Shown here: piece by piece, positions 1 through 64,000 of the stretch
Numbering within the stretch: the first letter of the stretch is position 1
Layout of the letters: the number at the start of each line of letters is the position of its first letter
Assembly: GCF_012272855.1 (NCBI RefSeq)
Contig: NZ_JAAXCQ010000022.1
Location: forward strand, 1-64,000
Origin: Arenibacter sp. 6A1
GTDB lineage: Bacteria; Bacteroidota; Bacteroidia; Flavobacteriales; Flavobacteriaceae
Reading direction: 5' to 3'
Length of the DNA stretch: 64,000 nt
Position numbers and translations under genes: made by a program
The notes under the pieces: generated by a model
What the model was told of the DNA's origin: nothing
Databases searched by the model: none
Seen by the model: the letters and a program-made list of their open reading frames with translations, nothing else

Positions 1-521
1 AATTACAGCTTTTTAAACAGTTTTCCTATTTTAAATCACCTCAAAACACTAGCAAAATCAATACTTCAACAGTTATTCAACTCTTTTTTCAGGGGATGGC
101 TAAATTAACTAAACACAGTGCTACCGCTGGAAGACAACCATTTGTTTTCCCTAACTCATCTTACGAAGACGGATCTGGCGGATATGTAGCCAACAATAAC
201 CGTTTGACATCAGGAGGCGGGAATGCTTTTTGGGATTCATATAACGATGTAAAAGAAAATTATGTAACAGATGCGACCACCCTTAAATTAAGGGAAGTTT
301 CTTTAACCTATTCTTTGGACCAAAAAGTATTGGAACAAATAGGAGTAGATAACTTAACCATTGGATTGTACGGCCGTAACCTTTTGACCTTAAGACCAAA
401 GGACAATGTTTATACCGATCCTGAATTTAACTTCACCACAGGAAACGCTATAGGAGTTGGTACACAGTCTCAGACTCCTCCGACTAGACAGTTTGGTTTA
501 AACTTATCTGTAACTTTTTAA
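1..521 (+). CDS. C-terminal end of a SusC/RagA-family TonB-linked outer membrane protein (5' incomplete)
   Basis: The last ~140 residues match the C-terminal part of the SusC barrel: the RQPFVFPNS motif, a TSGGGNAFWDSY segment, the TTLKLREVSLTY strand, the GLYGRNLLT motif, and the closing PPTRQFGLNLSVTF strand with a terminal Phe, as the BAM machinery requires. SusC imports glycans through the outer membrane together with a SusD lid, and susD follows 9 bases downstream. The ATG at 96 is probably internal: the frame stays open from base 3. However, the ~28 residues encoded before about base 85 do not resemble SusC, so the gene may be broken by a rearrangement or by a sequence edge artefact. 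Family assignment is firm; intactness is unknown. Confidence 0.85.
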   Translation, partial: LQLFKQFSYFKSPQNTSKINTSTVIQLFFQGMAKLTKHSATAGRQPFVFPNSSYEDGSGGYVANNNRLTSGGGNAFWDSYNDVKENYVTDATTLKLREVSLTYSLDQKVLEQIGVDNLTIGLYGRNLLTLRPKDNVYTDPEFNFTTGNAIGVGTQSQTPPTRQFGLNLSVTF

Positions 522-530
522 AAAAAAAAC

Positions 531-2033
531 ATGAAAACAAGAAATTTTAAAAATTCTACCATATTACTGCTCGCCATTTTGTTGGGAGCCGTGAGCTGTA
601 GTGACTACTTGGATGTCAACGACAATCCAAATGATCCTCCTATTTCTACCCCGCAATTGACTTTGCCGGTGGCACAGGCGAGTTTGGCAAACTTAAATGC
701 CAGATCAATGACCTACTTGGGCCAATATATGGCCTACAACTGGGCTACACCCTCTAACTGGTCTGCCAACGCAGATTTTGCTAGATATAACGTTACCACA
801 AACTTCTTCACGACTGTTTTTGAGACCAGTTATGTAGATATCTTCAAAAACCTGACGTATATAGAAACTTATGAAGACCCTACTGGCGCAGTTGATTATA
901 GTGCTTACAAGGTTATTTCATCTACCCTTAAGGGGTTCCAATACCAATATTTGGTAGACCTTTATGGCGATGTTCCTTATAGCGAGGCAAATCAAAGAGG
1001 AGCAAATACGACTCCAAAGTATGACGATGCCGAAACCGTTTACAAAGCCAATATCGATGCTTTGACACAAGCGGCCACCTTGGCATTAAACTTACCAGAC
1101 ACCGCTGAAGATCCAGGGTCACAAGATATTATCTTTAATGGCCATATGGACGAATGGGCTGCCTTTGCCAACACTATTAAGCTTAGAATGTTGGTTAGAT
1201 TGAGCAACACAGGACAAGACAGCTACATCAAGGATCAAATTGCATTAATCAACGCTAATGGTGCTGGTTATATCGCATCCGATGTTAATGTAAATCCTGG
1301 TTATTCTGATGCTTCAGACAAACAAAGTCCTTTTTACGGTTATTTCCGTAATGTAAACACCAATTCACAAACCGATAGAGGTGACTTTACAGTAGCTAGT
1401 GATTATGCCTTGGACTTCTTAGCCGAAACCAATGATGACCGTTTGTCTAGAATTTATGCGCCTGCTCAATCAGGAGGTGCCTTTAAAGGTGCTCCACAAT
1501 CTACGGTACTTCCAGGAAGCGGATTCACCAGTAATGATCTTTCAAAAGTAGGTCCAGGCCTTCTAAGAAGTGCTGATCAGGACCAACCAATTATGTTACT
1601 TTCTGAAAGCTTATTGCTTCAGGCAGAGGCTGCTGTTAGAGGTTACATCCCTGGTGGAGACGCTGCTGCAGAGGCTCTTTACAATGAAGCCATTACAGAG
1701 TCTTATATCTACCTAGGTGTCGAAGATGCCGAAGCTGCTGCACAGGCCTACTACACGCAAGATTTGATTAATGTAGGATGGACCTCTTCTTCTAATAAAA
1801 TAGAAGCAATCATTACACAAAAATGGGTGGCATTGAACAGTACTTCCTCTATTGAATTGTGGATTGAAAAAACAAGGACCGGTTTTCCAGCAGGATTACC
1901 TGTCCCTGCAGAATCTGATGGTGTACGTCCAGTAAGACTGTTATACCCAGCATCTGAGGTAGCAAGAAACAAAAACAATGTTCCTTCCCAATCTGTTGGT
2001 GACGCATTTACTAGTAACCCATTTTGGAAATAA
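531..2033 (+). CDS. SusD/RagB-family nutrient-binding outer membrane lipoprotein
   Basis: 500 residues. The N-terminus has a hydrophobic signal and a lipobox (LGAVSC, Cys at about residue 23), followed by the typical SusD opening SDYLDVNDNPN. The middle is the TPR-rich SusD fold (for example KGFQYQYLVDLYGDVPYSEA) and the C-terminal part has the usual ESLLLQAEAAVRG and QKWVALNS segments. It is closest in layout to the SusD-like_2 type. SusD-like proteins cap the SusC channel on the cell surface and bind oligosaccharides. It lies directly after susC and 12 bases before a third lipoprotein gene, so the three are probably one operon. No glycoside hydrolase lies nearby, so the substrate cannot be inferred. 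Confidence 0.93.
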   Translation: MKTRNFKNSTILLLAILLGAVSCSDYLDVNDNPNDPPISTPQLTLPVAQASLANLNARSMTYLGQYMAYNWATPSNWSANADFARYNVTTNFFTTVFETSYVDIFKNLTYIETYEDPTGAVDYSAYKVISSTLKGFQYQYLVDLYGDVPYSEANQRGANTTPKYDDAETVYKANIDALTQAATLALNLPDTAEDPGSQDIIFNGHMDEWAAFANTIKLRMLVRLSNTGQDSYIKDQIALINANGAGYIASDVNVNPGYSDASDKQSPFYGYFRNVNTNSQTDRGDFTVASDYALDFLAETNDDRLSRIYAPAQSGGAFKGAPQSTVLPGSGFTSNDLSKVGPGLLRSADQDQPIMLLSESLLLQAEAAVRGYIPGGDAAAEALYNEAITESYIYLGVEDAEAAAQAYYTQDLINVGWTSSSNKIEAIITQKWVALNSTSSIELWIEKTRTGFPAGLPVPAESDGVRPVRLLYPASEVARNKNNVPSQSVGDAFTSNPFWK

Positions 2034-2045
2034 AATATTCAAACG

Positions 2046-2936
2046 ATGAAAAATATATTATATAAACTAAATTATGTTGCAGTCGCAATTGCTGCCATGT
2101 TCATGGTTTCCTGCGATGCACTTCTCGAACAAGATGAAACCGATTTTGGTCAAGGACCAATATTGGCTCAATTCGAAAAGACGAAAGCCGAATTAAATAT
2201 CATAAAGGATCCTGAAAACACGCCTATTGATTATGAGGTTGCCATCACTTTTTTCGGTGGAAAAAATGTACCCTTAGACAGAGACGTTGAAGTATCTATT
2301 GCCACCAGTGCTGATTCGGAAGCTAAGGAAGGTGTAGAATTTGAGTTGAATGCCACCTCCTATACCATCCCAGCAGGTGAGACTTCGGTAATAGCGAGTA
2401 TAAAGATCCTTACCGGAAATTTGGTTCCTTTTGAATTTAAGGACATTGTTCTTGAAATTACAAGTTCATCAGAATCGGTATCCGATAACAACACTACCGC
2501 TATCACCCTGAAGGCTCTTGACTCTAATACTTTGGCAGGAACTTACACGGTTGAAGTTGGTGAATATTGGAATTCTGGAAATTATATCGCTAGTTACGCA
2601 GGCAGAACCTTTGTTGTTGCCGCTATTGCACCAGGATTGTACAGACATGAAGGTATTGCCTTCTGGCCTGATGGAAACGATTTCTATTTTACGGTAGATG
2701 CAGAAACTAATGTTATAACCGTTTTAGGCAATGACCCTGATGGAACTCCGACCTTACTGAATGGATCTCCAATTATGAACTGTGCTGGCGGAAAATTTGA
2801 AATGGTTCCATGTACAGATGAGACCAACAAAGCTACTTTACAAGCAGATGGACATCATATTATAGAACTTACCACCGGTTATTTTAGAGGTGCAGGAGCT
2901 ACTAGGGAATTTTTACAAAAGCTGGTTAGAAACTAA
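2046..2936 (+). CDS. Third lipoprotein of the SusCD locus, Calx-beta/DUF1735-like N-terminal domain
   Basis: 296 residues. A short signal ends in a lipobox (MVSC, Cys at about 23), so this is a lipoprotein and probably surface exposed. Residues ~45-150 resemble the beta-sandwich domains found in SusE/F-position proteins: an acidic stretch, VPLDRDVEVSI, EGVEFELNATSYTIPAGET and ITLKAL are typical of DUF1735 or Calx-beta-like modules. The rest has no motif I recognise. Its place after susD and before a terminator suggests an auxiliary glycan-binding lipoprotein. The exact domain name is my inference from sequence character; the role is inferred from position. Confidence 0.7.
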   Translation: MKNILYKLNYVAVAIAAMFMVSCDALLEQDETDFGQGPILAQFEKTKAELNIIKDPENTPIDYEVAITFFGGKNVPLDRDVEVSIATSADSEAKEGVEFELNATSYTIPAGETSVIASIKILTGNLVPFEFKDIVLEITSSSESVSDNNTTAITLKALDSNTLAGTYTVEVGEYWNSGNYIASYAGRTFVVAAIAPGLYRHEGIAFWPDGNDFYFTVDAETNVITVLGNDPDGTPTLLNGSPIMNCAGGKFEMVPCTDETNKATLQADGHHIIELTTGYFRGAGATREFLQKLVRN

Positions 2937-2966
2937 TAGTAAACAGCAAACTTTTTAATACTCAAG

Positions 2967-3001
2967 AAAAGTCGCCTAAATTAAGTTTTAGGCGACTTTT
3001 T
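2967..3001 (+). terminator. Intrinsic terminator of the susCD operon
   Basis: A perfect 14-bp stem (arms 2967-2980 and 2987-3000) with a 6-base loop and a terminal T run, starting 30 bases after the third lipoprotein gene. Confidence 0.9.
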
Positions 3002-3033
3002 ATTTAAAGAAAGTGCATGTCTAAATAACAGCA

Positions 3034-3066
3034 TTGTTTAATACAACTTTTATTGGTTTATACTTG
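3034..3066 (+). promoter_or_regulatory. Candidate Bacteroidota promoter upstream of an orphan terminator
   Basis: TTG at 3034-3036, a 22-base spacer, then TATACTTG at 3059-3066, one mismatch from the TAnnTTTG consensus. It sits between the susCD terminator and a second terminator with no ORF in between, and would produce a short non-coding transcript. Confidence 0.4.
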
Positions 3067-3072
3067 AAATAG

Positions 3073-3217
3073 CAAAAAATAGCCCTTCAAATCCTAGAGT
3101 GGCCCTGCCATAGCAGCAGTCACCTTTACCATGAATTAAAATTCTAAAGGAACACTCCTTATACTTTACAATAGTTAAACTTGAAAGAGGCATACATTAA
3201 TTTGAATGCCTCTTTTT
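3073..3217 (+). ncRNA. Candidate small RNA of about 145 nt between the susCD locus and rlmB
   Basis: The stretch has a promoter-like element just upstream (3034-3066) and ends in a strong intrinsic terminator (3184-3217). It contains no credible ORF. Start is estimated as about 7 bases after the TAnnTTTG-like box. This is inferred from signals only; no RNA family was recognised. Confidence 0.35.
3184..3217 (+). terminator. Orphan intrinsic terminator
   Basis: Perfect 10-bp stem (AAAGAGGCAT at 3184-3193 with ATGCCTCTTT at 3206-3215) followed by a T run. No gene on the plus strand ends between it and the earlier terminator at 2967-3001. Confidence 0.75.
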
Positions 3218-3358
3218 TTATTCTCCAAAATTATACAGCCCAAAAAATAAGACACCATCCATCAAGTTTAAAGCAATATGAATCACTGATACAATACCTT
3301 AAAGTATAAATCAAATGTTCTAATGAAAATTTTCCCCCATAACAACTTCAATTTTTTA

Positions 3359-3366
3359 TACCTTTG
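3359..3366 (+). promoter_or_regulatory. TAnnTTTG promoter box of rlmB
   Basis: TACCTTTG matches the Bacteroidota -7 element exactly and lies only 4 bases before the ATG at 3371. This rules out the upstream in-frame ATG at 3323 and suggests a leaderless mRNA. No TTG is found at the usual distance upstream. Confidence 0.6.
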
Positions 3367-3370
3367 CCAG

Positions 3371-4114
3371 ATGAAAAATGAGGACTACCAAATTTTTGGG
3401 ATTCGCGCTATTATAGAAGCTATAAACGCCGGTAAAACCTTGGATAAGGTTTTTATACAAAAGGGATTAAAAGGGGATTTAATCAAGGAACTAGAGACCT
3501 TGATCCGTAAAAACGGCATAGGTTTTTCCTATGTCCCTATTGAAAAACTAAACAGGCTTACCAGAGGAAACCACCAAGGGGTTATTGCCTCTATCTCGCC
3601 CATCGCATTTTACGAACTCGAAGAATTGGTCGAGAAAGTGCTGGCAAATGAAAACAAGGTTCCCTTGTTCCTATTGCTAGATCAGCTTTCCGATGTCCGT
3701 AACTTTGGCGCAATTATTAGAACTGCCGAATGTACCGGTGTAGACGGTATCATCATACAAAAGAAAGGTGCCGCTCCAGTAACTGCAGATACCATTAAAA
3801 CTTCTGCAGGGGCCGCTTTTAAAGTACCTATTGCCAAAGTAAACCATTTAAAGGATGCTGTTTTCTATTTACAGGCCTCTGGCATTAAGGTAATTTCTGC
3901 TACTGAAAAAACAGAAAGCACCATTTATGACGTTTCCCTAAAAGAAGCTTCAGCAATTGTAATGGGCTCGGAAGATGTGGGTATAACCCCATCCATTTTA
4001 AAAGCCTCGGACGCTACGGCAAAACTACCATTATTAGGAGAAATAGGTTCGTTAAACGTATCTGTTGCCTGTGGAGTGTTTTTGTACGAAGCGGTAAGAC
4101 AACGCTTAAATTAG
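3371..4114 (+). CDS. rlmB: 23S rRNA (guanosine-2'-O)-methyltransferase, TrmH/SpoU family
   Basis: 247 residues from the ATG at 3371. This start is chosen because the family begins close to QIFGIRAIIEAI and a promoter box lies just upstream. An N-terminal L30e-like substrate-binding domain is followed by the knotted SPOUT methyltransferase domain with its three motifs: DVRNFGAIIRTAEC, IVMGSEDVG, and GSLNVSVACGVFLYE. The family methylates the ribose of a conserved guanosine in the 23S rRNA peptidyl transferase region using SAM. The 3' end overlaps by 4 bases the end of the convergent rhomboid gene. Other TrmH-family members modify different sites, so the exact target is inferred. Confidence 0.9.
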   Translation: MKNEDYQIFGIRAIIEAINAGKTLDKVFIQKGLKGDLIKELETLIRKNGIGFSYVPIEKLNRLTRGNHQGVIASISPIAFYELEELVEKVLANENKVPLFLLLDQLSDVRNFGAIIRTAECTGVDGIIIQKKGAAPVTADTIKTSAGAAFKVPIAKVNHLKDAVFYLQASGIKVISATEKTESTIYDVSLKEASAIVMGSEDVGITPSILKASDATAKLPLLGEIGSLNVSVACGVFLYEAVRQRLN

Positions 4115-4848
4115 GGATCTTTTTTCCTTTCCTTATACTCGTAAATAATTTGAATGGAGTCTACACTTGTGTCGGCTCCATTTTCTTTTTGTTCTATAAA
4201 ATTCCCGTCCTCATCAAAATGTTGTAGAAATACATCATCCTCTTCTGGGTAATCTTCATGCTCCCAATCGTATTTTTTTACAGCTGGCAATTTGGCCTTG
4301 ACAAGGATAGCCAACAGCAACCCGCTCAGGAACCCACCTAAATGCCCCTCCCACGATATATCTTCCTTTACGGGAAAAATATACCATAGCAAACTACCAT
4401 ACACAAACACCACTATAAGAGATAGGGCCACCAACCGATAGTGTTTTGTAAAAATTCCTTTAAAAAAAATAAAACTTGCCAACAGATAAATAACACCGCT
4501 TGCCCCAATATGATACGAAGGCCTACCGATGGCCCAGGTCATTAAACCAGAGAGCAACACCCCCCCTACCATTATACGCAGTGCTATACTCCTATAAAAA
4601 TATACCAATGCCGCCAAAAGGATCGCCAATGGTATGGTATTATTATAAAGATGTTCCACAGAAGCATGCAAAAAGGGACTAAAAACAACCCCTCTTAATC
4701 CTTTTAAAGTCCTAGGGTAAACACCATACTCATTTAGGTTTATGCCAAATTGGAGCTCTGCCCAATAGACCGTCCATATAGAAAGTACAGCACCCAAAGG
4801 AACTAATAGTATCCAATCCGAATATGTAAAATACTTCTGCTCTGTCAT
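4111..4848 (-). CDS. Rhomboid-family intramembrane serine protease
   Basis: 245 residues from the ATG at 4848; an in-frame TTG at 4860 is a less likely start. About six membrane segments are visible. The catalytic pieces are present: the HASVEHLYNN segment of the L1/TM2 region, GASG with the nucleophilic serine, and the C-terminal histidine in EGHLGG. The C-terminal ~45 residues are acidic and cytoplasmic-looking (many Asp/Glu), a common flavobacterial extension. Rhomboids cleave transmembrane helices of other membrane proteins; the substrate here is unknown. Convergent with rlmB. Confidence 0.93.
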   Translation of the reverse strand: MTEQKYFTYSDWILLVPLGAVLSIWTVYWAELQFGINLNEYGVYPRTLKGLRGVVFSPFLHASVEHLYNNTIPLAILLAALVYFYRSIALRIMVGGVLLSGLMTWAIGRPSYHIGASGVIYLLASFIFFKGIFTKHYRLVALSLIVVFVYGSLLWYIFPVKEDISWEGHLGGFLSGLLLAILVKAKLPAVKKYDWEHEDYPEEDDVFLQHFDEDGNFIEQKENGADTSVDSIQIIYEYKERKKDP

Positions 4849-5073
4849 AACGAACACCAAAAAAACTCTAGGACATGGTGCTATACGAATGTAACATATT
4901 GTCTCCTAATTCTAAACTTTTTTAAATACTATAAAGTAATACCAGGGGAATGCTCTGGGAATAAGAGTCCTGCACACATACTAATCCAAAGCCCATATTT
5001 CGTTGTTAAGCCTACCAGGTTTTTCCTGTAGACCATAAATTATAATGTATAATTTTTATCTTACTTTTATACC

Positions 5074-6351
5074 ATGAACGAGCCACTTGCAGAAAGGGTA
5101 CGCCCTAAAACCCTCGAAGACTATATCAGCCAAAATCATCTAGTCGGTGAAAAAGGAGCCTTGACCCATCAAATTAAAAAAGGCATTTTACCTTCCTTAA
5201 TCCTTTGGGGGCCCCCAGGCACCGGAAAGACTACCTTGGCCAATATTATCGCCCAGGAAAGCGGACGCCCATTTTATACCTTAAGCGCTATTAACAGTGG
5301 CGTTAAAGACATTAGGGAGGTCATTGAAAAGGCCAAACAAAGTGGCGGACTTTTTACCGCTAAAAACCCGATTCTTTTTATTGATGAAATTCATCGTTTT
5401 AGCAAGTCGCAACAAGACTCTCTCTTGGCCGCTGTTGAAAAAGGCTGGGTTACCCTTATAGGTGCTACCACCGAGAACCCAAGTTTTGAGGTTATTCCCG
5501 CCCTATTGTCACGATGCCAGGTATATATCCTAAATGCTTTTGGAAAGGAAGATCTGGAAGCCTTGCTCTACAGGGCTATGGAGATTGACGATTACCTGAA
5601 GTCGAAAAAAATAACGCTTAAAGAAACCGAGGCACTCATGCGCCTTTCTGGAGGTGATGGCCGTAAACTGTTAAATATTTTTGAACTCATCGTAAATTCC
5701 GAGGCCTCGGATACCATCACTATTACGGATGAAGCCGTTCTAAGTAAAATTCAGAAAAACACCGTATTATACGATAAAACTGGGGAACAACATTACGATA
5801 TCGTATCTGCTTTTATAAAATCTATCCGCGGCAGCGATCCCAATGCTGCTGTATATTGGTTAGCCAGAATGATCGAAGGGGGCGAGGACGTAAAATTCAT
5901 CGCTCGTCGCTTGCTTATATTGGCTTCCGAAGACATAGGCAATGCCAACCCCACGGCTTTGGTCATGGCCAATACTACCTTTCAATCGGTAACCACTATT
6001 GGCTACCCAGAAGCGCGCATCATATTAAGTCAGTGCGTCATTTATTTGGCCACTTCGCCTAAAAGCAACGCTAGCTATATGGCCGTTAACCACGCCCAGC
6101 AATTGGTAAAACAAACCGGTGATCTTTCCGTTCCTATTGCCCTGCGAAATGCCCCAACCAAATTAATGAAGGATCTAGGGTATGGACAGGAGTACAAGTA
6201 TGCCCATGACTACGCCAATAATTTTGTAGCCGAAGAGTTTTTTCCAACTGAATTGTCTGGCACCAGCCTCTATAAGCCTGGAAACAATCCACGTGAAAAT
6301 TCCTTAAAAGACTTTTTAAAGAACCGCTGGAAGGATAAATACGATTTGTAG
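5074..6351 (+). CDS. rarA: Replication-associated recombination protein A (AAA+ ATPase)
   Basis: 425 residues, the usual length of RarA/MgsA/WRNIP1. Walker [10 protein letters not shown] at residues 46-54 and Walker [10 protein letters not shown] at 101-109 (with the family HRF signature), then sensor [12 protein letters not shown] and the arginine-finger segment LLSRCQVY. The C-terminal half is the MgsA tetramerisation domain ([16 protein letters not shown]). RarA acts at stalled replication forks and interacts with SSB and clamp-loader functions. It appears monocistronic, followed by a 700-base non-coding region. Confidence 0.96.
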
Positions 6352-6462
6352 AAAAGGTGTGCATCGCAATGTACAACCCACCTCATCGAATAAGAAAGCT
6401 GTAGGGCCGCTCAATAAAATTAAGTAAATGAAATGCTTTTATACCTTGTAGCATTATTGTTT

Positions 6463-6542
6463 GGGCGTTCCCTCCTTCGTCGGTCGGGCCATTGGCTATA
6501 TCCCTTGCGCTGCTGCGGGGATGCCGCCGCTGTCCCTAACGC
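6463..6542 (+). repeat. Dispersed intergenic repeat, copy A
   Basis: An ~80-base GC-rich element that starts GGGCGTTCCC and ends CCCTAACGC, so its ends are inverted relative to each other (GCGTT / AACGC). Inside are a TCGGTCG block, GCTATATC, a small variable hairpin and GGATGCCGC-GCT. The same ordered blocks occur in reverse orientation at 6836-6927. It is much richer in G+C than its surroundings. I recall similar GGGCGTT...CCCTAACGC elements between genes in other Flavobacteriaceae, but cannot check this here. Confidence 0.65.
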
Positions 6543-6835
6543 GGAATTCAGGGAACCATAAACAGTTTTAGCACTAATCAGGGAAGTTCAAATATCTAAA
6601 GCGGGCAAGCTTAATAAGGATAGATCAATAAATCATATTCGCCGCTAGTCCCACAACTTGTCCGAAGAGGTACGGATTATTTCCCCATACCCGCAAAAGG
6701 GGCTAACTTCCCAATATATTTTTCAATGATTATTATCAACCTGCTAAAGCCAAGGCGCAGGCTGAAACCTTATTCTAACTGCAGGTCCTTGCATTTTCTG
6801 TGCGGTACCTTTGGGTAATCGTTCCATGGAATCTT

Positions 6836-6927
6836 GCGTTAGCTATTGCAGCGGCATCCTTTTTTAATAGGCCATGAGCCGTTTAAAAAAGATACAGCGG
6901 AAAGAGCGACCCGATAGGGGAACGCCC
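6836..6927 (-). repeat. Dispersed intergenic repeat, copy B (inverted relative to copy A)
   Basis: Read on the minus strand it begins GGGCGTTCCCC, continues with TCGGGTCG and GCTGTATC, has a central hairpin with TTTTTTAA / TTAAAAAA arms, then GGATGCCGCTGC and ends GCTAACGC. The conserved outer blocks match copy A in order and spacing, while the central hairpin differs completely in sequence. About 290 bases separate the copies. Confidence 0.65.
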
Positions 6928-6984
6928 ATATAGAGCCGGAGATTAGGCACTCTAAAAGACCGCCAAACCGCATTAAAGTAGAAA

Positions 6985-7034
6985 CAAAAAATAATGGTTT
7001 GCTATGAGCCATTCGCCCATTACAAACCATTATT
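6985..7034 (-). terminator. Intrinsic terminator of the minus-strand cluster ending at 7068
   Basis: Perfect 12-bp stem (6990-7001 and 7023-7034) with a 21-base loop; on the minus strand it is followed by a T run (plus-strand A run at 6985-6990). Confidence 0.75.
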
Positions 7035-7067
7035 CTTAATTGTTCACAAGTGTCGCTGTAGCCGCTC

Positions 7068-7946
7068 TTAGAATTTAATATTCAGCTCCTTATTGATCAA
7101 CTCCTCACCTTGGTAATATTCAAAAATCCATTTCTCGCCCTTTTTATAAACAATACCATCGACCTGTTGGTCCGTTTTGGCCATATAAAAATTCTTGAGA
7201 CTGGTTTGATACAACTTCATGGTGATTTTAGGAGTACTATCTACCAATTGATAGCCGTTTGTAATGGCTTGGGCATACAAAACCGCGGTATCCTTTATAA
7301 GTTTTACGTGATGCAAAGCAGGATCGGCAGCAACGGGTTCCATACTTTTAAAATATTGTTCCTCCAAGGTAGCCTTTTGCTCTACTAGCTGTTGCTGCTT
7401 AGTTGCTGCTTCATTTTCAGCGGCATCTCCAAACCTTATATTTTTATCCTTTTCCGCTGGGTCTTGCAAGCGTACGACATCGTCCTTAAAACTAATGGAT
7501 ACCATAGCATTTTTGTCCTTGGGCGTATAGGTATAATTTAATTTTGCAATGTCCTTAAAACTGTTTTTTATGGCTTCTGAATACGCAGCCCTATACTCCT
7601 TTTCCTTGCTTCTACCTTCTCCCGTAAGAAACACTTCTTTATTAGCGCAATCCGTTAGAGACAGCTTTACCTTGGTAGTGAACAAGGAAGAGTCGTCTAT
7701 TAATTTAACCAATAGGCCTTTGCAACGATCTACCATCAGCTCTTCTGGCAAATCATTGTCGTAGACCGCTGTAAATCCGTTTTCTACAAAAAGCTGTTTC
7801 ATCAGGGTACTGGTCAAGTACTGGTTCTCTGACTTAAAGGCCTCAAATTTTGCAGGAACAATGATATACTTATAATTATTTATGTCAGATTGTGCCATCC
7901 CGTAATAACTAAAAAGAAAGCACAGGGATACTATAATATTTTTCAT
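7068..7946 (-). CDS. Secreted protein of unknown function
   Basis: 292 residues from the ATG at 7946. The longer in-frame start at 8030 is rejected because it would place a hydrophilic stretch before a clear signal peptide (MKNIIVSLCFLFSYYGMAQS, cleavage near residue 19). The mature protein is hydrophilic, with a conserved-looking alpha/beta N-terminal half (IIVPAKFEAFKSENQY, LTSTLMKQLFVENGF) resembling periplasmic proteins that measure a small domain against stress, and a glutamine-rich linker followed by a C-terminal ~60-residue domain ending in IFEYYQGEELINKELNIKF. I recognise no named domain. It is the last gene of a cluster of exported proteins (10053 to 7068), ending at a terminator. 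Confidence 0.75.
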   Translation of the reverse strand: MKNIIVSLCFLFSYYGMAQSDINNYKYIIVPAKFEAFKSENQYLTSTLMKQLFVENGFTAVYDNDLPEELMVDRCKGLLVKLIDDSSLFTTKVKLSLTDCANKEVFLTGEGRSKEKEYRAAYSEAIKNSFKDIAKLNYTYTPKDKNAMVSISFKDDVVRLQDPAEKDKNIRFGDAAENEAATKQQQLVEQKATLEEQYFKSMEPVAADPALHHVKLIKDTAVLYAQAITNGYQLVDSTPKITMKLYQTSLKNFYMAKTDQQVDGIVYKKGEKWIFEYYQGEELINKELNIKF

Positions 7947-8068
7947 ATGGGTTTTATTTATTGTTTTAACGTTCCCACGTAATTTGCATAGCTGAATTCG
8001 CCTTTGCGACCAGCTTTTGGCCATGCTCATTTCATAAGAATCGTAAATTGATTGCTATAGACTCAGAC

Positions 8069-9499
8069 TTATTTCTTGCCCCAAGTTATGATATTTAATC
8101 CTAACTGAAAAGAAGTGTAATGGCTATCTGCTATATTTTCAAAGGCTAGAAGATTATCCACCATCGCGTAAAAATTTACCGGACCTGCCTGTACATTTAG
8201 CCCCAACCCTATATTTGAAAAGGAATATTTATCGATGGTATAGGTGGTCTTTAATGCCAGGGAATTCCCTAATCTACGCAAATAAAAGGCGGTAAGCGCT
8301 GCTTGCGGCCCCCTTGGCCTGTTGATGGCATATAATTGTGCTCCCACTGCGTTTACATATCTCTCGCTACCCCGATAGCTAGCATATCTATAATCGCATC
8401 CACAATAATCACGAGAAGACATTGTCTCTCCAAAGTTATACCGCAGGGATCCATATAGCTTGGTAGGCCGAAAAGAAATATAGTTTTGTTTGCTTTGGTT
8501 AAAAGGGACCAATGCTTCTACCTTATCTACCAATTCCTTCCAAAAGTCAGTCTCCGTTGGGGCAAAGGCATCGGGCAAGATCACTTCGATACCCTCAACA
8601 GTAGCCTTTCCTTTTACGGTATAATTACGAACATTGGTGCTATTATAAATAAAGCCCAAGTCTAAAACACTAGCGGTCATAACAGTTTGCTCATTCAGCT
8701 GATAAGAAAACCCAAAATCGACCCCTAGCCCTAGATTGCCTCCAAAAAATAACCGCTTTGTTAAAATTCCCGATAAACGATCGGGATCTTCATCTATGGC
8801 ACGGTAAATCTCTTCTATTCCCGAAGATCTAAACTCCATATCGGCATCTATGGTATTTGCCAGAAGATTATTTTCCCCCTCCTCTGTGACATAATAACCA
8901 CGGTTTTTAGTGCTGTTAAAATTCACAGCACCAGAATATATTTTGGCTCGTCCTCCAACGGTCAGTTCCCTATTGATCTTTTTATTGATCCCAAAATGAT
9001 AAACATTCAGTATTTCACCACGCGTTTTAAGGTGCCCTAAATTAAATTCCTTTCCGATATAATCTGCATTACCTTCGAAACCTAGTATCGCATAATCCTT
9101 AAACCAATACCCAATAGCATCCCCTTCATTATAAATTCCGAAGGAATAAAAATTGGTTGGGTTCCTCCCCCTAAAGCCTCCGCTCAACAGTTCAACCTGA
9201 TAGGTGCCGCTAAGGTCATCGCCACTACCCATTCCTTCGATCAAACGGTCCCGAACCTTGTCGTTAATATCTAAACCATCATCGGCAAAAATATCGTTTA
9301 CGGTCACCCCACTAGAGCCATTTTGATAAGAAATTCCGGATAGCCCAGGGATACCGGCATACCATTGAAAATCTGTCTGCATTCCCGGATTAAGCATCAG
9401 GGCTTGCGGAATATCGGTAAAATCATACAGGAGTTCTTTGTTTTGGGCATTCACAAAACTGCAGCACAACAAAGCAAAAAATAAAATTAATCTATACAT
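8069..9499 (-). CDS. Outer membrane beta-barrel protein, DUF5723-like
   Basis: 476 residues. A signal peptide (MYRLILFFALLCCSFVNAQ) is followed by a sequence with alternating beta-strand patterns ending in NIITWGKK. The early segment DIPQALMLNPGMQTDFQWYAGIPGLSGI is typical of the flavobacterial DUF5723 family, whose members look like FadL/PorV-type barrels. Strand-like segments include YYSFGIYNEGD, KTRGEILNVYHFGI and KLYGSLRYNFGE. The function is not known. The preceding lipoprotein gene (9502-10053) ends 2 bases before this start, so they are co-transcribed and perhaps work together at the outer membrane. Confidence 0.75.
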   Translation of the reverse strand: MYRLILFFALLCCSFVNAQNKELLYDFTDIPQALMLNPGMQTDFQWYAGIPGLSGISYQNGSSGVTVNDIFADDGLDINDKVRDRLIEGMGSGDDLSGTYQVELLSGGFRGRNPTNFYSFGIYNEGDAIGYWFKDYAILGFEGNADYIGKEFNLGHLKTRGEILNVYHFGINKKINRELTVGGRAKIYSGAVNFNSTKNRGYYVTEEGENNLLANTIDADMEFRSSGIEEIYRAIDEDPDRLSGILTKRLFFGGNLGLGVDFGFSYQLNEQTVMTASVLDLGFIYNSTNVRNYTVKGKATVEGIEVILPDAFAPTETDFWKELVDKVEALVPFNQSKQNYISFRPTKLYGSLRYNFGETMSSRDYCGCDYRYASYRGSERYVNAVGAQLYAINRPRGPQAALTAFYLRRLGNSLALKTTYTIDKYSFSNIGLGLNVQAGPVNFYAMVDNLLAFENIADSHYTSFQLGLNIITWGKK

Positions 9500-9501
9500 T
9501 C

Positions 9502-10053
9502 TTATTTTAATCGAATCTTGAATTCCGCACTGGATTTCAAAATAATTTTAGGATCATCCAAGGTAGACTGGGAAGCATTGTCACCCCGATTAATTACACT
9601 TAGTCTGATACTCGAAATATTTCTTATGATTCTTTGGGTGTCCGCTTGGTTATACTCTACGGTATCATCCAAAACGATTGGTTCATTGATTGCAGGGCCT
9701 ACGGACAAATCAGCACTATCTAAAATAATACCGTTTTCATCTAAATACGTAACCATAATATCTAAAGACTTAGAGGTAGTGTTTACAACTTGGTAGGTAA
9801 TACTGCCTTCAATAACCCTATCGGCTATAAAATCTTCATTAAAAGCATCAAAATTGTAGTCTTCACTAAAACCAAATACTCCTGGAGGGAGGTTGTTTAT
9901 GGCCGTTTCTGAAACTTCATAGTACAAAAGGCTAGCCGGCACCGTTGGAGTAATTTCCAAATCTTGATACTGATCAAAATCCTGACGTTCTACACATGAT
10001 ACCCCTGTTGCCATTAGGGCTAATATCATTGCTATTTTTAAAATCCTTTTCAT
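9502..10053 (-). CDS. Putative lipoprotein of unknown function
   Basis: 183 residues from the ATG at 10053 (a TTG two codons upstream is unlikely). The signal peptide ends in a lipobox (ATGVSC, Cys at about 20). The mature part is acidic and beta-rich, with segments such as IEGSITYQVVNTTSKSLDIMVTYLDENG that resemble a single immunoglobulin-like sandwich. No named family recognised. Directly upstream of the DUF5723-like barrel gene, which suggests an operon and a shared envelope role. Confidence 0.75.
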   Translation of the reverse strand: MKRILKIAMILALMATGVSCVERQDFDQYQDLEITPTVPASLLYYEVSETAINNLPPGVFGFSEDYNFDAFNEDFIADRVIEGSITYQVVNTTSKSLDIMVTYLDENGIILDSADLSVGPAINEPIVLDDTVEYNQADTQRIIRNISSIRLSVINRGDNASQSTLDDPKIILKSSAEFKIRLK

Positions 10054-10128
10054 CCTCAATAAATATAAGTAGCCAACCCTAAACTAGTAAATAGGAATTA
10101 CGCTAACTGTCTGTTACAAAGTATAACC

Positions 10129-10818
10129 TTATAAATAGGTTTTTATTTCCTCCAGATCGTGTATAATATCGCAATATCCATGAGCAGGTTCTTTGTGGGC
10201 ATTAAAGTGAAGGGTATGAAACCCCACCGCCTTGGCTCCTAAAATATCCGCTTCTATACTATCCCCTATCATCATAGATCTTTCGGGGAGGGTATTTGCT
10301 CTTTGTAAGGCTAATTGAAAAATTACCGGATCGGGTTTCTTTACTCCCGCCATTTCCGAATTTACAACCTGCCCAAAAAAGCTATCAATATTGGCATTAC
10401 GCAACTTTTTATCCTGAACCTCTTGAAAGCCATTGGTAATAATATGAAGCTTGTAGGAAGGTTTTAGATAATTTAAAATTTCCATCGTATTAGGAAAAAG
10501 ATGGTTATAGGTCGATAAATATTCTATATACTGATCAGACAATCGATATATAAGCTCATCGGACACTGAATATCCCAAGCGCACAAAGGTAGTTTTTAAT
10601 CTTTGATATCGCAGTTCCTCCTTTGTTATTTTTCCTTCTCTGAACAATTTCCAAAAATCCATATTTAGCGGCACATACACCTTAAGAAAATCGTCCAAGG
10701 CAATTTGCACGAAATTTTCCGCTAGAATTTTCTCGAAGGTCAAAGCCGAATTCTTTTCAAAATCCCAAAGGGTATGATCCAAATCAAAAAACACATCGGT
10801 AACTGTTTCTTTATACAT
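10129..10818 (-). CDS. HAD-superfamily noncanonical pyrimidine nucleotidase, YjjG family
   Basis: 229 residues, typical length. HAD motif I DVFFDLDHTLWDFEKNS at about residues 8-24 with both catalytic aspartates, motif II IITNGF, a lysine in GVKKPDPVIF, and motif IV MIGDSIEADILGAKAVG. The DHTLWDFEKNS signature and the C1-type cap are characteristic of YjjG, which dephosphorylates noncanonical pyrimidine nucleotides to keep them out of DNA. The start overlaps the end of the upstream gene by 8 bases, indicating translational coupling. Confidence 0.9.
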   Translation of the reverse strand: MYKETVTDVFFDLDHTLWDFEKNSALTFEKILAENFVQIALDDFLKVYVPLNMDFWKLFREGKITKEELRYQRLKTTFVRLGYSVSDELIYRLSDQYIEYLSTYNHLFPNTMEILNYLKPSYKLHIITNGFQEVQDKKLRNANIDSFFGQVVNSEMAGVKKPDPVIFQLALQRANTLPERSMMIGDSIEADILGAKAVGFHTLHFNAHKEPAHGYCDIIHDLEEIKTYL

Positions 10819-12106
10819 GTACTTTTTCTATTACATTAGCATATAATTCTTTCCATTCTACGGTACCCTCACCTCCTAAAAGTTCATTGGAAAATACCGT
10901 GATAAATTTGCCATTGACCTTTTTCACCTCCTTGTACAGGGAGCTTACAGCCAATAGGGCATCCTCCTTATTTTGGTATTTTAACAAGCCGTAATCGTGC
11001 ACAGAAAAGGGATGTACCTTAATGGGCTGCTGAACCTCCAACGTAATATCATATAAATAAAATGGGGTACAAGTGCCTGCCCTAAACCCTATTTCATGAC
11101 TATACCCCATGGTGTAATCATCCGTAAATCCGGCATCAATCAAATCTCTATATGTTATAGGTACATCTACCCTGTTATACCGTAACCTACAATTATTAAT
11201 AGGTCTATGGATAACATTGGACAAGTTCTTTTTCTCTTGCTGTAACAAGCTTAAATCATTGAAGGAACTATAAGAGCATGACAACGCTACAATATTATAA
11301 TCGGCAACAGATTTAATAAGATGTTTAAACTGATTATTATTTGGGGACACATTCTTGTCGTAGGTAGAATACTCTGCAAACTGAAAAAAGAACATCCCTT
11401 TGATACTATATTTTTTATGGGCATCTAAGAGCTCAAAGAAATTATCATAAGGGTCCTTTTTTACATTTGCCCATACGGCAACCCGTTGAAAAACCCGTTT
11501 TATACGCAAGGACGCCAAATCTAGGAGGAGTCCGCCCAAGCCCCTCACCAATCCTCTATGGGAAAAACTATGGGAGGCAGTTACATCTATTACCGAAATA
11601 TATTGATATGGCTTCAGTTTATAATCTAGTTCCTTAAAGCGCTCCTTTAATTTATCCAGCAACTTATAGGCCCAAATATCGACCACAGGTTTTTGTAAAA
11701 ATTTATTTTGATAGGCCAAACTATCCTTGGGCGAAAACCGCCCATGCATATCTTTTACATGTGGCAAATACTCCTCATAACGGCTCAGCAGGTAAAAACT
11801 GGCAGAAAAAATATCGAAAGGCACACTACTGCGGTCACCAGCGGCAAAAAAACATGGTGTCCCTTCCCAATCCGATACGTGAATTTGTAAATCGTTGATC
11901 CCTTGTTCAAATAGTAAATCATTGCTACGGACAAAGAATTCGTTTTGTAAGGGCTGTTTGGTATAGGTGATTTTTGGCCCGGAATGCTTAATAAAATCCT
12001 CTACCTTGGTAGTATAAGTAATTTCTATCCCTAACACCTTGGTAAATATATGTCGCATAACATACGTAAACCTCGAGGTAATTTTGTGGGTATATATCAA
12101 TAACAT
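10811..12106 (-). CDS. Polysaccharide-deacetylase-like protein (DUF7033 type), probably catalytically inactive
   Basis: 431 residues. The N-terminal domain (MLLIYTHKITSRFTYVMRHIF ... LGIEITYT) and the domain with PFDIFSASFYLLSRYEEY and GFRAGTCTPFYLYDI (residues 340-353) are those of the Bacteroidota polysaccharide deacetylase family with an N-terminal DUF7033. From memory, active relatives carry D-x-D-N at the first motif, HPSY at the second and RQH at the third. Here these positions read SVIDVTASHS (171-180), VALSCSYSS (273-281) and NNCRLRYNR (304-312), so the expected metal-binding histidine is absent. The frame is intact and long, so this looks like a maintained pseudoenzyme rather than a pseudogene. 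Coupled with the YjjG gene downstream. Confidence 0.75.
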   Translation of the reverse strand: MLLIYTHKITSRFTYVMRHIFTKVLGIEITYTTKVEDFIKHSGPKITYTKQPLQNEFFVRSNDLLFEQGINDLQIHVSDWEGTPCFFAAGDRSSVPFDIFSASFYLLSRYEEYLPHVKDMHGRFSPKDSLAYQNKFLQKPVVDIWAYKLLDKLKERFKELDYKLKPYQYISVIDVTASHSFSHRGLVRGLGGLLLDLASLRIKRVFQRVAVWANVKKDPYDNFFELLDAHKKYSIKGMFFFQFAEYSTYDKNVSPNNNQFKHLIKSVADYNIVALSCSYSSFNDLSLLQQEKKNLSNVIHRPINNCRLRYNRVDVPITYRDLIDAGFTDDYTMGYSHEIGFRAGTCTPFYLYDITLEVQQPIKVHPFSVHDYGLLKYQNKEDALLAVSSLYKEVKKVNGKFITVFSNELLGGEGTVEWKELYANVIEKVHV

Positions 12107-12209
12107 AAAACGTTGGCGTCTAAATTATAATATAGGGCAACAACCAAAAGGTTTACAGCCTATGCTCGCTTCTCAATATTGGTGAGCTACCTTGGTTATG
12201 TATTTCTTT

Positions 12210-12908
12210 TTAAAGAATGTGTTCATCTGCAAAGCTAAAATATTCTTTCTGAGTTATGATCAAATGGTCCAATACTTTTATATCCAGAGCCTGGGAAGCT
12301 GTTTTTAGCTTATTGGTAATTTGCTTGTCTGCCACACTGGGCTTTAAGGTTCCCGAAGGATGGTTGTGTGCTAATATTAAACCAACGGCCCCCAATTCTA
12401 GAGCCTGTTTGAGCACCAGGCGAACATCGACCAAGGTTCCTGTAATGCCCCCTTTGCTTAATTGCCCCATTGTAAGTACGGTATTGGCATTGTTCAGATA
12501 AACAACCCAGAATTCTTCATGTGACAAATCGGCTAGCTTTGGATGTAACAATTCAAAAACATGACCACTTTCTGTGATGGATACCACCTTTTTGACCCCA
12601 TTTTTTCTACGCCTTAATCCAATTTCCAAGGCTGCCGCGATGGTCACTGCCTTGGCTTCCCCAATCCCTTTAAACTGCATGAGTTGTTTTACGGACAGTT
12701 TTCCCAAATCGTTAAAATCGTTATTTACCGTTGCCAAAATGCGTTTTGCCAAAGCCACAGCACTCTCATTTCGACTCCCAGAACCAATTAAGATCGCTAT
12801 TAATTCGGCATTAGAAAGGTCTCCCCTGTGTTTTAGCAATAATTTTTCCCTTGGCTTATCATCAGAAGACCAATTTTTAATAGGGATATAGGTTGGTTTT
12901 GGTTGCAT
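12210..12908 (-). CDS. radC: RadC-family JAB/MPN domain protein (DNA repair protein RadC)
   Basis: 232 residues, standard length. N-terminal helix-hairpin-helix-like UPF0758 domain (KPREKLLLKHRGDLSNAELIAILIGSG; MQFKGIGEAKAVTIAAALE) and a C-terminal JAMM metalloprotease-like domain with the motif LAHNHPSGTLKPSVADKQ that holds the zinc ligands His, His and Asp. Despite the name, the function in DNA repair is unproven; it is common in bacteria. Monocistronic, on the minus strand. Confidence 0.94.
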   Translation of the reverse strand: MQPKPTYIPIKNWSSDDKPREKLLLKHRGDLSNAELIAILIGSGSRNESAVALAKRILATVNNDFNDLGKLSVKQLMQFKGIGEAKAVTIAAALEIGLRRRKNGVKKVVSITESGHVFELLHPKLADLSHEEFWVVYLNNANTVLTMGQLSKGGITGTLVDVRLVLKQALELGAVGLILAHNHPSGTLKPSVADKQITNKLKTASQALDIKVLDHLIITQKEYFSFADEHIL

Positions 12909-13093
12909 TATCTAAAGATAATAATAATCGCTTACCCCAACACAATTTGACTTTAAATTACAAAAAACGAAGATAATCCCCTCATTACCAATAATTCTGA
13001 CTTACAATAGGTTTCAAAAAAGCCGATACTACTATAAAAAAGAGACCGTGTTAATAAAAAATGGTTCCATACTCACTAACACAAAAATAATTC

Positions 13094-13309
13094 TTATAAA
13101 TCAGGATTTTTTAAGGCAAGTGTACCACTGCCTTTACAATTAAATGTATCTGTACTTGCGGAATAGGGGTCGTATTCGCTTTTTCAGGGAATAAATTTAC
13201 CACCACTTAGGTCGGTTACAATACTGTCTTGATACTCAAAGTCAGCCTTTAATGTTTCTTGGGCAATTCCTTATCGCTCTAAATCAAAGAATCTATGGCC
13301 TTCCATAGC
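13094..13309 (-). pseudogene. Decayed C-terminal relic of a SusD-family gene
   Basis: Minus-strand translation gives the SusD C-terminal signature MEGHRFFDLER, then a stop where the family has Trp, then GIAQETLKADFEYQD, IVTDLSGGKFIP, another stop, and, after a frame change, a TPIPQVQIHL segment and an ending LALKNPDL followed by a stop, matching the usual IPQ-QID and LKQNPGY endings. At least two stops and one frameshift are needed. Nothing upstream of about 13309 extends the match. No susC relic was seen beside it. The order of four family motifs makes chance unlikely. Confidence 0.75.
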
Positions 13310-13412
13310 TATAAACTAGTGCTATAGGGGTAGTCTATTATTGAAAATATAAAAACACTATATATGGCATTTCTTTCAACATAAGGATGTCGAAAAAATA
13401 AAGGAAGGTATA

Positions 13413-13453
13413 AAAATCAACAGAGCTCCTATGATCGGAGCTCTGTTGATTTT
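13413..13453 (-). terminator. Strong hairpin downstream of mpl
   Basis: A perfect 17-bp inverted repeat (13413-13429 and 13437-13453) with a 7-base loop, 74 bases after the mpl stop codon. The T tract is short on either strand, but position and stem strength fit a terminator. Confidence 0.7.
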
Positions 13454-13526
13454 AAAAAGGACGAGCGAGTAAAATGCTGGCGCTAATAATGGAATTTACT
13501 TTTTACAAAAATTGTTGATAAACGCT

Positions 13527-14888
13527 CTAGTGCGATTCGACCATCTCTTTTACAGCCAATAAATCGAGTCCGCCATAATTACCGGAACTCATTAACAACA
13601 AGGCTGAGTCTGTTATGTTTTGGGAAAATAAAAATTCTTTAAAAGCAGTGGCATCGGTAAAAACTTCTAAGTTTTGTCTCTCAAAAGCAGTCACAATTTG
13701 CGCTTTGGTCACCTCTTGTAATTGTTTGATCTTTACCGACTCTGGAGAATAAAATACGACTGCCATATCTGCGGCATCTAAAGCACCTTGGTATTCCTTT
13801 AAAAATTCTGCATTTAGACTACTATAAGTATGGAGTTCTAAACAGGCTATTATTTTTTTATTTGGATATTGTTCTTTTACGGCACTTGTTGTTGCCGCTA
13901 CCTTACTTGGGGAATGGGCAAAGTCCTTATAGGCAACACTGCTTTTTCCCTCGCCAATTTTTTCCAGTCTTTTAGAAGCCCCTTTAAAACTAGCAATAGC
14001 CTCATAAAAGTCGTCCTCGTCTACTCCCATGTTCTGGCAAATCCACTTTGCCCCCGCCAAATTATTGAGGTTATGTTTGCCAAAAACCTCTATCGGCATA
14101 GGACCCTCTGAAGTTTCCAAGATGGTCTCTCCATTTTCTACCTGATATTCCGGAGTACTATAAGGTAATTTCCTAATAGGGTTTTCGGAAGCCTCCACTA
14201 CCCTTCTTACTTCTGCATCCTCTTCATTATAAGTAATGCTCCCTCCTTTTACAATACTATCAACAAATATTTGGAATTGCTCTACATATCCTTCATACGT
14301 AGGAAACACATTGATATGATCCCATGCAATGCCACTTAGCAAGGCAATATTAGGCTTGTACAAATGAAACTTTGGTCTTCTATCGATAGGAGATGACAAA
14401 TATTCATCGCCTTCTAAAACTATAAAATCATTTTCCTCGGTCAGATGTACCATTCTATCAAACCCATCTAATTGAGCCCCTACCATATAATCTACTTCCC
14501 TACCGTGATAATTTAACACATGCAGAATCATAGATGTTATAGTGGTCTTGCCATGGCTCCCCCCTATTACGACCCTTGTTTTATGTTTTGACTGTTCATA
14601 TAAAAATTCTGGGTAGGAATAAATGGTAAGCCCAAGCTCCTGAGCTCTTAATAACTCGGGATTATCTGCCTTAGCATGCATGCCCAAAATAACAGCATCC
14701 AAATTGGCATTTATTTTCTCGGGAAACCATCCGAAAGATTCCGGAAAAAGCCCTTGGTCTTGTAATCGGGTTTTAGAAGGTTCAAAAATTACGTCGTCAC
14801 TTCCAGAAACGGTATATCCCTTATGGTGCAAAGCTAAGGCTAGGTTGTGCATGGCACTTCCTCCAATGGCAATAAAATGTATGTGCAT
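13527..14888 (-). CDS. mpl: Mpl-type murein peptide ligase (UDP-MurNAc:tripeptide ligase family)
   Basis: 453 residues. Mur ligase fold: N-terminal Rossmann domain (HIHFIAIGGSAMHNLALAL), the ATP-binding loop GGSHGKTTITSMI at about residues 108-120, the central-domain motifs VLEGDEYLSS and LSGIAWDHINVFPTYE, and the C-terminal domain with AYKDFAHSPSKVAAT. The IGGSAMHNLA start (rather than the GIGGIGMSGIA of MurC) and the SxIAWDHINVF motif are typical of Mpl, which joins recycled murein tripeptide to UDP-MurNAc. Cytoplasmic. A MurC-like role cannot be excluded. Transcribed divergently from the alpha-2-macroglobulin gene, another envelope gene. Confidence 0.88.
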   Translation of the reverse strand: MHIHFIAIGGSAMHNLALALHHKGYTVSGSDDVIFEPSKTRLQDQGLFPESFGWFPEKINANLDAVILGMHAKADNPELLRAQELGLTIYSYPEFLYEQSKHKTRVVIGGSHGKTTITSMILHVLNYHGREVDYMVGAQLDGFDRMVHLTEENDFIVLEGDEYLSSPIDRRPKFHLYKPNIALLSGIAWDHINVFPTYEGYVEQFQIFVDSIVKGGSITYNEEDAEVRRVVEASENPIRKLPYSTPEYQVENGETILETSEGPMPIEVFGKHNLNNLAGAKWICQNMGVDEDDFYEAIASFKGASKRLEKIGEGKSSVAYKDFAHSPSKVAATTSAVKEQYPNKKIIACLELHTYSSLNAEFLKEYQGALDAADMAVVFYSPESVKIKQLQEVTKAQIVTAFERQNLEVFTDATAFKEFLFSQNITDSALLLMSSGNYGGLDLLAVKEMVESH

Positions 14889-15234
14889 TTACAAAAAATT
14901 ATGCCGTAAAGATAAGGATTGTCATCACCTTATGAAATTTTACAACCTGGTTTTATCCGTGTTCTTCTTACCTATTTAACGCTTCAACAATAGAAACTTC
15001 ACACTTCCTAAAATGATAAGCTATCTAACAACAATCCCGTATAGGCAATAAATATATTTTAAATAAAATATGAACAGCCGATTTACAGCTACAGCTACTA
15101 AAGGTAAACCATCATAAAAAAAAGCTATAAAAGCATACTGTAAACCCTTAACTTTCTTATTTATTTTACCAAGGAACCAAGCTTGGTATCTTTTTTGCAT
15201 CTATGCTACTTTAGAAAGATTCATACCTATTCTT
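14889..15234. other. Divergent intergenic region between mpl and the alpha-2-macroglobulin gene
   Basis: 346 bases, AT-rich, no ORF. It must contain promoters for both genes, but no clear TTG/TAnnTTTG pair was found. The only structured element is the hairpin with T run at 15167-15194. Confidence 0.6.
15167..15194 (+). terminator. Terminator-like hairpin 40 bases upstream of the alpha-2-macroglobulin gene
   Basis: TACCAAG (15167-15173) pairs with CTTGGTA (15182-15188), overlapping the 12-bp palindrome ACCAAGCTTGGT (15176-15187), and is followed by TCTTTTTT. No plus-strand gene ends upstream, so it may be a leader attenuator or end an unseen short RNA. Confidence 0.45.
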
Positions 15235-18200
15235 ATGAGAAACCTTACCATCCTTATTACCGTCTTACTTTTTTCCCATTGGGGACAATCACAATCTAAA
15301 GCGCCTACTTATGCAGTGCTATGGGAGCAGGTACAAACTTTAGAAAAAGAGGCCATGACCAAATCGGCTATGGAGGTAGTTACAAAAATCTCCAATAAGG
15401 CCAGAAAAGAACGTAATGCAGTTCAAATTATAAAAGCCTTATTATATAACTCTAAATACATCCTAATTTTGGAAGAGGATGCACAGCTCAACATTATAAA
15501 TAATTTTAAATCGGAAATATCCCAAAGCAGTTTTCCTACTAAAAATATTCTAGAAAGTTATTTAGCGCAAATGTATTGGCAATATTTTCAGGAGAACCGA
15601 TACCGCTTTTACGATAGAACACCTACAGCAACACCTGTTGATAACGATGATTTTAGGACTTGGGACCTGACAACAATTTTTACAGCTATAGGAAGTCATT
15701 TTGATAGTTCCTTGGCTACACCTGATGCACTTCAGCAAGTAGACATTAGAGAATATTTGGAAATATTACATAAAGAAAAGGGATCCGAAATTTATAGACC
15801 TACCTTATTTGACCTTTTGGCACATAATGCAATCGATTTTTATAAGAGTAGCGAAAATAGCATCGCCAGGCCTGCCGATAAATTTGAAATTGACAATCCC
15901 GAGTATTTAAGTGAATTCTCCAAGTTTTCAACCTTTAATTTTACATCTGACGACAATACCTCTCAACAATTAAAGGCTTTATTAGCCTACCAACAACTGA
16001 TAAAAGCTCATCAAAACGACGCCCTACCTTTTGCTCTGGTGGATATTGATATAGAACGATTAAAATTTATCCGTGACAATGCTATTTTTGAGAAGAAGGA
16101 CCAGTATTACCTGGAGGCCCTACAACATGCTGCCCAATTATATAAGAACCAAGAAGCAGAAAGTTTCTATACTTTTGAAATTGCGCTCTTGTACCATCAG
16201 CTAGCAGAAAATTATATTCCAGGCACACAAGAAGAGCATCAATGGAAGCGAAAAAAGGCCCTAGAAATTTGCGAAACAGCCTTAAAAAAGTATCCAAAGG
16301 GTAAAACAGCAGAAAAATTCAGCCATTTACGCGCATTAATTTTATCTCAAGAACTTCAAATTACAACCGAAAAACACCTTCCTATTAACCGTACAGCCCG
16401 CCTATTGGTAAATTATAAAAATCATGACAACCTAAAATTTACCGCTTATCAAATTTCCCAAAAAGAACTTACAGCACTCCAAAACATTTACCCATTAGAA
16501 AATCAATTGCCTTTTATAGAAAAATTAAAGGTTGCTACCACCTGGGAGGCCAGATTAAAAAATGAAGGAGACTATATACCTCATAAAACGGAAGTGCTAT
16601 TGCCTTCTTTAAATCAGGGGAACTACATTGTTTTAGCAACCCCTGTAGACAACGATGATAAAAAAAGTTTTGCTTTTAGCCCTGTCCAAGTAACCGATCT
16701 AGCCTTTATAGAGACTAAATCTCCCACGCATCACTTCTATCAAGTTGTAGACAGAAACAACGGAAAGCCGTTAAGTGGAGCAAAAGTAAGCTTTACCTAC
16801 CAGACAGATACTAGGGCCCCATTCTTAAAAAAGTCTTTTGTTGCCGATGAAACCGGTATGGTTATCCTACCCTTAACCAAGGAACGATGGTTAAACACCA
16901 CGACTAAAATCGAATATCACGGCGATACGGCATATTTTGGAAAATACAGCCTCTACCCCCGAAATAATTACGACGATTATGAGCATAGTAAACACACTAC
17001 TTTCCTATTTACAGATCGGAGTATTTATCGCCCAGGGCAGCCCGTTTTTTTTAAGGGAATAGCCGTTTCACAGAAAGGACACACATCCTCCTTAATCACC
17101 AATACCCTTGTCAAAGCCCATTTACGCGATGTCAATGGCCAGGAAATAGCTGCCCAGGAATTTAAAACCAATGAATTTGGTTCCTTTGACGGCGAATTTA
17201 TAATTCCCAACAATGGTCTTACAGGAACTTTTTCGATTGCCAGTACATCCGAAGATATAGCTCTGTCCGGAATCACTTCTTTTTCCGTAGAAGAATACAA
17301 GCGTCCAAAATTTAAAACCTCCTTTGATCCCATTACCGATACCTTTAGCGTACATGATAGTATAGAAGTAAAAGGTACTGCCTTAGCCTATTCTGGAAGT
17401 GCGATCAGCGATGCAACAGTACGTTATAGGGTACGCAGGCTCGTCAATTTTCCAAGATGGTTCTATTGGTTCCGCCCGAATTACGGCAGCTCCCCCCAAG
17501 AAATCGCGCATGGCGAAACAAAAACCGATGCTTTAGGCTTCTTCAACATTCCTTTTGTAGCCATTCCTGATAGTAATGTTTCCAAGGATGACCTCCCTAT
17601 TTTCCTATTTGAAGTTACTGCGGAGGTGACCGATATTAATGGGGAAACCCAAAGTAGCACCACCACCATAAAGGTTGGTTACCATGCGTTATTGGCGAAT
17701 ATAGAGACAGCCCCATTTTTGGATAAAAACAAAAAGAACAATCTTGTAAACATAAGAACTAGCAACCTAAACGGACAGCCAGTACCCGCACAAGGAACCC
17801 TAAAAATCTATAAGCTCAAAGGTCCGGAATATGTTCTGCGACCAAGACCATGGGAAGCACCAGAGTACAAATTGGGAACTAAGGAAGAGTTTAAAAAAAT
17901 ATTCCCCCACGATGCCTACGACAAGGAGTCCGACCCTAACACATGGGAAAAATCGACCCTAGCCTACGAAACCAATTTTAATACCGGAAAGACCGGTGAA
18001 ATTAAGTTGGGAAAAATAAAAAACTGGACTTCTGGGGTGTACCAAATAGAATTAGAAACCACTGATGCTTTTGGACAAAAGGTAAAAGACATGGCCAAGA
18101 TTACCGTCCATGGATCTAATGACAAGCAAGTAACTGATCAAAAGCTCTTTGAAATAAAAACAGATCAGCACACCTATGCCCCTGGAGAAAATGCTACCCT

Positions 18201-21200
18201 AACTATAGGCAGTAGTGCTAAAAACTTAACGGTCACCTTATTTATAGAAAAGAACAAAACAATTGTTGACACCCAAATCATAACGCTACACAACAACACC
18301 AAAACGATCAAAATCCCCATTACCGAATCAGATTTAGGAGGGTTTTCGGTTCATTACACCTACAGTGCCTTTAATTCTTTTGAAACGGGAATTGCCAATA
18401 TTAATGTCCCATATCCCAAAACAGACCTTCAAATAGAAACTGTTACGTTCCGCGATAAACTACAACCAGGCAGTGAAGAACAATGGTCTTTCACTATAAA
18501 AGGTGGACAGGGACAAAAGGTAGCCGCAGAAGTATTGGCTAATATGTACGATGCCTCTTTGGACGCCTTTCAAGACCATTCATGGAGCTTTACCCCTAGG
18601 TGGCAACCGACCTATTATTCGAGCCTATACAGCAATGCTTACCACAGTTATCGCGTCGAAAACTTTACTTATTTTAAGACCCCAAATGCTAAGTATCCTA
18701 CATTTTCCCAAGCATATGATTCTTTTAATTGGTTTGGTTTTTATTTTGGGGAACGACACCGACTGTACCGCAATACTATGGTCATGAAAAAAGCCAATGG
18801 AGAAAATATCATCATCCAAGAAGATTCAGCTGCAATGGAAGAATCGGTATTGGCAGGTTTTGGAACACAAGACCAACAATCTTCCACCGAAATTGATGCT
18901 GAGAAAAACAAGAATACTATTGATCAGGTTCAAATTAGAAAAAATCTACAGGAGACTGCTTTCTTTTTTCCTCAATTACGTACCGATAAAAATGGTAATG
19001 TAAGCTTTAGTTTTACGAGTCCCGAAGCACTGACTACATGGAAGCTACAATTACTGGCGCATACTAAAAACTTGGAAAGCAAGCTTACCACCATGGAAGC
19101 CGTAACCCAAAAAGAAATAATGATAACCCCTAACGTTCCACGATTTTTAAGAGAAAGCGACAAAATTACCATCAGTACTAAAATTGCCAATATTACCGAC
19201 AGCCATTTAAACGGGACCGCCAGAATTATTTTGGTCGATGCCGTTTCCGGAAAAGATATAACCAAAAACCTTTTGGTCTCTTCCCTAAACTCAAAGGATA
19301 GTATACCACCACACGAAACCCTGTCCTCTATTGCCAAAATCTCTTATACGGTAAATGCCCATGGAAATACAGAAGTTTCATGGAATTTAACAATACCCGA
19401 AAATCTTCAAGGCGTTCAATACACGATCATGGCTACGGCAGGAGACTATAGTGATGGGGAACAAAACTTATTGCCGGTACTTACCAACAGAACGTTGGTT
19501 ACAGAAACCTTGCCCATGTGGGTAAAAAGCAATCAAACAAAATCTTTTGATTTAGAAAAACTAAGAACCAATACCTCATCAACCCTGAAACATCATCAGT
19601 TAAGTCTTGAAATAACTTCAAATCCTGCCTGGTATGCGGTACAGGCACTGCCCTATTTAATGGAATACCCCTTCGATTGTAGCGAACAGATATTTGCTCG
19701 ATATTATGCCAATACATTAGCAAGTAGTATTGTCCAAAACCAACCAAGAATTCAGGAAGTATTTAAGCAATGGGCCAATACTGATGCAGTATTGAGTAAT
19801 CTAGAAAAAAATCAGGCTTTAAAATCCATCCTTATTCAAGAAACCCCATGGCTACGGGATGCCCAATCCGAAACCGAACAAAAAAAGCGCATTGCCCTTT
19901 TGTTTAATCTTAACAAAATGAAAAATGAGCGTGAAAATGCCCTGAGAAAATTACAGAACAGCCAATTAGCTTCTGGGGCTTGGCCTTGGTTTAAGGGAGG
20001 TATTTCTAATAGGTTTATAACCCAACATATCCTTGCAGGCTTAGGTCATTTAGATCACCTTAACATTCTTAACCTTGATATGGCTACAGAGGAAATCATT
20101 AAAAAAGCCATCGCGTATTTGGATGCTGAATTTATGGAAGATTATGAAAAAATGAGAAAGGATTCCAACGCTTCCAATGCAGATCATTTAAGCCCCATTC
20201 AACTTCACTACCTTTATACTAGAAGCTTTTTTAGTAGTATTCCCGCCTCCAAAAAAGTTTCAGAAATCACCCTCTACTACAAGAAACAAGCACAGAAATT
20301 TTGGGTAAAGAAAGACTTGTACTCCCAAGGTTTGTTGGCCTTATTCCTACACAGGAGCAAGGATACCGCCAGCGCAAAAAAAATCATTAAATCCTTAGAA
20401 GAAAATAGTGTTACCAGGGAAGAATTAGGCATGTATTGGAAAGCCAACACCAATTCTTGGAACTGGAACCAAGCTGCTATTGAAACCCAGGCCTTACTGA
20501 TTGAAGCCTTTTCGGAAATCAACAATGATACAGAAACGATAGATCAACTAAAACTATGGCTGTTAAAAAACAAACAGACCAATCAATGGGAAACCACCAA
20601 GGCCACTACCGACGCTGTTTACGCCCTCTTGTTACAAGGCAGCAATTGGTTGTCCGTTACTGATGCGGTTGAGGTGTCAATAGGCGAAAAGAAAATAGCG
20701 CCTTCAAAATTAAAAAATACCGCTACCGAGGCTGGTACGGGCTATTTCAAAGTTTCTTGGACAGACGATGAAATAGTCCCGGAGATGGCAAAGGTAGTAT
20801 TATCGAAAAAAGGAGAAGGACCAGCATGGGGAGCAATGTACTGGCAATATTTTGAAGAGTTAGACAAGATTAGTCCGGGAAAAAGTCCGCTTCAGTTGAA
20901 AAAGAAGTTATTTCTAAAACAAGACACCGATACCGGTGAAGAACTGAGAGAAATAACGGCCTCATCCGAATTAAATTTGGGCGATGTGATCAGGGTACGT
21001 ATAGAGATCCGAACAGATAGGGCCATGGAGTTTATACATATGAAAGATATGCGGGCTGCCGGACTAGAGCCCGTAAAGGTGCTATCTCAATACCAATGGC
21101 AAGACGGCCTTGGTTATTATGAAAGTACAAAAGATGCCAGTACCAGTTTTTTTATAGACTACCTTCCCAAGGGCGTTTATGTATTTGAATACGACTTAAG

Positions 21201-21306
21201 AGTAAATAATAAAGGGGAGTTTAGCAATGGTATTACGAGCATTCAAAGCATGTATGCTCCAGAATTCAGCAGCCATAGCAAAGGTGAAAGAATAAGCGTA
21301 AATTAG
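15235..21306 (+). CDS. Alpha-2-macroglobulin family protein with thioester motif
   Basis: 2023 residues, a typical size for bacterial A2M. An N-terminal signal peptide (MRNLTILITVLLFSHWGQSQS) is not followed by a lipobox. A helical N-terminal region (~25-370) precedes macroglobulin domains; the MG2 motif SIYRPGQPVFFKG lies near residue 600. The A2M domain is at about 1230-1275 (FFFPQLRTDKNGNVSFSFTS, TWKLQLLAHTK). The thioester motif CSEQ is at 1482-1485 within YPFDCSEQIF, so the protease-trapping covalent bond is possible. The C-terminal half is the alpha-alpha toroid plus receptor-like domain. Bacterial A2Ms act in the envelope against foreign proteases. Proteobacterial yfhM sits beside pbpC; here the neighbour is mpl. 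Confidence 0.93.
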   Translation: MRNLTILITVLLFSHWGQSQSKAPTYAVLWEQVQTLEKEAMTKSAMEVVTKISNKARKERNAVQIIKALLYNSKYILILEEDAQLNIINNFKSEISQSSFPTKNILESYLAQMYWQYFQENRYRFYDRTPTATPVDNDDFRTWDLTTIFTAIGSHFDSSLATPDALQQVDIREYLEILHKEKGSEIYRPTLFDLLAHNAIDFYKSSENSIARPADKFEIDNPEYLSEFSKFSTFNFTSDDNTSQQLKALLAYQQLIKAHQNDALPFALVDIDIERLKFIRDNAIFEKKDQYYLEALQHAAQLYKNQEAESFYTFEIALLYHQLAENYIPGTQEEHQWKRKKALEICETALKKYPKGKTAEKFSHLRALILSQELQITTEKHLPINRTARLLVNYKNHDNLKFTAYQISQKELTALQNIYPLENQLPFIEKLKVATTWEARLKNEGDYIPHKTEVLLPSLNQGNYIVLATPVDNDDKKSFAFSPVQVTDLAFIETKSPTHHFYQVVDRNNGKPLSGAKVSFTYQTDTRAPFLKKSFVADETGMVILPLTKERWLNTTTKIEYHGDTAYFGKYSLYPRNNYDDYEHSKHTTFLFTDRSIYRPGQPVFFKGIAVSQKGHTSSLITNTLVKAHLRDVNGQEIAAQEFKTNEFGSFDGEFIIPNNGLTGTFSIASTSEDIALSGITSFSVEEYKRPKFKTSFDPITDTFSVHDSIEVKGTALAYSGSAISDATVRYRVRRLVNFPRWFYWFRPNYGSSPQEIAHGETKTDALGFFNIPFVAIPDSNVSKDDLPIFLFEVTAEVTDINGETQSSTTTIKVGYHALLANIETAPFLDKNKKNNLVNIRTSNLNGQPVPAQGTLKIYKLKGPEYVLRPRPWEAPEYKLGTKEEFKKIFPHDAYDKESDPNTWEKSTLAYETNFNTGKTGEIKLGKIKNWTSGVYQIELETTDAFGQKVKDMAKITVHGSNDKQVTDQKLFEIKTDQHTYAPGENATLTIGSSAKNLTVTLFIEKNKTIVDTQIITLHNNTKTIKIPITESDLGGFSVHYTYSAFNSFETGIANINVPYPKTDLQIETVTFRDKLQPGSEEQWSFTIKGGQGQKVAAEVLANMYDASLDAFQDHSWSFTPRWQPTYYSSLYSNAYHSYRVENFTYFKTPNAKYPTFSQAYDSFNWFGFYFGERHRLYRNTMVMKKANGENIIIQEDSAAMEESVLAGFGTQDQQSSTEIDAEKNKNTIDQVQIRKNLQETAFFFPQLRTDKNGNVSFSFTSPEALTTWKLQLLAHTKNLESKLTTMEAVTQKEIMITPNVPRFLRESDKITISTKIANITDSHLNGTARIILVDAVSGKDITKNLLVSSLNSKDSIPPHETLSSIAKISYTVNAHGNTEVSWNLTIPENLQGVQYTIMATAGDYSDGEQNLLPVLTNRTLVTETLPMWVKSNQTKSFDLEKLRTNTSSTLKHHQLSLEITSNPAWYAVQALPYLMEYPFDCSEQIFARYYANTLASSIVQNQPRIQEVFKQWANTDAVLSNLEKNQALKSILIQETPWLRDAQSETEQKKRIALLFNLNKMKNERENALRKLQNSQLASGAWPWFKGGISNRFITQHILAGLGHLDHLNILNLDMATEEIIKKAIAYLDAEFMEDYEKMRKDSNASNADHLSPIQLHYLYTRSFFSSIPASKKVSEITLYYKKQAQKFWVKKDLYSQGLLALFLHRSKDTASAKKIIKSLEENSVTREELGMYWKANTNSWNWNQAAIETQALLIEAFSEINNDTETIDQLKLWLLKNKQTNQWETTKATTDAVYALLLQGSNWLSVTDAVEVSIGEKKIAPSKLKNTATEAGTGYFKVSWTDDEIVPEMAKVVLSKKGEGPAWGAMYWQYFEELDKISPGKSPLQLKKKLFLKQDTDTGEELREITASSELNLGDVIRVRIEIRTDRAMEFIHMKDMRAAGLEPVKVLSQYQWQDGLGYYESTKDASTSFFIDYLPKGVYVFEYDLRVNNKGEFSNGITSIQSMYAPEFSSHSKGERISVN

Positions 21307-21383
21307 AATTTTTTAAACATTTAGCATTTACGCGTTGATATTTTTCATAAATTAACATATAATTAATTTAAAACCAAACTATT

Positions 21384-21758
21384 ATGAACGCAACCTTTTT
21401 CATTGGATTACGAATCGTATTTGGAGTATTCCTCATTATCTTCGGATCGAATAAGTTTTTTCATTTTATGCCTGCCGGCCAAATGTCAGAAGCTGCCATG
21501 AACTATTTTTCTGCCTTAATGAGCACCAATACCATTAACATCATTGCCTTGGTAGAAATTGTCGCTGGAATATCCCTATTAATCAATAAGTTTGCCTCCT
21601 TGATGATGTTGATTCTTTTCATTATTTCAATCAACGCTATATTATTCCATGCCTTTCTAGAACCGAGCTCTATAGGTTTTGCCTTGGTATTACTGCTTTT
21701 AAATATTACCATGCTCTACGCATACAAGGATAGATATAAGGACATTTTAAGACCATAA
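21384..21758 (+). CDS. DoxX-family membrane protein
   Basis: 124 residues with four membrane helices and the DoxX-like opening IGLRIVFGVFLIIFGSNKFFHFMP. DoxX-family proteins are small four-helix membrane proteins, some linked to redox or quinol oxidation, most without assigned function. It starts 78 bases after the alpha-2-macroglobulin gene and ends before a terminator at 21826, but a shared transcript is not certain. Confidence 0.85.
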   Translation: MNATFFIGLRIVFGVFLIIFGSNKFFHFMPAGQMSEAAMNYFSALMSTNTINIIALVEIVAGISLLINKFASLMMLILFIISINAILFHAFLEPSSIGFALVLLLLNITMLYAYKDRYKDILRP

Positions 21759-21825
21759 CAGCCCCTTATTTAAAACTACATAAATTTCTGATCGGGATAT
21801 TGGATGTATACTCCTTTAAATCATA

Positions 21826-21860
21826 GGCCTTTCTAGAACAGAAAGGCCAAACTTTTTATG
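21826..21860 (+). terminator. Intrinsic terminator after the DoxX gene
   Basis: Perfect 9-bp stem GGCCTTTCT (21826-21834) with AGAAAGGCC (21840-21848), a 5-base loop and then ACTTTTTA. Confidence 0.75.
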
Positions 21861-21936
21861 GTATTTAACTTCTCTTTTACTCATTTTTTTTCAAAGAAGA
21901 GAAAACCATAATATGTGTTATTATATAAAAAAGTGC

Positions 21937-22458
21937 TTACTTTTTGGGAGGGTATTTAGAAAATGCTTTAGCAACCAATTGTAGAAATTTTTGTTCTCGA
22001 ACTTCTGGAGAACTGTTTTCATAAAAAGAACTTACAGCAATAGCTTGCCAAATAAGAGCCTCTTTTTGGCTATCGACGAAGTCTATTTGAACTTCCCTCT
22101 CTAGCTTGGAATTCCTCATCGGGATACCAATATTTACACCACCGCCCACATTTCTGCCAGATCCACCAATCCCCACTCCTACGGTGTTTCTCTGAACCCC
22201 GGTGTAAGAACGAGACTTTATATCAATTAAAATGTCCGGTTCTTCGGAAAGTCTAATCCCCTTATCGCGCAAATTAAAATCTATTGCCTTTATAAGACGT
22301 TTCCTGTCCAGTTCACTTAAACCGGTATCCATGTCTGCATAATAATTATAGGTAGCATAGGCCGAAAAATCAGCTGTCCTATCGTAATCGTACTGTACCC
22401 TTACAGCACTACAAGAAGCCAAAACCAATGCCACTAGTAAGATTCCTATTTTTTTCAT
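21937..22458 (-). CDS. DUF4136-domain lipoprotein
   Basis: 173 residues from the ATG at 22458; the longer frame is rejected because the lipoprotein signal MKKIGILLVALVLASCS (Cys at about 16) begins here. The mature part has the DUF4136 pattern: VQYDYDRTADFSAYATYNYY, LIKAIDFNLRDKGI, EPDILIDIKSRS, a glycine-rich VGVGIGGSGRNVGGG strand, and LIWQAIAVSSF. DUF4136 proteins are periplasm-facing lipoproteins of unknown function that are widespread in Bacteroidota and Proteobacteria. Its gene runs toward DoxX and away from obg. Confidence 0.88.
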   Translation of the reverse strand: MKKIGILLVALVLASCSAVRVQYDYDRTADFSAYATYNYYADMDTGLSELDRKRLIKAIDFNLRDKGIRLSEEPDILIDIKSRSYTGVQRNTVGVGIGGSGRNVGGGVNIGIPMRNSKLEREVQIDFVDSQKEALIWQAIAVSSFYENSSPEVREQKFLQLVAKAFSKYPPKK

Positions 22459-22603
22459 GATGACCGTTTTATATAAAAGTAACAAAAAATAGCCTCCCCC
22501 TTTTATGATCAGAGCCATTAAATACCATAAAGCGATATTAAGGGAACAATATCAAAGAGAGCGTCATAGGAATCTTATTAAGGAAAAACCAAACACACTA
22601 CGC

Positions 22604-23617
22604 CTAATCAGCCACATTGCGATTTAGCATTTCCCAAAGTCTATCTTTAAGCTCTACCAATCCTTGTTGTGCCACTGAAGACATAAACATATATGGTATT
22701 CCTTGTAGGTCCTTGTCAAGCTCCAACCTCATTTCTTCCATCAGCTCCTCATCTAACATATCGCTTTTAGAAATAGCTATCAATCGATCTTTATCTAGGA
22801 GTTCTGGGTTATACCTACGAAGTTCGTCTAACAAAATTTCATATTCCTTGCTTATATCTTTGCTATCGGCAGGGATTAAAAAAAGAAGCGTAGAGTTTCG
22901 TTCAATATGTCTTAGGAAATAATGTCCTAGCCCCTTTCCTTCGGCAGCACCTTCAATAATACCAGGTATATCGGCCATCACAAAACTCTTAAACTCCCTA
23001 TATTCTACAATTCCAAGATTGGGTTTTAAGGTCGTAAATTCGTAATCTGCGATTTTTGGCTGCGCGGAAGTCAACACCGACAATAGGGTCGATTTTCCAG
23101 CATTTGGAAAACCAACAAGCCCCACATCGGCCAGTACTTTTAATTCAAAGATAAGATCGGCTTCCTTTCCCGGAATCCCCGGCTGTGCATACCTCGGGGT
23201 TTGGTTGGTAGACGTTCTAAAATGCCAGTTTCCACGTCCTCCTAAACCACCTTCCAAAAGAATTATTTCCTCTTGGTCATTGGTGATTTCCATAATTATT
23301 TCGTTGGTATCGGCATCTCTGATGACCGTACCTAATGGCACATCTAAATAAACGTCCTGCCCATCGGCACCTGTACTTCGACTTTTAGCTCCATGCTCGC
23401 CATGGCCCGCCTTAAAATGTCTTTGAAACTTATAGCCTAATAAGGTCCATAAGTTTTTGTTTCCTTTTATAATAATATGCCCACCACGGCCACCATCACC
23501 CCCATCGGGACCTCCTTTGGTTATAAACTTTTCCCTATGTAAATGTATAGACCCTTTTCCTCCTTTACCGGATTCCAAGTGCACTTTTACATAATCCACA
23601 AAATTGCCTTCAGTCAT
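22604..23617 (-). CDS. obg: GTPase ObgE/CgtA
   Basis: 337 residues. The N-terminal glycine-rich Obg fold ([39 protein letters not shown]) spans ~1-158, followed by the G domain: G1 [10 protein letters not shown], switch segment [12 protein letters not shown]3 [11 protein letters not shown]4 ISKSD. The family is an essential ribosome-associated GTPase involved in 50S assembly and stringent response. No extended C-terminal domain is present. It has a good promoter ~110 bases upstream (23725-23755). Confidence 0.97.
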
Positions 23618-23724
23618 TTTTTTAGTTTATTTCGTTCCTTTTCTTAATTGAACTTTATTTTGGCATGGGTAGGCCTTAAAAAGTGTAGGTATATACGCCA
23701 AAAACATCCCAATATCCTTGGCCA

Positions 23725-23755
23725 CAAATGTATACATTCTGTTTTATTTTTTCAA
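23725..23755 (-). promoter_or_regulatory. Promoter of obg
   Basis: On the minus strand TTG (plus 23753-23755), a 20-base spacer and TACATTTG (plus 23725-23732), an exact consensus match. Start of transcription near 23718 leaves a ~100-base leader before obg. The box lies inside the only ORF of this region (23676-23858), which argues against that ORF. Confidence 0.7.
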
Positions 23756-24248
23756 CACTAAAGTCAAATCCAAAAACCTTGGTTTTAGGGTATTCCATAA
23801 AACCAAACTTCGAGGTCATTTTGGCCTTATAAACACAACCTACTACATACTTCGTCATTAAAAGGCTCCAAATCCATAAAAAAACCTCAGGGCTTCTTTA
23901 TCAAAACCACATCGCGCTAGTTTGGCGAAAGATTGGGATTAGGGTAATTCCTTGAATAGAATAAAGATCCCTAAAAGAATCTTTTCTATTTCTTTAATTC
24001 TTGGTATAAAACTGCGCCATAGTGCTATCGGATCTAAATCTGAAAAGGTCATTTTTAGATTTTTACCCTCTAAATTTTTCTAGCCATACTACTATCCTAG
24101 GGTAGTATAATAATTATGTTTTTGGTTATTTACAACAATCATTAAAATACTCAGAAGTAAGCCTTTTTAATGAATCCCTAATAAGCAACCAGGTGATATT
24201 CTATGGCGCTGGTCAACTTTCGTCGACTATAATAAGAAGCTATTCTAT
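23756..24248. other. Non-coding region between obg and hpt-adk
   Basis: About 490 bases upstream of the obg promoter with no ORF I trust. A plus-strand frame at roughly 24140-24240 reads like protein for ~35 codons but has no start, no family match and runs into the 3' end of hpt-adk, so it is left unassigned. Confidence 0.6.
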
Positions 24249-25355
24249 TTATATTTCTTCGATAACCTTAGTCAATCGACTGGTAATATCCTCTATAGAC
24301 CCAATTCCGTTAACGCTATGGAATTTCCCTTGTTCCTCGTAATAATCCTTTAGGGGAGCTGTTTTTTCGTTGTATTCGTCAAAACGGTTACGGATTTTAT
24401 CCTCGTCTTGGTCATCACTTCTTCCACTTACTTTTCCTCTCTCTAACAAACGTTGAATAAGCACTTCGTCATTGGCATCTAAGGCAATAGTCGCATCTAT
24501 TTTCATGTTTTTAGATACTAAAAACTGATCCAAAGCTTTTGCTTGTGCTGTTGTTCTTGGAAAACCATCAAAAATAAATCCGCTTGCTTCTGGATTTTTT
24601 TCTACCTCGTCCTGAAGCATTTTTATGGTCACTTCATCCGGTACCAAACCTCCCTGATCAATATATGATTTGGCCAACAACCCTAGTTCCGTTCCGTTTT
24701 TTATATTATAACGAAACACATCCCCTGTAGAAATGTGTTTCAAATTATATTTCTCTTTTAAAAATGCAGCTTGCGTGCCTTTTCCTGCTCCTGGTTTGCC
24801 GAACAAAACAAGGTTTATCATATGTTTTATATTAAGTTGATATACTTCTCTTAAATTTCTTCCCAGTTCTTTGTAATCCAATCCGTATCCCACGATGAAC
24901 TTATCTGGAATTTTCATTCCAAAATAATCAATATCGTACTCCCCGTTATACACTTCATCTTTGTAAAACAAGGTGGCTACCCTAAATTCTTTTACCTTGG
25001 TCTTGGAAAATAAATCTATTAATTTTTTAACGGTTCTTCCGGTATCGATAATATCCTCTAAAATAATAACAGAACGTCCATCTATATTTTCGGGCACATC
25101 TAGTAATGTTTCTACGATTCCTGTAGAAGTAAGCCCCTGATAAGAGCTTAATCGCACAAAGGAAATCTCACAAGGATGTTGATACGCTTTTAAAAAATCG
25201 GCAACAAACATAAAAGAACCGTTTAGAACCCCAATAAATATTGGTGTTTCATCACGGTAGTCCGCCGCAACTTTGTCTGCCACTTTTTTTATTGCTTGCA
25301 GTATCTCTCCTTCGCTAATAAATGGCTTGAAATATTTATCGTGTAGCTTTATCAC
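24249..25355 (-). CDS. Bifunctional hypoxanthine phosphoribosyltransferase / adenylate kinase
   Basis: 368 residues in one frame. Residues 1-178 are a purine phosphoribosyltransferase: FIGVLNGSFMFVADF, PRPP-binding motif IILEDIIDTGRT (98-109), and DKFIVGYGLDY near its end. From residue 179 a full adenylate kinase begins (MINLVLFGKPGAGKGTQ, P-loop 186-194), with DGFPRT, the LID segment RGKVSGRSDDQDED and RLTKVIEEI at the end. The LID lacks zinc cysteines. The start is the GTG at 25355, because the family begins MIKLHDK-FKPFI and the promoter box lies just upstream; the longer frame to 25484 would run into the divergent purK promoter. The fused enzyme would link purine salvage to AMP/ADP balance. 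The fusion seems common in Flavobacteriaceae (recall). Confidence 0.92.
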   Translation of the reverse strand: MIKLHDKYFKPFISEGEILQAIKKVADKVAADYRDETPIFIGVLNGSFMFVADFLKAYQHPCEISFVRLSSYQGLTSTGIVETLLDVPENIDGRSVIILEDIIDTGRTVKKLIDLFSKTKVKEFRVATLFYKDEVYNGEYDIDYFGMKIPDKFIVGYGLDYKELGRNLREVYQLNIKHMINLVLFGKPGAGKGTQAAFLKEKYNLKHISTGDVFRYNIKNGTELGLLAKSYIDQGGLVPDEVTIKMLQDEVEKNPEASGFIFDGFPRTTAQAKALDQFLVSKNMKIDATIALDANDEVLIQRLLERGKVSGRSDDQDEDKIRNRFDEYNEKTAPLKDYYEEQGKFHSVNGIGSIEDITSRLTKVIEEI

Positions 25356-25377
25356 CGTTAATAATTTAATAAGATCA

Positions 25378-25385
25378 CAAATATA
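25378..25385 (-). promoter_or_regulatory. Promoter box of hpt-adk
   Basis: TATATTTG on the minus strand, an exact TAnnTTTG match, 22 bases before the GTG start. It supports the GTG rather than any further-upstream start. Confidence 0.6.
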
Positions 25386-25439
25386 CCATTTTGATTTTTC
25401 TTTTTTAGTTGTCCAAGGCCAGTTTCTAAGATTTAGCCG

Positions 25440-25447
25440 TATTTTTG
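25440..25447 (+). promoter_or_regulatory. Promoter box of purK
   Basis: TATTTTTG, an exact consensus match, overlaps the in-frame ATG at 25445 and so shows that translation of purK starts downstream at 25490. Divergent from the hpt-adk box 55 bases away, so both purine operons share one control region. Confidence 0.6.
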
Positions 25448-25489
25448 TCCTCATACTACAATCACCATAACAAAAGTGAATCAATTCAA

Positions 25490-26644
25490 ATGAACTATTT
25501 TTCTTCCGATTTTAAATTAGGAATTCTTGGAGGTGGCCAATTAGGTAAAATGTTGTTATACGAGACTCGTAAATTTGACATCCACACCAAAGTATTAGAT
25601 CCATCACCAGAAGCTCCGTCCAAAATAGCGTGTAACGAATTTTTCGAAGGCGATTTATTAGATTATGACACGGTATATAACTTTGGAAAAAAGGTTGACG
25701 TTTTAACTATCGAAATAGAAAACGTAAATACCAAGGCTCTAGAAAAATTAGAGTCCGAAGGCGTCAAGGTGTACCCGCAAACTGAGGCCTTGCATATTAT
25801 TCAGAACAAGGCCACTCAAAAATTATTTTATATAGACAACAATATCCCTACGGCTCCTTTTAGCCGCTTTGCTTATACTAGCGAAATTGAAGACAGTGTT
25901 GCCAATGGTGGCTTAACTTTTCCTTTTGTGTGGAAGAGTGCCCAATTCGGCTACGATGGCCAGGGGGTAAAGGTCGTTAGAAGTCTTAAAGACTTAGAAG
26001 GGCTACCTAATTCGGAATGCATAGCAGAGACTATGATCCCGTTTAAAAATGAATTGGCCGTTATTGTTGTTAGAAACCCAAGCGGACAAATTGTTTCCTA
26101 CCCTGTCGTAGAAATGGAATTCCACCCAGAAGCCAACCAAGTAGAATACGTTCTTTGCCCGGCAAGGATCAGTGACGAAGTAGCGCAAAAAGCTACTGAT
26201 GTTGCCTTGAAAGTTTCGGAAAAAATTAAGCATATCGGTATTTTGGCCGTAGAAATGTTCCAGACCAAGGACGATGAGATTTTGGTCAACGAAGTAGCTC
26301 CTAGACCTCACAATAGCGGGCACTATAGTATTGAAGCCAGTTACACCAATCAATTTGAACAGCATATCCGTGCTATTTTAGACCTTCCCCTTGGAAGAAC
26401 AGAAAGCAAGGTGGCCGGAATCATGGTAAACCTAGTGGGTGCCGAAGGATATACAGGCGACGTAGTTTACCAAAATATGGAAGAAATTCTTCAACTAGAA
26501 GGTGTTACTCCCCATATTTACGGTAAAAAACAAACAAGACCCTTTAGAAAAATGGGGCACGTTACCATCGTAAACCAAGATATTGCACAAGCAAGAAAAA
26601 TAGCAGAGAAAGTAAAGAACACTATAAAAGTAATCAGCAAATAA
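25490..26644 (+). CDS. purK: 5-(carboxyamino)imidazole ribonucleotide synthase
   Basis: 384 residues from the ATG at 25490. ATP-grasp enzyme: N-terminal FKLGILGGGQLGKMLL, central VWKSAQFGYDGQGV and IAETMIPFKNELAVIVVRN, and the catalytic VNEVAPRPHNSGHYSIEA segment that defines PurK. It makes N5-CAIR from AIR, ATP and bicarbonate in de novo purine synthesis; the product is the substrate of PurE, encoded 15 bases downstream. Promoter box at 25440. Confidence 0.97.
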   Translation: MNYFSSDFKLGILGGGQLGKMLLYETRKFDIHTKVLDPSPEAPSKIACNEFFEGDLLDYDTVYNFGKKVDVLTIEIENVNTKALEKLESEGVKVYPQTEALHIIQNKATQKLFYIDNNIPTAPFSRFAYTSEIEDSVANGGLTFPFVWKSAQFGYDGQGVKVVRSLKDLEGLPNSECIAETMIPFKNELAVIVVRNPSGQIVSYPVVEMEFHPEANQVEYVLCPARISDEVAQKATDVALKVSEKIKHIGILAVEMFQTKDDEILVNEVAPRPHNSGHYSIEASYTNQFEQHIRAILDLPLGRTESKVAGIMVNLVGAEGYTGDVVYQNMEEILQLEGVTPHIYGKKQTRPFRKMGHVTIVNQDIAQARKIAEKVKNTIKVISK

Positions 26645-26659
26645 GTAATTATTATAGTT

Positions 26660-27151
26660 ATGAGCAAAGTAGCCGTTGTTATGGGAAGCACCAGTGACCT
26701 TCCTATTATGCAGGAAGCCATTGATATTTTAAAAGGATTTGATATCGCCGTTGATGTAGACATTGTTTCTGCCCATCGTACCCCAGAAAAATTATTCGAT
26801 TTTAGCATGAATGCCCATAAAAATGGATACTCTGTGATCATTGCAGGTGCTGGCGGAGCTGCCCATCTACCAGGAATGGTAGCCTCCATGTCTCCCTTGC
26901 CTGTCATTGGTGTTCCGGTAAAAAGCAGCAATTCGATCGACGGATGGGATTCTGTTTTATCTATTCTTCAAATGCCCGGAGGTGTGCCTGTTGCCACAGT
27001 AGCCCTTAACGGTGCTAAAAATGCAGGCATATTGGCAGCACAGATAATTGGTAGTGCGGACAAATGTGTTTTAGACAAAATTATTCTTTACAAAGAAGGA
27101 TTAAAACAAAAGGTAATTGAAGGTGCCGAAGAAGTACGTAAAATAAAGTAA
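26660..27151 (+). CDS. purE: 5-(carboxyamino)imidazole ribonucleotide mutase
   Basis: 163 residues, class I PurE. The motifs MGSTSDLPIM, VSAHRTPEKL, AGAGGAAHLPGMVA and GVPVKSS...SILQMPGGVPVATVA are all present. It converts N5-CAIR to CAIR in the cytoplasm. Second gene of the purKE operon. Order K-E is the reverse of the E. coli arrangement. Confidence 0.97.
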   Translation: MSKVAVVMGSTSDLPIMQEAIDILKGFDIAVDVDIVSAHRTPEKLFDFSMNAHKNGYSVIIAGAGGAAHLPGMVASMSPLPVIGVPVKSSNSIDGWDSVLSILQMPGGVPVATVALNGAKNAGILAAQIIGSADKCVLDKIILYKEGLKQKVIEGAEEVRKIK

Positions 27152-27159
27152 TACTATTC

Positions 27160-27261
27160 CCTGCTATCTTGAACAGCCACGCTTGTAAGCCCTTTGGCTG
27201 CAAACAAGGACATTTCGTATATTTTTGTGATTGTTAATTTTCACAAAAACAAGATAGCAGG
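27160..27261. repeat. 12-bp perfect inverted repeat enclosing the M3 peptidase promoter
   Basis: CCTGCTATCTTG (27160-27171) and its exact reverse complement (27250-27261), 78 bases apart. Between them lie TTG...TATTTTTG and, at the likely transcription start, a second 7-bp inverted repeat TTTGTGA (27224-27230) with TCACAAA (27241-27247). Confidence 0.6.
27194..27227 (+). promoter_or_regulatory. Promoter of the M3 peptidase gene
   Basis: TTG at 27194-27196, a 23-base spacer, and TATTTTTG at 27220-27227. Transcription should start near 27233, giving a leader of about 70 bases that contains inverted-repeat arms. Confidence 0.6.
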
Positions 27262-27301
27262 TATTTTCTCCTCTTGTTATAATCCTAAAAACAAAACAAA
27301 A

Positions 27302-29338
27302 ATGAGCAATCCTTTATTGATCCCATTTGATACAGCCCCATTTTCAAAAATAAAAAACGAGCATTTTAAACCCGCTTTTATTGAGGCCATCGCCGATGCC
27401 AGGGCAGAAATAGACGCTATATCCCAGGCAAACGAGGCCCCTACTTTTGAAAATACCATTGTTGCTTTAGATTTTTCAGGACAACAATTGGACAGGATTT
27501 CTAGTGTCTTCTTCAACCTTAATTCTGCCGAAACCAATGCAGAAATCCAAAAAATAGCCCAGGAAGTATCGCCATTACTTACAGAGTTCAGCAACGACAT
27601 TACCCTAAACCAAGATTTATTCCAAAGGATAAAAACGGTTTATGATCAAAAAGAAACTTTAGATTTAACCCCAGAAGAAAGCACTCTTCTGGAAAAAAGG
27701 TACAAAAGCTTTAGCCGTAACGGTGCTAATTTGCCCGAAGAAAAGAAGAAACGCTTAAGGGAAATTGATGCCGAACTAGCAAAACTAAAATTACAGTTTG
27801 GCGAAAATGTATTGGCAGAAACCAATAAATACCAGAAGCACCTTACCCAAGAGTCCGATTTGGACGGTCTCCCAGAAGGAGAAAAGGAGGCAGCGGCTCA
27901 ACTGGCAAAATCCAAGGACCTGGATGGCTGGTTGATCACACTAGACTATCCTAGTTACATTCCTTTTATGAAATATGCTTCCAATAGGGAACTCCGCAAG
28001 GAACTTTCTATCGCGTTTGGCAGCAAAGGGTTCCATCAAGATGCATTGGACAACCAGGAAAACATTTTAAAAATTACTAGGCTGCGCCATGAAAGAGCGG
28101 TCTTATTAGGTTATAAAAGTCATGCCCATTTTGTATTGGAAGAACGCATGGCCGAAACCCCTGAGAAAGTATACACTTTTTTAAACGAATTGCTAGAAAA
28201 GGCAAAGCCTGCGGCAGAAAGGGAGTTTGCTGAATTAGAGCAATTCGCAAAAGACCTTGATGGTATATCACAGCTAGAGAAATGGGACAGCGCTTATTAT
28301 TCCGAAAAATTGAAGCAAAAACTATTTAATTTAGATGATGAGCTATTAAAGCCCTACTTTAAATTAGAAAATGTTATTGCAGGGGTATTTAAGGTATCGG
28401 AAAAATTGTTCGGTCTACAATTTGAAGAAGTCTTTGATATTGACAAATATCACGAAGACGTAAAAACCTATCGCATTTATGATGCAAAAAAAGAACTAGT
28501 AGCCATATTTTATGCAGATTTTCACCCTAGAGCAGGAAAACGCGGCGGTGCATGGATGACCTCCTATAAATCCCAATACCTAGAAAACGGAAAGAATATA
28601 AGACCACATATCTCTAACGTTTGTAATTTCACCAAGCCTACCGCTAGCAAACCATCCTTGCTTACATTTAATGAAGTGACCACTTTATTCCATGAATTCG
28701 GACATGGATTGCACGGCATGTTGGCCAACACCACCTACCCTAGCCTATCCGGGACTTCTGTATATTGGGATTTTGTAGAATTGCCAAGCCAAATCCTGGA
28801 AAACTGGTGTTACGAAAAGGAGGCTTTGAAATTATTTGCTACACATTACCAAACAGGGGAATTGATCCCAATGGAATTGGTAACAAAAATTAAGGAATCA
28901 TCTACCTTTCAAGAAGGTTTAGCAACCTTACGTCAAATAAGCTTTGGATTATTGGACATGTCTTGGCATGCAGCAGACCCGAGTCATATTACCGATGTTA
29001 AGAAACAAGAAGAATTGGCATTTATCGATACCGACCTTTTCCCAAGCATAGCCGAAACCTGTATGAGCACATCTTTCTCCCATATTTTTCAGGGCGGATA
29101 CTCTTCGGGATATTACAGTTATAAGTGGGCCGAAGTTTTAGATGCCGATGCTTTTGCATATTTTAAAGAAAAAGGCATTTTCGACAAGGAAGTGGCTACA
29201 AAATTTATGGACCACGTACTTTCTAAAGGAGGAACAGAAAACCCAATGGTATTATACAAACGCTTTCGAGGCGCTGAACCCAAAATAGAAGCTTTATTGG
29301 AGCGCGCTGGGTTATTAGATACTCCCGTAAATAAGTAA
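27302..29338 (+). CDS. M3-family metallopeptidase (oligopeptidase A / peptidyl-dipeptidase Dcp type)
   Basis: 678 residues from the ATG at 27302 (MSNPLLIPFDTAPFSKI). A longer frame to 27194 is rejected because it would include the promoter. The zinc motif is HEFGH at 464-468 (TLFHEFGHGLHGML), with the downstream Glu in the usual YWDFVELPSQILENW. Length and the GG-AWMTSY loop match Dcp/OpdA enzymes, which break down short peptides, often signal-peptide fragments. No signal peptide, so cytoplasmic. Which of the two specificities applies cannot be told from sequence. Confidence 0.95.
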   Translation: MSNPLLIPFDTAPFSKIKNEHFKPAFIEAIADARAEIDAISQANEAPTFENTIVALDFSGQQLDRISSVFFNLNSAETNAEIQKIAQEVSPLLTEFSNDITLNQDLFQRIKTVYDQKETLDLTPEESTLLEKRYKSFSRNGANLPEEKKKRLREIDAELAKLKLQFGENVLAETNKYQKHLTQESDLDGLPEGEKEAAAQLAKSKDLDGWLITLDYPSYIPFMKYASNRELRKELSIAFGSKGFHQDALDNQENILKITRLRHERAVLLGYKSHAHFVLEERMAETPEKVYTFLNELLEKAKPAAEREFAELEQFAKDLDGISQLEKWDSAYYSEKLKQKLFNLDDELLKPYFKLENVIAGVFKVSEKLFGLQFEEVFDIDKYHEDVKTYRIYDAKKELVAIFYADFHPRAGKRGGAWMTSYKSQYLENGKNIRPHISNVCNFTKPTASKPSLLTFNEVTTLFHEFGHGLHGMLANTTYPSLSGTSVYWDFVELPSQILENWCYEKEALKLFATHYQTGELIPMELVTKIKESSTFQEGLATLRQISFGLLDMSWHAADPSHITDVKKQEELAFIDTDLFPSIAETCMSTSFSHIFQGGYSSGYYSYKWAEVLDADAFAYFKEKGIFDKEVATKFMDHVLSKGGTENPMVLYKRFRGAEPKIEALLERAGLLDTPVNK

Positions 29339-29387
29339 CGTAAAAAAGCTCATGGCTATGGAAGAAAACAAGGAGAAAAAGAGTGGA

Positions 29388-29744
29388 TTATTTTGCTATC
29401 CACGCATCATATCCTCCCGTTAGGTTTATGACGTTCTTGAACCCTAATTTCTTTAATTTTTCCATAGCCATTAAACTACGCCCACCTACTTTACAATACA
29501 AGTAGATCGTTTTCTCTTTTTCTATTTTGCTAAAATTAGTCGCAAAATCGGGATCATACCAATTTATATTTACGGCTTCTTCTAAATGACCTTGAGAAAA
29601 TTCTTGTGGAGTCCGCACATCGACTAAGATGGCATTTTCAAGTAAAGATTGCTCAAAGGATGCTATAGGAAAGTTATTTGTAGTTCCCTGTCCACAACTG
29701 AACTGTAGGGCCAAAACTACCAAAACCAAAAATACGGATCTCAT
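29388..29744 (-). CDS. Rhodanese-domain lipoprotein
   Basis: 118 residues from the ATG at 29744; the longer frame adds an unlikely leader before the signal peptide. The signal ends in a lipobox (LQFSC, Cys at about 17). A single rhodanese domain carries VDVRTPQEFSQGHLEEAVNIN and the active-site loop YCKVGGRS with the catalytic Cys at residue 84. Such envelope rhodaneses are sulfurtransferases or persulfide handlers of unclear substrate. Divergent from the ECF sigma factor gene, 74 bases away, which may place both under related stress control. Confidence 0.88.
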   Translation of the reverse strand: MRSVFLVLVVLALQFSCGQGTTNNFPIASFEQSLLENAILVDVRTPQEFSQGHLEEAVNINWYDPDFATNFSKIEKEKTIYLYCKVGGRSLMAMEKLKKLGFKNVINLTGGYDAWIAK

Positions 29745-29818
29745 TTCATTTATTATTTGATCCAAAAATAAGAAATCATTCTTAGAAAAAATCACTAACT
29801 TTTGGGTAACATACGAAT

Positions 29819-30379
29819 ATGACAAAGCACATATTACATCCAGACAATTGGGTAGACAACCACTCGGACTACCTCTTTAACTATGCTATAGCTAGGGTTA
29901 GTGATGTTGACATTGCGAAAGACTTAGTACAGGACACCTTCTTTGCTGGCCTAAAATCGGCACAAAACTATAAAGGGGAAGCTGCTGAACGCACATGGCT
30001 CATTGCCATTTTAAAACGAAAAATCATAGATCACTATCGTAAAATAAACTCCAAAAAAGCACAGGCAACGGTACGGATTACCCCAAAGACCGATAGCGAT
30101 TTTGACAATAACTTTTTAGAACACCAAGTAGCAGACCCCTTAAGTCTATTAGAAAATAGCGCCATGGAAAATGAAGAATTGGGAGTCGCTATACATGAGT
30201 GTATTTCCAAGCTCCCTAAAAAACACGCCCTAGCTTTTTCCTTAAAAACAATACAGGGATTAAGTACCGAAGAAGTCTGTAAGGAGCTGAAAATTAATCC
30301 GTCTAATCTTTGGGTAATCATCCACAGAGCAAGAACCTCGCTCATGGAATGCCTTAATAACAATTGGTTCAAGATATGA
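29819..30379 (+). CDS. ECF-type RNA polymerase sigma factor
   Basis: 186 residues. Region 2 with DIAKDLVQDTFFAGLKSAQNYKG and the promoter-melting segment TWLIAILKRKIIDHYRK; region 4 helix-turn-helix at ~145-180 (LSTEEVCKELKINPSNLWVIIHRARTSL). It directs transcription of a small stress regulon. Its stop codon overlaps the start of the downstream anti-sigma-like gene (ATGA), so the two are translationally coupled. Confidence 0.94.
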   Translation: MTKHILHPDNWVDNHSDYLFNYAIARVSDVDIAKDLVQDTFFAGLKSAQNYKGEAAERTWLIAILKRKIIDHYRKINSKKAQATVRITPKTDSDFDNNFLEHQVADPLSLLENSAMENEELGVAIHECISKLPKKHALAFSLKTIQGLSTEEVCKELKINPSNLWVIIHRARTSLMECLNNNWFKI

Positions 30380-30627
30380 GTTCATGTAAAAAAGCTGCAA
30401 TCATCTGCACTAAAAAACAATACCAAGAAGCTACGCTATGGGAAAGAATACAATTTATATTCCACATCAACATTTGCAAGGCATGCAAGGTTTTTTCGAA
30501 AAAAAACGGGCAATTGTCCACACTCTGCCATCAGGCCAATCTTAAGTCGCTTCCACCCGAAGAAAAAGAAAGATTAAAGGAATGTTTAAAGAATGAGATT
30601 AAATCCAATACCCTAACCCCCAAATAA
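30376..30627 (+). CDS. Small zinc-binding anti-sigma (ZAS-type) factor
   Basis: 83 residues from the ATG at 30376, which overlaps the sigma factor stop. It has H-x3-C-x2-C at His30, Cys34, Cys37 and an upstream Cys4 exactly 26 residues before the His, the spacing of the zinc ligands in redox-sensing RsrA (from memory). No membrane segment, so it would be a soluble cytoplasmic inhibitor of the adjacent sigma factor. Three more cysteines (11 and 53 included) could take part in redox sensing. The assignment rests on motif plus gene position. Confidence 0.8.
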   Translation: MSSCKKAAIICTKKQYQEATLWERIQFIFHINICKACKVFSKKNGQLSTLCHQANLKSLPPEEKERLKECLKNEIKSNTLTPK

Positions 30628-31423
30628 GTCCCCACCAAAATATAGGAATGGCTTCTACCCAAAAGGAGGCAAAATATGTCGACTGATTTTCTTTGGTATT
30701 CCATATCATTGTTCCCAAAAAAATAGCTGCCACAGCTTTAGAGAACAGTTCCAAAGACTGCCAGGAATCCTTGAAAAAAGTCAGCAAGAAAAAAAATAAC
30801 ATTAGGAGCATTCCAAACCTTTTTACCTTTGGAATCCCAAACCGCTGAGGCATTGTTTTTAGTTCGGGAGCGTCATATTTTAAATCCCGTATTTCAAAAG
30901 GCAACATTAAGGCTAGCACAAAAAGAAAGCGTTGCCCCCCTTCAATAGCAACATCCCACGATAAAAGACCTTTACCGGGTATCATAGGCAAAAACACCGT
31001 TGTCCCCGCCCAAACCATAGCTACAATAAATATTTTCCAGCCCCCTAAGCTCCTTAGATTTTTAGACTTTGGCAACATGGGAATAGCATATAAAGCCGTT
31101 GCAAAACCCAATACCATTAAACCTACCAACATATTTACATCTAAGTAAAAAGCATGATAAACAGCGGCTCCCATAGCTATAATACTGATTATCTGAATTT
31201 TTCTATGATAGGTTTGGGCAACTAAAATATACTTTTTGGCCTCTACCCCATACTTTACAAAATTATAACAGCTTATAGTCCCGAAAAATATAAAATAGGA
31301 AATGTGAACTTCCCTAGGCTTATCAAAAAAATACCAGGTAAGATCTAACAAGGCAAGCACAGCAAAGGATACATGAATACTTGCGTCTAGATAAAAAACG
31401 AATAATTGTTTTATCCACTTCAT
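30599..31423 (-). CDS. UbiA-like membrane protein
   Basis: 274 residues with about eight membrane helices. The second UbiA aspartate motif is clear (IRDLKYDAPELKTMPQRFG, Asp180 and Asp184). The first motif, which should be N-D-x-x-D-x-x-x-D, reads CYNFVKYGVEAKK near residues 52-64 and keeps only the Asn. UbiA enzymes move prenyl chains onto aromatic or other acceptors. With one metal site altered, activity and substrate are uncertain. Its 3' end overlaps the anti-sigma gene by 29 bases on the other strand. Confidence 0.65.
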   Translation of the reverse strand: MKWIKQLFVFYLDASIHVSFAVLALLDLTWYFFDKPREVHISYFIFFGTISCYNFVKYGVEAKKYILVAQTYHRKIQIISIIAMGAAVYHAFYLDVNMLVGLMVLGFATALYAIPMLPKSKNLRSLGGWKIFIVAMVWAGTTVFLPMIPGKGLLSWDVAIEGGQRFLFVLALMLPFEIRDLKYDAPELKTMPQRFGIPKVKRFGMLLMLFFFLLTFFKDSWQSLELFSKAVAAIFLGTMIWNTKENQSTYFASFWVEAIPIFWWGLIWGLGYWI

Positions 31424-31520
31424 TCAACAAAAGTAGGTAATGTGCTGTTAACCTTTTTATTTCAGAAAAAACTTTATAAATGTTCCACTACAATCCTAAC
31501 ATTTAAAAATAAATAATGAG

Positions 31521-31528
31521 TATTTTTG
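31521..31528 (+). promoter_or_regulatory. Promoter box of gcvP
   Basis: TATTTTTG, exact TAnnTTTG match, 32 bases before the gcvP ATG. No TTG is found at the ideal distance. Confidence 0.5.
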
Positions 31529-31560
31529 CACACCTTAAATTTAGAAAAACAGCTTGAATC

Positions 31561-34410
31561 ATGAGGACAGATGTATTTGCTTTGCGTCACATCGGCATTA
31601 GAGAAGAAGACCTTCAACCAATGCTAAAAACTATTAATGTAAAAAATATTGAGCAGCTTATTGTTGAGACTATTCCAGATGACATTCGTCTAAAAGAACC
31701 TCTTGATTTGGATGCCCCTATGAGTGAACATGAATATTTATCACATATTCAAAACTTATCGGAAAAAAACAAGGTATTTAAAACATACATTGGTTTAGGA
31801 TACCATGAAAGTTTTACGCCTTCAGTTATAAAAAGAAATATTTTAGAAAATGCAGGTTGGTATACTGCATATACTCCTTATCAAGCAGAAATTGCCCAAG
31901 GCCGTTTGGAAGCTTTATTAAATTTCCAAACCATGATTTCTGATCTAACGGGCATGGAATTGGCCAATGCCTCACTTTTAGATGAGAGTACTGCAGCAGC
32001 GGAAGCTATGAGCATGCTTTTTGAAGTGCGCGATAGAGCACAAAAGAAAAATAATGTCGTAAAGTTTTTCGTTTCTGAAGAAATACTACCACAAACACTT
32101 TCTCTATTACAAACAAGATCTACTCCTATCGGCATAGAACTGGTTATAGGAAACCATGAAGAATTTTCATTTACAGAAGATTTTTACGGGGCCTTATTAC
32201 AATATCCTGGCAAACATGGTCAAGTTCATGACTATGCTGCTTTTGTTGCCAAAGCCGCCGAAAAGAACATTAAAGTAGCAGTAGCTGCCGATATCTTAAG
32301 CTTAGTATTATTAACCCCTCCTGGAGAATTTGGCGCAGACGTTGTCGTTGGAACCACCCAAAGATTTGGTATACCATTAGGATATGGAGGCCCACATGCC
32401 GCCTTTTTTGCTACGAAAGAAGCGTACAAAAGAAATATTCCAGGACGTATCATTGGTGTAACTAAAGACACCGACGGTAAGCGTGCTTTACGTATGGCTT
32501 TACAGACCCGTGAGCAACATATTAAAAGAGACAAAGCCACATCGAACATTTGTACGGCCCAAGTATTGTTGGCAGTAATGGCAGGGATGTATGCTGTTTA
32601 TCACGGTCCAAAAGGCCTTCAGTATATTGCCAACAAGGTGCATAGTGCTGCTGTTACCTTAGCCGATAGTCTGGAGAAATTGGGCTTATACCAACTTAAC
32701 ACTTCTTATTTTGATACCATCGTTGTTAAAGCCGATGCTGCCAAAGTAAAACCTATTGCCGAAAAGAACGAAATTAACTTCTGGTATGTAGATGCCGATA
32801 CCATCTCTATATCATTGAACGAAGCTACTTCTTTAAAAGACGTACAACTTATTGTTGATGTTTTTGCCGAAGGATTAGGAAAGGACACCTTGATTTTAGA
32901 CGAGTTGACTACCGACAATAAAATTGTTAGCAGTGTTACTCGTACTTCATCATTCTTAGATAATGTCGTATTTAACTCTTACCATTCCGAGACTGCTTTA
33001 ATGCGTTACATTAAGCGATTGGAAAGAAAAGATTTAGCGCTTAACCATTCCATGATTTCTTTGGGATCTTGTACAATGAAATTGAATGCAGCCTCTGAAA
33101 TGCTCCCTTTAAGTATGGCAAGATGGGCTAACATTCATCCATTTGTACCAATAGATCAGGCCGAAGGGTACCAAATTATATTGAAGGAATTAGAGCAAGA
33201 CCTTACTGTGATTACAGGATTTTCAGGTACCTCGTTACAACCTAATTCTGGGGCTCAAGGAGAATATGCCGGACTAATGGCTATTAGAGCATACCATGAA
33301 TCAAGAGGAGAAGGTCACAGAAACATATGTTTAATACCTTCATCTGCCCACGGAACCAACCCAGCTTCTGCGGTTATGGCGGGAATGAAAGTGGTAGTTA
33401 CCAAGACAGATGAAAGAGGAAATATAGATGTGACCGATTTAAGGGAAAAAGCCATCTTGCACAAAGACAATCTTTCGGCTTTAATGGTTACCTACCCATC
33501 TACCCATGGGGTCTTTGAATCCTCCATAAAAGAAATCACTAAGCTTATCCATGACAATGGCGGTCAGGTATATATGGATGGTGCCAATATGAATGCCCAA
33601 GTAGGATTGACCAATCCTGGAACTATTGGCGCGGATGTTTGCCACCTTAACCTACACAAGACTTTTGCCATACCACATGGTGGTGGTGGACCAGGTGTAG
33701 GCCCAATTTGTGTTGCAGAACAATTAGTGCCATTTTTACCTGGGAACCCAGTGATAAAAACCGGTGGAGAAAAAGCTATTACTGCTATCTCTGGAGCCCC
33801 TTGGGGATCTGCATTAGTATGTCTAATTTCTTACGGCTATATTAAAATGTTAGGTGAATCTGGCCTTTCTAATTCTACCAGAACAGCCATTTTAAATGCT
33901 AACTACATTAAAAACAGCCTAAGCGGGAAATTTGAGGTGCTTTATACAGGTGAAAAAGGAAGAGCTGCCCACGAAATGATCATTGACTGTAGGCCGTTTA
34001 AAGAAAAAGGAATTGAAGTTTCCGATATCGCCAAGCGTTTAATGGATTATGGTTTCCATGCCCCTACGGTTTCATTCCCAGTGGCAGGTACCTTAATGAT
34101 TGAACCTACCGAGAGTGAAAGTGTCGCGGAATTGGACAGATTCATAAGCGCCATGTTATCTATACGAGAAGAAATTGATGAAGCCTCTATAGACAACCCT
34201 AACAATGCCCTTAAGAATGCGCCGCATACTTTAGAGATGATTACAGCTGATGAATGGCAACTACCTTACAGCAGACAAAAAGCAGCCTTTCCGTTACCAT
34301 ATATTTCGGAAAATAAATTTTGGCCTAGCGTAAGACGTGTTGATGAAACATATGGAGACCGTAATTTAATCTGTACATGTGCTCCTATTGAAGCGTATAT
34401 GGAAGCATAA
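31561..34410 (+). CDS. gcvP: Glycine dehydrogenase (decarboxylating), P protein
   Basis: 949 residues, the long homodimeric form in which both halves of the P protein are fused. N-terminal FALRHIGIREEDLQPML and TYIGLGYHESFTPSVIKRNILENAGWYTAYTPYQAEIAQGR pattern; the C-terminal half has SLGSCTMKLNAASEM and the PLP-binding lysine at residue 700 in LNLHKTFAIPHGGGGPG. It decarboxylates glycine and loads the aminomethyl group onto the GcvH lipoyl arm. The H and T proteins are not in this window. Followed by a terminator. Confidence 0.98.
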   Translation: MRTDVFALRHIGIREEDLQPMLKTINVKNIEQLIVETIPDDIRLKEPLDLDAPMSEHEYLSHIQNLSEKNKVFKTYIGLGYHESFTPSVIKRNILENAGWYTAYTPYQAEIAQGRLEALLNFQTMISDLTGMELANASLLDESTAAAEAMSMLFEVRDRAQKKNNVVKFFVSEEILPQTLSLLQTRSTPIGIELVIGNHEEFSFTEDFYGALLQYPGKHGQVHDYAAFVAKAAEKNIKVAVAADILSLVLLTPPGEFGADVVVGTTQRFGIPLGYGGPHAAFFATKEAYKRNIPGRIIGVTKDTDGKRALRMALQTREQHIKRDKATSNICTAQVLLAVMAGMYAVYHGPKGLQYIANKVHSAAVTLADSLEKLGLYQLNTSYFDTIVVKADAAKVKPIAEKNEINFWYVDADTISISLNEATSLKDVQLIVDVFAEGLGKDTLILDELTTDNKIVSSVTRTSSFLDNVVFNSYHSETALMRYIKRLERKDLALNHSMISLGSCTMKLNAASEMLPLSMARWANIHPFVPIDQAEGYQIILKELEQDLTVITGFSGTSLQPNSGAQGEYAGLMAIRAYHESRGEGHRNICLIPSSAHGTNPASAVMAGMKVVVTKTDERGNIDVTDLREKAILHKDNLSALMVTYPSTHGVFESSIKEITKLIHDNGGQVYMDGANMNAQVGLTNPGTIGADVCHLNLHKTFAIPHGGGGPGVGPICVAEQLVPFLPGNPVIKTGGEKAITAISGAPWGSALVCLISYGYIKMLGESGLSNSTRTAILNANYIKNSLSGKFEVLYTGEKGRAAHEMIIDCRPFKEKGIEVSDIAKRLMDYGFHAPTVSFPVAGTLMIEPTESESVAELDRFISAMLSIREEIDEASIDNPNNALKNAPHTLEMITADEWQLPYSRQKAAFPLPYISENKFWPSVRRVDETYGDRNLICTCAPIEAYMEA

Positions 34411-34436
34411 AACCCCTAATAAAATCAAACCTTTAC

Positions 34437-34468
34437 AGCCTTTCAATTTATTTTGAAAGGCTTTTTTT
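34437..34468 (+). terminator. Intrinsic terminator of gcvP
   Basis: Perfect 10-bp stem AGCCTTTCAA (34437-34446) with TTGAAAGGCT (34453-34462) and a T run. Confidence 0.9.
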
Positions 34469-34578
34469 ATGCCATTTTTTTTGGCAGAAATAATCTTGAA
34501 CATCATATATAATCTTATGCACGCATAATGGACAAAGTCATTATATTTATATTTATTCTAATTAATTAGCAACAACCT

Positions 34579-35640
34579 ATGAATATCGCAATTACCGGTA
34601 CCGGTTCGTATCTTCCATCACTTACTATCGAAAACTCCGATTTTGGTTCTCATGAATTTTTAAACGAGGACGGAACTCCCTTTAAACAGAATAACGAGAT
34701 TATAATTCAAAAGTTCAAAGGCATCACAGGTATTAAGGAAAGACGCTATGCCAAAGAGAACATTAACAATTCTCATTTAGCCTTTTATGCGGCCGAGAAG
34801 GCCATTGCCGATGCTGATATTGACAAGGAGGAGTTAGATTATATCATCTTTGCCCATAATTTTGGAGACGTTTCACATGGAAAAACCCAAGGAGATACGC
34901 TTCCTAGTTTGGCAACTAGAGTAAAAAATCTTCTAAAAATCAATAATCCACGCTGTGTAGCCTACGATTTATTATTTGGTTGTCCCGGATGGATTGAAGG
35001 CGTTATTCAAGCCAATGCTTTTATAAAAAGTGGTATCGCAAAAAAATGTTTGGTCATTGGTTCTGAAACCCTTTCACGAGTCGTTGACCCCCACGACAGG
35101 GATTCTATGATTTATTCGGACGGGGCCGGCGCTACGGTAATAGAGGCCAAAGAAGACGCTGGACAAATTTTATCCCACGCCAGTGCAACCTATGCCAATG
35201 ATGAAGCCTATTTTCTGTTTTTCGGAGAATCCTACTCAAAGGAATTAAAGCAAACAGACACGAGGTTTATTAAAATGTACGGTCGTAAGATATATGAATT
35301 TGCCTGTACCCATGTTCCACAGGCCATGAAAGAATGCTTGGATAAGAGTGGCGTAAACATTACGGAGATCAAAAAGATTTTTATCCACCAAGCCAATGAA
35401 AAAATGGACGAGGCAATTATAAAACGCTTTTATAAGCTATTCGGTATGGATATGCCCGAGGGAATTATGCCCATGAATATTGAAAAATTAGGCAATAGCT
35501 CTGTGGCCACCATCCCTACCTTGTTCGATATGGTAAAAAATGGAAAAGTAGAAAACCAATCTATTCAAAAAGGAGATATTGTTCTCTTTGCCAGTGTTGG
35601 AGCCGGAATGAATATAAACGCTATAGTATATAAAATTTAA
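34579..35640 (+). CDS. 3-oxoacyl-ACP synthase III family protein
   Basis: 353 residues with the thiolase fold of KAS III. The triad is complete: Cys135 in LLFGCPGWIEG, His270 in FIHQAN and Asn306 in LGNSSVAT. The N-terminus MNIAITGTGSYLPSLTIENSDF is typical of FabH-like enzymes. It is longer and more divergent than housekeeping FabH, so it may make a special acyl starter or lipid rather than ordinary fatty acids. No acyl carrier protein gene adjoins it. Followed by its own terminator at 35675-35714. Confidence 0.88.
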   Translation: MNIAITGTGSYLPSLTIENSDFGSHEFLNEDGTPFKQNNEIIIQKFKGITGIKERRYAKENINNSHLAFYAAEKAIADADIDKEELDYIIFAHNFGDVSHGKTQGDTLPSLATRVKNLLKINNPRCVAYDLLFGCPGWIEGVIQANAFIKSGIAKKCLVIGSETLSRVVDPHDRDSMIYSDGAGATVIEAKEDAGQILSHASATYANDEAYFLFFGESYSKELKQTDTRFIKMYGRKIYEFACTHVPQAMKECLDKSGVNITEIKKIFIHQANEKMDEAIIKRFYKLFGMDMPEGIMPMNIEKLGNSSVATIPTLFDMVKNGKVENQSIQKGDIVLFASVGAGMNINAIVYKI

Positions 35641-35674
35641 GAATATACTTTTTCTATAAAAGTTTCATTGTTAT

Positions 35675-35714
35675 AAAAAATAAACCATAGTCTAACCACT
35701 ATGGTTTATTTTTT
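35675..35714 (+). terminator. Intrinsic terminator of the KAS III-like gene
   Basis: Perfect 16-bp stem (35675-35690 with 35699-35714) containing TAAACCATAG / CTATGGTTTA, A run upstream and T run downstream; 34 bases after the stop codon. The symmetrical A/T runs would also work on the opposite strand. Confidence 0.88.
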
Positions 35715-35782
35715 AACTTCGCATGATCCAAAAAGGAATTTCAATTAGCTACAACAGCGAGTCCTTTTAAAATCTGACATCC

Positions 35783-36310
35783 ATGTACGAAAAAACATTC
35801 CCGAACAAAAGATTTAAGCACACGCTAAATTTCCTAGAAAAACATATTTCAAAAGATGAAACCATCCTAGATTTAGGGGTAGACAATCCCTTTTCTAAGA
35901 TCATGAAAGAAAACGGTTATCAGGTAACTAATACCCATGGTGAAGATTTAGATTTGGATTTTTCGACTGTCACAAATGCGAAGGTCGATGTAGTTACCGC
36001 CTTTGAAATATTTGAACACTTATTATCGCCACTCAATGTACTCACCCATATAAAAGCCGATAAATTAGTCGCTAGTATACCTCTTCGACTATGGTTTTCC
36101 CCTGCCTACCAAAGTAAGACCGACCCGTGGGACAGGCATTACCACGAGTTTGAAGATTGGCAATTTGATTGGTTGTTAGAAAAATCGGGCTGGGAAATTA
36201 AGGACCGTGCAAAATGGACCAATCCAGTAAAAAAAATAGGCATCAGACCGCTACTACGATCTTTTACACCGAGATATTATATTATTTATGCAGAACGAAA
36301 AGCCCAATAA
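35783..36310 (+). CDS. Class I SAM-dependent methyltransferase
   Basis: 175 residues. A short methyltransferase fold: ETILDLGVDNPFSKIMKENGYQV (SAM-binding motif I), VDVVTAFEIFEHLLSPLNVL (motif II/post-I), and the C-terminal region with WEIKDRAKW. The HLLSP segment is common in enzymes that act on sugar or lipid intermediates. Target unknown. It precedes the GT2 gene by 96 bases on the same strand. Confidence 0.85.
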   Translation: MYEKTFPNKRFKHTLNFLEKHISKDETILDLGVDNPFSKIMKENGYQVTNTHGEDLDLDFSTVTNAKVDVVTAFEIFEHLLSPLNVLTHIKADKLVASIPLRLWFSPAYQSKTDPWDRHYHEFEDWQFDWLLEKSGWEIKDRAKWTNPVKKIGIRPLLRSFTPRYYIIYAERKAQ

Positions 36311-36406
36311 TTGTACATTATCCAAACGTTAGACTTCAAACAATAAAAAAGTCCTTTTTATCTAACTTAACTATACCAAGTACATTCACCTATTGGAATT
36401 TAAAAG

Positions 36407-37261
36407 ATGCATTACTACATTATCATACCTGCCCATAATGAGGCATTATTTTTATCGGACACCCTACATTCGATAGTCAACCAAACCCTTCTTCCTAAAA
36501 AGGTGGTTGTAGTCAACGATAATTCTACCGATGATACCGAAGGTATTATTGATACGTTTATAGCCTCTTATCCTTTTATAGAGAAATTAAACGCAACATC
36601 ATCTTCCGTGCATATGCCCGGCAGCAAGGTTATTAATGCTTTTAACAAAGGGCTGCAGCTATTAGACTCTCACTATGACTTTATAGTAAAGTTAGACGCA
36701 GATATAATTCTCCCCAATCACTATTTTGAAAAAATAGCTTCAATTTTCCGATCCAACCCCACGATTGGAATCGCCGGAGGGTTTGCCTATGAAGAAGATG
36801 TAACGGGCGCTTGGAAATTAAACCACCCTATGGACAAGGACCATGTTCGCGGTGCCTTTAAAGCGTATACCAAAAATTGTTTTACAGCCATAGGCGGACT
36901 AAGGAATGCCATGGGATGGGATACCGTAGATGAATTACTGGCCCGTTACCACCGCTTCAACATCTGTACAGACGATACATTGCATGCTAAACATTTACGC
37001 CCTTTGGGCAAAGCCTATAATCCTAAGGCTAAATTGCTTCAGGGAAAAGCTATGTATACCATGAGATACGGATTTTGGATTACGTTGATTGCTTCTCTAA
37101 AAATGGCAGCAAAGCAAGGTAAACCACAAGCATTTTGGGACAATATAAAAGGATTCTTAAAAGCTAAAAAAGAGAAAAAACCTTATTTAGTGAGTATTCA
37201 AGAAGGTGATTTTATACGGCGTCTCCGCTGGAAAAAAATAAAAGCCAAGCTTTTCCGATAA
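36407..37261 (+). CDS. Family 2 glycosyltransferase
   Basis: 284 residues. GT-A fold: N-terminal YYIIIPAHNEALFLSDTLHSI, NDNSTDDT nucleotide-binding segment, the metal-binding DAD motif in FIVKLDADIILP, and a later GWDTVDELL near the acceptor site. No transmembrane anchor except weak hydrophobicity near residues 225-235. Acceptor and sugar unknown. With the methyltransferase it may decorate an envelope glycan. Its 3' end contains the terminator hairpin that serves the convergent pafA gene. Confidence 0.9.
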   Translation: MHYYIIIPAHNEALFLSDTLHSIVNQTLLPKKVVVVNDNSTDDTEGIIDTFIASYPFIEKLNATSSSVHMPGSKVINAFNKGLQLLDSHYDFIVKLDADIILPNHYFEKIASIFRSNPTIGIAGGFAYEEDVTGAWKLNHPMDKDHVRGAFKAYTKNCFTAIGGLRNAMGWDTVDELLARYHRFNICTDDTLHAKHLRPLGKAYNPKAKLLQGKAMYTMRYGFWITLIASLKMAAKQGKPQAFWDNIKGFLKAKKEKKPYLVSIQEGDFIRRLRWKKIKAKLFR

Positions 37262-37277
37262 CAGAAATGCTTGGCTT
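37230..37277 (-). terminator. Terminator of the PafA-like gene, inside the 3' end of the GT2 gene
   Basis: Stem AAGCCAAGC (37242-37250) with GCTTGGCTT (37269-37277). On the minus strand it is followed by a T-rich tract (plus A tract 37230-37241) that is coding sequence of the convergent GT2 gene. Confidence 0.75.
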
Positions 37278-37299
37278 ATAATATACTTAATGAGCTTTT

Positions 37300-38982
37300 T
37301 TACTCTACAACTTCAATAATAGGTTCTCCTGTAGCTCCAAAAGGAAAAGCTATTCCCAATAAAGCAGAAATAGTAGGCGCTATATCCGGAATTTCGGTTC
37401 TCTTTACAGTGCTACCATTTTTAATGCCCTTTCCAAAAAACAACAAAGGTGCGTGGGTATCGTATTTCCATGGAGATCCATGGGTAGAGCCTGTCCTGGC
37501 ATAACTAGCACTACCTGGTTTTAGCACTAATACAACATCGCCCGAGCGTTTTGCATTATACCCATTTTGAATGATATTAGGTATACCGACAGTGTACTCG
37601 TTTTGTAACAATTGATGCGCTGTAAAAACCTGATGTATTTCTTTATTCTGTAATAAATGCTTCGCTACAGCCTCCTGAACAGCCACCAAATTAAGATTTA
37701 AATTTTCTACTACTTCATGATTCAAAAACACCTGATTATTAGAAAAATTACGAACCAAGTCCACTGTACCATAAGTATCTTTTAAATACGTGTTAAGTTC
37801 CTCTTTAACAGCTCTAAAATCTACGTAGGAACCAGGAAGCTTATTGTCCTGAAGATATGCTGGCACATGCACTCCGGCATGATCAGATGTCAAGAAAACT
37901 GTATACTCCCCTTTACCTACTGTCTTGTCAAGAGAATTAAAAAGACGTTCAAGCTCTAGATCCAAGCGAACATAGGTGTCTTCTATTTCTTTGGAATTTA
38001 CGCCATACTTATGGCCTACATAATCCGTACTAGAATAACTAACTGCCAGGAAATCTGGAATATCATCTGTTCCCAAAGCCTCTTCTTTTACCGCTGCCAA
38101 AGCAAAGTCTGTGGTTATATTGCTACCATAAGGAGTTCCCTTTAAAATAGAATATTGTCCATTTTCATCCCAGTATGCTTCCAAGTCATGAGGAAAGGTA
38201 GGGCTAGTCTGTCCTTTAAAAAGCCCTTCATAAGCATTGTCGTCGGATCCGCTTGCCGTATAGGTTTTTATATCCTTTAAAGTGGTCCATGGTTTTTTAT
38301 ACTTATCGACACTTCTTGCCGTATTAAAATCGGATACCCATTTTGGCAATTCATCCATATAGTAAGAACTAGTAATCCAATTACCTTCATTTTCCCCATG
38401 GAACCAATAGGCCGCATTTGCCGAATGTCCTCCTGGCAATACAGCTCCCCTATCCTTTAAGGAAATTGCAATTACCTTACCGCGCATTTGGGTATGCAAT
38501 CTCAATTGATCCGTAAGGGTTGTCGATGTCATCCTATGAGGAGACATCTCTCCGGCCTTGGAGGCCGTTCCAACAGAGGAATATGCCGGATCTCCTGCAC
38601 AATACACGCTTTTATCCGACTCTTTATCGTACCAGTCATTCCCGATTATTCCATGACTGGACGGTGTTGCTCCGGTATATACGGAAGCATGACCAGGCCC
38701 TGTATAGGTTGGGGCATAGTTAAAGTGATTATTTTTGCAATTAAACCCTTCTTGAACCATGCGTTTAAAACCACCGTCCCCGTATTGGTGCCAAAAACGA
38801 CTTAAGTAGTCGTATCTCATTTGATCTACCACAATACCCACTACCAATTTTGGGGTAGTCGCAATAGCAAGCTGTTCGTGACTATCAGTTTTCTGCTTTA
38901 TTTTTCGCTGGGCGTTCAGCACCCCGACATTAAAGCTCAAGAAAAGAAGAAAATAAAATAAATGGAACTTTCTATGACACAT
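37300..38982 (-). CDS. PafA-like alkaline phosphatase (Thr-nucleophile type)
   Basis: 560 residues. Signal peptide MCHRKFHLFYFLLFLSFNVGVLNA. Alkaline phosphatase superfamily: LVVGIVVDQMRYDYLSRFW metal motif, nucleophile Thr in NYAPTYTGPGHAS (88-100), the Asn in GIIGNDWYD, a Lys-x-Arg pair in SLKDRGAVLPGG, and late metal motifs VYTVFLTSDHAGVH and STHGSPWKYDTHAPLLFFG. The K-x-R pair is what sets PafA phosphate monoesterases apart from diesterases. It would release phosphate from organic sources in the periplasm. Minus strand, convergent with the GT2 gene. Confidence 0.92.
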   Translation of the reverse strand: MCHRKFHLFYFLLFLSFNVGVLNAQRKIKQKTDSHEQLAIATTPKLVVGIVVDQMRYDYLSRFWHQYGDGGFKRMVQEGFNCKNNHFNYAPTYTGPGHASVYTGATPSSHGIIGNDWYDKESDKSVYCAGDPAYSSVGTASKAGEMSPHRMTSTTLTDQLRLHTQMRGKVIAISLKDRGAVLPGGHSANAAYWFHGENEGNWITSSYYMDELPKWVSDFNTARSVDKYKKPWTTLKDIKTYTASGSDDNAYEGLFKGQTSPTFPHDLEAYWDENGQYSILKGTPYGSNITTDFALAAVKEEALGTDDIPDFLAVSYSSTDYVGHKYGVNSKEIEDTYVRLDLELERLFNSLDKTVGKGEYTVFLTSDHAGVHVPAYLQDNKLPGSYVDFRAVKEELNTYLKDTYGTVDLVRNFSNNQVFLNHEVVENLNLNLVAVQEAVAKHLLQNKEIHQVFTAHQLLQNEYTVGIPNIIQNGYNAKRSGDVVLVLKPGSASYARTGSTHGSPWKYDTHAPLLFFGKGIKNGSTVKRTEIPDIAPTISALLGIAFPFGATGEPIIEVVE

Positions 38983-39002
38983 ATATCTATAAATTTAACC
39001 AC

Positions 39003-39010
39003 CAAAAATA
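39003..39010 (-). promoter_or_regulatory. Promoter box of the PafA-like gene
   Basis: TATTTTTG on the minus strand, an exact TAnnTTTG match, 20 bases before the start codon. A TTG at the ideal distance is not seen. Confidence 0.5.
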
Positions 39011-39096
39011 TAGAAATAAATCCTTTAATATTTTAAATCAAGGTTAAATGACATCTAATATTGTTATTTTTACAGTCATAAGCATATTTTTACTGC

Positions 39097-39834
39097 ATGA
39101 ATTACATCGCATCAATTGGCAGCTATTTTATCATGATTAGGGAGGTTTTCAAAAAACCTACAAAATGGCCCATAATGAGGAAATTAATTTTGAAAGAAAT
39201 AGATGAATTAATTTACGGCTCTCTCGGGATTATTATTTTTATCTCCTTTTTTATCGGAGGGGTTGTCGCCATTCAAACGGCATTGAATATTACAAATCCG
39301 TTGATTCCTCGTAACCTTATTGGTTTTGCCACACGGCAATCGGTGATTTTAGAATTTGCGCCCACTTTTACCTCCATTATCATGGCCGGGAAGGTAGGTT
39401 CTTATATTACTTCCAGTATCGGTACTATGAGGGTTACCGAGCAGATCGATGCCTTAGAAGTAATGGGGATCAACTCTCTTAACTATTTGGTGTTCCCCAA
39501 GATTATTGCCATGTTATTATATCCTTTCGTGATTGCCATTGCCATGTATGTTGGTATTTTCGGTGGATGGATCGCCGGTGTTTTTGGCGGGTTTAGTTCT
39601 AGTGCCGACTTTGTAGAAGGTATTCAGTTAGATTTTATTCCTTTTCACGTGGCCTATTCTTTTATAAAGACTATTGCTTTTGCCCTCATTATAGCTACCA
39701 TCCCTTCATTTCACGGATTTTACATGAGAGGCGGAGCCTTGGAAGTCGGTAAGGCTAGTACGACCTCTTTCGTGTGGACCAGTGTGGTTATTATTATTGT
39801 AAATTATGTACTCACCCAATTATTATTAGGATAA
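39097..39834 (+). CDS. mlaE: MlaE-family phospholipid transport permease
   Basis: 245 residues with about six membrane segments and the MlaE motifs GGVVAIQTALNI, FAPTFTSIIMAGKVGSYITSSIGTM and EQIDALEVMGINSLNYLV. MlaE is the inner-membrane permease of the ABC system that moves phospholipids between the membranes. Its stop codon overlaps the mlaF start by one base (TAATG), so the two form one operon. No MCE-domain mlaD follows. Confidence 0.95.
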   Translation: MNYIASIGSYFIMIREVFKKPTKWPIMRKLILKEIDELIYGSLGIIIFISFFIGGVVAIQTALNITNPLIPRNLIGFATRQSVILEFAPTFTSIIMAGKVGSYITSSIGTMRVTEQIDALEVMGINSLNYLVFPKIIAMLLYPFVIAIAMYVGIFGGWIAGVFGGFSSSADFVEGIQLDFIPFHVAYSFIKTIAFALIIATIPSFHGFYMRGGALEVGKASTTSFVWTSVVIIIVNYVLTQLLLG

Positions 39835-40601
39835 TGATCAAAGTAGACGATATACATAAATCTTTTGGGGAAGCCCATATTTTAAAAGGTGTGAGTACTC
39901 AGTTCGAGAAAGGAAAAACAAACCTTATCATAGGGCAGAGCGGATCTGGTAAAACTGTATTCCTAAAGTGCCTGCTAGGGCTATTTTCACCTGATAAGGG
40001 AAATATTATTTACAACGGTAAAATATATAGGAACCTAACAGGGGATCAACAAAGGAATTTAAGACAGGAAATAGGCATGGTATTTCAGGGAAGTGCCTTA
40101 TTTGACTCTATGACCGTAGAAGAAAACGTTATGTTTCCTTTGGACATGTTTACAAAACAATCGAAATCCGAAATGCAAGATAGGGTCAATATCGTTTTAA
40201 GAAGGGTCAACTTAAAAGATGCCCACCACAAATATCCTTCCGAAATCTCAGGAGGTATGCAAAAAAGGGTTGCTATTGCCAGGGCTATTGTCATGAACCC
40301 CAAGTATTTATTTTGTGACGAACCAAACTCGGGACTCGATCCTAAAACAGCCATCCTTATAGACAACCTCATTCATGAAATTACCCAAGAATTCGATATC
40401 ACTACAGTCATTAACACTCATGATATGAACTCTGTTATGGAAATCGGAGAAAAAATTGTTTTCCTAAAAAATGGTTATAAGGAATGGGAAGGTAGTAATA
40501 AAGAAATATTCAAAACAGACAACAAAGCCGTTACCGACTTTGTTTATTCATCTGATTTGTTTAAAAAAGTACGTCAAATGTATTTGGAAGAGCGAAATTA
40601 A
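39834..40601 (+). CDS. mlaF: MlaF-like ABC transporter ATP-binding protein
   Basis: 255 residues from the ATG at 39834, which overlaps the mlaE stop. The longer frame to 39774 lies within mlaE and is not used. Walker A GQSGSGKT, Q-loop MVFQGSALFDSMTVEENV, signature SGGMQKRVAIARAI, Walker B YLFCDEPNSGLDP and H-loop NTHDM. The FDSMTVEENV segment is typical of the MlaF subfamily. It powers the MlaE permease. Confidence 0.95.
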   Translation: MIKVDDIHKSFGEAHILKGVSTQFEKGKTNLIIGQSGSGKTVFLKCLLGLFSPDKGNIIYNGKIYRNLTGDQQRNLRQEIGMVFQGSALFDSMTVEENVMFPLDMFTKQSKSEMQDRVNIVLRRVNLKDAHHKYPSEISGGMQKRVAIARAIVMNPKYLFCDEPNSGLDPKTAILIDNLIHEITQEFDITTVINTHDMNSVMEIGEKIVFLKNGYKEWEGSNKEIFKTDNKAVTDFVYSSDLFKKVRQMYLEERN

Positions 40602-40618
40602 AGCGGATGTTCACCGCT

Positions 40619-42079
40619 TTAATTCAATTCTTTTTTCACCTGAATCTTAGGGTCCTTTAAGCGCAATTGCAACCATTTCGATAATTTTTCGGACTGCTCA
40701 TTCATCTGCCTTTCCGAAAGTCCAGCCTTCCATTTTACACGAAATACAGGAATAGTATCTAGGGTATTGAAGTCAGTCGAAATAGTATAGGCAAAAGCTA
40801 TGCTTGCCATATTATCATAATTCAATTTGGCCTCAGCACTAATATCTTGGAAAGGAATTTGCTTTTCCGCCATTTTATTCAATTTAGTCACCTCACCCCT
40901 CAACACCTGAATCTGCTGTTCCCTGCTTAACAATTCTGTCTTTTGGGATTCGTACAGTTCGTTTACATATTTCATCTGGTCTAATTCCAAATTCTTAGAT
41001 CCCTGGACGATTTTTAATTCGGTATTCTTCAATTTCGCATAACTATCTTTTTGGGCATTCCATGTCGCTATCACGTTCTCCGGTATAGGTTCACTCCCCA
41101 TAAAAACTAACTCGATAAATCCGTTTACCCCATGGTTATATTGGATTTCCGTTAAATTTTCCAAATACCTTCCTTCCCCTGGCAATTTATAAGGAACGAT
41201 ATTTTTCTTCACAAAATCTTTTGCATCCTTTCTAAATATCGATTCCTGAAACACATCATAAAAAGTAAATCCGGCTGGGATCATAACTGCAACAGCTACT
41301 ATAGAAGCCATTCTAGCAATAAATCTCCTTCGTTGAGAATTGGCATAACGCACCATTGGGAAACGCAACACTTTAATCACTAAAAAGGTTGCTAAACCAA
41401 TAAATATGGTATTGATAGTAAAAAGGTACATTGCCCCAGTGGCATAACTAAAATTTCCAATCGCCAAAGCAAAACCAACGGTACAAAGAGGAGGCATTAA
41501 AGCCGTAGCAATCGCCACTCCAAAAATAACACTGGCAATGGTTCCTTTCTTTGCCCTAGCTATTACCAAGGCCAAGCCTCCAAAAAAAGCAATGAGCACA
41601 TCCCTTATATCTGGAGCGGTACGGGCCAACAATTCCGAAGACTCATCCCGTAACGGAAAAAAGTAAAAAAACAAAAAGGCGGTAAATACACTAAGCACAA
41701 CCATCACCGTAAAGTTTTTTATAGAACGTCTTAAAGTGTCTATATCATTAATCGCTAAGGACAGCCCTATTCCCAAAATAGGCCCCATTAGCGGAGAAAT
41801 TAACATCGCTCCAATAACCACTGCTGTAGAATTGGCATTTAATCCGACGGAAGCTATAAAAATAGAACATATTAAAATCCACGAGGTATGCCCTTTAAAG
41901 GGGATATCGGCTATAATAGACTCCTTAGTAGCCTCCTGATCTGTATTTTGCCTAATATCCAATAAGTCGACAAGAAATACCTTTATCCCTCCTAAAAGCC
42001 CCTTTAAATCCTTTTTTATTTCTTGTTTGTTTTCGTCAGCCAACCGCTTCTCTCTATCTTGTTCTGTATTTTCTTTCAT
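40619..42079 (-). CDS. DUF389-family membrane protein
   Basis: 486 residues. Six or so N-terminal helices with the DUF389 motifs SAVVIGAMLISPLMGPILGIGLSLAIND, IRDVLIAFFGGLALVIA and ATALMPPLCTVGFALA, then a C-terminal soluble region of ~220 residues with a coiled segment around EQQIQVLRGEVTKLNKMAEK and a repeat of charged helices. The family is broad and has no proven function; some members were linked to uncoupler sensitivity. Its start is 3 bases from the end of the manC-like gene upstream, suggesting co-transcription. Confidence 0.9.
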   Translation of the reverse strand: MKENTEQDREKRLADENKQEIKKDLKGLLGGIKVFLVDLLDIRQNTDQEATKESIIADIPFKGHTSWILICSIFIASVGLNANSTAVVIGAMLISPLMGPILGIGLSLAINDIDTLRRSIKNFTVMVVLSVFTAFLFFYFFPLRDESSELLARTAPDIRDVLIAFFGGLALVIARAKKGTIASVIFGVAIATALMPPLCTVGFALAIGNFSYATGAMYLFTINTIFIGLATFLVIKVLRFPMVRYANSQRRRFIARMASIVAVAVMIPAGFTFYDVFQESIFRKDAKDFVKKNIVPYKLPGEGRYLENLTEIQYNHGVNGFIELVFMGSEPIPENVIATWNAQKDSYAKLKNTELKIVQGSKNLELDQMKYVNELYESQKTELLSREQQIQVLRGEVTKLNKMAEKQIPFQDISAEAKLNYDNMASIAFAYTISTDFNTLDTIPVFRVKWKAGLSERQMNEQSEKLSKWLQLRLKDPKIQVKKELN

Positions 42080-42081
42080 TA

Positions 42082-43161
42082 TTAAATATATTGATCCCCA
42101 AATTTCTCTTTTACTCCGGAAAGCACCTTTTTGATATCTTGTTCTTTGGACTTAGGGTATATCAAAAGCACCTCTTCTTTGTCTACAATAATATAATCGT
42201 TTAGTCCGTCTACAACCACTATTTTCCCTTTAGGGGAGCGGATAATATTCCCTGTGGAGTTCTCGGAAAGTAACCGACAATTAACGACGGCATTATTGTG
42301 TTCGTCCTTTTCCAATTTATCGTACAAAGACCCCCAGGTCCCCAGATCGTTCCAATCGAAGTTAGCCGGTAACACGTAAATATTTTTAGCAGGCTCCAAA
42401 ATAGCATAATCTATGGACACATTATCGGCTTTGGGATATTGTTGTTTAATAAAAGCTTGTTCATCGTCTGTATTTAAAACCGGAATCCCGACTTCAAATA
42501 AAGAATATTGTTGGGGTTGATAATTTTTAAAAGCATCTAATATAGCCTTCGCGCTCCACATAAAAATCCCTGCATTCCACAAAAAATTCCCTTGAGAGAT
42601 AAATTCCCTAGCCGTATTATAATCGGGTTTTTCCCTAAATTGAAGAACATTTTTTAAATTCTCATCTTTCCCTTTTTCATATTCTATATATCCAAAACCA
42701 GTATTGGGAAAAGTAGGTTTTATACCTAAGGTACACAACACACTTTCTTTTTCACATCGGTCAAAGCATTCAATTACATCCTTAGAAAAGGCTTCTTCAT
42801 CTTCTATCCAATGATCACTTGGAGCCACTATCATAACAGCATCGGGATCCATCTTCTGTATTTTTAAAGCAGCATATAATATACAAGGAGCAGTATTGCG
42901 CATTGCCGGCTCTAAAACTAATTGCGAGGGCTTAACCATTGGTAATTGCTGCAAAACCAAGTCGTTGTATCGCTCATTGGTCAATACCAGTATATTTTCT
43001 TTGGGAATAAAATCAGAAAGTCTTTTAAAAGTTTTTTGCAACAGGGTTTCCCCGGACCCCAACATGTCGTGAAACTGTTTTGGGAACTCGGAGGTACTTG
43101 TTGGCCAGAACCTAGATCCAATGCCACCTGCCATTAAAACCGCATAATAATTTTTCTTCAT
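42082..43161 (-). CDS. manC: Mannose-1-phosphate guanylyltransferase
   Basis: 359 residues from the ATG at 43161 (an alternative ATG four codons upstream starts directly after the sprT-like stop). The nucleotidyltransferase fold has the signature VLMAGGIGSRFWPTSTSEFPKQF, the DHWIED segment, FREKP and FDWNDLGTWGSL, typical of GDP-mannose pyrophosphorylase. It makes GDP-mannose for glycans. It lacks the isomerase domain of the bifunctional ManC. Operon with the sprT-like gene (upstream) and DUF389. Confidence 0.93.
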   Translation of the reverse strand: MKKNYYAVLMAGGIGSRFWPTSTSEFPKQFHDMLGSGETLLQKTFKRLSDFIPKENILVLTNERYNDLVLQQLPMVKPSQLVLEPAMRNTAPCILYAALKIQKMDPDAVMIVAPSDHWIEDEEAFSKDVIECFDRCEKESVLCTLGIKPTFPNTGFGYIEYEKGKDENLKNVLQFREKPDYNTAREFISQGNFLWNAGIFMWSAKAILDAFKNYQPQQYSLFEVGIPVLNTDDEQAFIKQQYPKADNVSIDYAILEPAKNIYVLPANFDWNDLGTWGSLYDKLEKDEHNNAVVNCRLLSENSTGNIIRSPKGKIVVVDGLNDYIIVDKEEVLLIYPKSKEQDIKKVLSGVKEKFGDQYI

Positions 43162-43173
43162 TAAATAATGCAT

Positions 43174-43776
43174 TTAACTTTTTATCAACTCTACTTCTGC
43201 GTTTGGCTGAAAGAGATAAACCTTCCCCGTTGCCATCTCAACGCACTCGTAGCGTTTTATTTTTTTATACTTTTTCTGAAATAACTTCCCGTTATATATT
43301 CTAAAAATACTGTCATGTGGCAATTCAAATATATAACTGAGCTTCCTTTCTATATCATCAAACTGTTTTAAAGCCAAGGACAAACGTGCATCCGTATCAC
43401 TGCTAGCTTTCGGATTCTTAAAATGATTGGCTAGGAACGGTAACAGTTCAGAAGGGAATATTTCAGGACGAAGGAAAGGTAACATTAAATACTGAAAAGT
43501 TTTCTTCCATTCCAAACCGTGTGGCTTAATGTTATAACCATATTTCTCAAAAGCCATTAAATGCGCTATTTCATGAATCAATGTGACTAAAAACCGGTAC
43601 TTATTAAGGCTGGCATTAACGGTTATTTGATGGGAACCATTAGGCCTTCTCCTATAATCCCCATGCCTAGTAACCCTTTGATTAACAATTTTAAGGTTAA
43701 CCCCAAATTGCTTTATTAATTCCAAACATGGACTCACTGCCCTTTCTGGTAGATACTTTTCTAAGATGCCCTGCAT
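43174..43776 (-). CDS. SprT-like zinc metalloprotease domain protein
   Basis: 200 residues. The HExxH motif in LVTLIHEIAHLMAFEKYG is at about 65-80, with a third His-rich region KPHGLEWKKTFQYLM. The C-terminal region has no further cysteines in the zinc-ribbon pattern of SprT. SprT-like proteins in bacteria are of unknown role. First gene of the sprT-manC-DUF389 cluster. Confidence 0.85.
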   Translation of the reverse strand: MQGILEKYLPERAVSPCLELIKQFGVNLKIVNQRVTRHGDYRRRPNGSHQITVNASLNKYRFLVTLIHEIAHLMAFEKYGYNIKPHGLEWKKTFQYLMLPFLRPEIFPSELLPFLANHFKNPKASSDTDARLSLALKQFDDIERKLSYIFELPHDSIFRIYNGKLFQKKYKKIKRYECVEMATGKVYLFQPNAEVELIKS

Positions 43777-43968
43777 ACCCGCAAAAATAGAAATTTTAAA
43801 ATCCGTTTTGAATGTGCTCCTCGATATTTAAATAAATTAGTCAACACCAGACATAAAAACTATAATTTACAGCCTTTTTTAGATTTTAATTAACGATTAA
43901 AGATAACATCTTTCACCTAACTTTGCACTTTCTAGTGCCAATAGCTTTTATAAACTCGAATTTAAGAA

Positions 43969-45030
43969 ATGAATAGTATAAAAACCACCAATAAACTATT
44001 ACTAATTATAGTGATCCCATTAGTATTTTATTTGCTGAAACTATTATCGTTCATCTTCATACCTTTGGTATTTTCTATGTTCATAGCCCTCTTGTTTTTA
44101 CCTTTAATGAGATGGTTGAGCAAAAAAAAACTACCTAGACCCTTTAGTATTTTTATAGTAATCCTAATTATCATAGGGGCTTTAAAAATTGGAGGCGAAC
44201 TGATACAACTTACCAGCAAAGAAATCTTATCTAGCGATAAAGCTTTCCTTGAAAAGGCCGAACCAAAACTAAAGACCTTATTAGTTGGTATGGAAGAATA
44301 CTTCGGTATTCCTTATTCTGAGGACGAATCTATCTTTAACAATATAGTTCCCAAGGAAAGTATTGTTAAAAACTTTAGCTCCACCCTTAATTTTCTGGGG
44401 AATACATTGACGATGACCTTAATGACTGTATTTTTCGTCGTTCTTTGGCTAGCAGAATCCATCAATGTTCAAAAATTGATGAATAGCACCATATTGAAGC
44501 AAAAACACACTTCAGTAAAGGCTTTTATGAAAATTGAAAATGACCTTATAAAATTTATCAAGGTTAAATTCCTCGTAAGTTTGTTTACAGGAATCGGCAC
44601 TGGAATTGCCTGTGTTGTTTTCGATGTTAGTTTCCCTATTTTCTGGGGACTATTTGCCTTTGCTATTAACTTTATACAAATGGTAGGATCATTTGCCACG
44701 GTAATCTTATTGAGTATTTTCGCCTTTGTGGAATTAGAACCGAGCAGTACTTTATTGTTCTTTACGCTTTCCATTACAGGAGTACAAGTACTATTTGGAT
44801 CTATTTTGGAGCCTATTTTTATGGGTAAATCTTTTTCTATAAACATCATTACCGTATTGGTAATGTTAATGTTTTGGGGATTTATCTGGGGGATTCCTGG
44901 ACTTATAATGGCCATCCCAATAACGGTATTCCTAAAAATTATTTTAGAACAGTTTCCGCAAACAAAACTCATTGCCGATTTGCTTTCGGGATCGGGGCAA
45001 CCTATCAATATACCGTTGAAAAAAAAATAA
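43969..45030 (+). CDS. AI-2E family transporter (PerM-like)
   Basis: 353 residues with about eight membrane helices and the AI-2E family pattern: FIFIPLVFSMFIALLFLPLMRWL near the N-terminus, a soluble middle, and the LFAFAINFIQMVGSFATVILLSIFAF and GIPGLIMAIPITVFLKIILE segments. Family members export autoinducer-2 or act as Na+/H+ antiporters or permeases; substrate not known here. Stands alone, followed by a hairpin at 45066. Confidence 0.9.
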   Translation: MNSIKTTNKLLLIIVIPLVFYLLKLLSFIFIPLVFSMFIALLFLPLMRWLSKKKLPRPFSIFIVILIIIGALKIGGELIQLTSKEILSSDKAFLEKAEPKLKTLLVGMEEYFGIPYSEDESIFNNIVPKESIVKNFSSTLNFLGNTLTMTLMTVFFVVLWLAESINVQKLMNSTILKQKHTSVKAFMKIENDLIKFIKVKFLVSLFTGIGTGIACVVFDVSFPIFWGLFAFAINFIQMVGSFATVILLSIFAFVELEPSSTLLFFTLSITGVQVLFGSILEPIFMGKSFSINIITVLVMLMFWGFIWGIPGLIMAIPITVFLKIILEQFPQTKLIADLLSGSGQPINIPLKKK

Positions 45031-45065
45031 TTATTTCTTAGAAATTATTCTAAAACCAACAATAT

Positions 45066-45105
45066 AAACCCCCTAACGGATATCATAATATCCATTAGGG
45101 GGTTT
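45066..45105 (+). terminator. Hairpin after the AI-2E family gene
   Basis: 18-bp stem with one mismatch (45066-45083 with 45088-45105), 4-base loop, rich in C/G in the middle. There is no strong T tract, so function as a terminator is likely but not certain. Spans AAACCCCCTAACGGA. Confidence 0.65.
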
Positions 45106-45202
45106 CGAATTAATAGAAGATTTACCTCTGATACCACAACATCCCTCATCGTTGGTTTTGAGAAGATGCTGTTAACACACTTTTAAATAACACCTATCTA
45201 AT

Positions 45203-45883
45203 CTAAGGGGTGCTATTAGAAACCTGCAACATCTTCCCATTGTACAATTTGTTTCCTGTTAAGGCAAAGTCCATAATATAACTAGCCATTTCCAAGGGCG
45301 ATACTTGAGCCTCATATCCCGGAAAAGCTTCCTGCAGCATTTCTGTGTTTACCGCCCCCAAAGCCAAGACGTTAAAAGAAGGACCTGCTTCTTTAAATTC
45401 CTCTGCCCATAATTCTGTCAGTGTAATTACAGCTCCTTTACTAGAGCTATAGGCCGATAGACCGGGAAATTTCATGCTCCCTTGTACACCTCCCATAGAA
45501 CTAATCGTAACCACATGCCCGGTTTTAGGCATTAATGGGATTATTTTTTTAGTCAATTCGGCCACCCCAAAGACATTTACCTTGTACACCGCCTCAAATT
45601 CCTCCATAGAAGATTCCAAAAAGGGCTTGTTCAACAATTTCCCAGCATTGTTGATAAGAACATCTACCTGATTCCAATTTTCGGCTAAAAAAGCATCCAA
45701 TTTCGCATAGTCCGATGGTTTGGAAAGGTCAAAGGGAAAACTATAAATATTTTTGTTGTTCAGTGCCGCTATAGGCCCGTCGTTTCTCGACAAAGCCAAA
45801 ACCTTGTGCCCTTGATCTGCAAACAACTTTGCCATTTCAAATCCTATCCCCCTACTGCTTCCTGTAATAATAATATTTGCCAT
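45203..45883 (-). CDS. Short-chain dehydrogenase/reductase
   Basis: 226 residues. Rossmann motif ITGSSRGIGFEMAKLF, DVLINNAGKLLN, catalytic Ser in VVTISSMGGVQGS and the Tyr-Lys pair in YSSSKGAV. The classic SDR fold; substrate unknown. The start codon overlaps the stop codon of the upstream M28 peptidase gene by one base, so the two are one transcript. Confidence 0.92.
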   Translation of the reverse strand: MANIIITGSSRGIGFEMAKLFADQGHKVLALSRNDGPIAALNNKNIYSFPFDLSKPSDYAKLDAFLAENWNQVDVLINNAGKLLNKPFLESSMEEFEAVYKVNVFGVAELTKKIIPLMPKTGHVVTISSMGGVQGSMKFPGLSAYSSSKGAVITLTELWAEEFKEAGPSFNVLALGAVNTEMLQEAFPGYEAQVSPLEMASYIMDFALTGNKLYNGKMLQVSNSTP

Positions 45884-46908
45884 TACTTATAACTTATTTC
45901 TTTTGTTGGTGCGTTGATGATTTTTTCCAGAACCGGAATCGTTCTATTTACCAATAAGCTCATGTGCTCCATATCGATCGCAGAAACCTCATCACCTACC
46001 TTGTGGTAATGGTCAAAATTGGTAAAATCGAAAGTACAAAATGTTTGAGACGGTACCCCAAAGGTTTCATGAAACGGATAATTGTCAGATCTTTTAAACA
46101 AATTATACTCCTTCGCGGTTGGCAAAAATCCAACCAGTTTATCCTTACCATAGGCGTTAAAAACCTCCGCTAAATTAGAGTTTTCATACCCAGTAACATA
46201 CATCATATAGTCCTTATTGACCAAGGGAACCCCTACCATTTCAAAATTGAGCATGGTATATAAATCAAGCTCTTGTTCCTTCAATCGATCGGCTAAGTGC
46301 TTAGACCCTAAAAGCCCTTGTTCTTCCGCACTGAACAAGGCAAAAATAACAGATCGTTTATTGGCCTTGGTATGTCCAAAATAACGAGCGAACTCTAACA
46401 CTGCAGTAGTTCCAGATCCATTATCATTAGCGCCATTAGCTATATCATCTCCGGCTACTCCGGCAATTCTACCGATATGGTCGTAATGCGCCCCAATGAT
46501 AACATATTCATTTTTTAAGTTCTCATCGGTACCTTCGATATAACCAACCATATTAAAGGTTGTTTTCTCAAAATTAGCAAGGGTATCCCGATAGCTAGTA
46601 AAAAAAGGTGCTATCCCATAATTTTTAAAAAGGTCTTCTATATAGGCTGCAGCCTTATCTATACCTTCGCTTCCAGCTTCTCTTCCCTCTAGTTCGTCAG
46701 AAGCCAAATACCCCAAAATTTCGCCTACCCGTTCCTTCTTTGAAAATGCCAAAGGGGCCTCCAGATATTTTTCAACTGTGGTTATTTGATCTCCCTGGGC
46801 ACTTCCCGTAGTAGGAGTTGATTTCTTTAGCGCGACTTCATTTGTATTATGAACCCCACAACTAGCTATTAATAGCAATAACAGTAAACTTTTAAAAATT
46901 CCCTTCAT
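45883..46908 (-). CDS. M28-family metallopeptidase lipoprotein
   Basis: 341 residues. Signal peptide with lipobox (LLIASC, Cys at about 17). The M28 zinc ligands are visible: VIIGAHYDHIG (His, Asp), ANGANDNGSGTTAVLE (Asp), EEQGLLGSKH (catalytic Glu and ligand Glu), and YPFHETFGVPSQTF with TNFDHYHKVGDE (final His). It would remove N-terminal amino acids from peptides in the envelope. Coupled to the SDR gene downstream. Confidence 0.94.
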   Translation of the reverse strand: MKGIFKSLLLLLLIASCGVHNTNEVALKKSTPTTGSAQGDQITTVEKYLEAPLAFSKKERVGEILGYLASDELEGREAGSEGIDKAAAYIEDLFKNYGIAPFFTSYRDTLANFEKTTFNMVGYIEGTDENLKNEYVIIGAHYDHIGRIAGVAGDDIANGANDNGSGTTAVLEFARYFGHTKANKRSVIFALFSAEEQGLLGSKHLADRLKEQELDLYTMLNFEMVGVPLVNKDYMMYVTGYENSNLAEVFNAYGKDKLVGFLPTAKEYNLFKRSDNYPFHETFGVPSQTFCTFDFTNFDHYHKVGDEVSAIDMEHMSLLVNRTIPVLEKIINAPTKEISYK

Positions 46909-46939
46909 ATCGTTGTTTATTATTGAATTAAATTTAACA

Positions 46940-46972
46940 AAAAAAGCATCCCGTACAGTAGGATGCTTTTTT
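46940..46972 (-). terminator. Terminator of the pdhA-pdhC operon
   Basis: 12-bp stem AAAAAAGCATCC (46940-46951) with GGATGCTTTTTT (46961-46972), 9-base loop, 48 bases after the E2 stop codon; T run on either strand. Confidence 0.85.
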
Positions 46973-47020
46973 GAATTATAATGTCCCGTCTTGAAAAAAA
47001 TTGACGAATGAATTTATCAT

Positions 47021-48640
47021 TTATGCTAACATAGTCACCGGATTCTCTAGATATGCTCTTAGCGTCTGTAAAAACTGAGCTCCTGTTGCTCCGTCTACAG
47101 TTCTATGATCACAAGCCAAAGTAACTTTCATAGTACTACCAACAACTATCTGACCATTTTTAACAACAGGTTTTTCTACGATCGCCCCTACGGACAAAAT
47201 AGCAGAATTTGGTTGATTGATAATCGAAGTAAACTCGGTTATTCCAAACATTCCAAGGTTAGAAACGGTAAAAGTACTGCCTTCCATGTCTGCTGGAGCA
47301 ATTTTTTTGTTTCTTGCCTTACCCGCCAAATCTTTAACAGAGGCACCTATTTGAGTTAAGCTCTGCTGATCTGCAAACTTAATCACAGGAACTAACAGAC
47401 CATCCTCTACTGCCACGGCCACACCAATATGAACATGTTGGTTGTAACGTGTAGTATCGTTGTTCCATGAAGTATTTACCTGAGGGTGTTTTTTCAAAGC
47501 CATAGCACAAGCCTTAACCACCATATCGTTGAACGACACCTTAGTATCTGGCAGACTATTGATCTGTGATCTAGAAACTTTGGCATAATCCATATCGACC
47601 TCAATAGTCAAATAATAGTGTGGTGCCGAAAATTTAGACTCACCCAATCTTTTAGCGATTACTTTTCGCATTTGCGAATTCTTAACCTCAGTAGTGCTTT
47701 CTTCTCCTACAGCCAAAGCAATAGGCGCAGGGGCCGATGGCTTAGCTGCTTGGGTTGCAGCAGCAGTTGTTGGTGCAGCTTGTTTAGGCTGATATGCTTC
47801 CACATCTTTCTTCACAATTCTGCCCTGATCGCCAGTACCTTTTACATCTCTTAGGTTTATTCCTTTATCCTTGGCAATTTTCCTTGCCAATGGAGAAACA
47901 AAAACACGTTCACCATCTTGAGCAATAGCCTCGGTAGATGTTGCCGTTGGAGCTGCTTCCTTGGTTACTTTTTCAGTTTCTTTAGCAGCAGCCTGCTTTT
48001 TGGGAGCACTGCTTTTCCCAGCATTCAATACAGCATCTACATCGGTGCCTTTTGGCCCAATAACTGCTAATACTGAATCAACAGGAGCGGTTTCTCCTTC
48101 CTGAACTCCTACATATAATAGCACCCCAGAATAGAAAGATTCGAACTCCATGGTAGCTTTATCGGTTTCAATCTCCGCAAGGATATCACCTTCTTCAACA
48201 TCATCCCCTACCTTTTTCAACCAACTGGCCACAGTACCTTCTTCCATGGTATCGCTTAGCCTAGGCATCTTAACAACCTCTACTCCTTCAGGAATATCTT
48301 GGTCGCTATCTTCATTGTTAACCTCTTCTTCGGCAGCCGCTTCCACAGTTTCTTCCACTTCTGCATTAGAAGCTCCGTTAATCAGTCCTGAAATATCCTC
48401 ACCTTCTTCACCTATGATAGCCAAAAGAGAATCGACCGGTGCGGTATCGCCTTCTTTAATACCAATATATAACAATACCCCTTCATTGAAAGATTCGAAC
48501 TCCATTGTAGCCTTATCTGTTTCAATTTCTGCTAGGATATCTCCTTCTTCTATGTTGTCTCCTACTTGTTTCAGCCACTTAGCAACAGTACCCTCCTCCA
48601 TGGTATCGCTAAGTCGCGGCATGTTTATTACTTCTGCCAT
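47021..48640 (-). CDS. pdhC: Pyruvate dehydrogenase complex dihydrolipoamide acetyltransferase (E2)
   Basis: 539 residues. Two lipoyl domains in tandem (about 1-85 and 120-200), each with the lipoylated lysine in ETDKATMEFES, joined by Ala/Glu-rich linkers, then the E1/E3-binding domain (VFVSPLARKIAKDKGINLRDV) and the acyltransferase domain ending in ACDHRTVDGATGAQFL with the catalytic His and Asp. It transfers the acetyl group from lipoate to CoA. Follows pdhA by 4 bases. Confidence 0.97.
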   Translation of the reverse strand: MAEVINMPRLSDTMEEGTVAKWLKQVGDNIEEGDILAEIETDKATMEFESFNEGVLLYIGIKEGDTAPVDSLLAIIGEEGEDISGLINGASNAEVEETVEAAAEEEVNNEDSDQDIPEGVEVVKMPRLSDTMEEGTVASWLKKVGDDVEEGDILAEIETDKATMEFESFYSGVLLYVGVQEGETAPVDSVLAVIGPKGTDVDAVLNAGKSSAPKKQAAAKETEKVTKEAAPTATSTEAIAQDGERVFVSPLARKIAKDKGINLRDVKGTGDQGRIVKKDVEAYQPKQAAPTTAAATQAAKPSAPAPIALAVGEESTTEVKNSQMRKVIAKRLGESKFSAPHYYLTIEVDMDYAKVSRSQINSLPDTKVSFNDMVVKACAMALKKHPQVNTSWNNDTTRYNQHVHIGVAVAVEDGLLVPVIKFADQQSLTQIGASVKDLAGKARNKKIAPADMEGSTFTVSNLGMFGITEFTSIINQPNSAILSVGAIVEKPVVKNGQIVVGSTMKVTLACDHRTVDGATGAQFLQTLRAYLENPVTMLA

Positions 48641-48644
48641 TTAC

Positions 48645-49643
48645 TTATAGTTTATGTTGTACAAATGGAAAATCTTCTTGGTCGTATACCATGTCATACA
48701 ATTGGTTTACTGGTGGATAATCCGATTCTTCCGCGAATTTCTCACATTCATTCACTAATTTCTTAACCCTTTTATCAATTCCTTTTATTTCCTCTTCTGT
48801 AGCGTAATTGTTTTCCTTGATTACGGCTAACACCTGAGAAATTGGGTCAATTTTTTTGTATTCCTCTACTTCTTCCTTCGTTCTATAATGCTGGGCATCA
48901 GACATAGAATGTCCTCTATACCTATACGTTTTCATTTCCAAGAAAGTAGGACCTCCTCCAGATCTAGCACGTTCTATAGCCTTGCTCATTTCCTTGGCAA
49001 CGGTTACAGGATCCATACCATCTACAGGACCACATGGCATTTCGTAGCCCAATCCTAGTTTCCAAATTTCTGTAGAGTGTGAGGTTCTAGCGACAGAAGT
49101 ACCCATAGCATACCCGTTGTTCTCACATATGAAAACTACTGGCAACTGCCATAACATAGCCAAGTTAAAGCTTTCGTGAAGCGCTCCTTGTCTTACCGCT
49201 CCGTCCCCCATATAACATAGGGTCACTGCATCTCTTTTAAAATACTTATCAGCAAAAGCCAATCCAGCTCCCAAAGGTATTTGTCCACCTACAATTCCGT
49301 GACCCCCGTAAAAACGGTGCTCCTTAGAAAAAATATGCATAGAGCCACCCATTCCTTTAGAAGTACCGGTAACTTTACCATATAATTCTGCCATTACATT
49401 CCTAGGATCGACTCCCATTCCTATCGGCTGAACATGATTCCTGTAAGCTGTGATCATCCTATCCTTAGTCAAATCCATTGCATGCAATGCTCCAGCAAGA
49501 ACTGCTTCTTGACCATTGTACAAGTGTAAAAATCCACGAACTTTTTGTTGAATGTATACTGCAGCTAGTTTATCTTCAAACTTTCTCCAGAACAACATGT
49601 CCTCATACCATTTAAGGTAGACCTCTTTGGTTACTTTTTCCAT
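48645..49643 (-). CDS. pdhA: Pyruvate dehydrogenase E1 component, alpha subunit
   Basis: 332 residues. ThDP-binding E1-alpha: LYNGQEAVLAGALHA, GYMGDGAVRQGALHESFNLAMLWQLPVVFICENNGYAMGT (ThDP-binding GDG...NN), and the phosphorylation-loop region YRYRGHSMSDAQHYRTKEEV. It decarboxylates pyruvate with E1-beta, which is not encoded here. Operon with pdhC. The gap of ~200 bases to the cdd gene shows no obvious terminator. Confidence 0.97.
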   Translation of the reverse strand: MEKVTKEVYLKWYEDMLFWRKFEDKLAAVYIQQKVRGFLHLYNGQEAVLAGALHAMDLTKDRMITAYRNHVQPIGMGVDPRNVMAELYGKVTGTSKGMGGSMHIFSKEHRFYGGHGIVGGQIPLGAGLAFADKYFKRDAVTLCYMGDGAVRQGALHESFNLAMLWQLPVVFICENNGYAMGTSVARTSHSTEIWKLGLGYEMPCGPVDGMDPVTVAKEMSKAIERARSGGGPTFLEMKTYRYRGHSMSDAQHYRTKEEVEEYKKIDPISQVLAVIKENNYATEEEIKGIDKRVKKLVNECEKFAEESDYPPVNQLYDMVYDQEDFPFVQHKL

Positions 49644-49839
49644 TAATTGTTGATTTTGTAATATTTCCCTTTACCCAATACCTGGTTATGATAAAAACGG
49701 AGAACAAAAATACATATATAATTCAACAGGAAAAAAATTTAAATAAAAAGCTTTTCATAAAGCTATAATCTGAACCAAATTCAGCTATTTTTAAGAAAAA
49801 TTCAAAAATAGGATTCAAAAAAAGGCAATAAACAATTTT

Positions 49840-50322
49840 TTATAGGAAAGACTTGTTAAAGGCAAGTGGAAGAATATCAGAAATAGACTGACACTTAAGT
49901 ACCTCCCCTGTTTCTCCCATCAAAATTATAGCAATGGGTTGCTCTTGTTTTACTTCATATTCTGAAATAACCTGTCTACAACTCCCGCAAGGGGCAGCTG
50001 GTTTATCCATACAATAATTTTGGGAGGTGGCACTAATGGCAATACTTCTAATAATTGTACCTGGATATTTTGCCGAGGCGTAAAATATGGCTACTCTTTC
50101 TGCACATAGTCCTGCAGGATAACAGGCGTTTTCCTGATTGTTTCCGATCACCACTTCCCCGTTATCTAATAAAATAGCAGCGCCGACATTAAATTTTGAA
50201 TAGGGCGAATAGGCATCATTCCGGGCATTTATGGCAGCTTCCATTAATTCTTGATCCTTCTGTTCCAATTCATCCTTCGTCTCATAAACCATAAGATCGA
50301 AACTTATTTTCTGCTTTTTCAT
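49840..50322 (-). CDS. cdd: Cytidine deaminase
   Basis: 160 residues. Zinc-binding motifs CAERVAIF and PCGSCRQVISE and the substrate-binding segment SKFNVGAAILLDNG. It deaminates cytidine or deoxycytidine to uridine in pyrimidine salvage. Cytoplasmic; tetramer-type length for the family is ~130 to 160. Between porV and pdhA on the minus strand, a gene order that is common in Flavobacteriaceae. Confidence 0.95.
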   Translation of the reverse strand: MKKQKISFDLMVYETKDELEQKDQELMEAAINARNDAYSPYSKFNVGAAILLDNGEVVIGNNQENACYPAGLCAERVAIFYASAKYPGTIIRSIAISATSQNYCMDKPAAPCGSCRQVISEYEVKQEQPIAIILMGETGEVLKCQSISDILPLAFNKSFL

Positions 50323-50420
50323 GGACTACACCTTATATATTATGGGCTAAATTTAGTAAAAAACCACCTAAAAACAGTTGTTGGCTATGACTCCTATACT
50401 TCCTGACCACAGCCATTTCC

Positions 50421-51557
50421 CTACAACGCTTGTCCTAAGTTAAAGGTAAGAGAGAAGCGTAGGGTATTCTCTAATGGATTTCTTACTTGTGAGGTAGAGA
50501 ATAGATATGACAAATCTATTTCAGCAGATTTAAATCTGAAGCCAGCTCCTAGGGTAAAGTATTTACGAGACCCTTTTAATTCGCTTTCGTGAAAGTACCC
50601 GGTCCTTAACATAAACGATTCCTGGTAGACGTATTCTGCTCCAAGCGCCCATGTAATTTCTTTTAGCTCCTCATTAAATCCACCTGGTGCATCATTAAAA
50701 GATTTAAAGACACCTTCAAAAAAAGTAATGTTTTGGTATTCTTCATTATCTACTTCATTAATTTTCCCATCGTCATTAAAATCTTTCGGAGTTGGCACCA
50801 ATAATTTATTAAACTCTGTAGTAACAGAGACTACATTGTCAAAATCTAAAATGAAATCGAAACCAAGTCCAACTTTTAAATTGGTCGGCAAAAAGTTTTC
50901 CTGTCCTCCGTTATCGTATTTAATCTTTCCCCCAAGATTAGAAAGGTTAAAGCCCGCTCTCCAACGCCCATCAAAAGTATTGTAAGCCCTTTCGCGTGAC
51001 TTGTAATATCCTGCAACATCAACAGCGAAGGAACTAGCCGCTCTAGAATCTTCAAAACCATCATCGGGCAGCTTTAAATTGGAACTGATAAAACGCCCCC
51101 CTACGGCCATAGAAAAAGTTTCACTGAGCTTTAAGGAATAAGACCCATCAAAAGCAACCTCATTAGGCTTGGCAGGCCTTCCCGGATCCCCGGCAAATTG
51201 CCTTAGCTCTATCTCCCCAAGAGTAAAATACCGTATTCCAAAAGCATAGGCACTCCGATCATTTATTTTACTAAAAAAACCAGCACTTAACAAGGATATG
51301 TCGGTAATGATACTTTCTAAATATGGAGTATAACTTAAGCCTAGTCCCGTTCTCACTTTAGAAAAGGCGAATTTTGCCGGATTCCATTGTTGTGAAAAAG
51401 CATCTGCAGAAGTAGCTACTCCCATATCGCCCATACCAGATGCCCGCGCATCAGCAGCGATGGTTAAAAATGGAACTGCAGTAGTAATAACCCGCTCTTC
51501 CTGAGCCGCAACTTTCCCCATAAACACTATAAGAACCAGTGTTAATATTTTTCTCAT
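50421..51557 (-). CDS. porV: Type IX secretion system outer membrane protein PorV
   Basis: 378 residues from the ATG at 51557 (an ATG three codons upstream is possible). Signal peptide MRKILTLVLIVFMGKVAAQ, then the typical PorV opening VITTAVPFLTIAADARASGMGDMGVATSADAFSQQWNPAKFAF and a FadL-like barrel ending in LRFSLTFNLGQAL. PorV shuttles type IX cargo from the translocon to the attachment complex, usually together with PorU. Divergent from gldJ; no porU gene is present between them. Confidence 0.95.
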   Translation of the reverse strand: MRKILTLVLIVFMGKVAAQEERVITTAVPFLTIAADARASGMGDMGVATSADAFSQQWNPAKFAFSKVRTGLGLSYTPYLESIITDISLLSAGFFSKINDRSAYAFGIRYFTLGEIELRQFAGDPGRPAKPNEVAFDGSYSLKLSETFSMAVGGRFISSNLKLPDDGFEDSRAASSFAVDVAGYYKSRERAYNTFDGRWRAGFNLSNLGGKIKYDNGGQENFLPTNLKVGLGFDFILDFDNVVSVTTEFNKLLVPTPKDFNDDGKINEVDNEEYQNITFFEGVFKSFNDAPGGFNEELKEITWALGAEYVYQESFMLRTGYFHESELKGSRKYFTLGAGFRFKSAEIDLSYLFSTSQVRNPLENTLRFSLTFNLGQAL

Positions 51558-51994
51558 TTCCCCCATTATAATGTAGTAGTTTTCTATAAAAAACGTAAAT
51601 CTAGTTAAAACTAATAAAACCTAACCGTAACAATGAAACGATCTTTTTCAACATATCTTGTGCAAACAACCGCTTTTTTTAAAGAATTCTGCTCCTTAGT
51701 TATAAATAGAGATAAACATTATTAATTTTACGGCCCAATTAAGAATCTCTTTTTTAATTTTACAGATTTCTTGGGAAGAAAAAATAAAAGTCCATACTAT
51801 ATTATATTTTAAGCCGTTATTCTTGTGAAGCGTCGGCATTAAGCCATAGATTTATTTCGTAAAATATCAGACCAGTGATAAAATATTCTATCTTAATTGC
51901 CGTTTTATAAGCCGATAGCGCCAGAAATTTTTAACAAAAATAAGAACAACAATCCCATTTAACAGTGGTTTGTTTTTGAACACAAGTCCAAATT
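51558..51994. other. Divergent intergenic region between porV and gldJ (no porU)
   Basis: About 437 bases of AT-rich sequence with no credible ORF on either strand and no recognisable PorU fragment. It must hold the promoters of porV and gldJ; no clean TTG/TAnnTTTG pair was identified. Confidence 0.7.
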
Positions 51995-53653
51995 ATGAAA
52001 AAACAATTCATCAAAGTTGTACTTTCTTTCGCAGTGATTGCAGGTGGTTTTACAAGTTGTAAAAACTCCTCGTCCAAAAATGTCTCGAGAGCCACCGGCT
52101 GGAAGATCAATGCCAAAGAAGGTGGATTTCAGTACAATTCAGACTTTAAAGAGCAAGCAACAGCTCCAGGCCTGGTTTTTATTGAAGGAGGTACATTTAC
52201 AAAAGGCCAGGTACAGGATGATGTGATGCACGATTGGAACAACACCCCTACTTCACAACATGTGCAATCTTTTTACATGGATGAAACAGAGGTCACAAAC
52301 GTTATGTATCTGGAATATTTGGATTACCTAAAAAGCGTATACCCCCCATCGGATTCTAAGTATGCCCACATTTACACCGGAGCCTTACCAGATACCTTGG
52401 TATGGAGAAATCGGTTAGGCTTTAACGAAACGATGACCAATAATTACCTGCGCCACCCTGCTTATGCGGAATATCCTGTGGTTGGGGTAAATTGGATACA
52501 AGCAACTCAATTTGCGGAATGGAGAACAGACCGTGTAAACGAGATTATGCTTGAAAGGGAAGGATACCTATCCAAGGATGCCAAATACAAGGTGATTTCT
52601 GGCGAAGTAGAAGGCGGTTTTAGCACCGAAGCCTATTTAAACAGACCAGAATCTGTATACAACGGCCAAATAGATTCGCTTCAGGGAAAAAGAAAGAAAG
52701 ATTCCATTTCTTCTTTTGCCAAAAGAAGTAGCGGTATTATTTTACCAGAATACAGATTGCCTACAGAAACCGAATGGGAATATGCCGCCCAAGCACAGAT
52801 TGGCAATAGAGAATACAACAATTACAAGGGAAGAAAAAAATATCCTTGGGCCGGCGATTATACCAGAAACGGTCAGCGTGTAGGCAGAGGAGACCAATTA
52901 GCTAATTTCAAACAAGGAAAAGGTGATTATGGTGGTATTGCAGGATGGTCCGACGACGGAGCAGACATTACCGCAGAAGTGAAATCATACAAACCTAACG
53001 ATTTTGGCCTTTACGATATGGCCGGTAACGTTGCCGAATGGGTGGCAGATGTATACAGACCTATTGTAGACGATGAAATAAGCGACTTTAATTATTTTAG
53101 AGGAAACGTGTACATGAAAACAGCTATCGGAAAAGACGGCAAGGTACATGTCATAAGAGACTCAATCGTATACGACACCCTTCCTAACGGAAAGATCATG
53201 GCCGTCAATTTACCCGGAGAAATAAAAATGGTTCCAGTTGGAGAAGAAGAAACTTTTTTAAGAACCAATTTCTCCTCTAGTGACAACCGTGGTTATAGGG
53301 ATGGCGAACCTGGATCTACCAGATTCTACGACCGTTTTAATGAAGATGATGATGAAGAAAATAAAATTAAAATGTACAACGCTCCCGTTAGCAAGGTTCA
53401 AGTAGACGAAAGAGGCGAACTCGTTAGGGCTTATGACAAATCTAACACCAGAACTTCCTTGATAAATGACGAGGTAAGAGTGTTTAAGGGAGGCTCATGG
53501 AGAGACAGAGCCTATTGGTTAGATCCAGCTCAAAGAAGATATCTGCCACAATACATGGCAACAGATTACATAGGTTTTAGATGCGCCATGTCTAGGGTCG
53601 GCTCAAAATCTAAGAGCAAAAACAAAACTCCAAGAGCTAAAAAAGTCAGATAA
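51995..53653 (+). CDS. gldJ: Gliding motility lipoprotein GldJ
   Basis: 552 residues. Lipoprotein signal (GGFTSC, Cys at about 20). The body is a formylglycine-generating-enzyme-like (SUMF1) domain: GLVFIEGGTFTKGQ, FYMDETEVTNVMYLEYLDYLKS, YPVVGVNWIQATQFAEWRTDR, LPTETEWEYAAQAQ, YDMAGNVAEWVADVY and the ending FKGGSWRDRAYWLDPAQRR with GFRCAMS. GldJ is required for gliding motility and stabilises GldK/type IX secretion. A basic tail (KSKSKNKTPRAKKVR) closes the protein. Followed by a terminator at 53677. Confidence 0.97.
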   Translation: MKKQFIKVVLSFAVIAGGFTSCKNSSSKNVSRATGWKINAKEGGFQYNSDFKEQATAPGLVFIEGGTFTKGQVQDDVMHDWNNTPTSQHVQSFYMDETEVTNVMYLEYLDYLKSVYPPSDSKYAHIYTGALPDTLVWRNRLGFNETMTNNYLRHPAYAEYPVVGVNWIQATQFAEWRTDRVNEIMLEREGYLSKDAKYKVISGEVEGGFSTEAYLNRPESVYNGQIDSLQGKRKKDSISSFAKRSSGIILPEYRLPTETEWEYAAQAQIGNREYNNYKGRKKYPWAGDYTRNGQRVGRGDQLANFKQGKGDYGGIAGWSDDGADITAEVKSYKPNDFGLYDMAGNVAEWVADVYRPIVDDEISDFNYFRGNVYMKTAIGKDGKVHVIRDSIVYDTLPNGKIMAVNLPGEIKMVPVGEEETFLRTNFSSSDNRGYRDGEPGSTRFYDRFNEDDDEENKIKMYNAPVSKVQVDERGELVRAYDKSNTRTSLINDEVRVFKGGSWRDRAYWLDPAQRRYLPQYMATDYIGFRCAMSRVGSKSKSKNKTPRAKKVR

Positions 53654-53676
53654 GAATTTCATAAATAATTCATAAG

Positions 53677-53704
53677 AAGCCCTTTTCAAAAAGGGCTTTT
53701 TTTA
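53677..53704 (+). terminator. Intrinsic terminator of gldJ
   Basis: Stem AAGCCCTT (53677-53684) with AAGGGCTT (53691-53698), loop of about 6 bases and a T run, 24 bases after the gldJ stop. It leaves only 12 bases to the murF ATG, so murF either relies on read-through or has a promoter inside this hairpin region. Confidence 0.8.
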
Positions 53705-53716
53705 TATCTTCGATTT

Positions 53717-54988
53717 ATGACAATTGAAGCCCTACACCAACTCTTCTTAGAGTTTCCCAACATCTGTACGGACACCAGAAAAATTACCGACAGCTGTATT
53801 TTTTTCGCCTTAAAAGGCGATAATTTTAACGGTAACACCTATGCGCAAGAAGCCTTAAAAAAAGGTGCCTCTTATGCCGTAGTCGATGAAAAACTTACCG
53901 ATCACCATGACAACATTATTGTCGTTAAGGACGTCCTTACCACCTTGCAACAACTTGCCCAAAGGCATAGGGATTATTGCAAAGCTACTGTTATCGCCCT
54001 TACTGGGAGCAACGGCAAAACAACTACCAAGGAACTGATTGCCGCGGTACTTTCCACAGAGTTTAAAACCATCGCCACAAAAGGCAATTTAAACAACCAT
54101 ATCGGTGTTCCTTTAACACTACTTACCATTACCCCTGAGACCGACATCGCTATCGTTGAAATGGGCGCCAACCACCCAAAAGAAATTGAATTCCTTTGTA
54201 ACCTCGCCAAACCCGATTATGGTTATATAACCAATTTCGGAAAGGCACATTTAGAAGGCTTTGGAAGTGTTGAGGGCGTTATTAAGGCCAAGGGCGAGCT
54301 ATACGATTACCTTATACTAAACAAAAAACACATTTTCTTTAACGGAGACGACCCAATACAAACCAATAGACTTCACTCATACCCTCATAAATCGGGCTAT
54401 AGCGATAATAAACAATACTATCCCATTACATTTATAGATGCCGATCCGTTTGTGCGCTTAACCGTAGAAAATTTAACCATACAAACTCAATTGGTAGGGC
54501 GTTATAATTTTACAAATTGCTGTGCCGCTATTTTAATAGGACACTATTTTAAAATAAAATTAGACCTCATTAAACAAGGCATAGAAAACTATTCTCCTCA
54601 AAACAACCGCTCCCAAATTATAGAGAAAGATGGCTACCAAATTGTTTTGGATGCCTATAATGCCAATCCCACAAGCATGAAACTGGCTTTGGAAAATTTT
54701 AAGGAACTAAAAGCGAGCAATAAGGTTGTTTTTTTAGGTGATATGTTTGAACTAGGAAGCTCATCAGAAAAAGAACATCAAGAATTATCAGATCTTGCCA
54801 TAAGCATGAATTTTAATGCCCTGTTTTTGGTAGGTGAAAACTTTAACAAAACACAAAACAGCCTTACCAAGTACAGATCGTTTGATGAGTTGGCACAATA
54901 TTTAAAAGCAACAAAGCTTGAAAAGTCCACTATTCTGATCAAAGGTTCTAGAGGCATGGCCCTAGAACGAATACTGGAACTGCTGTAG
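53717..54988 (+). CDS. murF: UDP-N-acetylmuramoyl-tripeptide--D-alanyl-D-alanine ligase
   Basis: 423 residues. MurF hallmarks: N-terminal DTRKITDSCIFFALKGDNFNGN, ATP loop LTGSNGKTTTKELI at ~94-107, NLNNHIGVPLTLL, VEMGANHPKEI, ITNFGKAHLEGFGS and the C-terminal LDAYNANPTSMKLALENF. It adds D-Ala-D-Ala to the UDP-MurNAc tripeptide in cell-wall synthesis. Downstream of gldJ, an arrangement shared by many Flavobacteriaceae. Confidence 0.96.
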   Translation: MTIEALHQLFLEFPNICTDTRKITDSCIFFALKGDNFNGNTYAQEALKKGASYAVVDEKLTDHHDNIIVVKDVLTTLQQLAQRHRDYCKATVIALTGSNGKTTTKELIAAVLSTEFKTIATKGNLNNHIGVPLTLLTITPETDIAIVEMGANHPKEIEFLCNLAKPDYGYITNFGKAHLEGFGSVEGVIKAKGELYDYLILNKKHIFFNGDDPIQTNRLHSYPHKSGYSDNKQYYPITFIDADPFVRLTVENLTIQTQLVGRYNFTNCCAAILIGHYFKIKLDLIKQGIENYSPQNNRSQIIEKDGYQIVLDAYNANPTSMKLALENFKELKASNKVVFLGDMFELGSSSEKEHQELSDLAISMNFNALFLVGENFNKTQNSLTKYRSFDELAQYLKATKLEKSTILIKGSRGMALERILELL

Positions 54989-55019
54989 AAAATAGCAGTG
55001 TAAAAGAAAATTATTGTAG

Positions 55020-55094
55020 TGGGACATACTGGATTCGAACCAGTGACCTCTGCCCTGTCAAGGCAGCGCTCTAAACCAACTGAGCTAATACCCC
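55020..55094 (-). tRNA. tRNA-Val(GAC)
   Basis: 75 nt on the minus strand. Acceptor stem GGGGTAT pairs with ATGTCCC, D arm TAGCTCAGTTGG, anticodon stem-loop CTGCC-TTGACAG-GGCAG (anticodon GAC), TPsiC arm with GGTTCGAATCC. Discriminator A, CCA not encoded. A TATGTTTG promoter box lies just upstream (55113-55120). Confidence 0.93.
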
Positions 55095-55112
55095 ATTAAA
55101 TTATTACCGCAA

Positions 55113-55120
55113 CAAACATA
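55113..55120 (-). promoter_or_regulatory. Promoter box of tRNA-Val(GAC)
   Basis: TATGTTTG on the minus strand, an exact TAnnTTTG match, 18 bases upstream of the tRNA 5' end. Confidence 0.55.
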
Positions 55121-55132
55121 CATCAAAATAAA

Positions 55133-55173
55133 GTAACTGTCTAAAATTCTTTTTAAAAAATTTAGACAGTTAC
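55133..55173 (-). terminator. Terminator of the sulfatase gene
   Basis: Perfect 13-bp stem GTAACTGTCTAAA (55133-55145) with TTTAGACAGTTAC (55161-55173), 15-base loop; followed on the minus strand by TTTATTTTG. It lies 43 bases after the sulfatase stop and separates it from tRNA-Val(GAC). Confidence 0.8.
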
Positions 55174-55216
55174 CATAACATACTAGTCGTTGCTAAAAGC
55201 TGTAAACCTACCTTTA

Positions 55217-56698
55217 TTAGGAGTTTCCAAAACTAAACACCTTAGAAGGGGTTCTTGCCTCACGGAGTATTTTGTCTATTTTTTCAACAATTTCAGGATA
55301 CTCATCCGCCACATTATTTTCCTCCTTCACATCCTTAGAAAGGTCATAAAGCTCCAATTTTGCTGAAGGATTTTTCAATACATTATATTTTACAGCCTTC
55401 CAATCGCCCATTCTCACTGCCTGTCTACCACCTAACTCATGAAATTCCCAATACAGATATTCATGCGTTTGTTGCTGCGCTTCATTCCCCAATAAAGTCG
55501 GTAAAAAAGAAATACCATCTAAACCATTTTTCTTTTCCTGCCCTGTAATTTCCACGACTGTAGGAAATACATCCCAGAAAGCCGACACATGTGACGTTTT
55601 AGAACCTTCCTTAATTTTTCCTGGCCATTTAACGATCATTGGAACACGAATCCCACCTTCGTATAAATCTCTCTTATATCCTTTAAGAGATGCATTGCTA
55701 TTAAAATAATCCGGGTCTGCACCACCTTCTTTATGAGGACCGTTATCGGAAGCAAAAATAATTATGGTATTGTCTGCGATCCCTAAATCTTCTACCTTCT
55801 TCATAATTTCGCCTACTTGTTCATCCAACAAGGTAATCATGGCTGCAAAGGCCGCCCTGGGTTCTGGCTGCGAACCGTACCCCCCAATTTTATAACCACG
55901 ACCACTATCTACGCCTTTATAAGGTTTTTCAGGGGCAAATTTCCCACTAAACTTGTTGTGGATATCCTCTGGCACTACCAACTCTGCATGCGGAATTATA
56001 GAAGGCACATAAGCAAAGAAAGGAGTATCCTTATTCTCTTCTATAAATGCTATGGTTTTTTCATGAATAAGCGTCGGTGCATAGGTTCCTTTATTAAAAC
56101 CAGCATTCGCAGGCAAGACAATAGAATCTTGATTTGACCATAAATGATACGGGTAATAGTTATGCCCAATCATTTGGCAATTATAACCGTAGAAAGTATC
56201 AAAACCTTGGTAGTTTGGATCTCCTTCGGAACCAGGATACCCAAGCCCCCATTTTCCAAAAGCACCTGTAGTATACCCTGCTTCTTTTAAAAGCTCAGCA
56301 ATCGTATAAGTATCATCCGGAATCGGGTATTGTCCTTCTGGATTAATTTCATAATTCCCTCTTACCACAGTATGCCCTGTATGCATCCCCGTCATCAGTG
56401 CAGATCTAGAAGGTGCGCAGACGGTACTACCAGAGTAATGCTGGGAAAACAACATACCCTCAGCAGCCAATTTATCGATATTGGGAGTCTCAAATTTCTC
56501 TTGTCCATAGACACCGAGATCACCATACCCTAAATCATCGGCCAAAATATAAATAATATTCGGCTTCCCTACCCTTGCCGCATCTGTAGATGATATACTA
56601 CTACCCTGGGCAACGGTAGACTTATTGTTTAAAAAATTACAGGAAACAAGCCCTAAAGCAGCAATAGACACTAGGACACTAACACTTTTAATATTCAT
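55217..56698 (-). CDS. Type I sulfatase (arylsulfatase A family) lipoprotein
   Basis: 493 residues from the ATG at 56698, where a lipoprotein signal begins (LGLVSC, Cys at 20). Metal motif ILADDLGYGDLGVYG, formylglycine motif CAPSR with the modified Cys at 94 (STVCAPSRSALMTG), HAELVVPE and FASDNGPHKEGGAD. Type I sulfatases need a maturase to convert the Cys; none is in this window. Such enzymes remove sulfate from algal or host glycans. It lies between tRNA-Val genes with its own terminator and no SusCD next to it. Confidence 0.93.
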   Translation of the reverse strand: MNIKSVSVLVSIAALGLVSCNFLNNKSTVAQGSSISSTDAARVGKPNIIYILADDLGYGDLGVYGQEKFETPNIDKLAAEGMLFSQHYSGSTVCAPSRSALMTGMHTGHTVVRGNYEINPEGQYPIPDDTYTIAELLKEAGYTTGAFGKWGLGYPGSEGDPNYQGFDTFYGYNCQMIGHNYYPYHLWSNQDSIVLPANAGFNKGTYAPTLIHEKTIAFIEENKDTPFFAYVPSIIPHAELVVPEDIHNKFSGKFAPEKPYKGVDSGRGYKIGGYGSQPEPRAAFAAMITLLDEQVGEIMKKVEDLGIADNTIIIFASDNGPHKEGGADPDYFNSNASLKGYKRDLYEGGIRVPMIVKWPGKIKEGSKTSHVSAFWDVFPTVVEITGQEKKNGLDGISFLPTLLGNEAQQQTHEYLYWEFHELGGRQAVRMGDWKAVKYNVLKNPSAKLELYDLSKDVKEENNVADEYPEIVEKIDKILREARTPSKVFSFGNS

Positions 56699-56837
56699 TA
56701 CAATCGTTTTAATTAACCAAACATACGAAGTTAACACAAGTCTAAATAAAACATTAGCCTCATATTAATTAAATCTAACAAATTTGTATGGATGTCTATA
56801 TTTTACAACCTCATTCTAGAAAAAAGGTATAGTAACC

Positions 56838-56869
56838 AAAAAAGGCTCCCAATTTCTTGGAAGCCTTTT
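56838..56869 (-). terminator. Terminator after the first tRNA-Val(UAC) gene
   Basis: On the minus strand a hairpin with AAAAGGCTTCCAA and TTGGGAGCCTTTT arms (one mismatch/bulge) followed by a T run, ~10 bases after the tRNA 3' end. Confidence 0.75.
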
Positions 56870-56878
56870 CTTTTACTG

Positions 56879-56953
56879 TGGGCCCTACTGGATTCGAACC
56901 AGTGACCCCCTGCTTGTAAGGCAGGTGCTCTGAACCAACTGAGCTAAGAGCCC
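56879..56953 (-). tRNA. tRNA-Val(UAC), copy 1
   Basis: 75 nt on the minus strand. Acceptor stem GGGCTCT with AGGGCCC, anticodon stem-loop CCTGC-CTTACAA-GCAGG (anticodon TAC), standard D and T arms, discriminator A, no encoded CCA. Sequence identical to copy 2 over the mature tRNA. Confidence 0.95.
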
Positions 56954-56990
56954 TCTCTCGAGGATTGTATTTCAGTCTTTCGACTTTGAT

Positions 56991-57023
56991 AAAAAGAAGC
57001 TTCCAATTTTACTTAGAAGCTTC
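56991..57023 (-). terminator. Hairpin between the two tRNA-Val(UAC) genes
   Basis: Two GAAGCTTC blocks (56996-57003 and 57016-57023), each self-complementary, can pair with each other; a T run follows on the minus strand. It sits just after copy 2 in the direction of transcription and could be partly read through to reach copy 1. Confidence 0.6.
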
Positions 57024-57033
57024 CTTCTTATCG

Positions 57034-57108
57034 TGGGCCCTACTGGATTCGAACCAGTGACCCCCTGCTTGTAAGGCAGGTGCTCTGAACCAACTGAGCT
57101 AAGAGCCC
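57034..57108 (-). tRNA. tRNA-Val(UAC), copy 2
   Basis: 75 nt on the minus strand, same sequence and anticodon (TAC) as copy 1, 80 bases upstream of it. It is the first gene after the promoter at 57155-57184, so the two copies are probably one transcription unit. Confidence 0.95.
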
Positions 57109-57154
57109 TCTTTCGAGGAGTGCAATTTCGGTTGCTATAACCGCGTTGCGAGTG

Positions 57155-57184
57155 CAAATGTAAGCTTGTTTTTCGTTTCACCAA
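57155..57184 (-). promoter_or_regulatory. Promoter of the tRNA-Val(UAC) pair
   Basis: On the minus strand TTG (plus 57182-57184), a 19-base spacer and TACATTTG (plus 57155-57162), an exact consensus match, 46 bases upstream of tRNA copy 2. Confidence 0.75.
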
Positions 57185-57203
57185 AATAAAATCGAAAAAA
57201 AAA

Positions 57204-58415
57204 TTAAATAATTTCTGCTACTACAAAAGTACTCCCTCCAACATAAATAAAATCGTCTTTACCCGCAGCCTTTTTTGCCGCCTCAAGCGCCTCATTTACA
57301 GAATTATAACTCAAGCCAACCAAACCAAACCCATTGGCACGGGCCTTTAACACCGATTCATCTAGTCCTCTTAAAATATTTGGTTTACAAAAGTAATAGG
57401 TGGCATTTTTTGGAAAAAGAGGAAAAACCCGCTCCAAATCCTTCTCCTTTACAAACCCCAACACCATATGTAAGTTACCGTATTGTTGTTGCTTTAATTG
57501 TTCCATAACTATGGTCAGCCCTTCCGTATTATGAGCTGTATCGCAAACTACGGTCGGTTCACTCCCTAAAAGCTGCCAACGCCCCAAAAGGCCAGTATTC
57601 TTCACCACATTCATCAATCCATCCTTAATATGACTTTCCCGTACATCAAATCCTTTTAGCTCCTTAATAGCCGCCACAACTCCCTTGATATTTTTGGACT
57701 GATAATTTCCCAACAAAGATGTTTTATACTTTCCAGGAGTTACTTCACTCCCAAAAATAATTTTGGCATTATTTTCATGGGCCACGGTACTAAATACTGC
57801 TGCCGTTTCTTTTTGAAGCTCACTGACAACTACCGGAACACCTTCCTTAATAATACCAGCTTTCTCAAAAGCTATTTTTTCGATAGTATCTCCCAATAAA
57901 TCTACATGATCGTAACCGATATTGGTAATTAGGGATACTTCTGGCGTAATGATATTGGTAGAATCTAATCGCCCTCCCAATCCGACTTCTATAATCGCTA
58001 TATCGATATTTTCCTTAACAAAATAATCAAAAGCCATTCCTACGGTCATCTCAAAAAACGACAAACTATGGGCTTCAAAGAACAATTTATTGTCCTTTAT
58101 AAAATCTACGACAAAACCTTCTGAAACTGGGACACCATTAATTCGTATACGCTCCCTAAAGTCTTTTAAATGGGGGGAGGTATACAAGCCCACAGTATAT
58201 CCGGCCTCCTGTAATATAGAGGCCAACATATGGCTACTAGACCCCTTACCATTGGTACCTGCCACATGAATACTTTTAAATTTTCTTTCGGGATGCCCCA
58301 AATAAGAGCTCAGCGCGTAAATATTATCTAGTTTGGCCTTAAAAGCCGAATTTCCGTTTTGCTGGTACATTGGAAGCTGGCTAAACATCCAATCCAGAGT
58401 CTCCTGATAGGTCAT
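57204..58415 (-). CDS. folC: Bifunctional folylpolyglutamate synthase/dihydrofolate synthase
   Basis: 403 residues. Mur-ligase-like FolC: P-loop HVAGTNGKGSSSHMLASIL at ~50-67, GLYTSPHLKDFRERI, IIEVGLGGRLDSTNI and VCDTAHNTEGL near the C-terminus. It attaches glutamate to dihydropteroate and folate. Last gene of the exbB-exbD-tonB-folC run, ~118 bases after tonB. Confidence 0.96.
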   Translation of the reverse strand: MTYQETLDWMFSQLPMYQQNGNSAFKAKLDNIYALSSYLGHPERKFKSIHVAGTNGKGSSSHMLASILQEAGYTVGLYTSPHLKDFRERIRINGVPVSEGFVVDFIKDNKLFFEAHSLSFFEMTVGMAFDYFVKENIDIAIIEVGLGGRLDSTNIITPEVSLITNIGYDHVDLLGDTIEKIAFEKAGIIKEGVPVVVSELQKETAAVFSTVAHENNAKIIFGSEVTPGKYKTSLLGNYQSKNIKGVVAAIKELKGFDVRESHIKDGLMNVVKNTGLLGRWQLLGSEPTVVCDTAHNTEGLTIVMEQLKQQQYGNLHMVLGFVKEKDLERVFPLFPKNATYYFCKPNILRGLDESVLKARANGFGLVGLSYNSVNEALEAAKKAAGKDDFIYVGGSTFVVAEII

Positions 58416-58533
58416 TTTGACGAATCTTTTTTTTAGAATTAAAATATTATCTCTTTTACACCCATTGTTCTAGGGTATAGAGCACTAAGTACTTTTGAGT
58501 AGTACACTGTTTTAAAAAAAATATAGAAAGGAT

Positions 58534-59433
58534 TTATTCTCCAAGTTTAAAATTGACCACCACAAAACCTACCTGTTGGTTTGGCGCATTGGTATCCAAA
58601 TTCCACTTATGCATAAAGGCTGTTTTCTTTGCGGGCTCTAACAAGCAAGGATGGTTATTGGTAGTCCCCTTCACTCCTGGCATGGCACTTACCACATTAC
58701 CGTTTTTATCGACTATAATTTTCACCACTACCCTACCTTCTTCGTTGCACTCTTGTACCACCTTTCCCTTATTGACCAAGGATCTTCCACTAAGGCCATA
58801 GCCTGCTGATCCACTACCCGCGCCTGGGGCTCCATAGTAACTGGTAGCGTACGGATCTCCGTCTTGCTTCCCTTTGTCACCGGCCCGTTTATCGTCTCCT
58901 TCGCCACCAGCTGTAGTCCCTTCGGCCTTATTAATACCTCCTATCAAGGCATCGAGCTTGCTCTTTTTAGCCTCTTGTTCCTTTTTTAATTTTTCTTCTG
59001 CAGCCTTTTTTTCTTGGGCTAGCTTTTCGGCCTGGGCCTTTGCCTTATTAACTGCTTCCTCGGCTTTTCGTTTCTCTTCTTGCTGTTGTTTTATAAGCAC
59101 AGATTCCTCATTTTCTTGCGTCAACAGTTTCTCTGTAGGCTTATCTTTTGCTATCTTTTCTTCAGGAATTTTATCTACTACCTTTTCTACTTTGGTTTCT
59201 TGAACCGCAGTTTCCTTTGGCGGTGTATTTACAGGTTCGGATTTTATCTTTTCTTTAGGCTGTACCCTACCACTACCAAATTCGGTAGTTCCAAAATTAA
59301 TAGAAATACCCTTTTCTACCGGTGGGTCCATATAACTGAGTCCCACATAAAAAAGCAACAGCAACAATACACTTAACAACAAGGTTGTAAGGGTAAAGGA
59401 TTTTTTCTTGTAAGGGGTATCTAATAATGACAT
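58534..59433 (-). CDS. TonB/TolA-like energy transducer
   Basis: 299 residues. One N-terminal membrane helix (~16-34), a charged Pro/Lys/Glu region, a TolA-like alanine- and lysine-rich coiled coil (~115-165, KAEEAVNKAKAQAEKLAQEK), a Gly-rich linker and a C-terminal TonB-like domain (EEGRVVVKIIVDKNGNVVSA to VVVNFKLGE). It would pass proton-motive energy from ExbB/ExbD to the outer membrane. The long coiled coil is TolA-like while the end is TonB-like, so its partner could be either system. Start overlaps the exbD stop by one base. Confidence 0.88.
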   Translation of the reverse strand: MSLLDTPYKKKSFTLTTLLLSVLLLLLFYVGLSYMDPPVEKGISINFGTTEFGSGRVQPKEKIKSEPVNTPPKETAVQETKVEKVVDKIPEEKIAKDKPTEKLLTQENEESVLIKQQQEEKRKAEEAVNKAKAQAEKLAQEKKAAEEKLKKEQEAKKSKLDALIGGINKAEGTTAGGEGDDKRAGDKGKQDGDPYATSYYGAPGAGSGSAGYGLSGRSLVNKGKVVQECNEEGRVVVKIIVDKNGNVVSAMPGVKGTTNNHPCLLEPAKKTAFMHKWNLDTNAPNQQVGFVVVNFKLGE

Positions 59434-59819
59434 TAGTTGGGTCGCACGGCCAAAATTACTTTATAATTATTCCTATTAGCTATATCCATAACATTCACAG
59501 CCTCTTTTAATGCTATACTTTCCGAAGCTCTTAGAATAATAGTAGGTTTATCTTGACCTTTGAGTGCCTTTTTTAATTCAATTTCTAAATATTCTCCATT
59601 TATCTTATCCTTATTGACAAAATACTCCAACTTCTCGTTAATACTCACCGATACATTTTGTGTATTGGTCGACTTCCCCTTTGCTTTAGGCAACAATAGA
59701 TCTAAAGCGTTGGGAGAATTGGAGGTCAACATAAAAAAAACAAGCAACAAGAATACAATGTCCGTCATCGACGACATGCTAAAATCTGGGCTAACCTTAT
59801 TTCTTCCTTTTAATTTCAT
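59433..59819 (-). CDS. exbD: ExbD/TolR-family biopolymer transport protein
   Basis: 128 residues. N-terminal membrane helix with the conserved Asp in FSMSSMTDIVFLLLVFFMLTSNSP and a periplasmic C-terminal domain. The Asp is part of the proton path of the ExbBD motor. Coupled to the tonB-like gene (1-base overlap) and 10 bases after exbB. Confidence 0.93.
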   Translation of the reverse strand: MKLKGRNKVSPDFSMSSMTDIVFLLLVFFMLTSNSPNALDLLLPKAKGKSTNTQNVSVSINEKLEYFVNKDKINGEYLEIELKKALKGQDKPTIILRASESIALKEAVNVMDIANRNNYKVILAVRPN

Positions 59820-59829
59820 ATTATCTCCA

Positions 59830-60522
59830 CTATAGCGGTTCGTTTAACAAGTCCAAAAACTCCACTGCTGTAGCTTCCATTTTGTGAATCACCTTATCTG
59901 TTCTATTTACCACATGGTTATACCCTATATACGCAATAATACCGACTACAAGACCAGCCACCGTGGTTGTCATGGCCGTATAAATACCCGATGCCAATAA
60001 CCCCATCTCTGCCTGACCGCCACTGGAGGCCATTTCATGGAAAGCTAAAATCATACCGATAACGGTTCCTAAAAATCCAATCATTGGGGCAGCACCCGCT
60101 ACCGTTGCTAAAACACTAACGTTTTTCTCTAATTTATATACCTCTAAGGTACCGGCATTTTCTATAGCCGTATTAATATCGTCTAAAGGCTTCCCGATTC
60201 TAGACACTCCCTTGGCCGTTAACCTGGCCACTGGCGAATCGGTCTGAGCGCATAACAATTTTGCTGCCTCTAGCTTTCCATTGGTAATATGATCTCGTAT
60301 TTGGTTCATAAAATTGCTATCGATCTGAGAGGCCGCCTTGATGGCAAAAATCCGTTCAAAATAGATATACAATGCCACAAAGAGCATTACAAACAATACG
60401 GAGATGATCAGAATACTTCCTGTTCCACCATTAACTATTAAATCTATAACCGAAAGTGTCTTTTCTTCAGACAATACTTCCTCAATACCTGCCTCCTGAG
60501 TGAGGCCTTGAAACAATAACAT
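59830..60522 (-). CDS. exbB: ExbB/TolQ/MotA-family proton channel protein
   Basis: 230 residues. Three membrane helices; the family core GAAPMIGFLGTVIGMILAFHEMASSGG and SGIYTAMTTTVAGLVVGIIAYIGYN is clear. The N-terminal ~25 residues are variable. It forms the proton channel with ExbD and drives TonB-dependent uptake, including SusC-type receptors. First gene of the operon. Confidence 0.94.
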   Translation of the reverse strand: MLLFQGLTQEAGIEEVLSEEKTLSVIDLIVNGGTGSILIISVLFVMLFVALYIYFERIFAIKAASQIDSNFMNQIRDHITNGKLEAAKLLCAQTDSPVARLTAKGVSRIGKPLDDINTAIENAGTLEVYKLEKNVSVLATVAGAAPMIGFLGTVIGMILAFHEMASSGGQAEMGLLASGIYTAMTTTVAGLVVGIIAYIGYNHVVNRTDKVIHKMEATAVEFLDLLNEPL

Positions 60523-60871
60523 ATATTTACTTTATTAAAGTTGCCTTAATAACGGTGTTACCCGATTTATATTATGTGTTTAACACAAAATTCTTAATGA
60601 GCATAAAAGCAAGGGAAGCCGTCAAAAACCAACCATGCCAATTCCTTAAGATCCTAAATAATTCTTCTTTTCTGTTCCTTTAACTACCCCTTCGGCAGCA
60701 GAACCAATAATCAACATACAACCTCTTATTACAGTTTAGTAAGCCATATAATCCAAAACAGCGTTTCTACTCCTTCAGATATCATTTCATACTTCCCTAC
60801 ACCAAAGGTACATTATCTATCATTGCAGAACCAATACCTAAAAACAAAAAAGTTTCTATGATCCCCGAATA
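60523..60871. other. Non-coding region between exbB and the amino-acid dehydrogenase gene
   Basis: About 350 bases, AT-rich, no ORF, no RNA gene or clear hairpin recognised. Expected to carry the exbB promoter. Confidence 0.6.
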
Positions 60872-62098
60872 CTAAATTAACTGCTTGAGTGCTATTTCAA
60901 AGCCTGTTTTACTAATATTCCGTTTGGTACTATTATTTTTATAAATATTCAATAATGCCTCTCTTATTGTTTGAGAGGTATCGTTAAATATTTTTTCATC
61001 GTCCATGGCCACTCTGCCTTCCATAAAATAAGCAAAGACACGTGCCATACCGCAATTTGAAATAAAATCGGGAATTAAGCTCAACCGTTCGTCGGTATAT
61101 TCCATAATAGGCCCAAAGAAAATTTCCTTGTCTGCAAAAGGAACATTAGCGCCACAAGTTATAACTTCCAACCCTGTATCGATCATTTTTGAAACCTGTT
61201 CTTTGGTCACCAACCTAGAAGCCGCACATGGGGCAAATATTTCTGCAGGCAAGCTCCAGATTCTTTCATTGATTTCTTCAAAAGGAATCAGCTCCTTAGC
61301 CACAAGGGTATTCCCTTTTTTATTTAGGTATAAGTTCGTAATTTCTTCAAAAGAAAACCCTTCTTCCTTAATTATTCCCCCGTCCCTATCGATAATCCCA
61401 ACGATCTTAGCCCCCATTTGGGACAAATAAAACGCAGCCGCAGCCCCTACATTACCAAAACCCTGTACAATGGCACGCTTTCCTACCACGGAACCCGAGT
61501 GTATATCGTAAAAATGCTTCACGGCTTCGGCTACTCCAAAACCGGTAATCATATCGGCTACCGTATATTTTCTTTGGGTAGAAGGAGAATACTTATTGCT
61601 CTCCAAAACCTTTATTACCCCCAGTCTTAACTGACCGATCCTATTTATTTTATCGGCCTCTGTGGGCTTAAAATGTCCGTTAAAGACTCCTTCTTGCGGG
61701 TGCCAAACCCCGGCATCTTCCGTAATAGGTATAACCTCGTGAATTTCATCGACATTTAAATCGCCTCCGGTCCCATAATAGCTTTTTAATAACGGAGCTA
61801 CGGCATGATACCATCTTTTTAAAACCCCGCTTTTACGTGGATCATTGGGGTTAAAATTAATTCCAGATTTGGCCCCTCCGATCGGTGGGCCGGAAACTGT
61901 AAACTTCACCTCCATTGTTTTTGCCAAAGAAAGGACCTCATTCATGTCCAATCCCTCTCGCATACGAGTACCCCCTCCTGCAGCACCGCCGCGAAGTGAA
62001 TTTATGACGGTCCAACCTTCTGCTTCGGTTTCAGGATCCTTCCAGTTAAAAACAATCTCAGGAGCTTTGTTTTCATATATCTGAAGTAACTTTTTCAT
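60872..62098 (-). CDS. Glu/Leu/Phe/Val dehydrogenase
   Basis: 408 residues. Substrate-binding domain with GGAAGGGTRMREGLDMNEVLSLAKTM and the catalytic Lys region PIGGAKSGINFNP, followed by the NAD-binding domain (IVQGFGNVGAAAAFYLSQMG) and CGANVPFADKEIF. The first domain's AAGGGTRM motif resembles leucine/valine dehydrogenases more than hexameric glutamate dehydrogenases, but substrate cannot be fixed. It interconverts amino acids and 2-oxo acids with ammonia. gltB starts 1.7 kb away on the other strand, so this is a nitrogen-metabolism neighbourhood. Confidence 0.93.
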   Translation of the reverse strand: MKKLLQIYENKAPEIVFNWKDPETEAEGWTVINSLRGGAAGGGTRMREGLDMNEVLSLAKTMEVKFTVSGPPIGGAKSGINFNPNDPRKSGVLKRWYHAVAPLLKSYYGTGGDLNVDEIHEVIPITEDAGVWHPQEGVFNGHFKPTEADKINRIGQLRLGVIKVLESNKYSPSTQRKYTVADMITGFGVAEAVKHFYDIHSGSVVGKRAIVQGFGNVGAAAAFYLSQMGAKIVGIIDRDGGIIKEEGFSFEEITNLYLNKKGNTLVAKELIPFEEINERIWSLPAEIFAPCAASRLVTKEQVSKMIDTGLEVITCGANVPFADKEIFFGPIMEYTDERLSLIPDFISNCGMARVFAYFMEGRVAMDDEKIFNDTSQTIREALLNIYKNNSTKRNISKTGFEIALKQLI

Positions 62099-62307
62099 TG
62101 TAATAGCTTAATTATTTGATTATAACACAATTATAGGCAAAATCTCATTTACCGTACCTTCTCGTAATTCATTGCTGCTACCGAAGCTAATGTTGTCTCA
62201 TAATTTTAATTTAATCTTCAATAAAAAAAGTTTTCGACAAACAAATATATAAATATAGATTAGGATTTATAGTTTTTCTTAATCATAATTATTTCAATGG
62301 ATACCCT

Positions 62308-62315
62308 TATATTTG
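62308..62315 (+). promoter_or_regulatory. Promoter box of the acyl-CoA dehydrogenase gene
   Basis: TATATTTG, an exact TAnnTTTG match, 28 bases before the ATG. No clear TTG element upstream. Confidence 0.5.
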
Positions 62316-62343
62316 ATACAAACCACTTAAACTTTTTTAAACT

Positions 62344-63486
62344 ATGAATTTTTCGCTAACAGAAGAACAAATAATGATACGCCAGGCCGCAAGGGATTTT
62401 GCCCAAAACGAATTACTCCCTGGGGTTATCGAAAGAGACGAAGCCCAAAAATTCCCTTCTGAAGAGGTGAAAAAAATGGGGGAATTAGGGTTCCTGGGGA
62501 TGATGGTGGACCCTAAATACGGTGGTAGTGGACTAGACACTATATCTTACGTATTGGTTATGGAAGAGCTCTCCAAGATAGATGCCTCTGCTTCTGTTGT
62601 TGTATCTGTCAATAATTCATTGGTATGTTGGGGACTGGAACATTATGCTTCAGCAGCCCAAAAGGAAAAATTTTTAATCCCCTTGGCCAGCGGTAAGAGT
62701 ATTGGTGCGTTTTGCTTGTCAGAACCCGAGGCCGGCAGTGATGCCACCTCACAAAAAACCACTGCCTTGGACAAGGGCGATCATTATATAGTAAACGGTA
62801 CTAAGAACTGGATTACCAATGGTAATTCTGCCGAGGTATACCTTGTTATAGCACAAACAGACATTTCTAAAGGCCACAAAGGAATAAATGCCCTTATTAT
62901 GACCAAGGATATGCCCGGGTTTGAAATAGGGCCGAAAGAAAACAAACTCGGAATACGCGGAAGCGATACCCATTCGTTGATTTTTAATGATGTTAAGGTC
63001 CCTAAAGAAAATAGGATCGGCGAAGATGGTTTCGGATTTAAGTTTGCCATGAAAACTTTGGCGGGCGGAAGAATCGGGATTGCCGCCCAAGCACTGGGTA
63101 TAGCAGCCGGCGCCTATGAATTAGCTAAAAAATACTCAAAAGAACGAAAAGCTTTTGGAACTGAAATTATGAACCACCAAGCTATCGCCTTTAAACTTGC
63201 CGATATGCATACCCAAATTGAAGCCGCACGCCATTTGGTATACAAAGCCGCCTGGGACAAAGATCAGGGCAATGATTACGACCTTTCTGGAGCCATGGCA
63301 AAACTATACGCTTCACAAGTAGCCATGGATACCGCTATAGAAGCAGTACAAATTCATGGCGGAAATGGCTTTGTTAAAGATTATCACGTAGAACGATATA
63401 TGAGAGATGCCAAAATCACCCAGATATATGAAGGTACATCGGAGATCCAAAAGATAGTCATCTCGAGAAGTATCTTAAAAAATTAG
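62344..63486 (+). CDS. Acyl-CoA dehydrogenase
   Basis: 380 residues. Domain order alpha/beta/alpha: MNFSLTEEQIMIRQAARDFA, the FAD-binding CLSEPEAGSDATSQKT and WITNGNSAEVYLV, then RIGIAAQALGIAAGAYELA and the catalytic glutamate near the C-terminus in QIYEGTSEIQKIVISRSI. This Glu position is that of short/medium-chain and butyryl-CoA dehydrogenases. It oxidises acyl-CoAs in fatty acid or branched-chain degradation. Single gene. Confidence 0.94.
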   Translation: MNFSLTEEQIMIRQAARDFAQNELLPGVIERDEAQKFPSEEVKKMGELGFLGMMVDPKYGGSGLDTISYVLVMEELSKIDASASVVVSVNNSLVCWGLEHYASAAQKEKFLIPLASGKSIGAFCLSEPEAGSDATSQKTTALDKGDHYIVNGTKNWITNGNSAEVYLVIAQTDISKGHKGINALIMTKDMPGFEIGPKENKLGIRGSDTHSLIFNDVKVPKENRIGEDGFGFKFAMKTLAGGRIGIAAQALGIAAGAYELAKKYSKERKAFGTEIMNHQAIAFKLADMHTQIEAARHLVYKAAWDKDQGNDYDLSGAMAKLYASQVAMDTAIEAVQIHGGNGFVKDYHVERYMRDAKITQIYEGTSEIQKIVISRSILKN

Positions 63487-63747
63487 TATTAAAAATACCG
63501 CTATTACCTCAAAAACCAAATTCAGGAGTAGAGATTCTAATATCCATATCTACTCCTTAGTTTCAGGAAGAGCCTTTTTATACCCCTTAGAAACGAAAGG
63601 AGACAAACAAAAAAAGCACCAACAACTCTATTAAAGAAATATTAAATTATCATAATCATAATATTTGGGCTCAAAAAAATAATATATGCATTTTAGGTAA
63701 GCAATAATTGAAAACGCTGAATTTTTTGTACGGTTTAAGTCAATACG
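63487..63747. other. Intergenic region upstream of gltB
   Basis: Contains a weak terminator-like hairpin for the acyl-CoA dehydrogenase gene (AGGAGTAGA at 63524-63532 with TCTACTCCT at 63549-63557, no clear T run). Nothing else recognised before the gltB promoter. Confidence 0.55.
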
Positions 63748-63779
63748 TTGATTTTAATGCATGAATTTCCGTATTTTTG
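63748..63779 (+). promoter_or_regulatory. Promoter of gltB
   Basis: TTG at 63748-63750, a 21-base spacer and TATTTTTG at 63772-63779. Start of transcription near 63785, about 12 bases before the first ATG. An AATACG motif lies upstream of, and (inverted) across and just after, this promoter (see findings). Confidence 0.75.
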
Positions 63780-63796
63780 AAGAAATACGTTAATCT

Positions 63797-64000
63797 ATGA
63801 TGCTGAAAAAACAAGGGTTATACCTACCGGAATTTGAACATGATAACTGTGGAGCAGGATTTATATGTAGCCTAAAAGGTAAAAAGTCTAACGATATTAT
63901 CCATAAGGCTTTAGAGATATTAGAAAAATTAGAACATAGGGGAGCCGTCAGTTCTGATGGCAAAACTGGAGATGGAGCTGGAATTCTAATTGACATCCCA
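63797..64000 (+). CDS. gltB: Glutamate synthase large subunit (5' end only)
   Basis: 68 codons reach the window end. The start is MM at 63797 or 63800. The sequence HDNCGAGFICSLKGK places the catalytic Cys of the glutamine amidotransferase (Ntn) domain about 18 residues in, after a short propeptide as in GltB, followed by the family segment LEHRGAVSSDGKTGDGAGILIDIP. It makes glutamate from glutamine and 2-oxoglutarate. Confidence 0.95.
   Translation, partial: MMLKKQGLYLPEFEHDNCGAGFICSLKGKKSNDIIHKALEILEKLEHRGAVSSDGKTGDGAGILIDIP

Follow-up and report, generated by a model that had tools for sequence, protein, structure and literature searches.

A back-to-back pair of Flavo-1-family repeats in Arenibacter: a shared three-way junction model, fixed sites and a possible mobile past

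Here we present an analysis of two structured elements, type A and type B, which stand as a back-to-back pair with facing 5' ends inside a convergent-gene gap of Arenibacter sp. 6A1. Type B is a member of the Flavo-1 family, type A occurs in well over a hundred copies in the same genome, and the sequences of both types are consistent with one shared fold. Placement of the copies is intergenic and biased toward gene 3' ends, and constraint at fixed sites is strong. We consider it somewhat probable that the two types constitute an ERIC/BIME-like pair of the Flavo-1 family, which was once mobile and is now immobile and kept by selection on the folded strand. The data argue for Flavo-1 as a family of DNA repeats whose fold has three arms and which includes a subtype missed by the public model.

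The element pair and its family

The window is a stretch of 64,000 nucleotides, taken from a genome of 4.67 Mb in 60 contigs. The original prediction had placed two inverted copies of one repeat in it, at 6463-6542 on the plus strand and 6836-6927 on the minus strand. The shared blocks that it named were found at their positions in both copies; its limits and orientations were refitted, so that the first copy now runs from 6462 to 6542 on the minus strand and the second from 6836 to 6927 on the plus strand. The features of the site are as follows.

5074..6351, plus: left neighbour, which from its sequence we take to be a RarA-type AAA ATPase gene; it runs toward the element pair
6462..6542, minus: type A element body, 81 nt, with 5' end GCGTTAG at 6542 and 3' end CGCCCA at 6462
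6465..6469, minus: type A closing stem P1, 3' strand AACGC
6471..6483, minus: type A short arm P3, CCGAC-GAA-GGAGG, with tandem G.A mismatches and a C-GNA-G triloop
6486..6536, minus: type A long arm P2, with GGG/CCC, a covarying 2-bp step, ATCCC/GGGAT and a GC-NNN-GC cap
6538..6542, minus: type A closing stem P1, 5' strand GCGTT, partner 6465-6469; paired in 55/55 distinct sequences, all picked with a pattern that contains GCGTTAG and hence this strand itself
6543..6835, no strand: spacer of 293 bp separating the A and B 5' ends
6574..6586, plus: CTAATCAGGGAAG block (reverse complement CTTCCCTGATTAG), in the spacer
6836..6927, plus: type B element body, Rfam Flavo-1; the Rfam match spans 6837-6915 plus
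6836..6840, plus: type B closing stem P1, 5' strand, partner 6921-6925; paired in 36/36, two of them via one G-T
6860..6890, plus: type B variable arm, consisting of T6, a variable GC-rich stem and A6
6910..6919, plus: type B short arm P3, CCC-GATA-GGG
7068..8030, minus: right neighbour, an ORF of 320 aa, convergent with the left neighbour

The middle of the repeat had been described as differing between the copies and yet remaining a hairpin, which the refitted features bear out: the type B arm at 6860-6890 is built as T6, variable GC-rich stem and A6, and type A has a conserved ATCCC/GGGAT stem with a GC-NNN-GC mini-hairpin as its cap. The ends GCGTT and AACGC are mutually inverted, as had also been noted. 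Because they pair within a single copy as stem P1, they close the fold besides forming the mutual inverted ends. On reading, the spacer at 6543..6835 carries degenerate ATTGTTN-type tract remnants beside each element, and no ORF of 80 aa was found in it. The A-B pair can be regarded as one insert of about 466 bp or more.

The original prediction had no name for the family. A name exists, Flavo-1 (RF01705), and it applies by score to type B alone: the type B copy reached 45.2 bits against a gathering score of 42, and the window type A copy fell below the threshold and was unlisted even at E-values up to 5. Three of eight type A copies (stretches L118, L113 and L098) were listed by the Rfam model, at 21.8-35.9 bits and none over 42; the type A copies tested here escape the Flavo-1 threshold. 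Type A is nevertheless a Flavo-1 relative, to judge from the common stem, the 5' half and the chimeric copies. One chimera joins a type B arm to a type A short arm (L049:3520-3615), and four others join type A arms to a type B-like short arm (L082:4389, L083:4511, L102:3729 and L113:14954), so the arms seem exchangeable.

Further copies, for which the original prediction had called, proved to be abundant. BLAST with the window stretch gave 52 matches in its own genome, itself included, and the Flavo-1 model gave at least 68 places genome-wide, at least 49 of them over the cut-off, with 150 of 1099 first-look candidates scored. Using the 24-base 5' consensus GCGTTAGNNAYNGCRGCGGCATCC and up to 3 mismatches, we obtained 227 genome matches (116 forward and 111 reverse); the same pattern read backwards gave 0 forward and 0 reverse, a contrast far greater than chance would give. 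We estimate some 170-190 copies of type A, about 20 kb apart. In 81 stretches totalling 845 kb, most of them selected around known copies, 126 matches were found at up to 4 mismatches, one of which (L118:11754) was a chance match and was dropped, leaving 125 copies. A profile scan of a contiguous 785 kb (E up to 1e-3) yielded 41 elements, 34 A and 7 B, all of them full length at 74-95 bits; one truncated type A copy is known, at L069, outside the contiguous set.

The original prediction had mentioned similar elements between genes of other flavobacteria, and the pattern does occur in 93 of 149 Flavobacteriaceae genomes, this one included. The family survey counted 227 matches here, 59 and 52 in genomes of two further genera, and between 0 and 23 in each of the remaining 146 genomes; it understates diverged copies elsewhere, since the pattern is tuned to the genome in which it was built. 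In the genus with 59 matches (G033), 35 of the 59 read GGCTTAGGG, not GCGTTAGGG, which would be a compensatory closing-stem change if the partner strand also changed.

A three-way junction model for both types

The alignment on which the fold is based comprised 56 type A sequences, 51 of them from this genome and five from relatives, together with 36 of type B, of which one came from the sister species, G159; type A copies not exactly 81 nt long were left out of the column and triloop counts. One three-way junction fits both types, with a GCGTT/AACGC closing stem, a short arm, and a long arm that has a GSS/SSC step, two conserved internal loops and an exchangeable tip. In this arrangement 96.5% of type A cells and 96.1% of type B cells are paired, against at most 48.1% and 60.7%, respectively, with slid partners. 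Cells changed on both sides numbered 30 in type A (shuffled mean 8.7) and 61 in type B (shuffled mean 23.0), values reached by 0/500 shuffles in either case. Two of five covariation measures, the two least misled by relatedness, were unremarkable: pairs changed on both sides came to 4 against 2.4 in type A (39/500 shuffles) and 7 against 5.7 in type B (77/500), and further pair types to 8 against 7.2 (172/500) and 18 against 15.7 (41/500). A large share of the fold is invariant across the aligned sequences, so that covariation gives no test there. Folding energy measured against shuffles is unusual for type B (z -3.11) and not for type A (z -0.68).

The foot, GCGTT/AACGC, is present in 55/55 of the distinct, pattern-picked type A sequences and in 34/36 of type B, the other two having one G-T. 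Further up, the covarying type A pairs (columns 11-53 and 12-52) switch between C-G, T-A, A-T and G-C; failures at these columns are mostly C.T, T.C and G.G, never G.T. The variable arm stays paired as its sequence changes, in keeping with the original proposal of a freely varying middle under structural selection. Apical loops of the form C-GNA-G were found in the short arm of 116/136 and in the long arm of 67/136 distinct type A sequences. Triloops of the C-GNA-G type, of which d(GCGAAGC) is an example, are unusually stable in DNA.

The mismatches of the type B arm point to one strand. In 43 distinct arms, counted ungapped from the outside inward, there were 30 G.T mismatches against 8 A.C (p 0.0005, which overstates the evidence because the arms share ancestry), or 25:7 without one aberrant 52-nt arm. 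This excess suggests that the strand reading GCGTTAG...AACGCCC is the one whose fold is kept. Such a bias is compatible with both single-stranded DNA and RNA, and does not decide between them.

Fixed sites, neighbouring genes and chromosome layout

Copies are shared site by site with the sister species. Among the copies whose flanks could both be aligned to the G159 stretches fetched, 13/13 (12 A, 1 B) occupy the same site in the same orientation; G159 has 9 copies in 180 kb of its contig C59. The orthologous bodies are identical at 1012/1063 positions (95%) and align ungapped, while the 100 bases adjoining them on either side are identical at 851/1215 (70%) and 903/1205 (75%), with many gaps. 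In L094, two of the 13 orthologous bodies are separated by 7 and 8 coordinated changes, which look like subtype replacement; hence the constraint could in part be concerted evolution. For the window pair, the two species differ at 1 of 81 positions in the A body and at 7 of 91 in the B body, the latter including GGG for GCT in G159 with the partner unchanged, which breaks two pairs. The spacer measures 293 nt here and 195 nt in G159, and BLAST aligns only about 20 nt of it next to B; by this comparison the A-B spacer has largely been replaced between the two genomes.

A second comparison used a type A site near atpC in five other species of the genus; over all pairs, the body reaches 96.8% identity there, and the flanks 60-64%. 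First-look candidates number 28-42 per other Arenibacter genome against 230 (this genome) and 219, and since the candidates are few and the differences track locus relatedness (L147 and L148 share one), homogenisation is less likely in the species of the atpC site. Downstream of atpC, this genome has a type A copy at some 270 bp (L203:1325-1405, C58) and G163 has one at about 250 bp (L144:1501-1581), the two being oppositely oriented with respect to atpC and having unrelated flanks; it was either inverted in place or inserted twice independently.

The empty sites that had been suggested as a check were absent between this genome and the sister species, and appeared deeper in the genus. Among 18 genus genomes the window pair is present only in this genome and G159, and the locus in the other 16 holds no element (best E 0.41). 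In 13 of those 16 a match to the next gene was listed, about 180 bp or less after the rarA match. At 80 rarA loci across the family there was no significant match downstream of rarA, the one weak match (E 0.061) lying 2.7 kb away. Three Flavobacterium rarA loci have a type B-like element just upstream of the gene (L318:2892-2947, L338:901-968 and L340:2891-2946), on the opposite gene side from the window pair. Synteny breakpoints at type A copies (L118 and L098 against G151 and G152, L118 also against G165) were considered and set aside, as breaks also fall between element-free genes.

With respect to genes, 99 of the 125 copies could be classed by their flanking ORFs, 12 overlap ORFs of 82-300 aa and 14 lie at stretch edges. 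Compared with background gaps drawn from the same stretches with a mechanical ORF caller, copies are over-represented in convergent-gene gaps (38/99 against 75/407, p 5e-5) and under-represented in divergent-gene gaps (11/99 against 85/407, p 0.03). An intrinsic terminator was rejected on reading, since the T6-stem-A6 order of the type B arm is wrong for one, whichever strand is taken. Also rejected was a promoter in the type A 3' flank, where the logo AAttA.tAt.ctaaa is one base off the Bacteroidetes promoter box TAnnTTTG.

Seven type B copies lie 0.4-1 kb from contig ends (C30, C8, C29, C31, C32, C56 and C59) in mutually common DNA, which fills the contig end on the 5' side of the copy. On C30 (L043:5043-5916) the DNA 5' of the type B copy runs into the 5' end of 16S rRNA, so that type B also stands upstream of at least one rRNA operon. 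A larger mobile unit was therefore rejected as the source of the contig-end DNA. Most likely this DNA consists of leaders of rRNA operons, as is shown at C30 and inferred at the remaining six ends, and the DNA common to rRNA operons seems to have type B at its upstream border. Contig C29 also carries a group II intron match (L046:27-106), at 40.6 bits against an Rfam cut-off of 40.

The family is classed by Rfam as an sRNA gene, and each Flavo-1 copy might accordingly be a transcribed, structured small RNA acting in trans. One strand is favoured in the fold, G.T pairs are tolerated and constraint at a single site is strong, as this reading would have it. However, the flanks of 70 solo type A copies hold no common upstream or promoter-like block beyond T runs, and between tandem genes the copies show no orientation bias (++ 20 and -- 15 for type A). 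In Flavobacterium psychrophilum, Flavo-1 matches are reported to be sense or antisense to transcribed regions without distinction, and often to fall outside them (PMC9723704), a pattern that fits a DNA repeat better than an RNA gene. Moreover, it is in our judgement implausible that so many near-identical copies should all be trans-acting genes, and we hold the small-RNA reading to be improbable.

Neighbours less than 2.5 kb apart form 17 pairs in the 845 kb: 13 are A-B pairs with facing 5' ends, two are facing A-A pairs and two are reversed A-B pairs. The spacers of different A-B pairs are related to each other. Sequence common with another copy is found upstream of 65/125 copies and downstream of 8/125; ATTGTTN-type heptamer tracts precede 6/7 B and 11/34 A elements in the contiguous set, and the CTAATCAGGGAAG block, at up to 2 mismatches, occurs within 150 nt upstream of 12/125 copies and within 150 nt downstream of 1/125. 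These recurrent pairs, together with the patchy counts of the family survey, would suit a non-autonomous mobile element of the MITE/REPIN type that is still active, the unit being the A-B pair with its inverted TTTGGGCGTT..AACGCCCAAA ends. Against continuing activity stand the 13/13 copies common to the sister species, the RAYT-type genes described below, with their different palindrome, and the flanks, in which no pairing stands out as a target-site duplication in 70 solo A or 29 solo B copies. The type B query likewise found no match among 72,556 plasmid and 50,697 phage records. We therefore doubt that the element still moves, and the copies do not look mobile now as far as their sites can tell. 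One viral contig carries one exact match to the pattern.

Neighbouring type A copies tend to alternate in orientation. The discovery set comprised 0-mismatch copies among the matches listed, as far as contig C23: of 100 on the list 88 were entered, the other 12 lying on C14-C16, C24, C29-C32 and C34, and their sole type A neighbour pair (C34) is in the test set. This set gave 42 opposite and 17 same (permutation p 0.001), for neighbours some of which may not be immediate, as only 0-mismatch copies are on the list. The contigs fetched as a test (C34, C46 and part of C58) gave 23 opposite and 8 same. Both sets combined came to 65 opposite and 25 same (one-sided p 1.5e-5; 28:2 below 12.6 kb), a count that keeps the truncated copy at L069 and a tandem-duplicated pair at L104 (65:24 without the duplicate). 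On the three test contigs, type A copies are also spaced more evenly than under random placement (CV 0.58, with a random mean of 0.92, p 0.0004).

Alternation and even spacing would be expected if type A were a chromosome-layout element, protein-binding or domain-marking, with orientation and spacing themselves under selection. We think this unlikely. Alternation is absent in the two other genera with many matches (20:23 in G044, with 52, and 14:21 in G033, with 59), and other Arenibacter have far fewer candidates, the complete genome G151 showing only 10 pattern matches, most of them with a 5' half like that of type B, and three further BLAST places that resemble type A; the layout therefore cannot be essential in the genus. 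In addition, deletion between close direct repeats would remove neighbours in the same orientation; such recombinational loss would give a similar picture and could explain much of the alternation. A bolder conjecture, to which we give as little credence, is that type A is an architectural site on the scale of the chromosome: an 81-nt folding site, alternating and kept at fixed positions by selection, which some factor would read as single-stranded or extruded DNA. One Arenibacter lineage would have recruited it from a repeat family filed as small RNA, and amplified it. If functional, a layout that is alternating, even and strongly constrained would make type A a bacterial chromosome element of a new kind; if it stems from the purging of close direct repeats, it would be a clean natural record of that purging.

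Candidate mobilisers and comparison with known systems

This genome has four Y1-type transposase matches, the RAYT-type ones being a pair at C58 and one at C30. The REP-like, RAYT-linked nature that the original prediction had suggested found no support: the C58 pair, one member of which is apparently frameshifted near its end, is flanked by its own palindrome, GCTAGCGCGAGCGTCACGCTCGTGCCGG, unlike the element. As for the linked transposase that was to be looked for, these genes thus go with another palindrome, and a tyrosine recombinase near one type A site is weak evidence. In C58:243000-258000 (L057:3354-6421 and 13306-14170) the two RAYT-type genes stand in a 1.6-kb tandem duplication, accompanied by a third copy without a long ORF; 147-bp tandem repeats in this region bear the palindrome CGCGAGCGTCACGCTCG, and the third copy starts about 100 bp from a type B element. 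The Y1 transposase on C11 was rejected as a mobiliser, because on reading it is IS200-like and the density of copies can account for the type B copy near it. No autonomous partner with the same ends, of the sort that a MITE of a DDE transposon should have, was noticed on reading about one third of the genome (1.63 Mb with overlaps). Since no mobilising enzyme was identified, past mobility is deduced from copy-number differences and empty sites only.

The tyrosine recombinase belongs to a module that recurs in the genus. In 4 of 20 neighbourhoods (G152, G163, G157 and, at 4.6 kb, G159) the integrase module has a type A copy within reach, at distances of about 0.1-4.6 kb, one of the four copies missing the first 5 model positions; three other neighbourhoods show weak partial type B-like matches. 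The G152 enzyme, of the integron/Xer type, scores above the cut-off of NF040815 and below that of TIGR02249, and a DUF2116-like ORF stands beside the integrase in G152 (25.1 bits against a cut-off of 26.8), G157 and G159. With a folded strand and a variable tip, the element might thus be an attC-like recombination site for a chromosomal integron integrase. This we regard as very improbable: the ends run GTT..AAC, opposite to the R''..R' of attC, no rearrangement was seen at 13/13 sites, and in this genome, which has the most matches, the nearest counterpart of the integrase is distant (best match 29%). The attachment of type A to the integrase is loose and probably reflects one conserved site inherited by several species. 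Beside the integron-type integrase of G163, contig C3 (L253:1097-6979) carries direct repeats with 300-nt units at 408-nt spacing, and G151 contig C1 (L263) has repeats with imperfect palindromes ending ATAGCCCATGTTAGCG, attC-like in look; possibly these represent a chromosomal integron in Arenibacter.

In the reading that we prefer, of a once-mobile and now immobile pair, the A-B pair would have entered the gap between its two convergent neighbours in an ancestor common to this species and G159, after spread as a non-autonomous, ERIC-like element by a trans-acting enzyme. Each element would act via one strand, folded as a three-way junction with a replaceable long-arm tip and a capped short arm. 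The copies, no longer mobile, may be selected because a protein or nuclease recognises the folded strand at gene 3' ends, by analogy with BIMEs and ERICs, the recognised form being either single-stranded or cruciform DNA or a transcript. The even, alternating spacing of type A could have come from deletion of close direct repeats, from a role in chromosome layout, or from both.

Comparison with known systems sets the element apart from each of them in some respect. The attC consensus has RYYYAAC at its 5' and GTTRRRY at its 3' end. Like attC, the element is a folded single strand with a variable tip, but its ends, GCGTTAG..AACGCCC, carry the core sites in the opposite order, and it is dispersed, not arrayed, in a genome whose integrases include no close relative. 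With REP and BIME sequences, as described in the parts of the literature that we drew on, it shares intergenic placement, gene 3' ends and inverted pairs. However, its foot is GCGTT/AACGC and not the GTAG/CGTC of REP, its length exceeds the 20-40 bp given for REP sequences, and a different palindrome flanks the RAYT-type (TnpA-REP) genes at C58.

ERIC, or IRU, is a 127-bp, mostly intergenic and highly structured repeat, present in 30 to 711 copies between relatives and with no transposase assigned, according to the parts of two sources available to us (PMC10969869, PMC2229807). The element works like ERIC, being about 100 nt long, intergenic, structured, variable in copy number and likewise lacking an assigned mobiliser, a likeness of behaviour, drawn from no sequence comparison, and not of membership. 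Unlike ERIC, which in the same accounts has a 7-bp terminal inverted repeat, TA ends and target-site duplications, the element here forms a three-way junction and leaves no detectable duplication.

Finally, Flavo-1 itself (RF01705; Weinberg et al. 2010, PMC2864571) is, in the portions of the literature that we consulted, among the most abundant 'sRNA' families, known from computation only and without a function (PMC9029176). Type B belongs to it by score, and the long arm of our fold is the Rfam structure. Rfam, however, models the long arm only; the element described here adds a closing stem and a third arm, comprises a second subtype, A, below the threshold, reaches 227 pattern matches within a single genome and, in its placement, resembles a DNA repeat more than an RNA gene.
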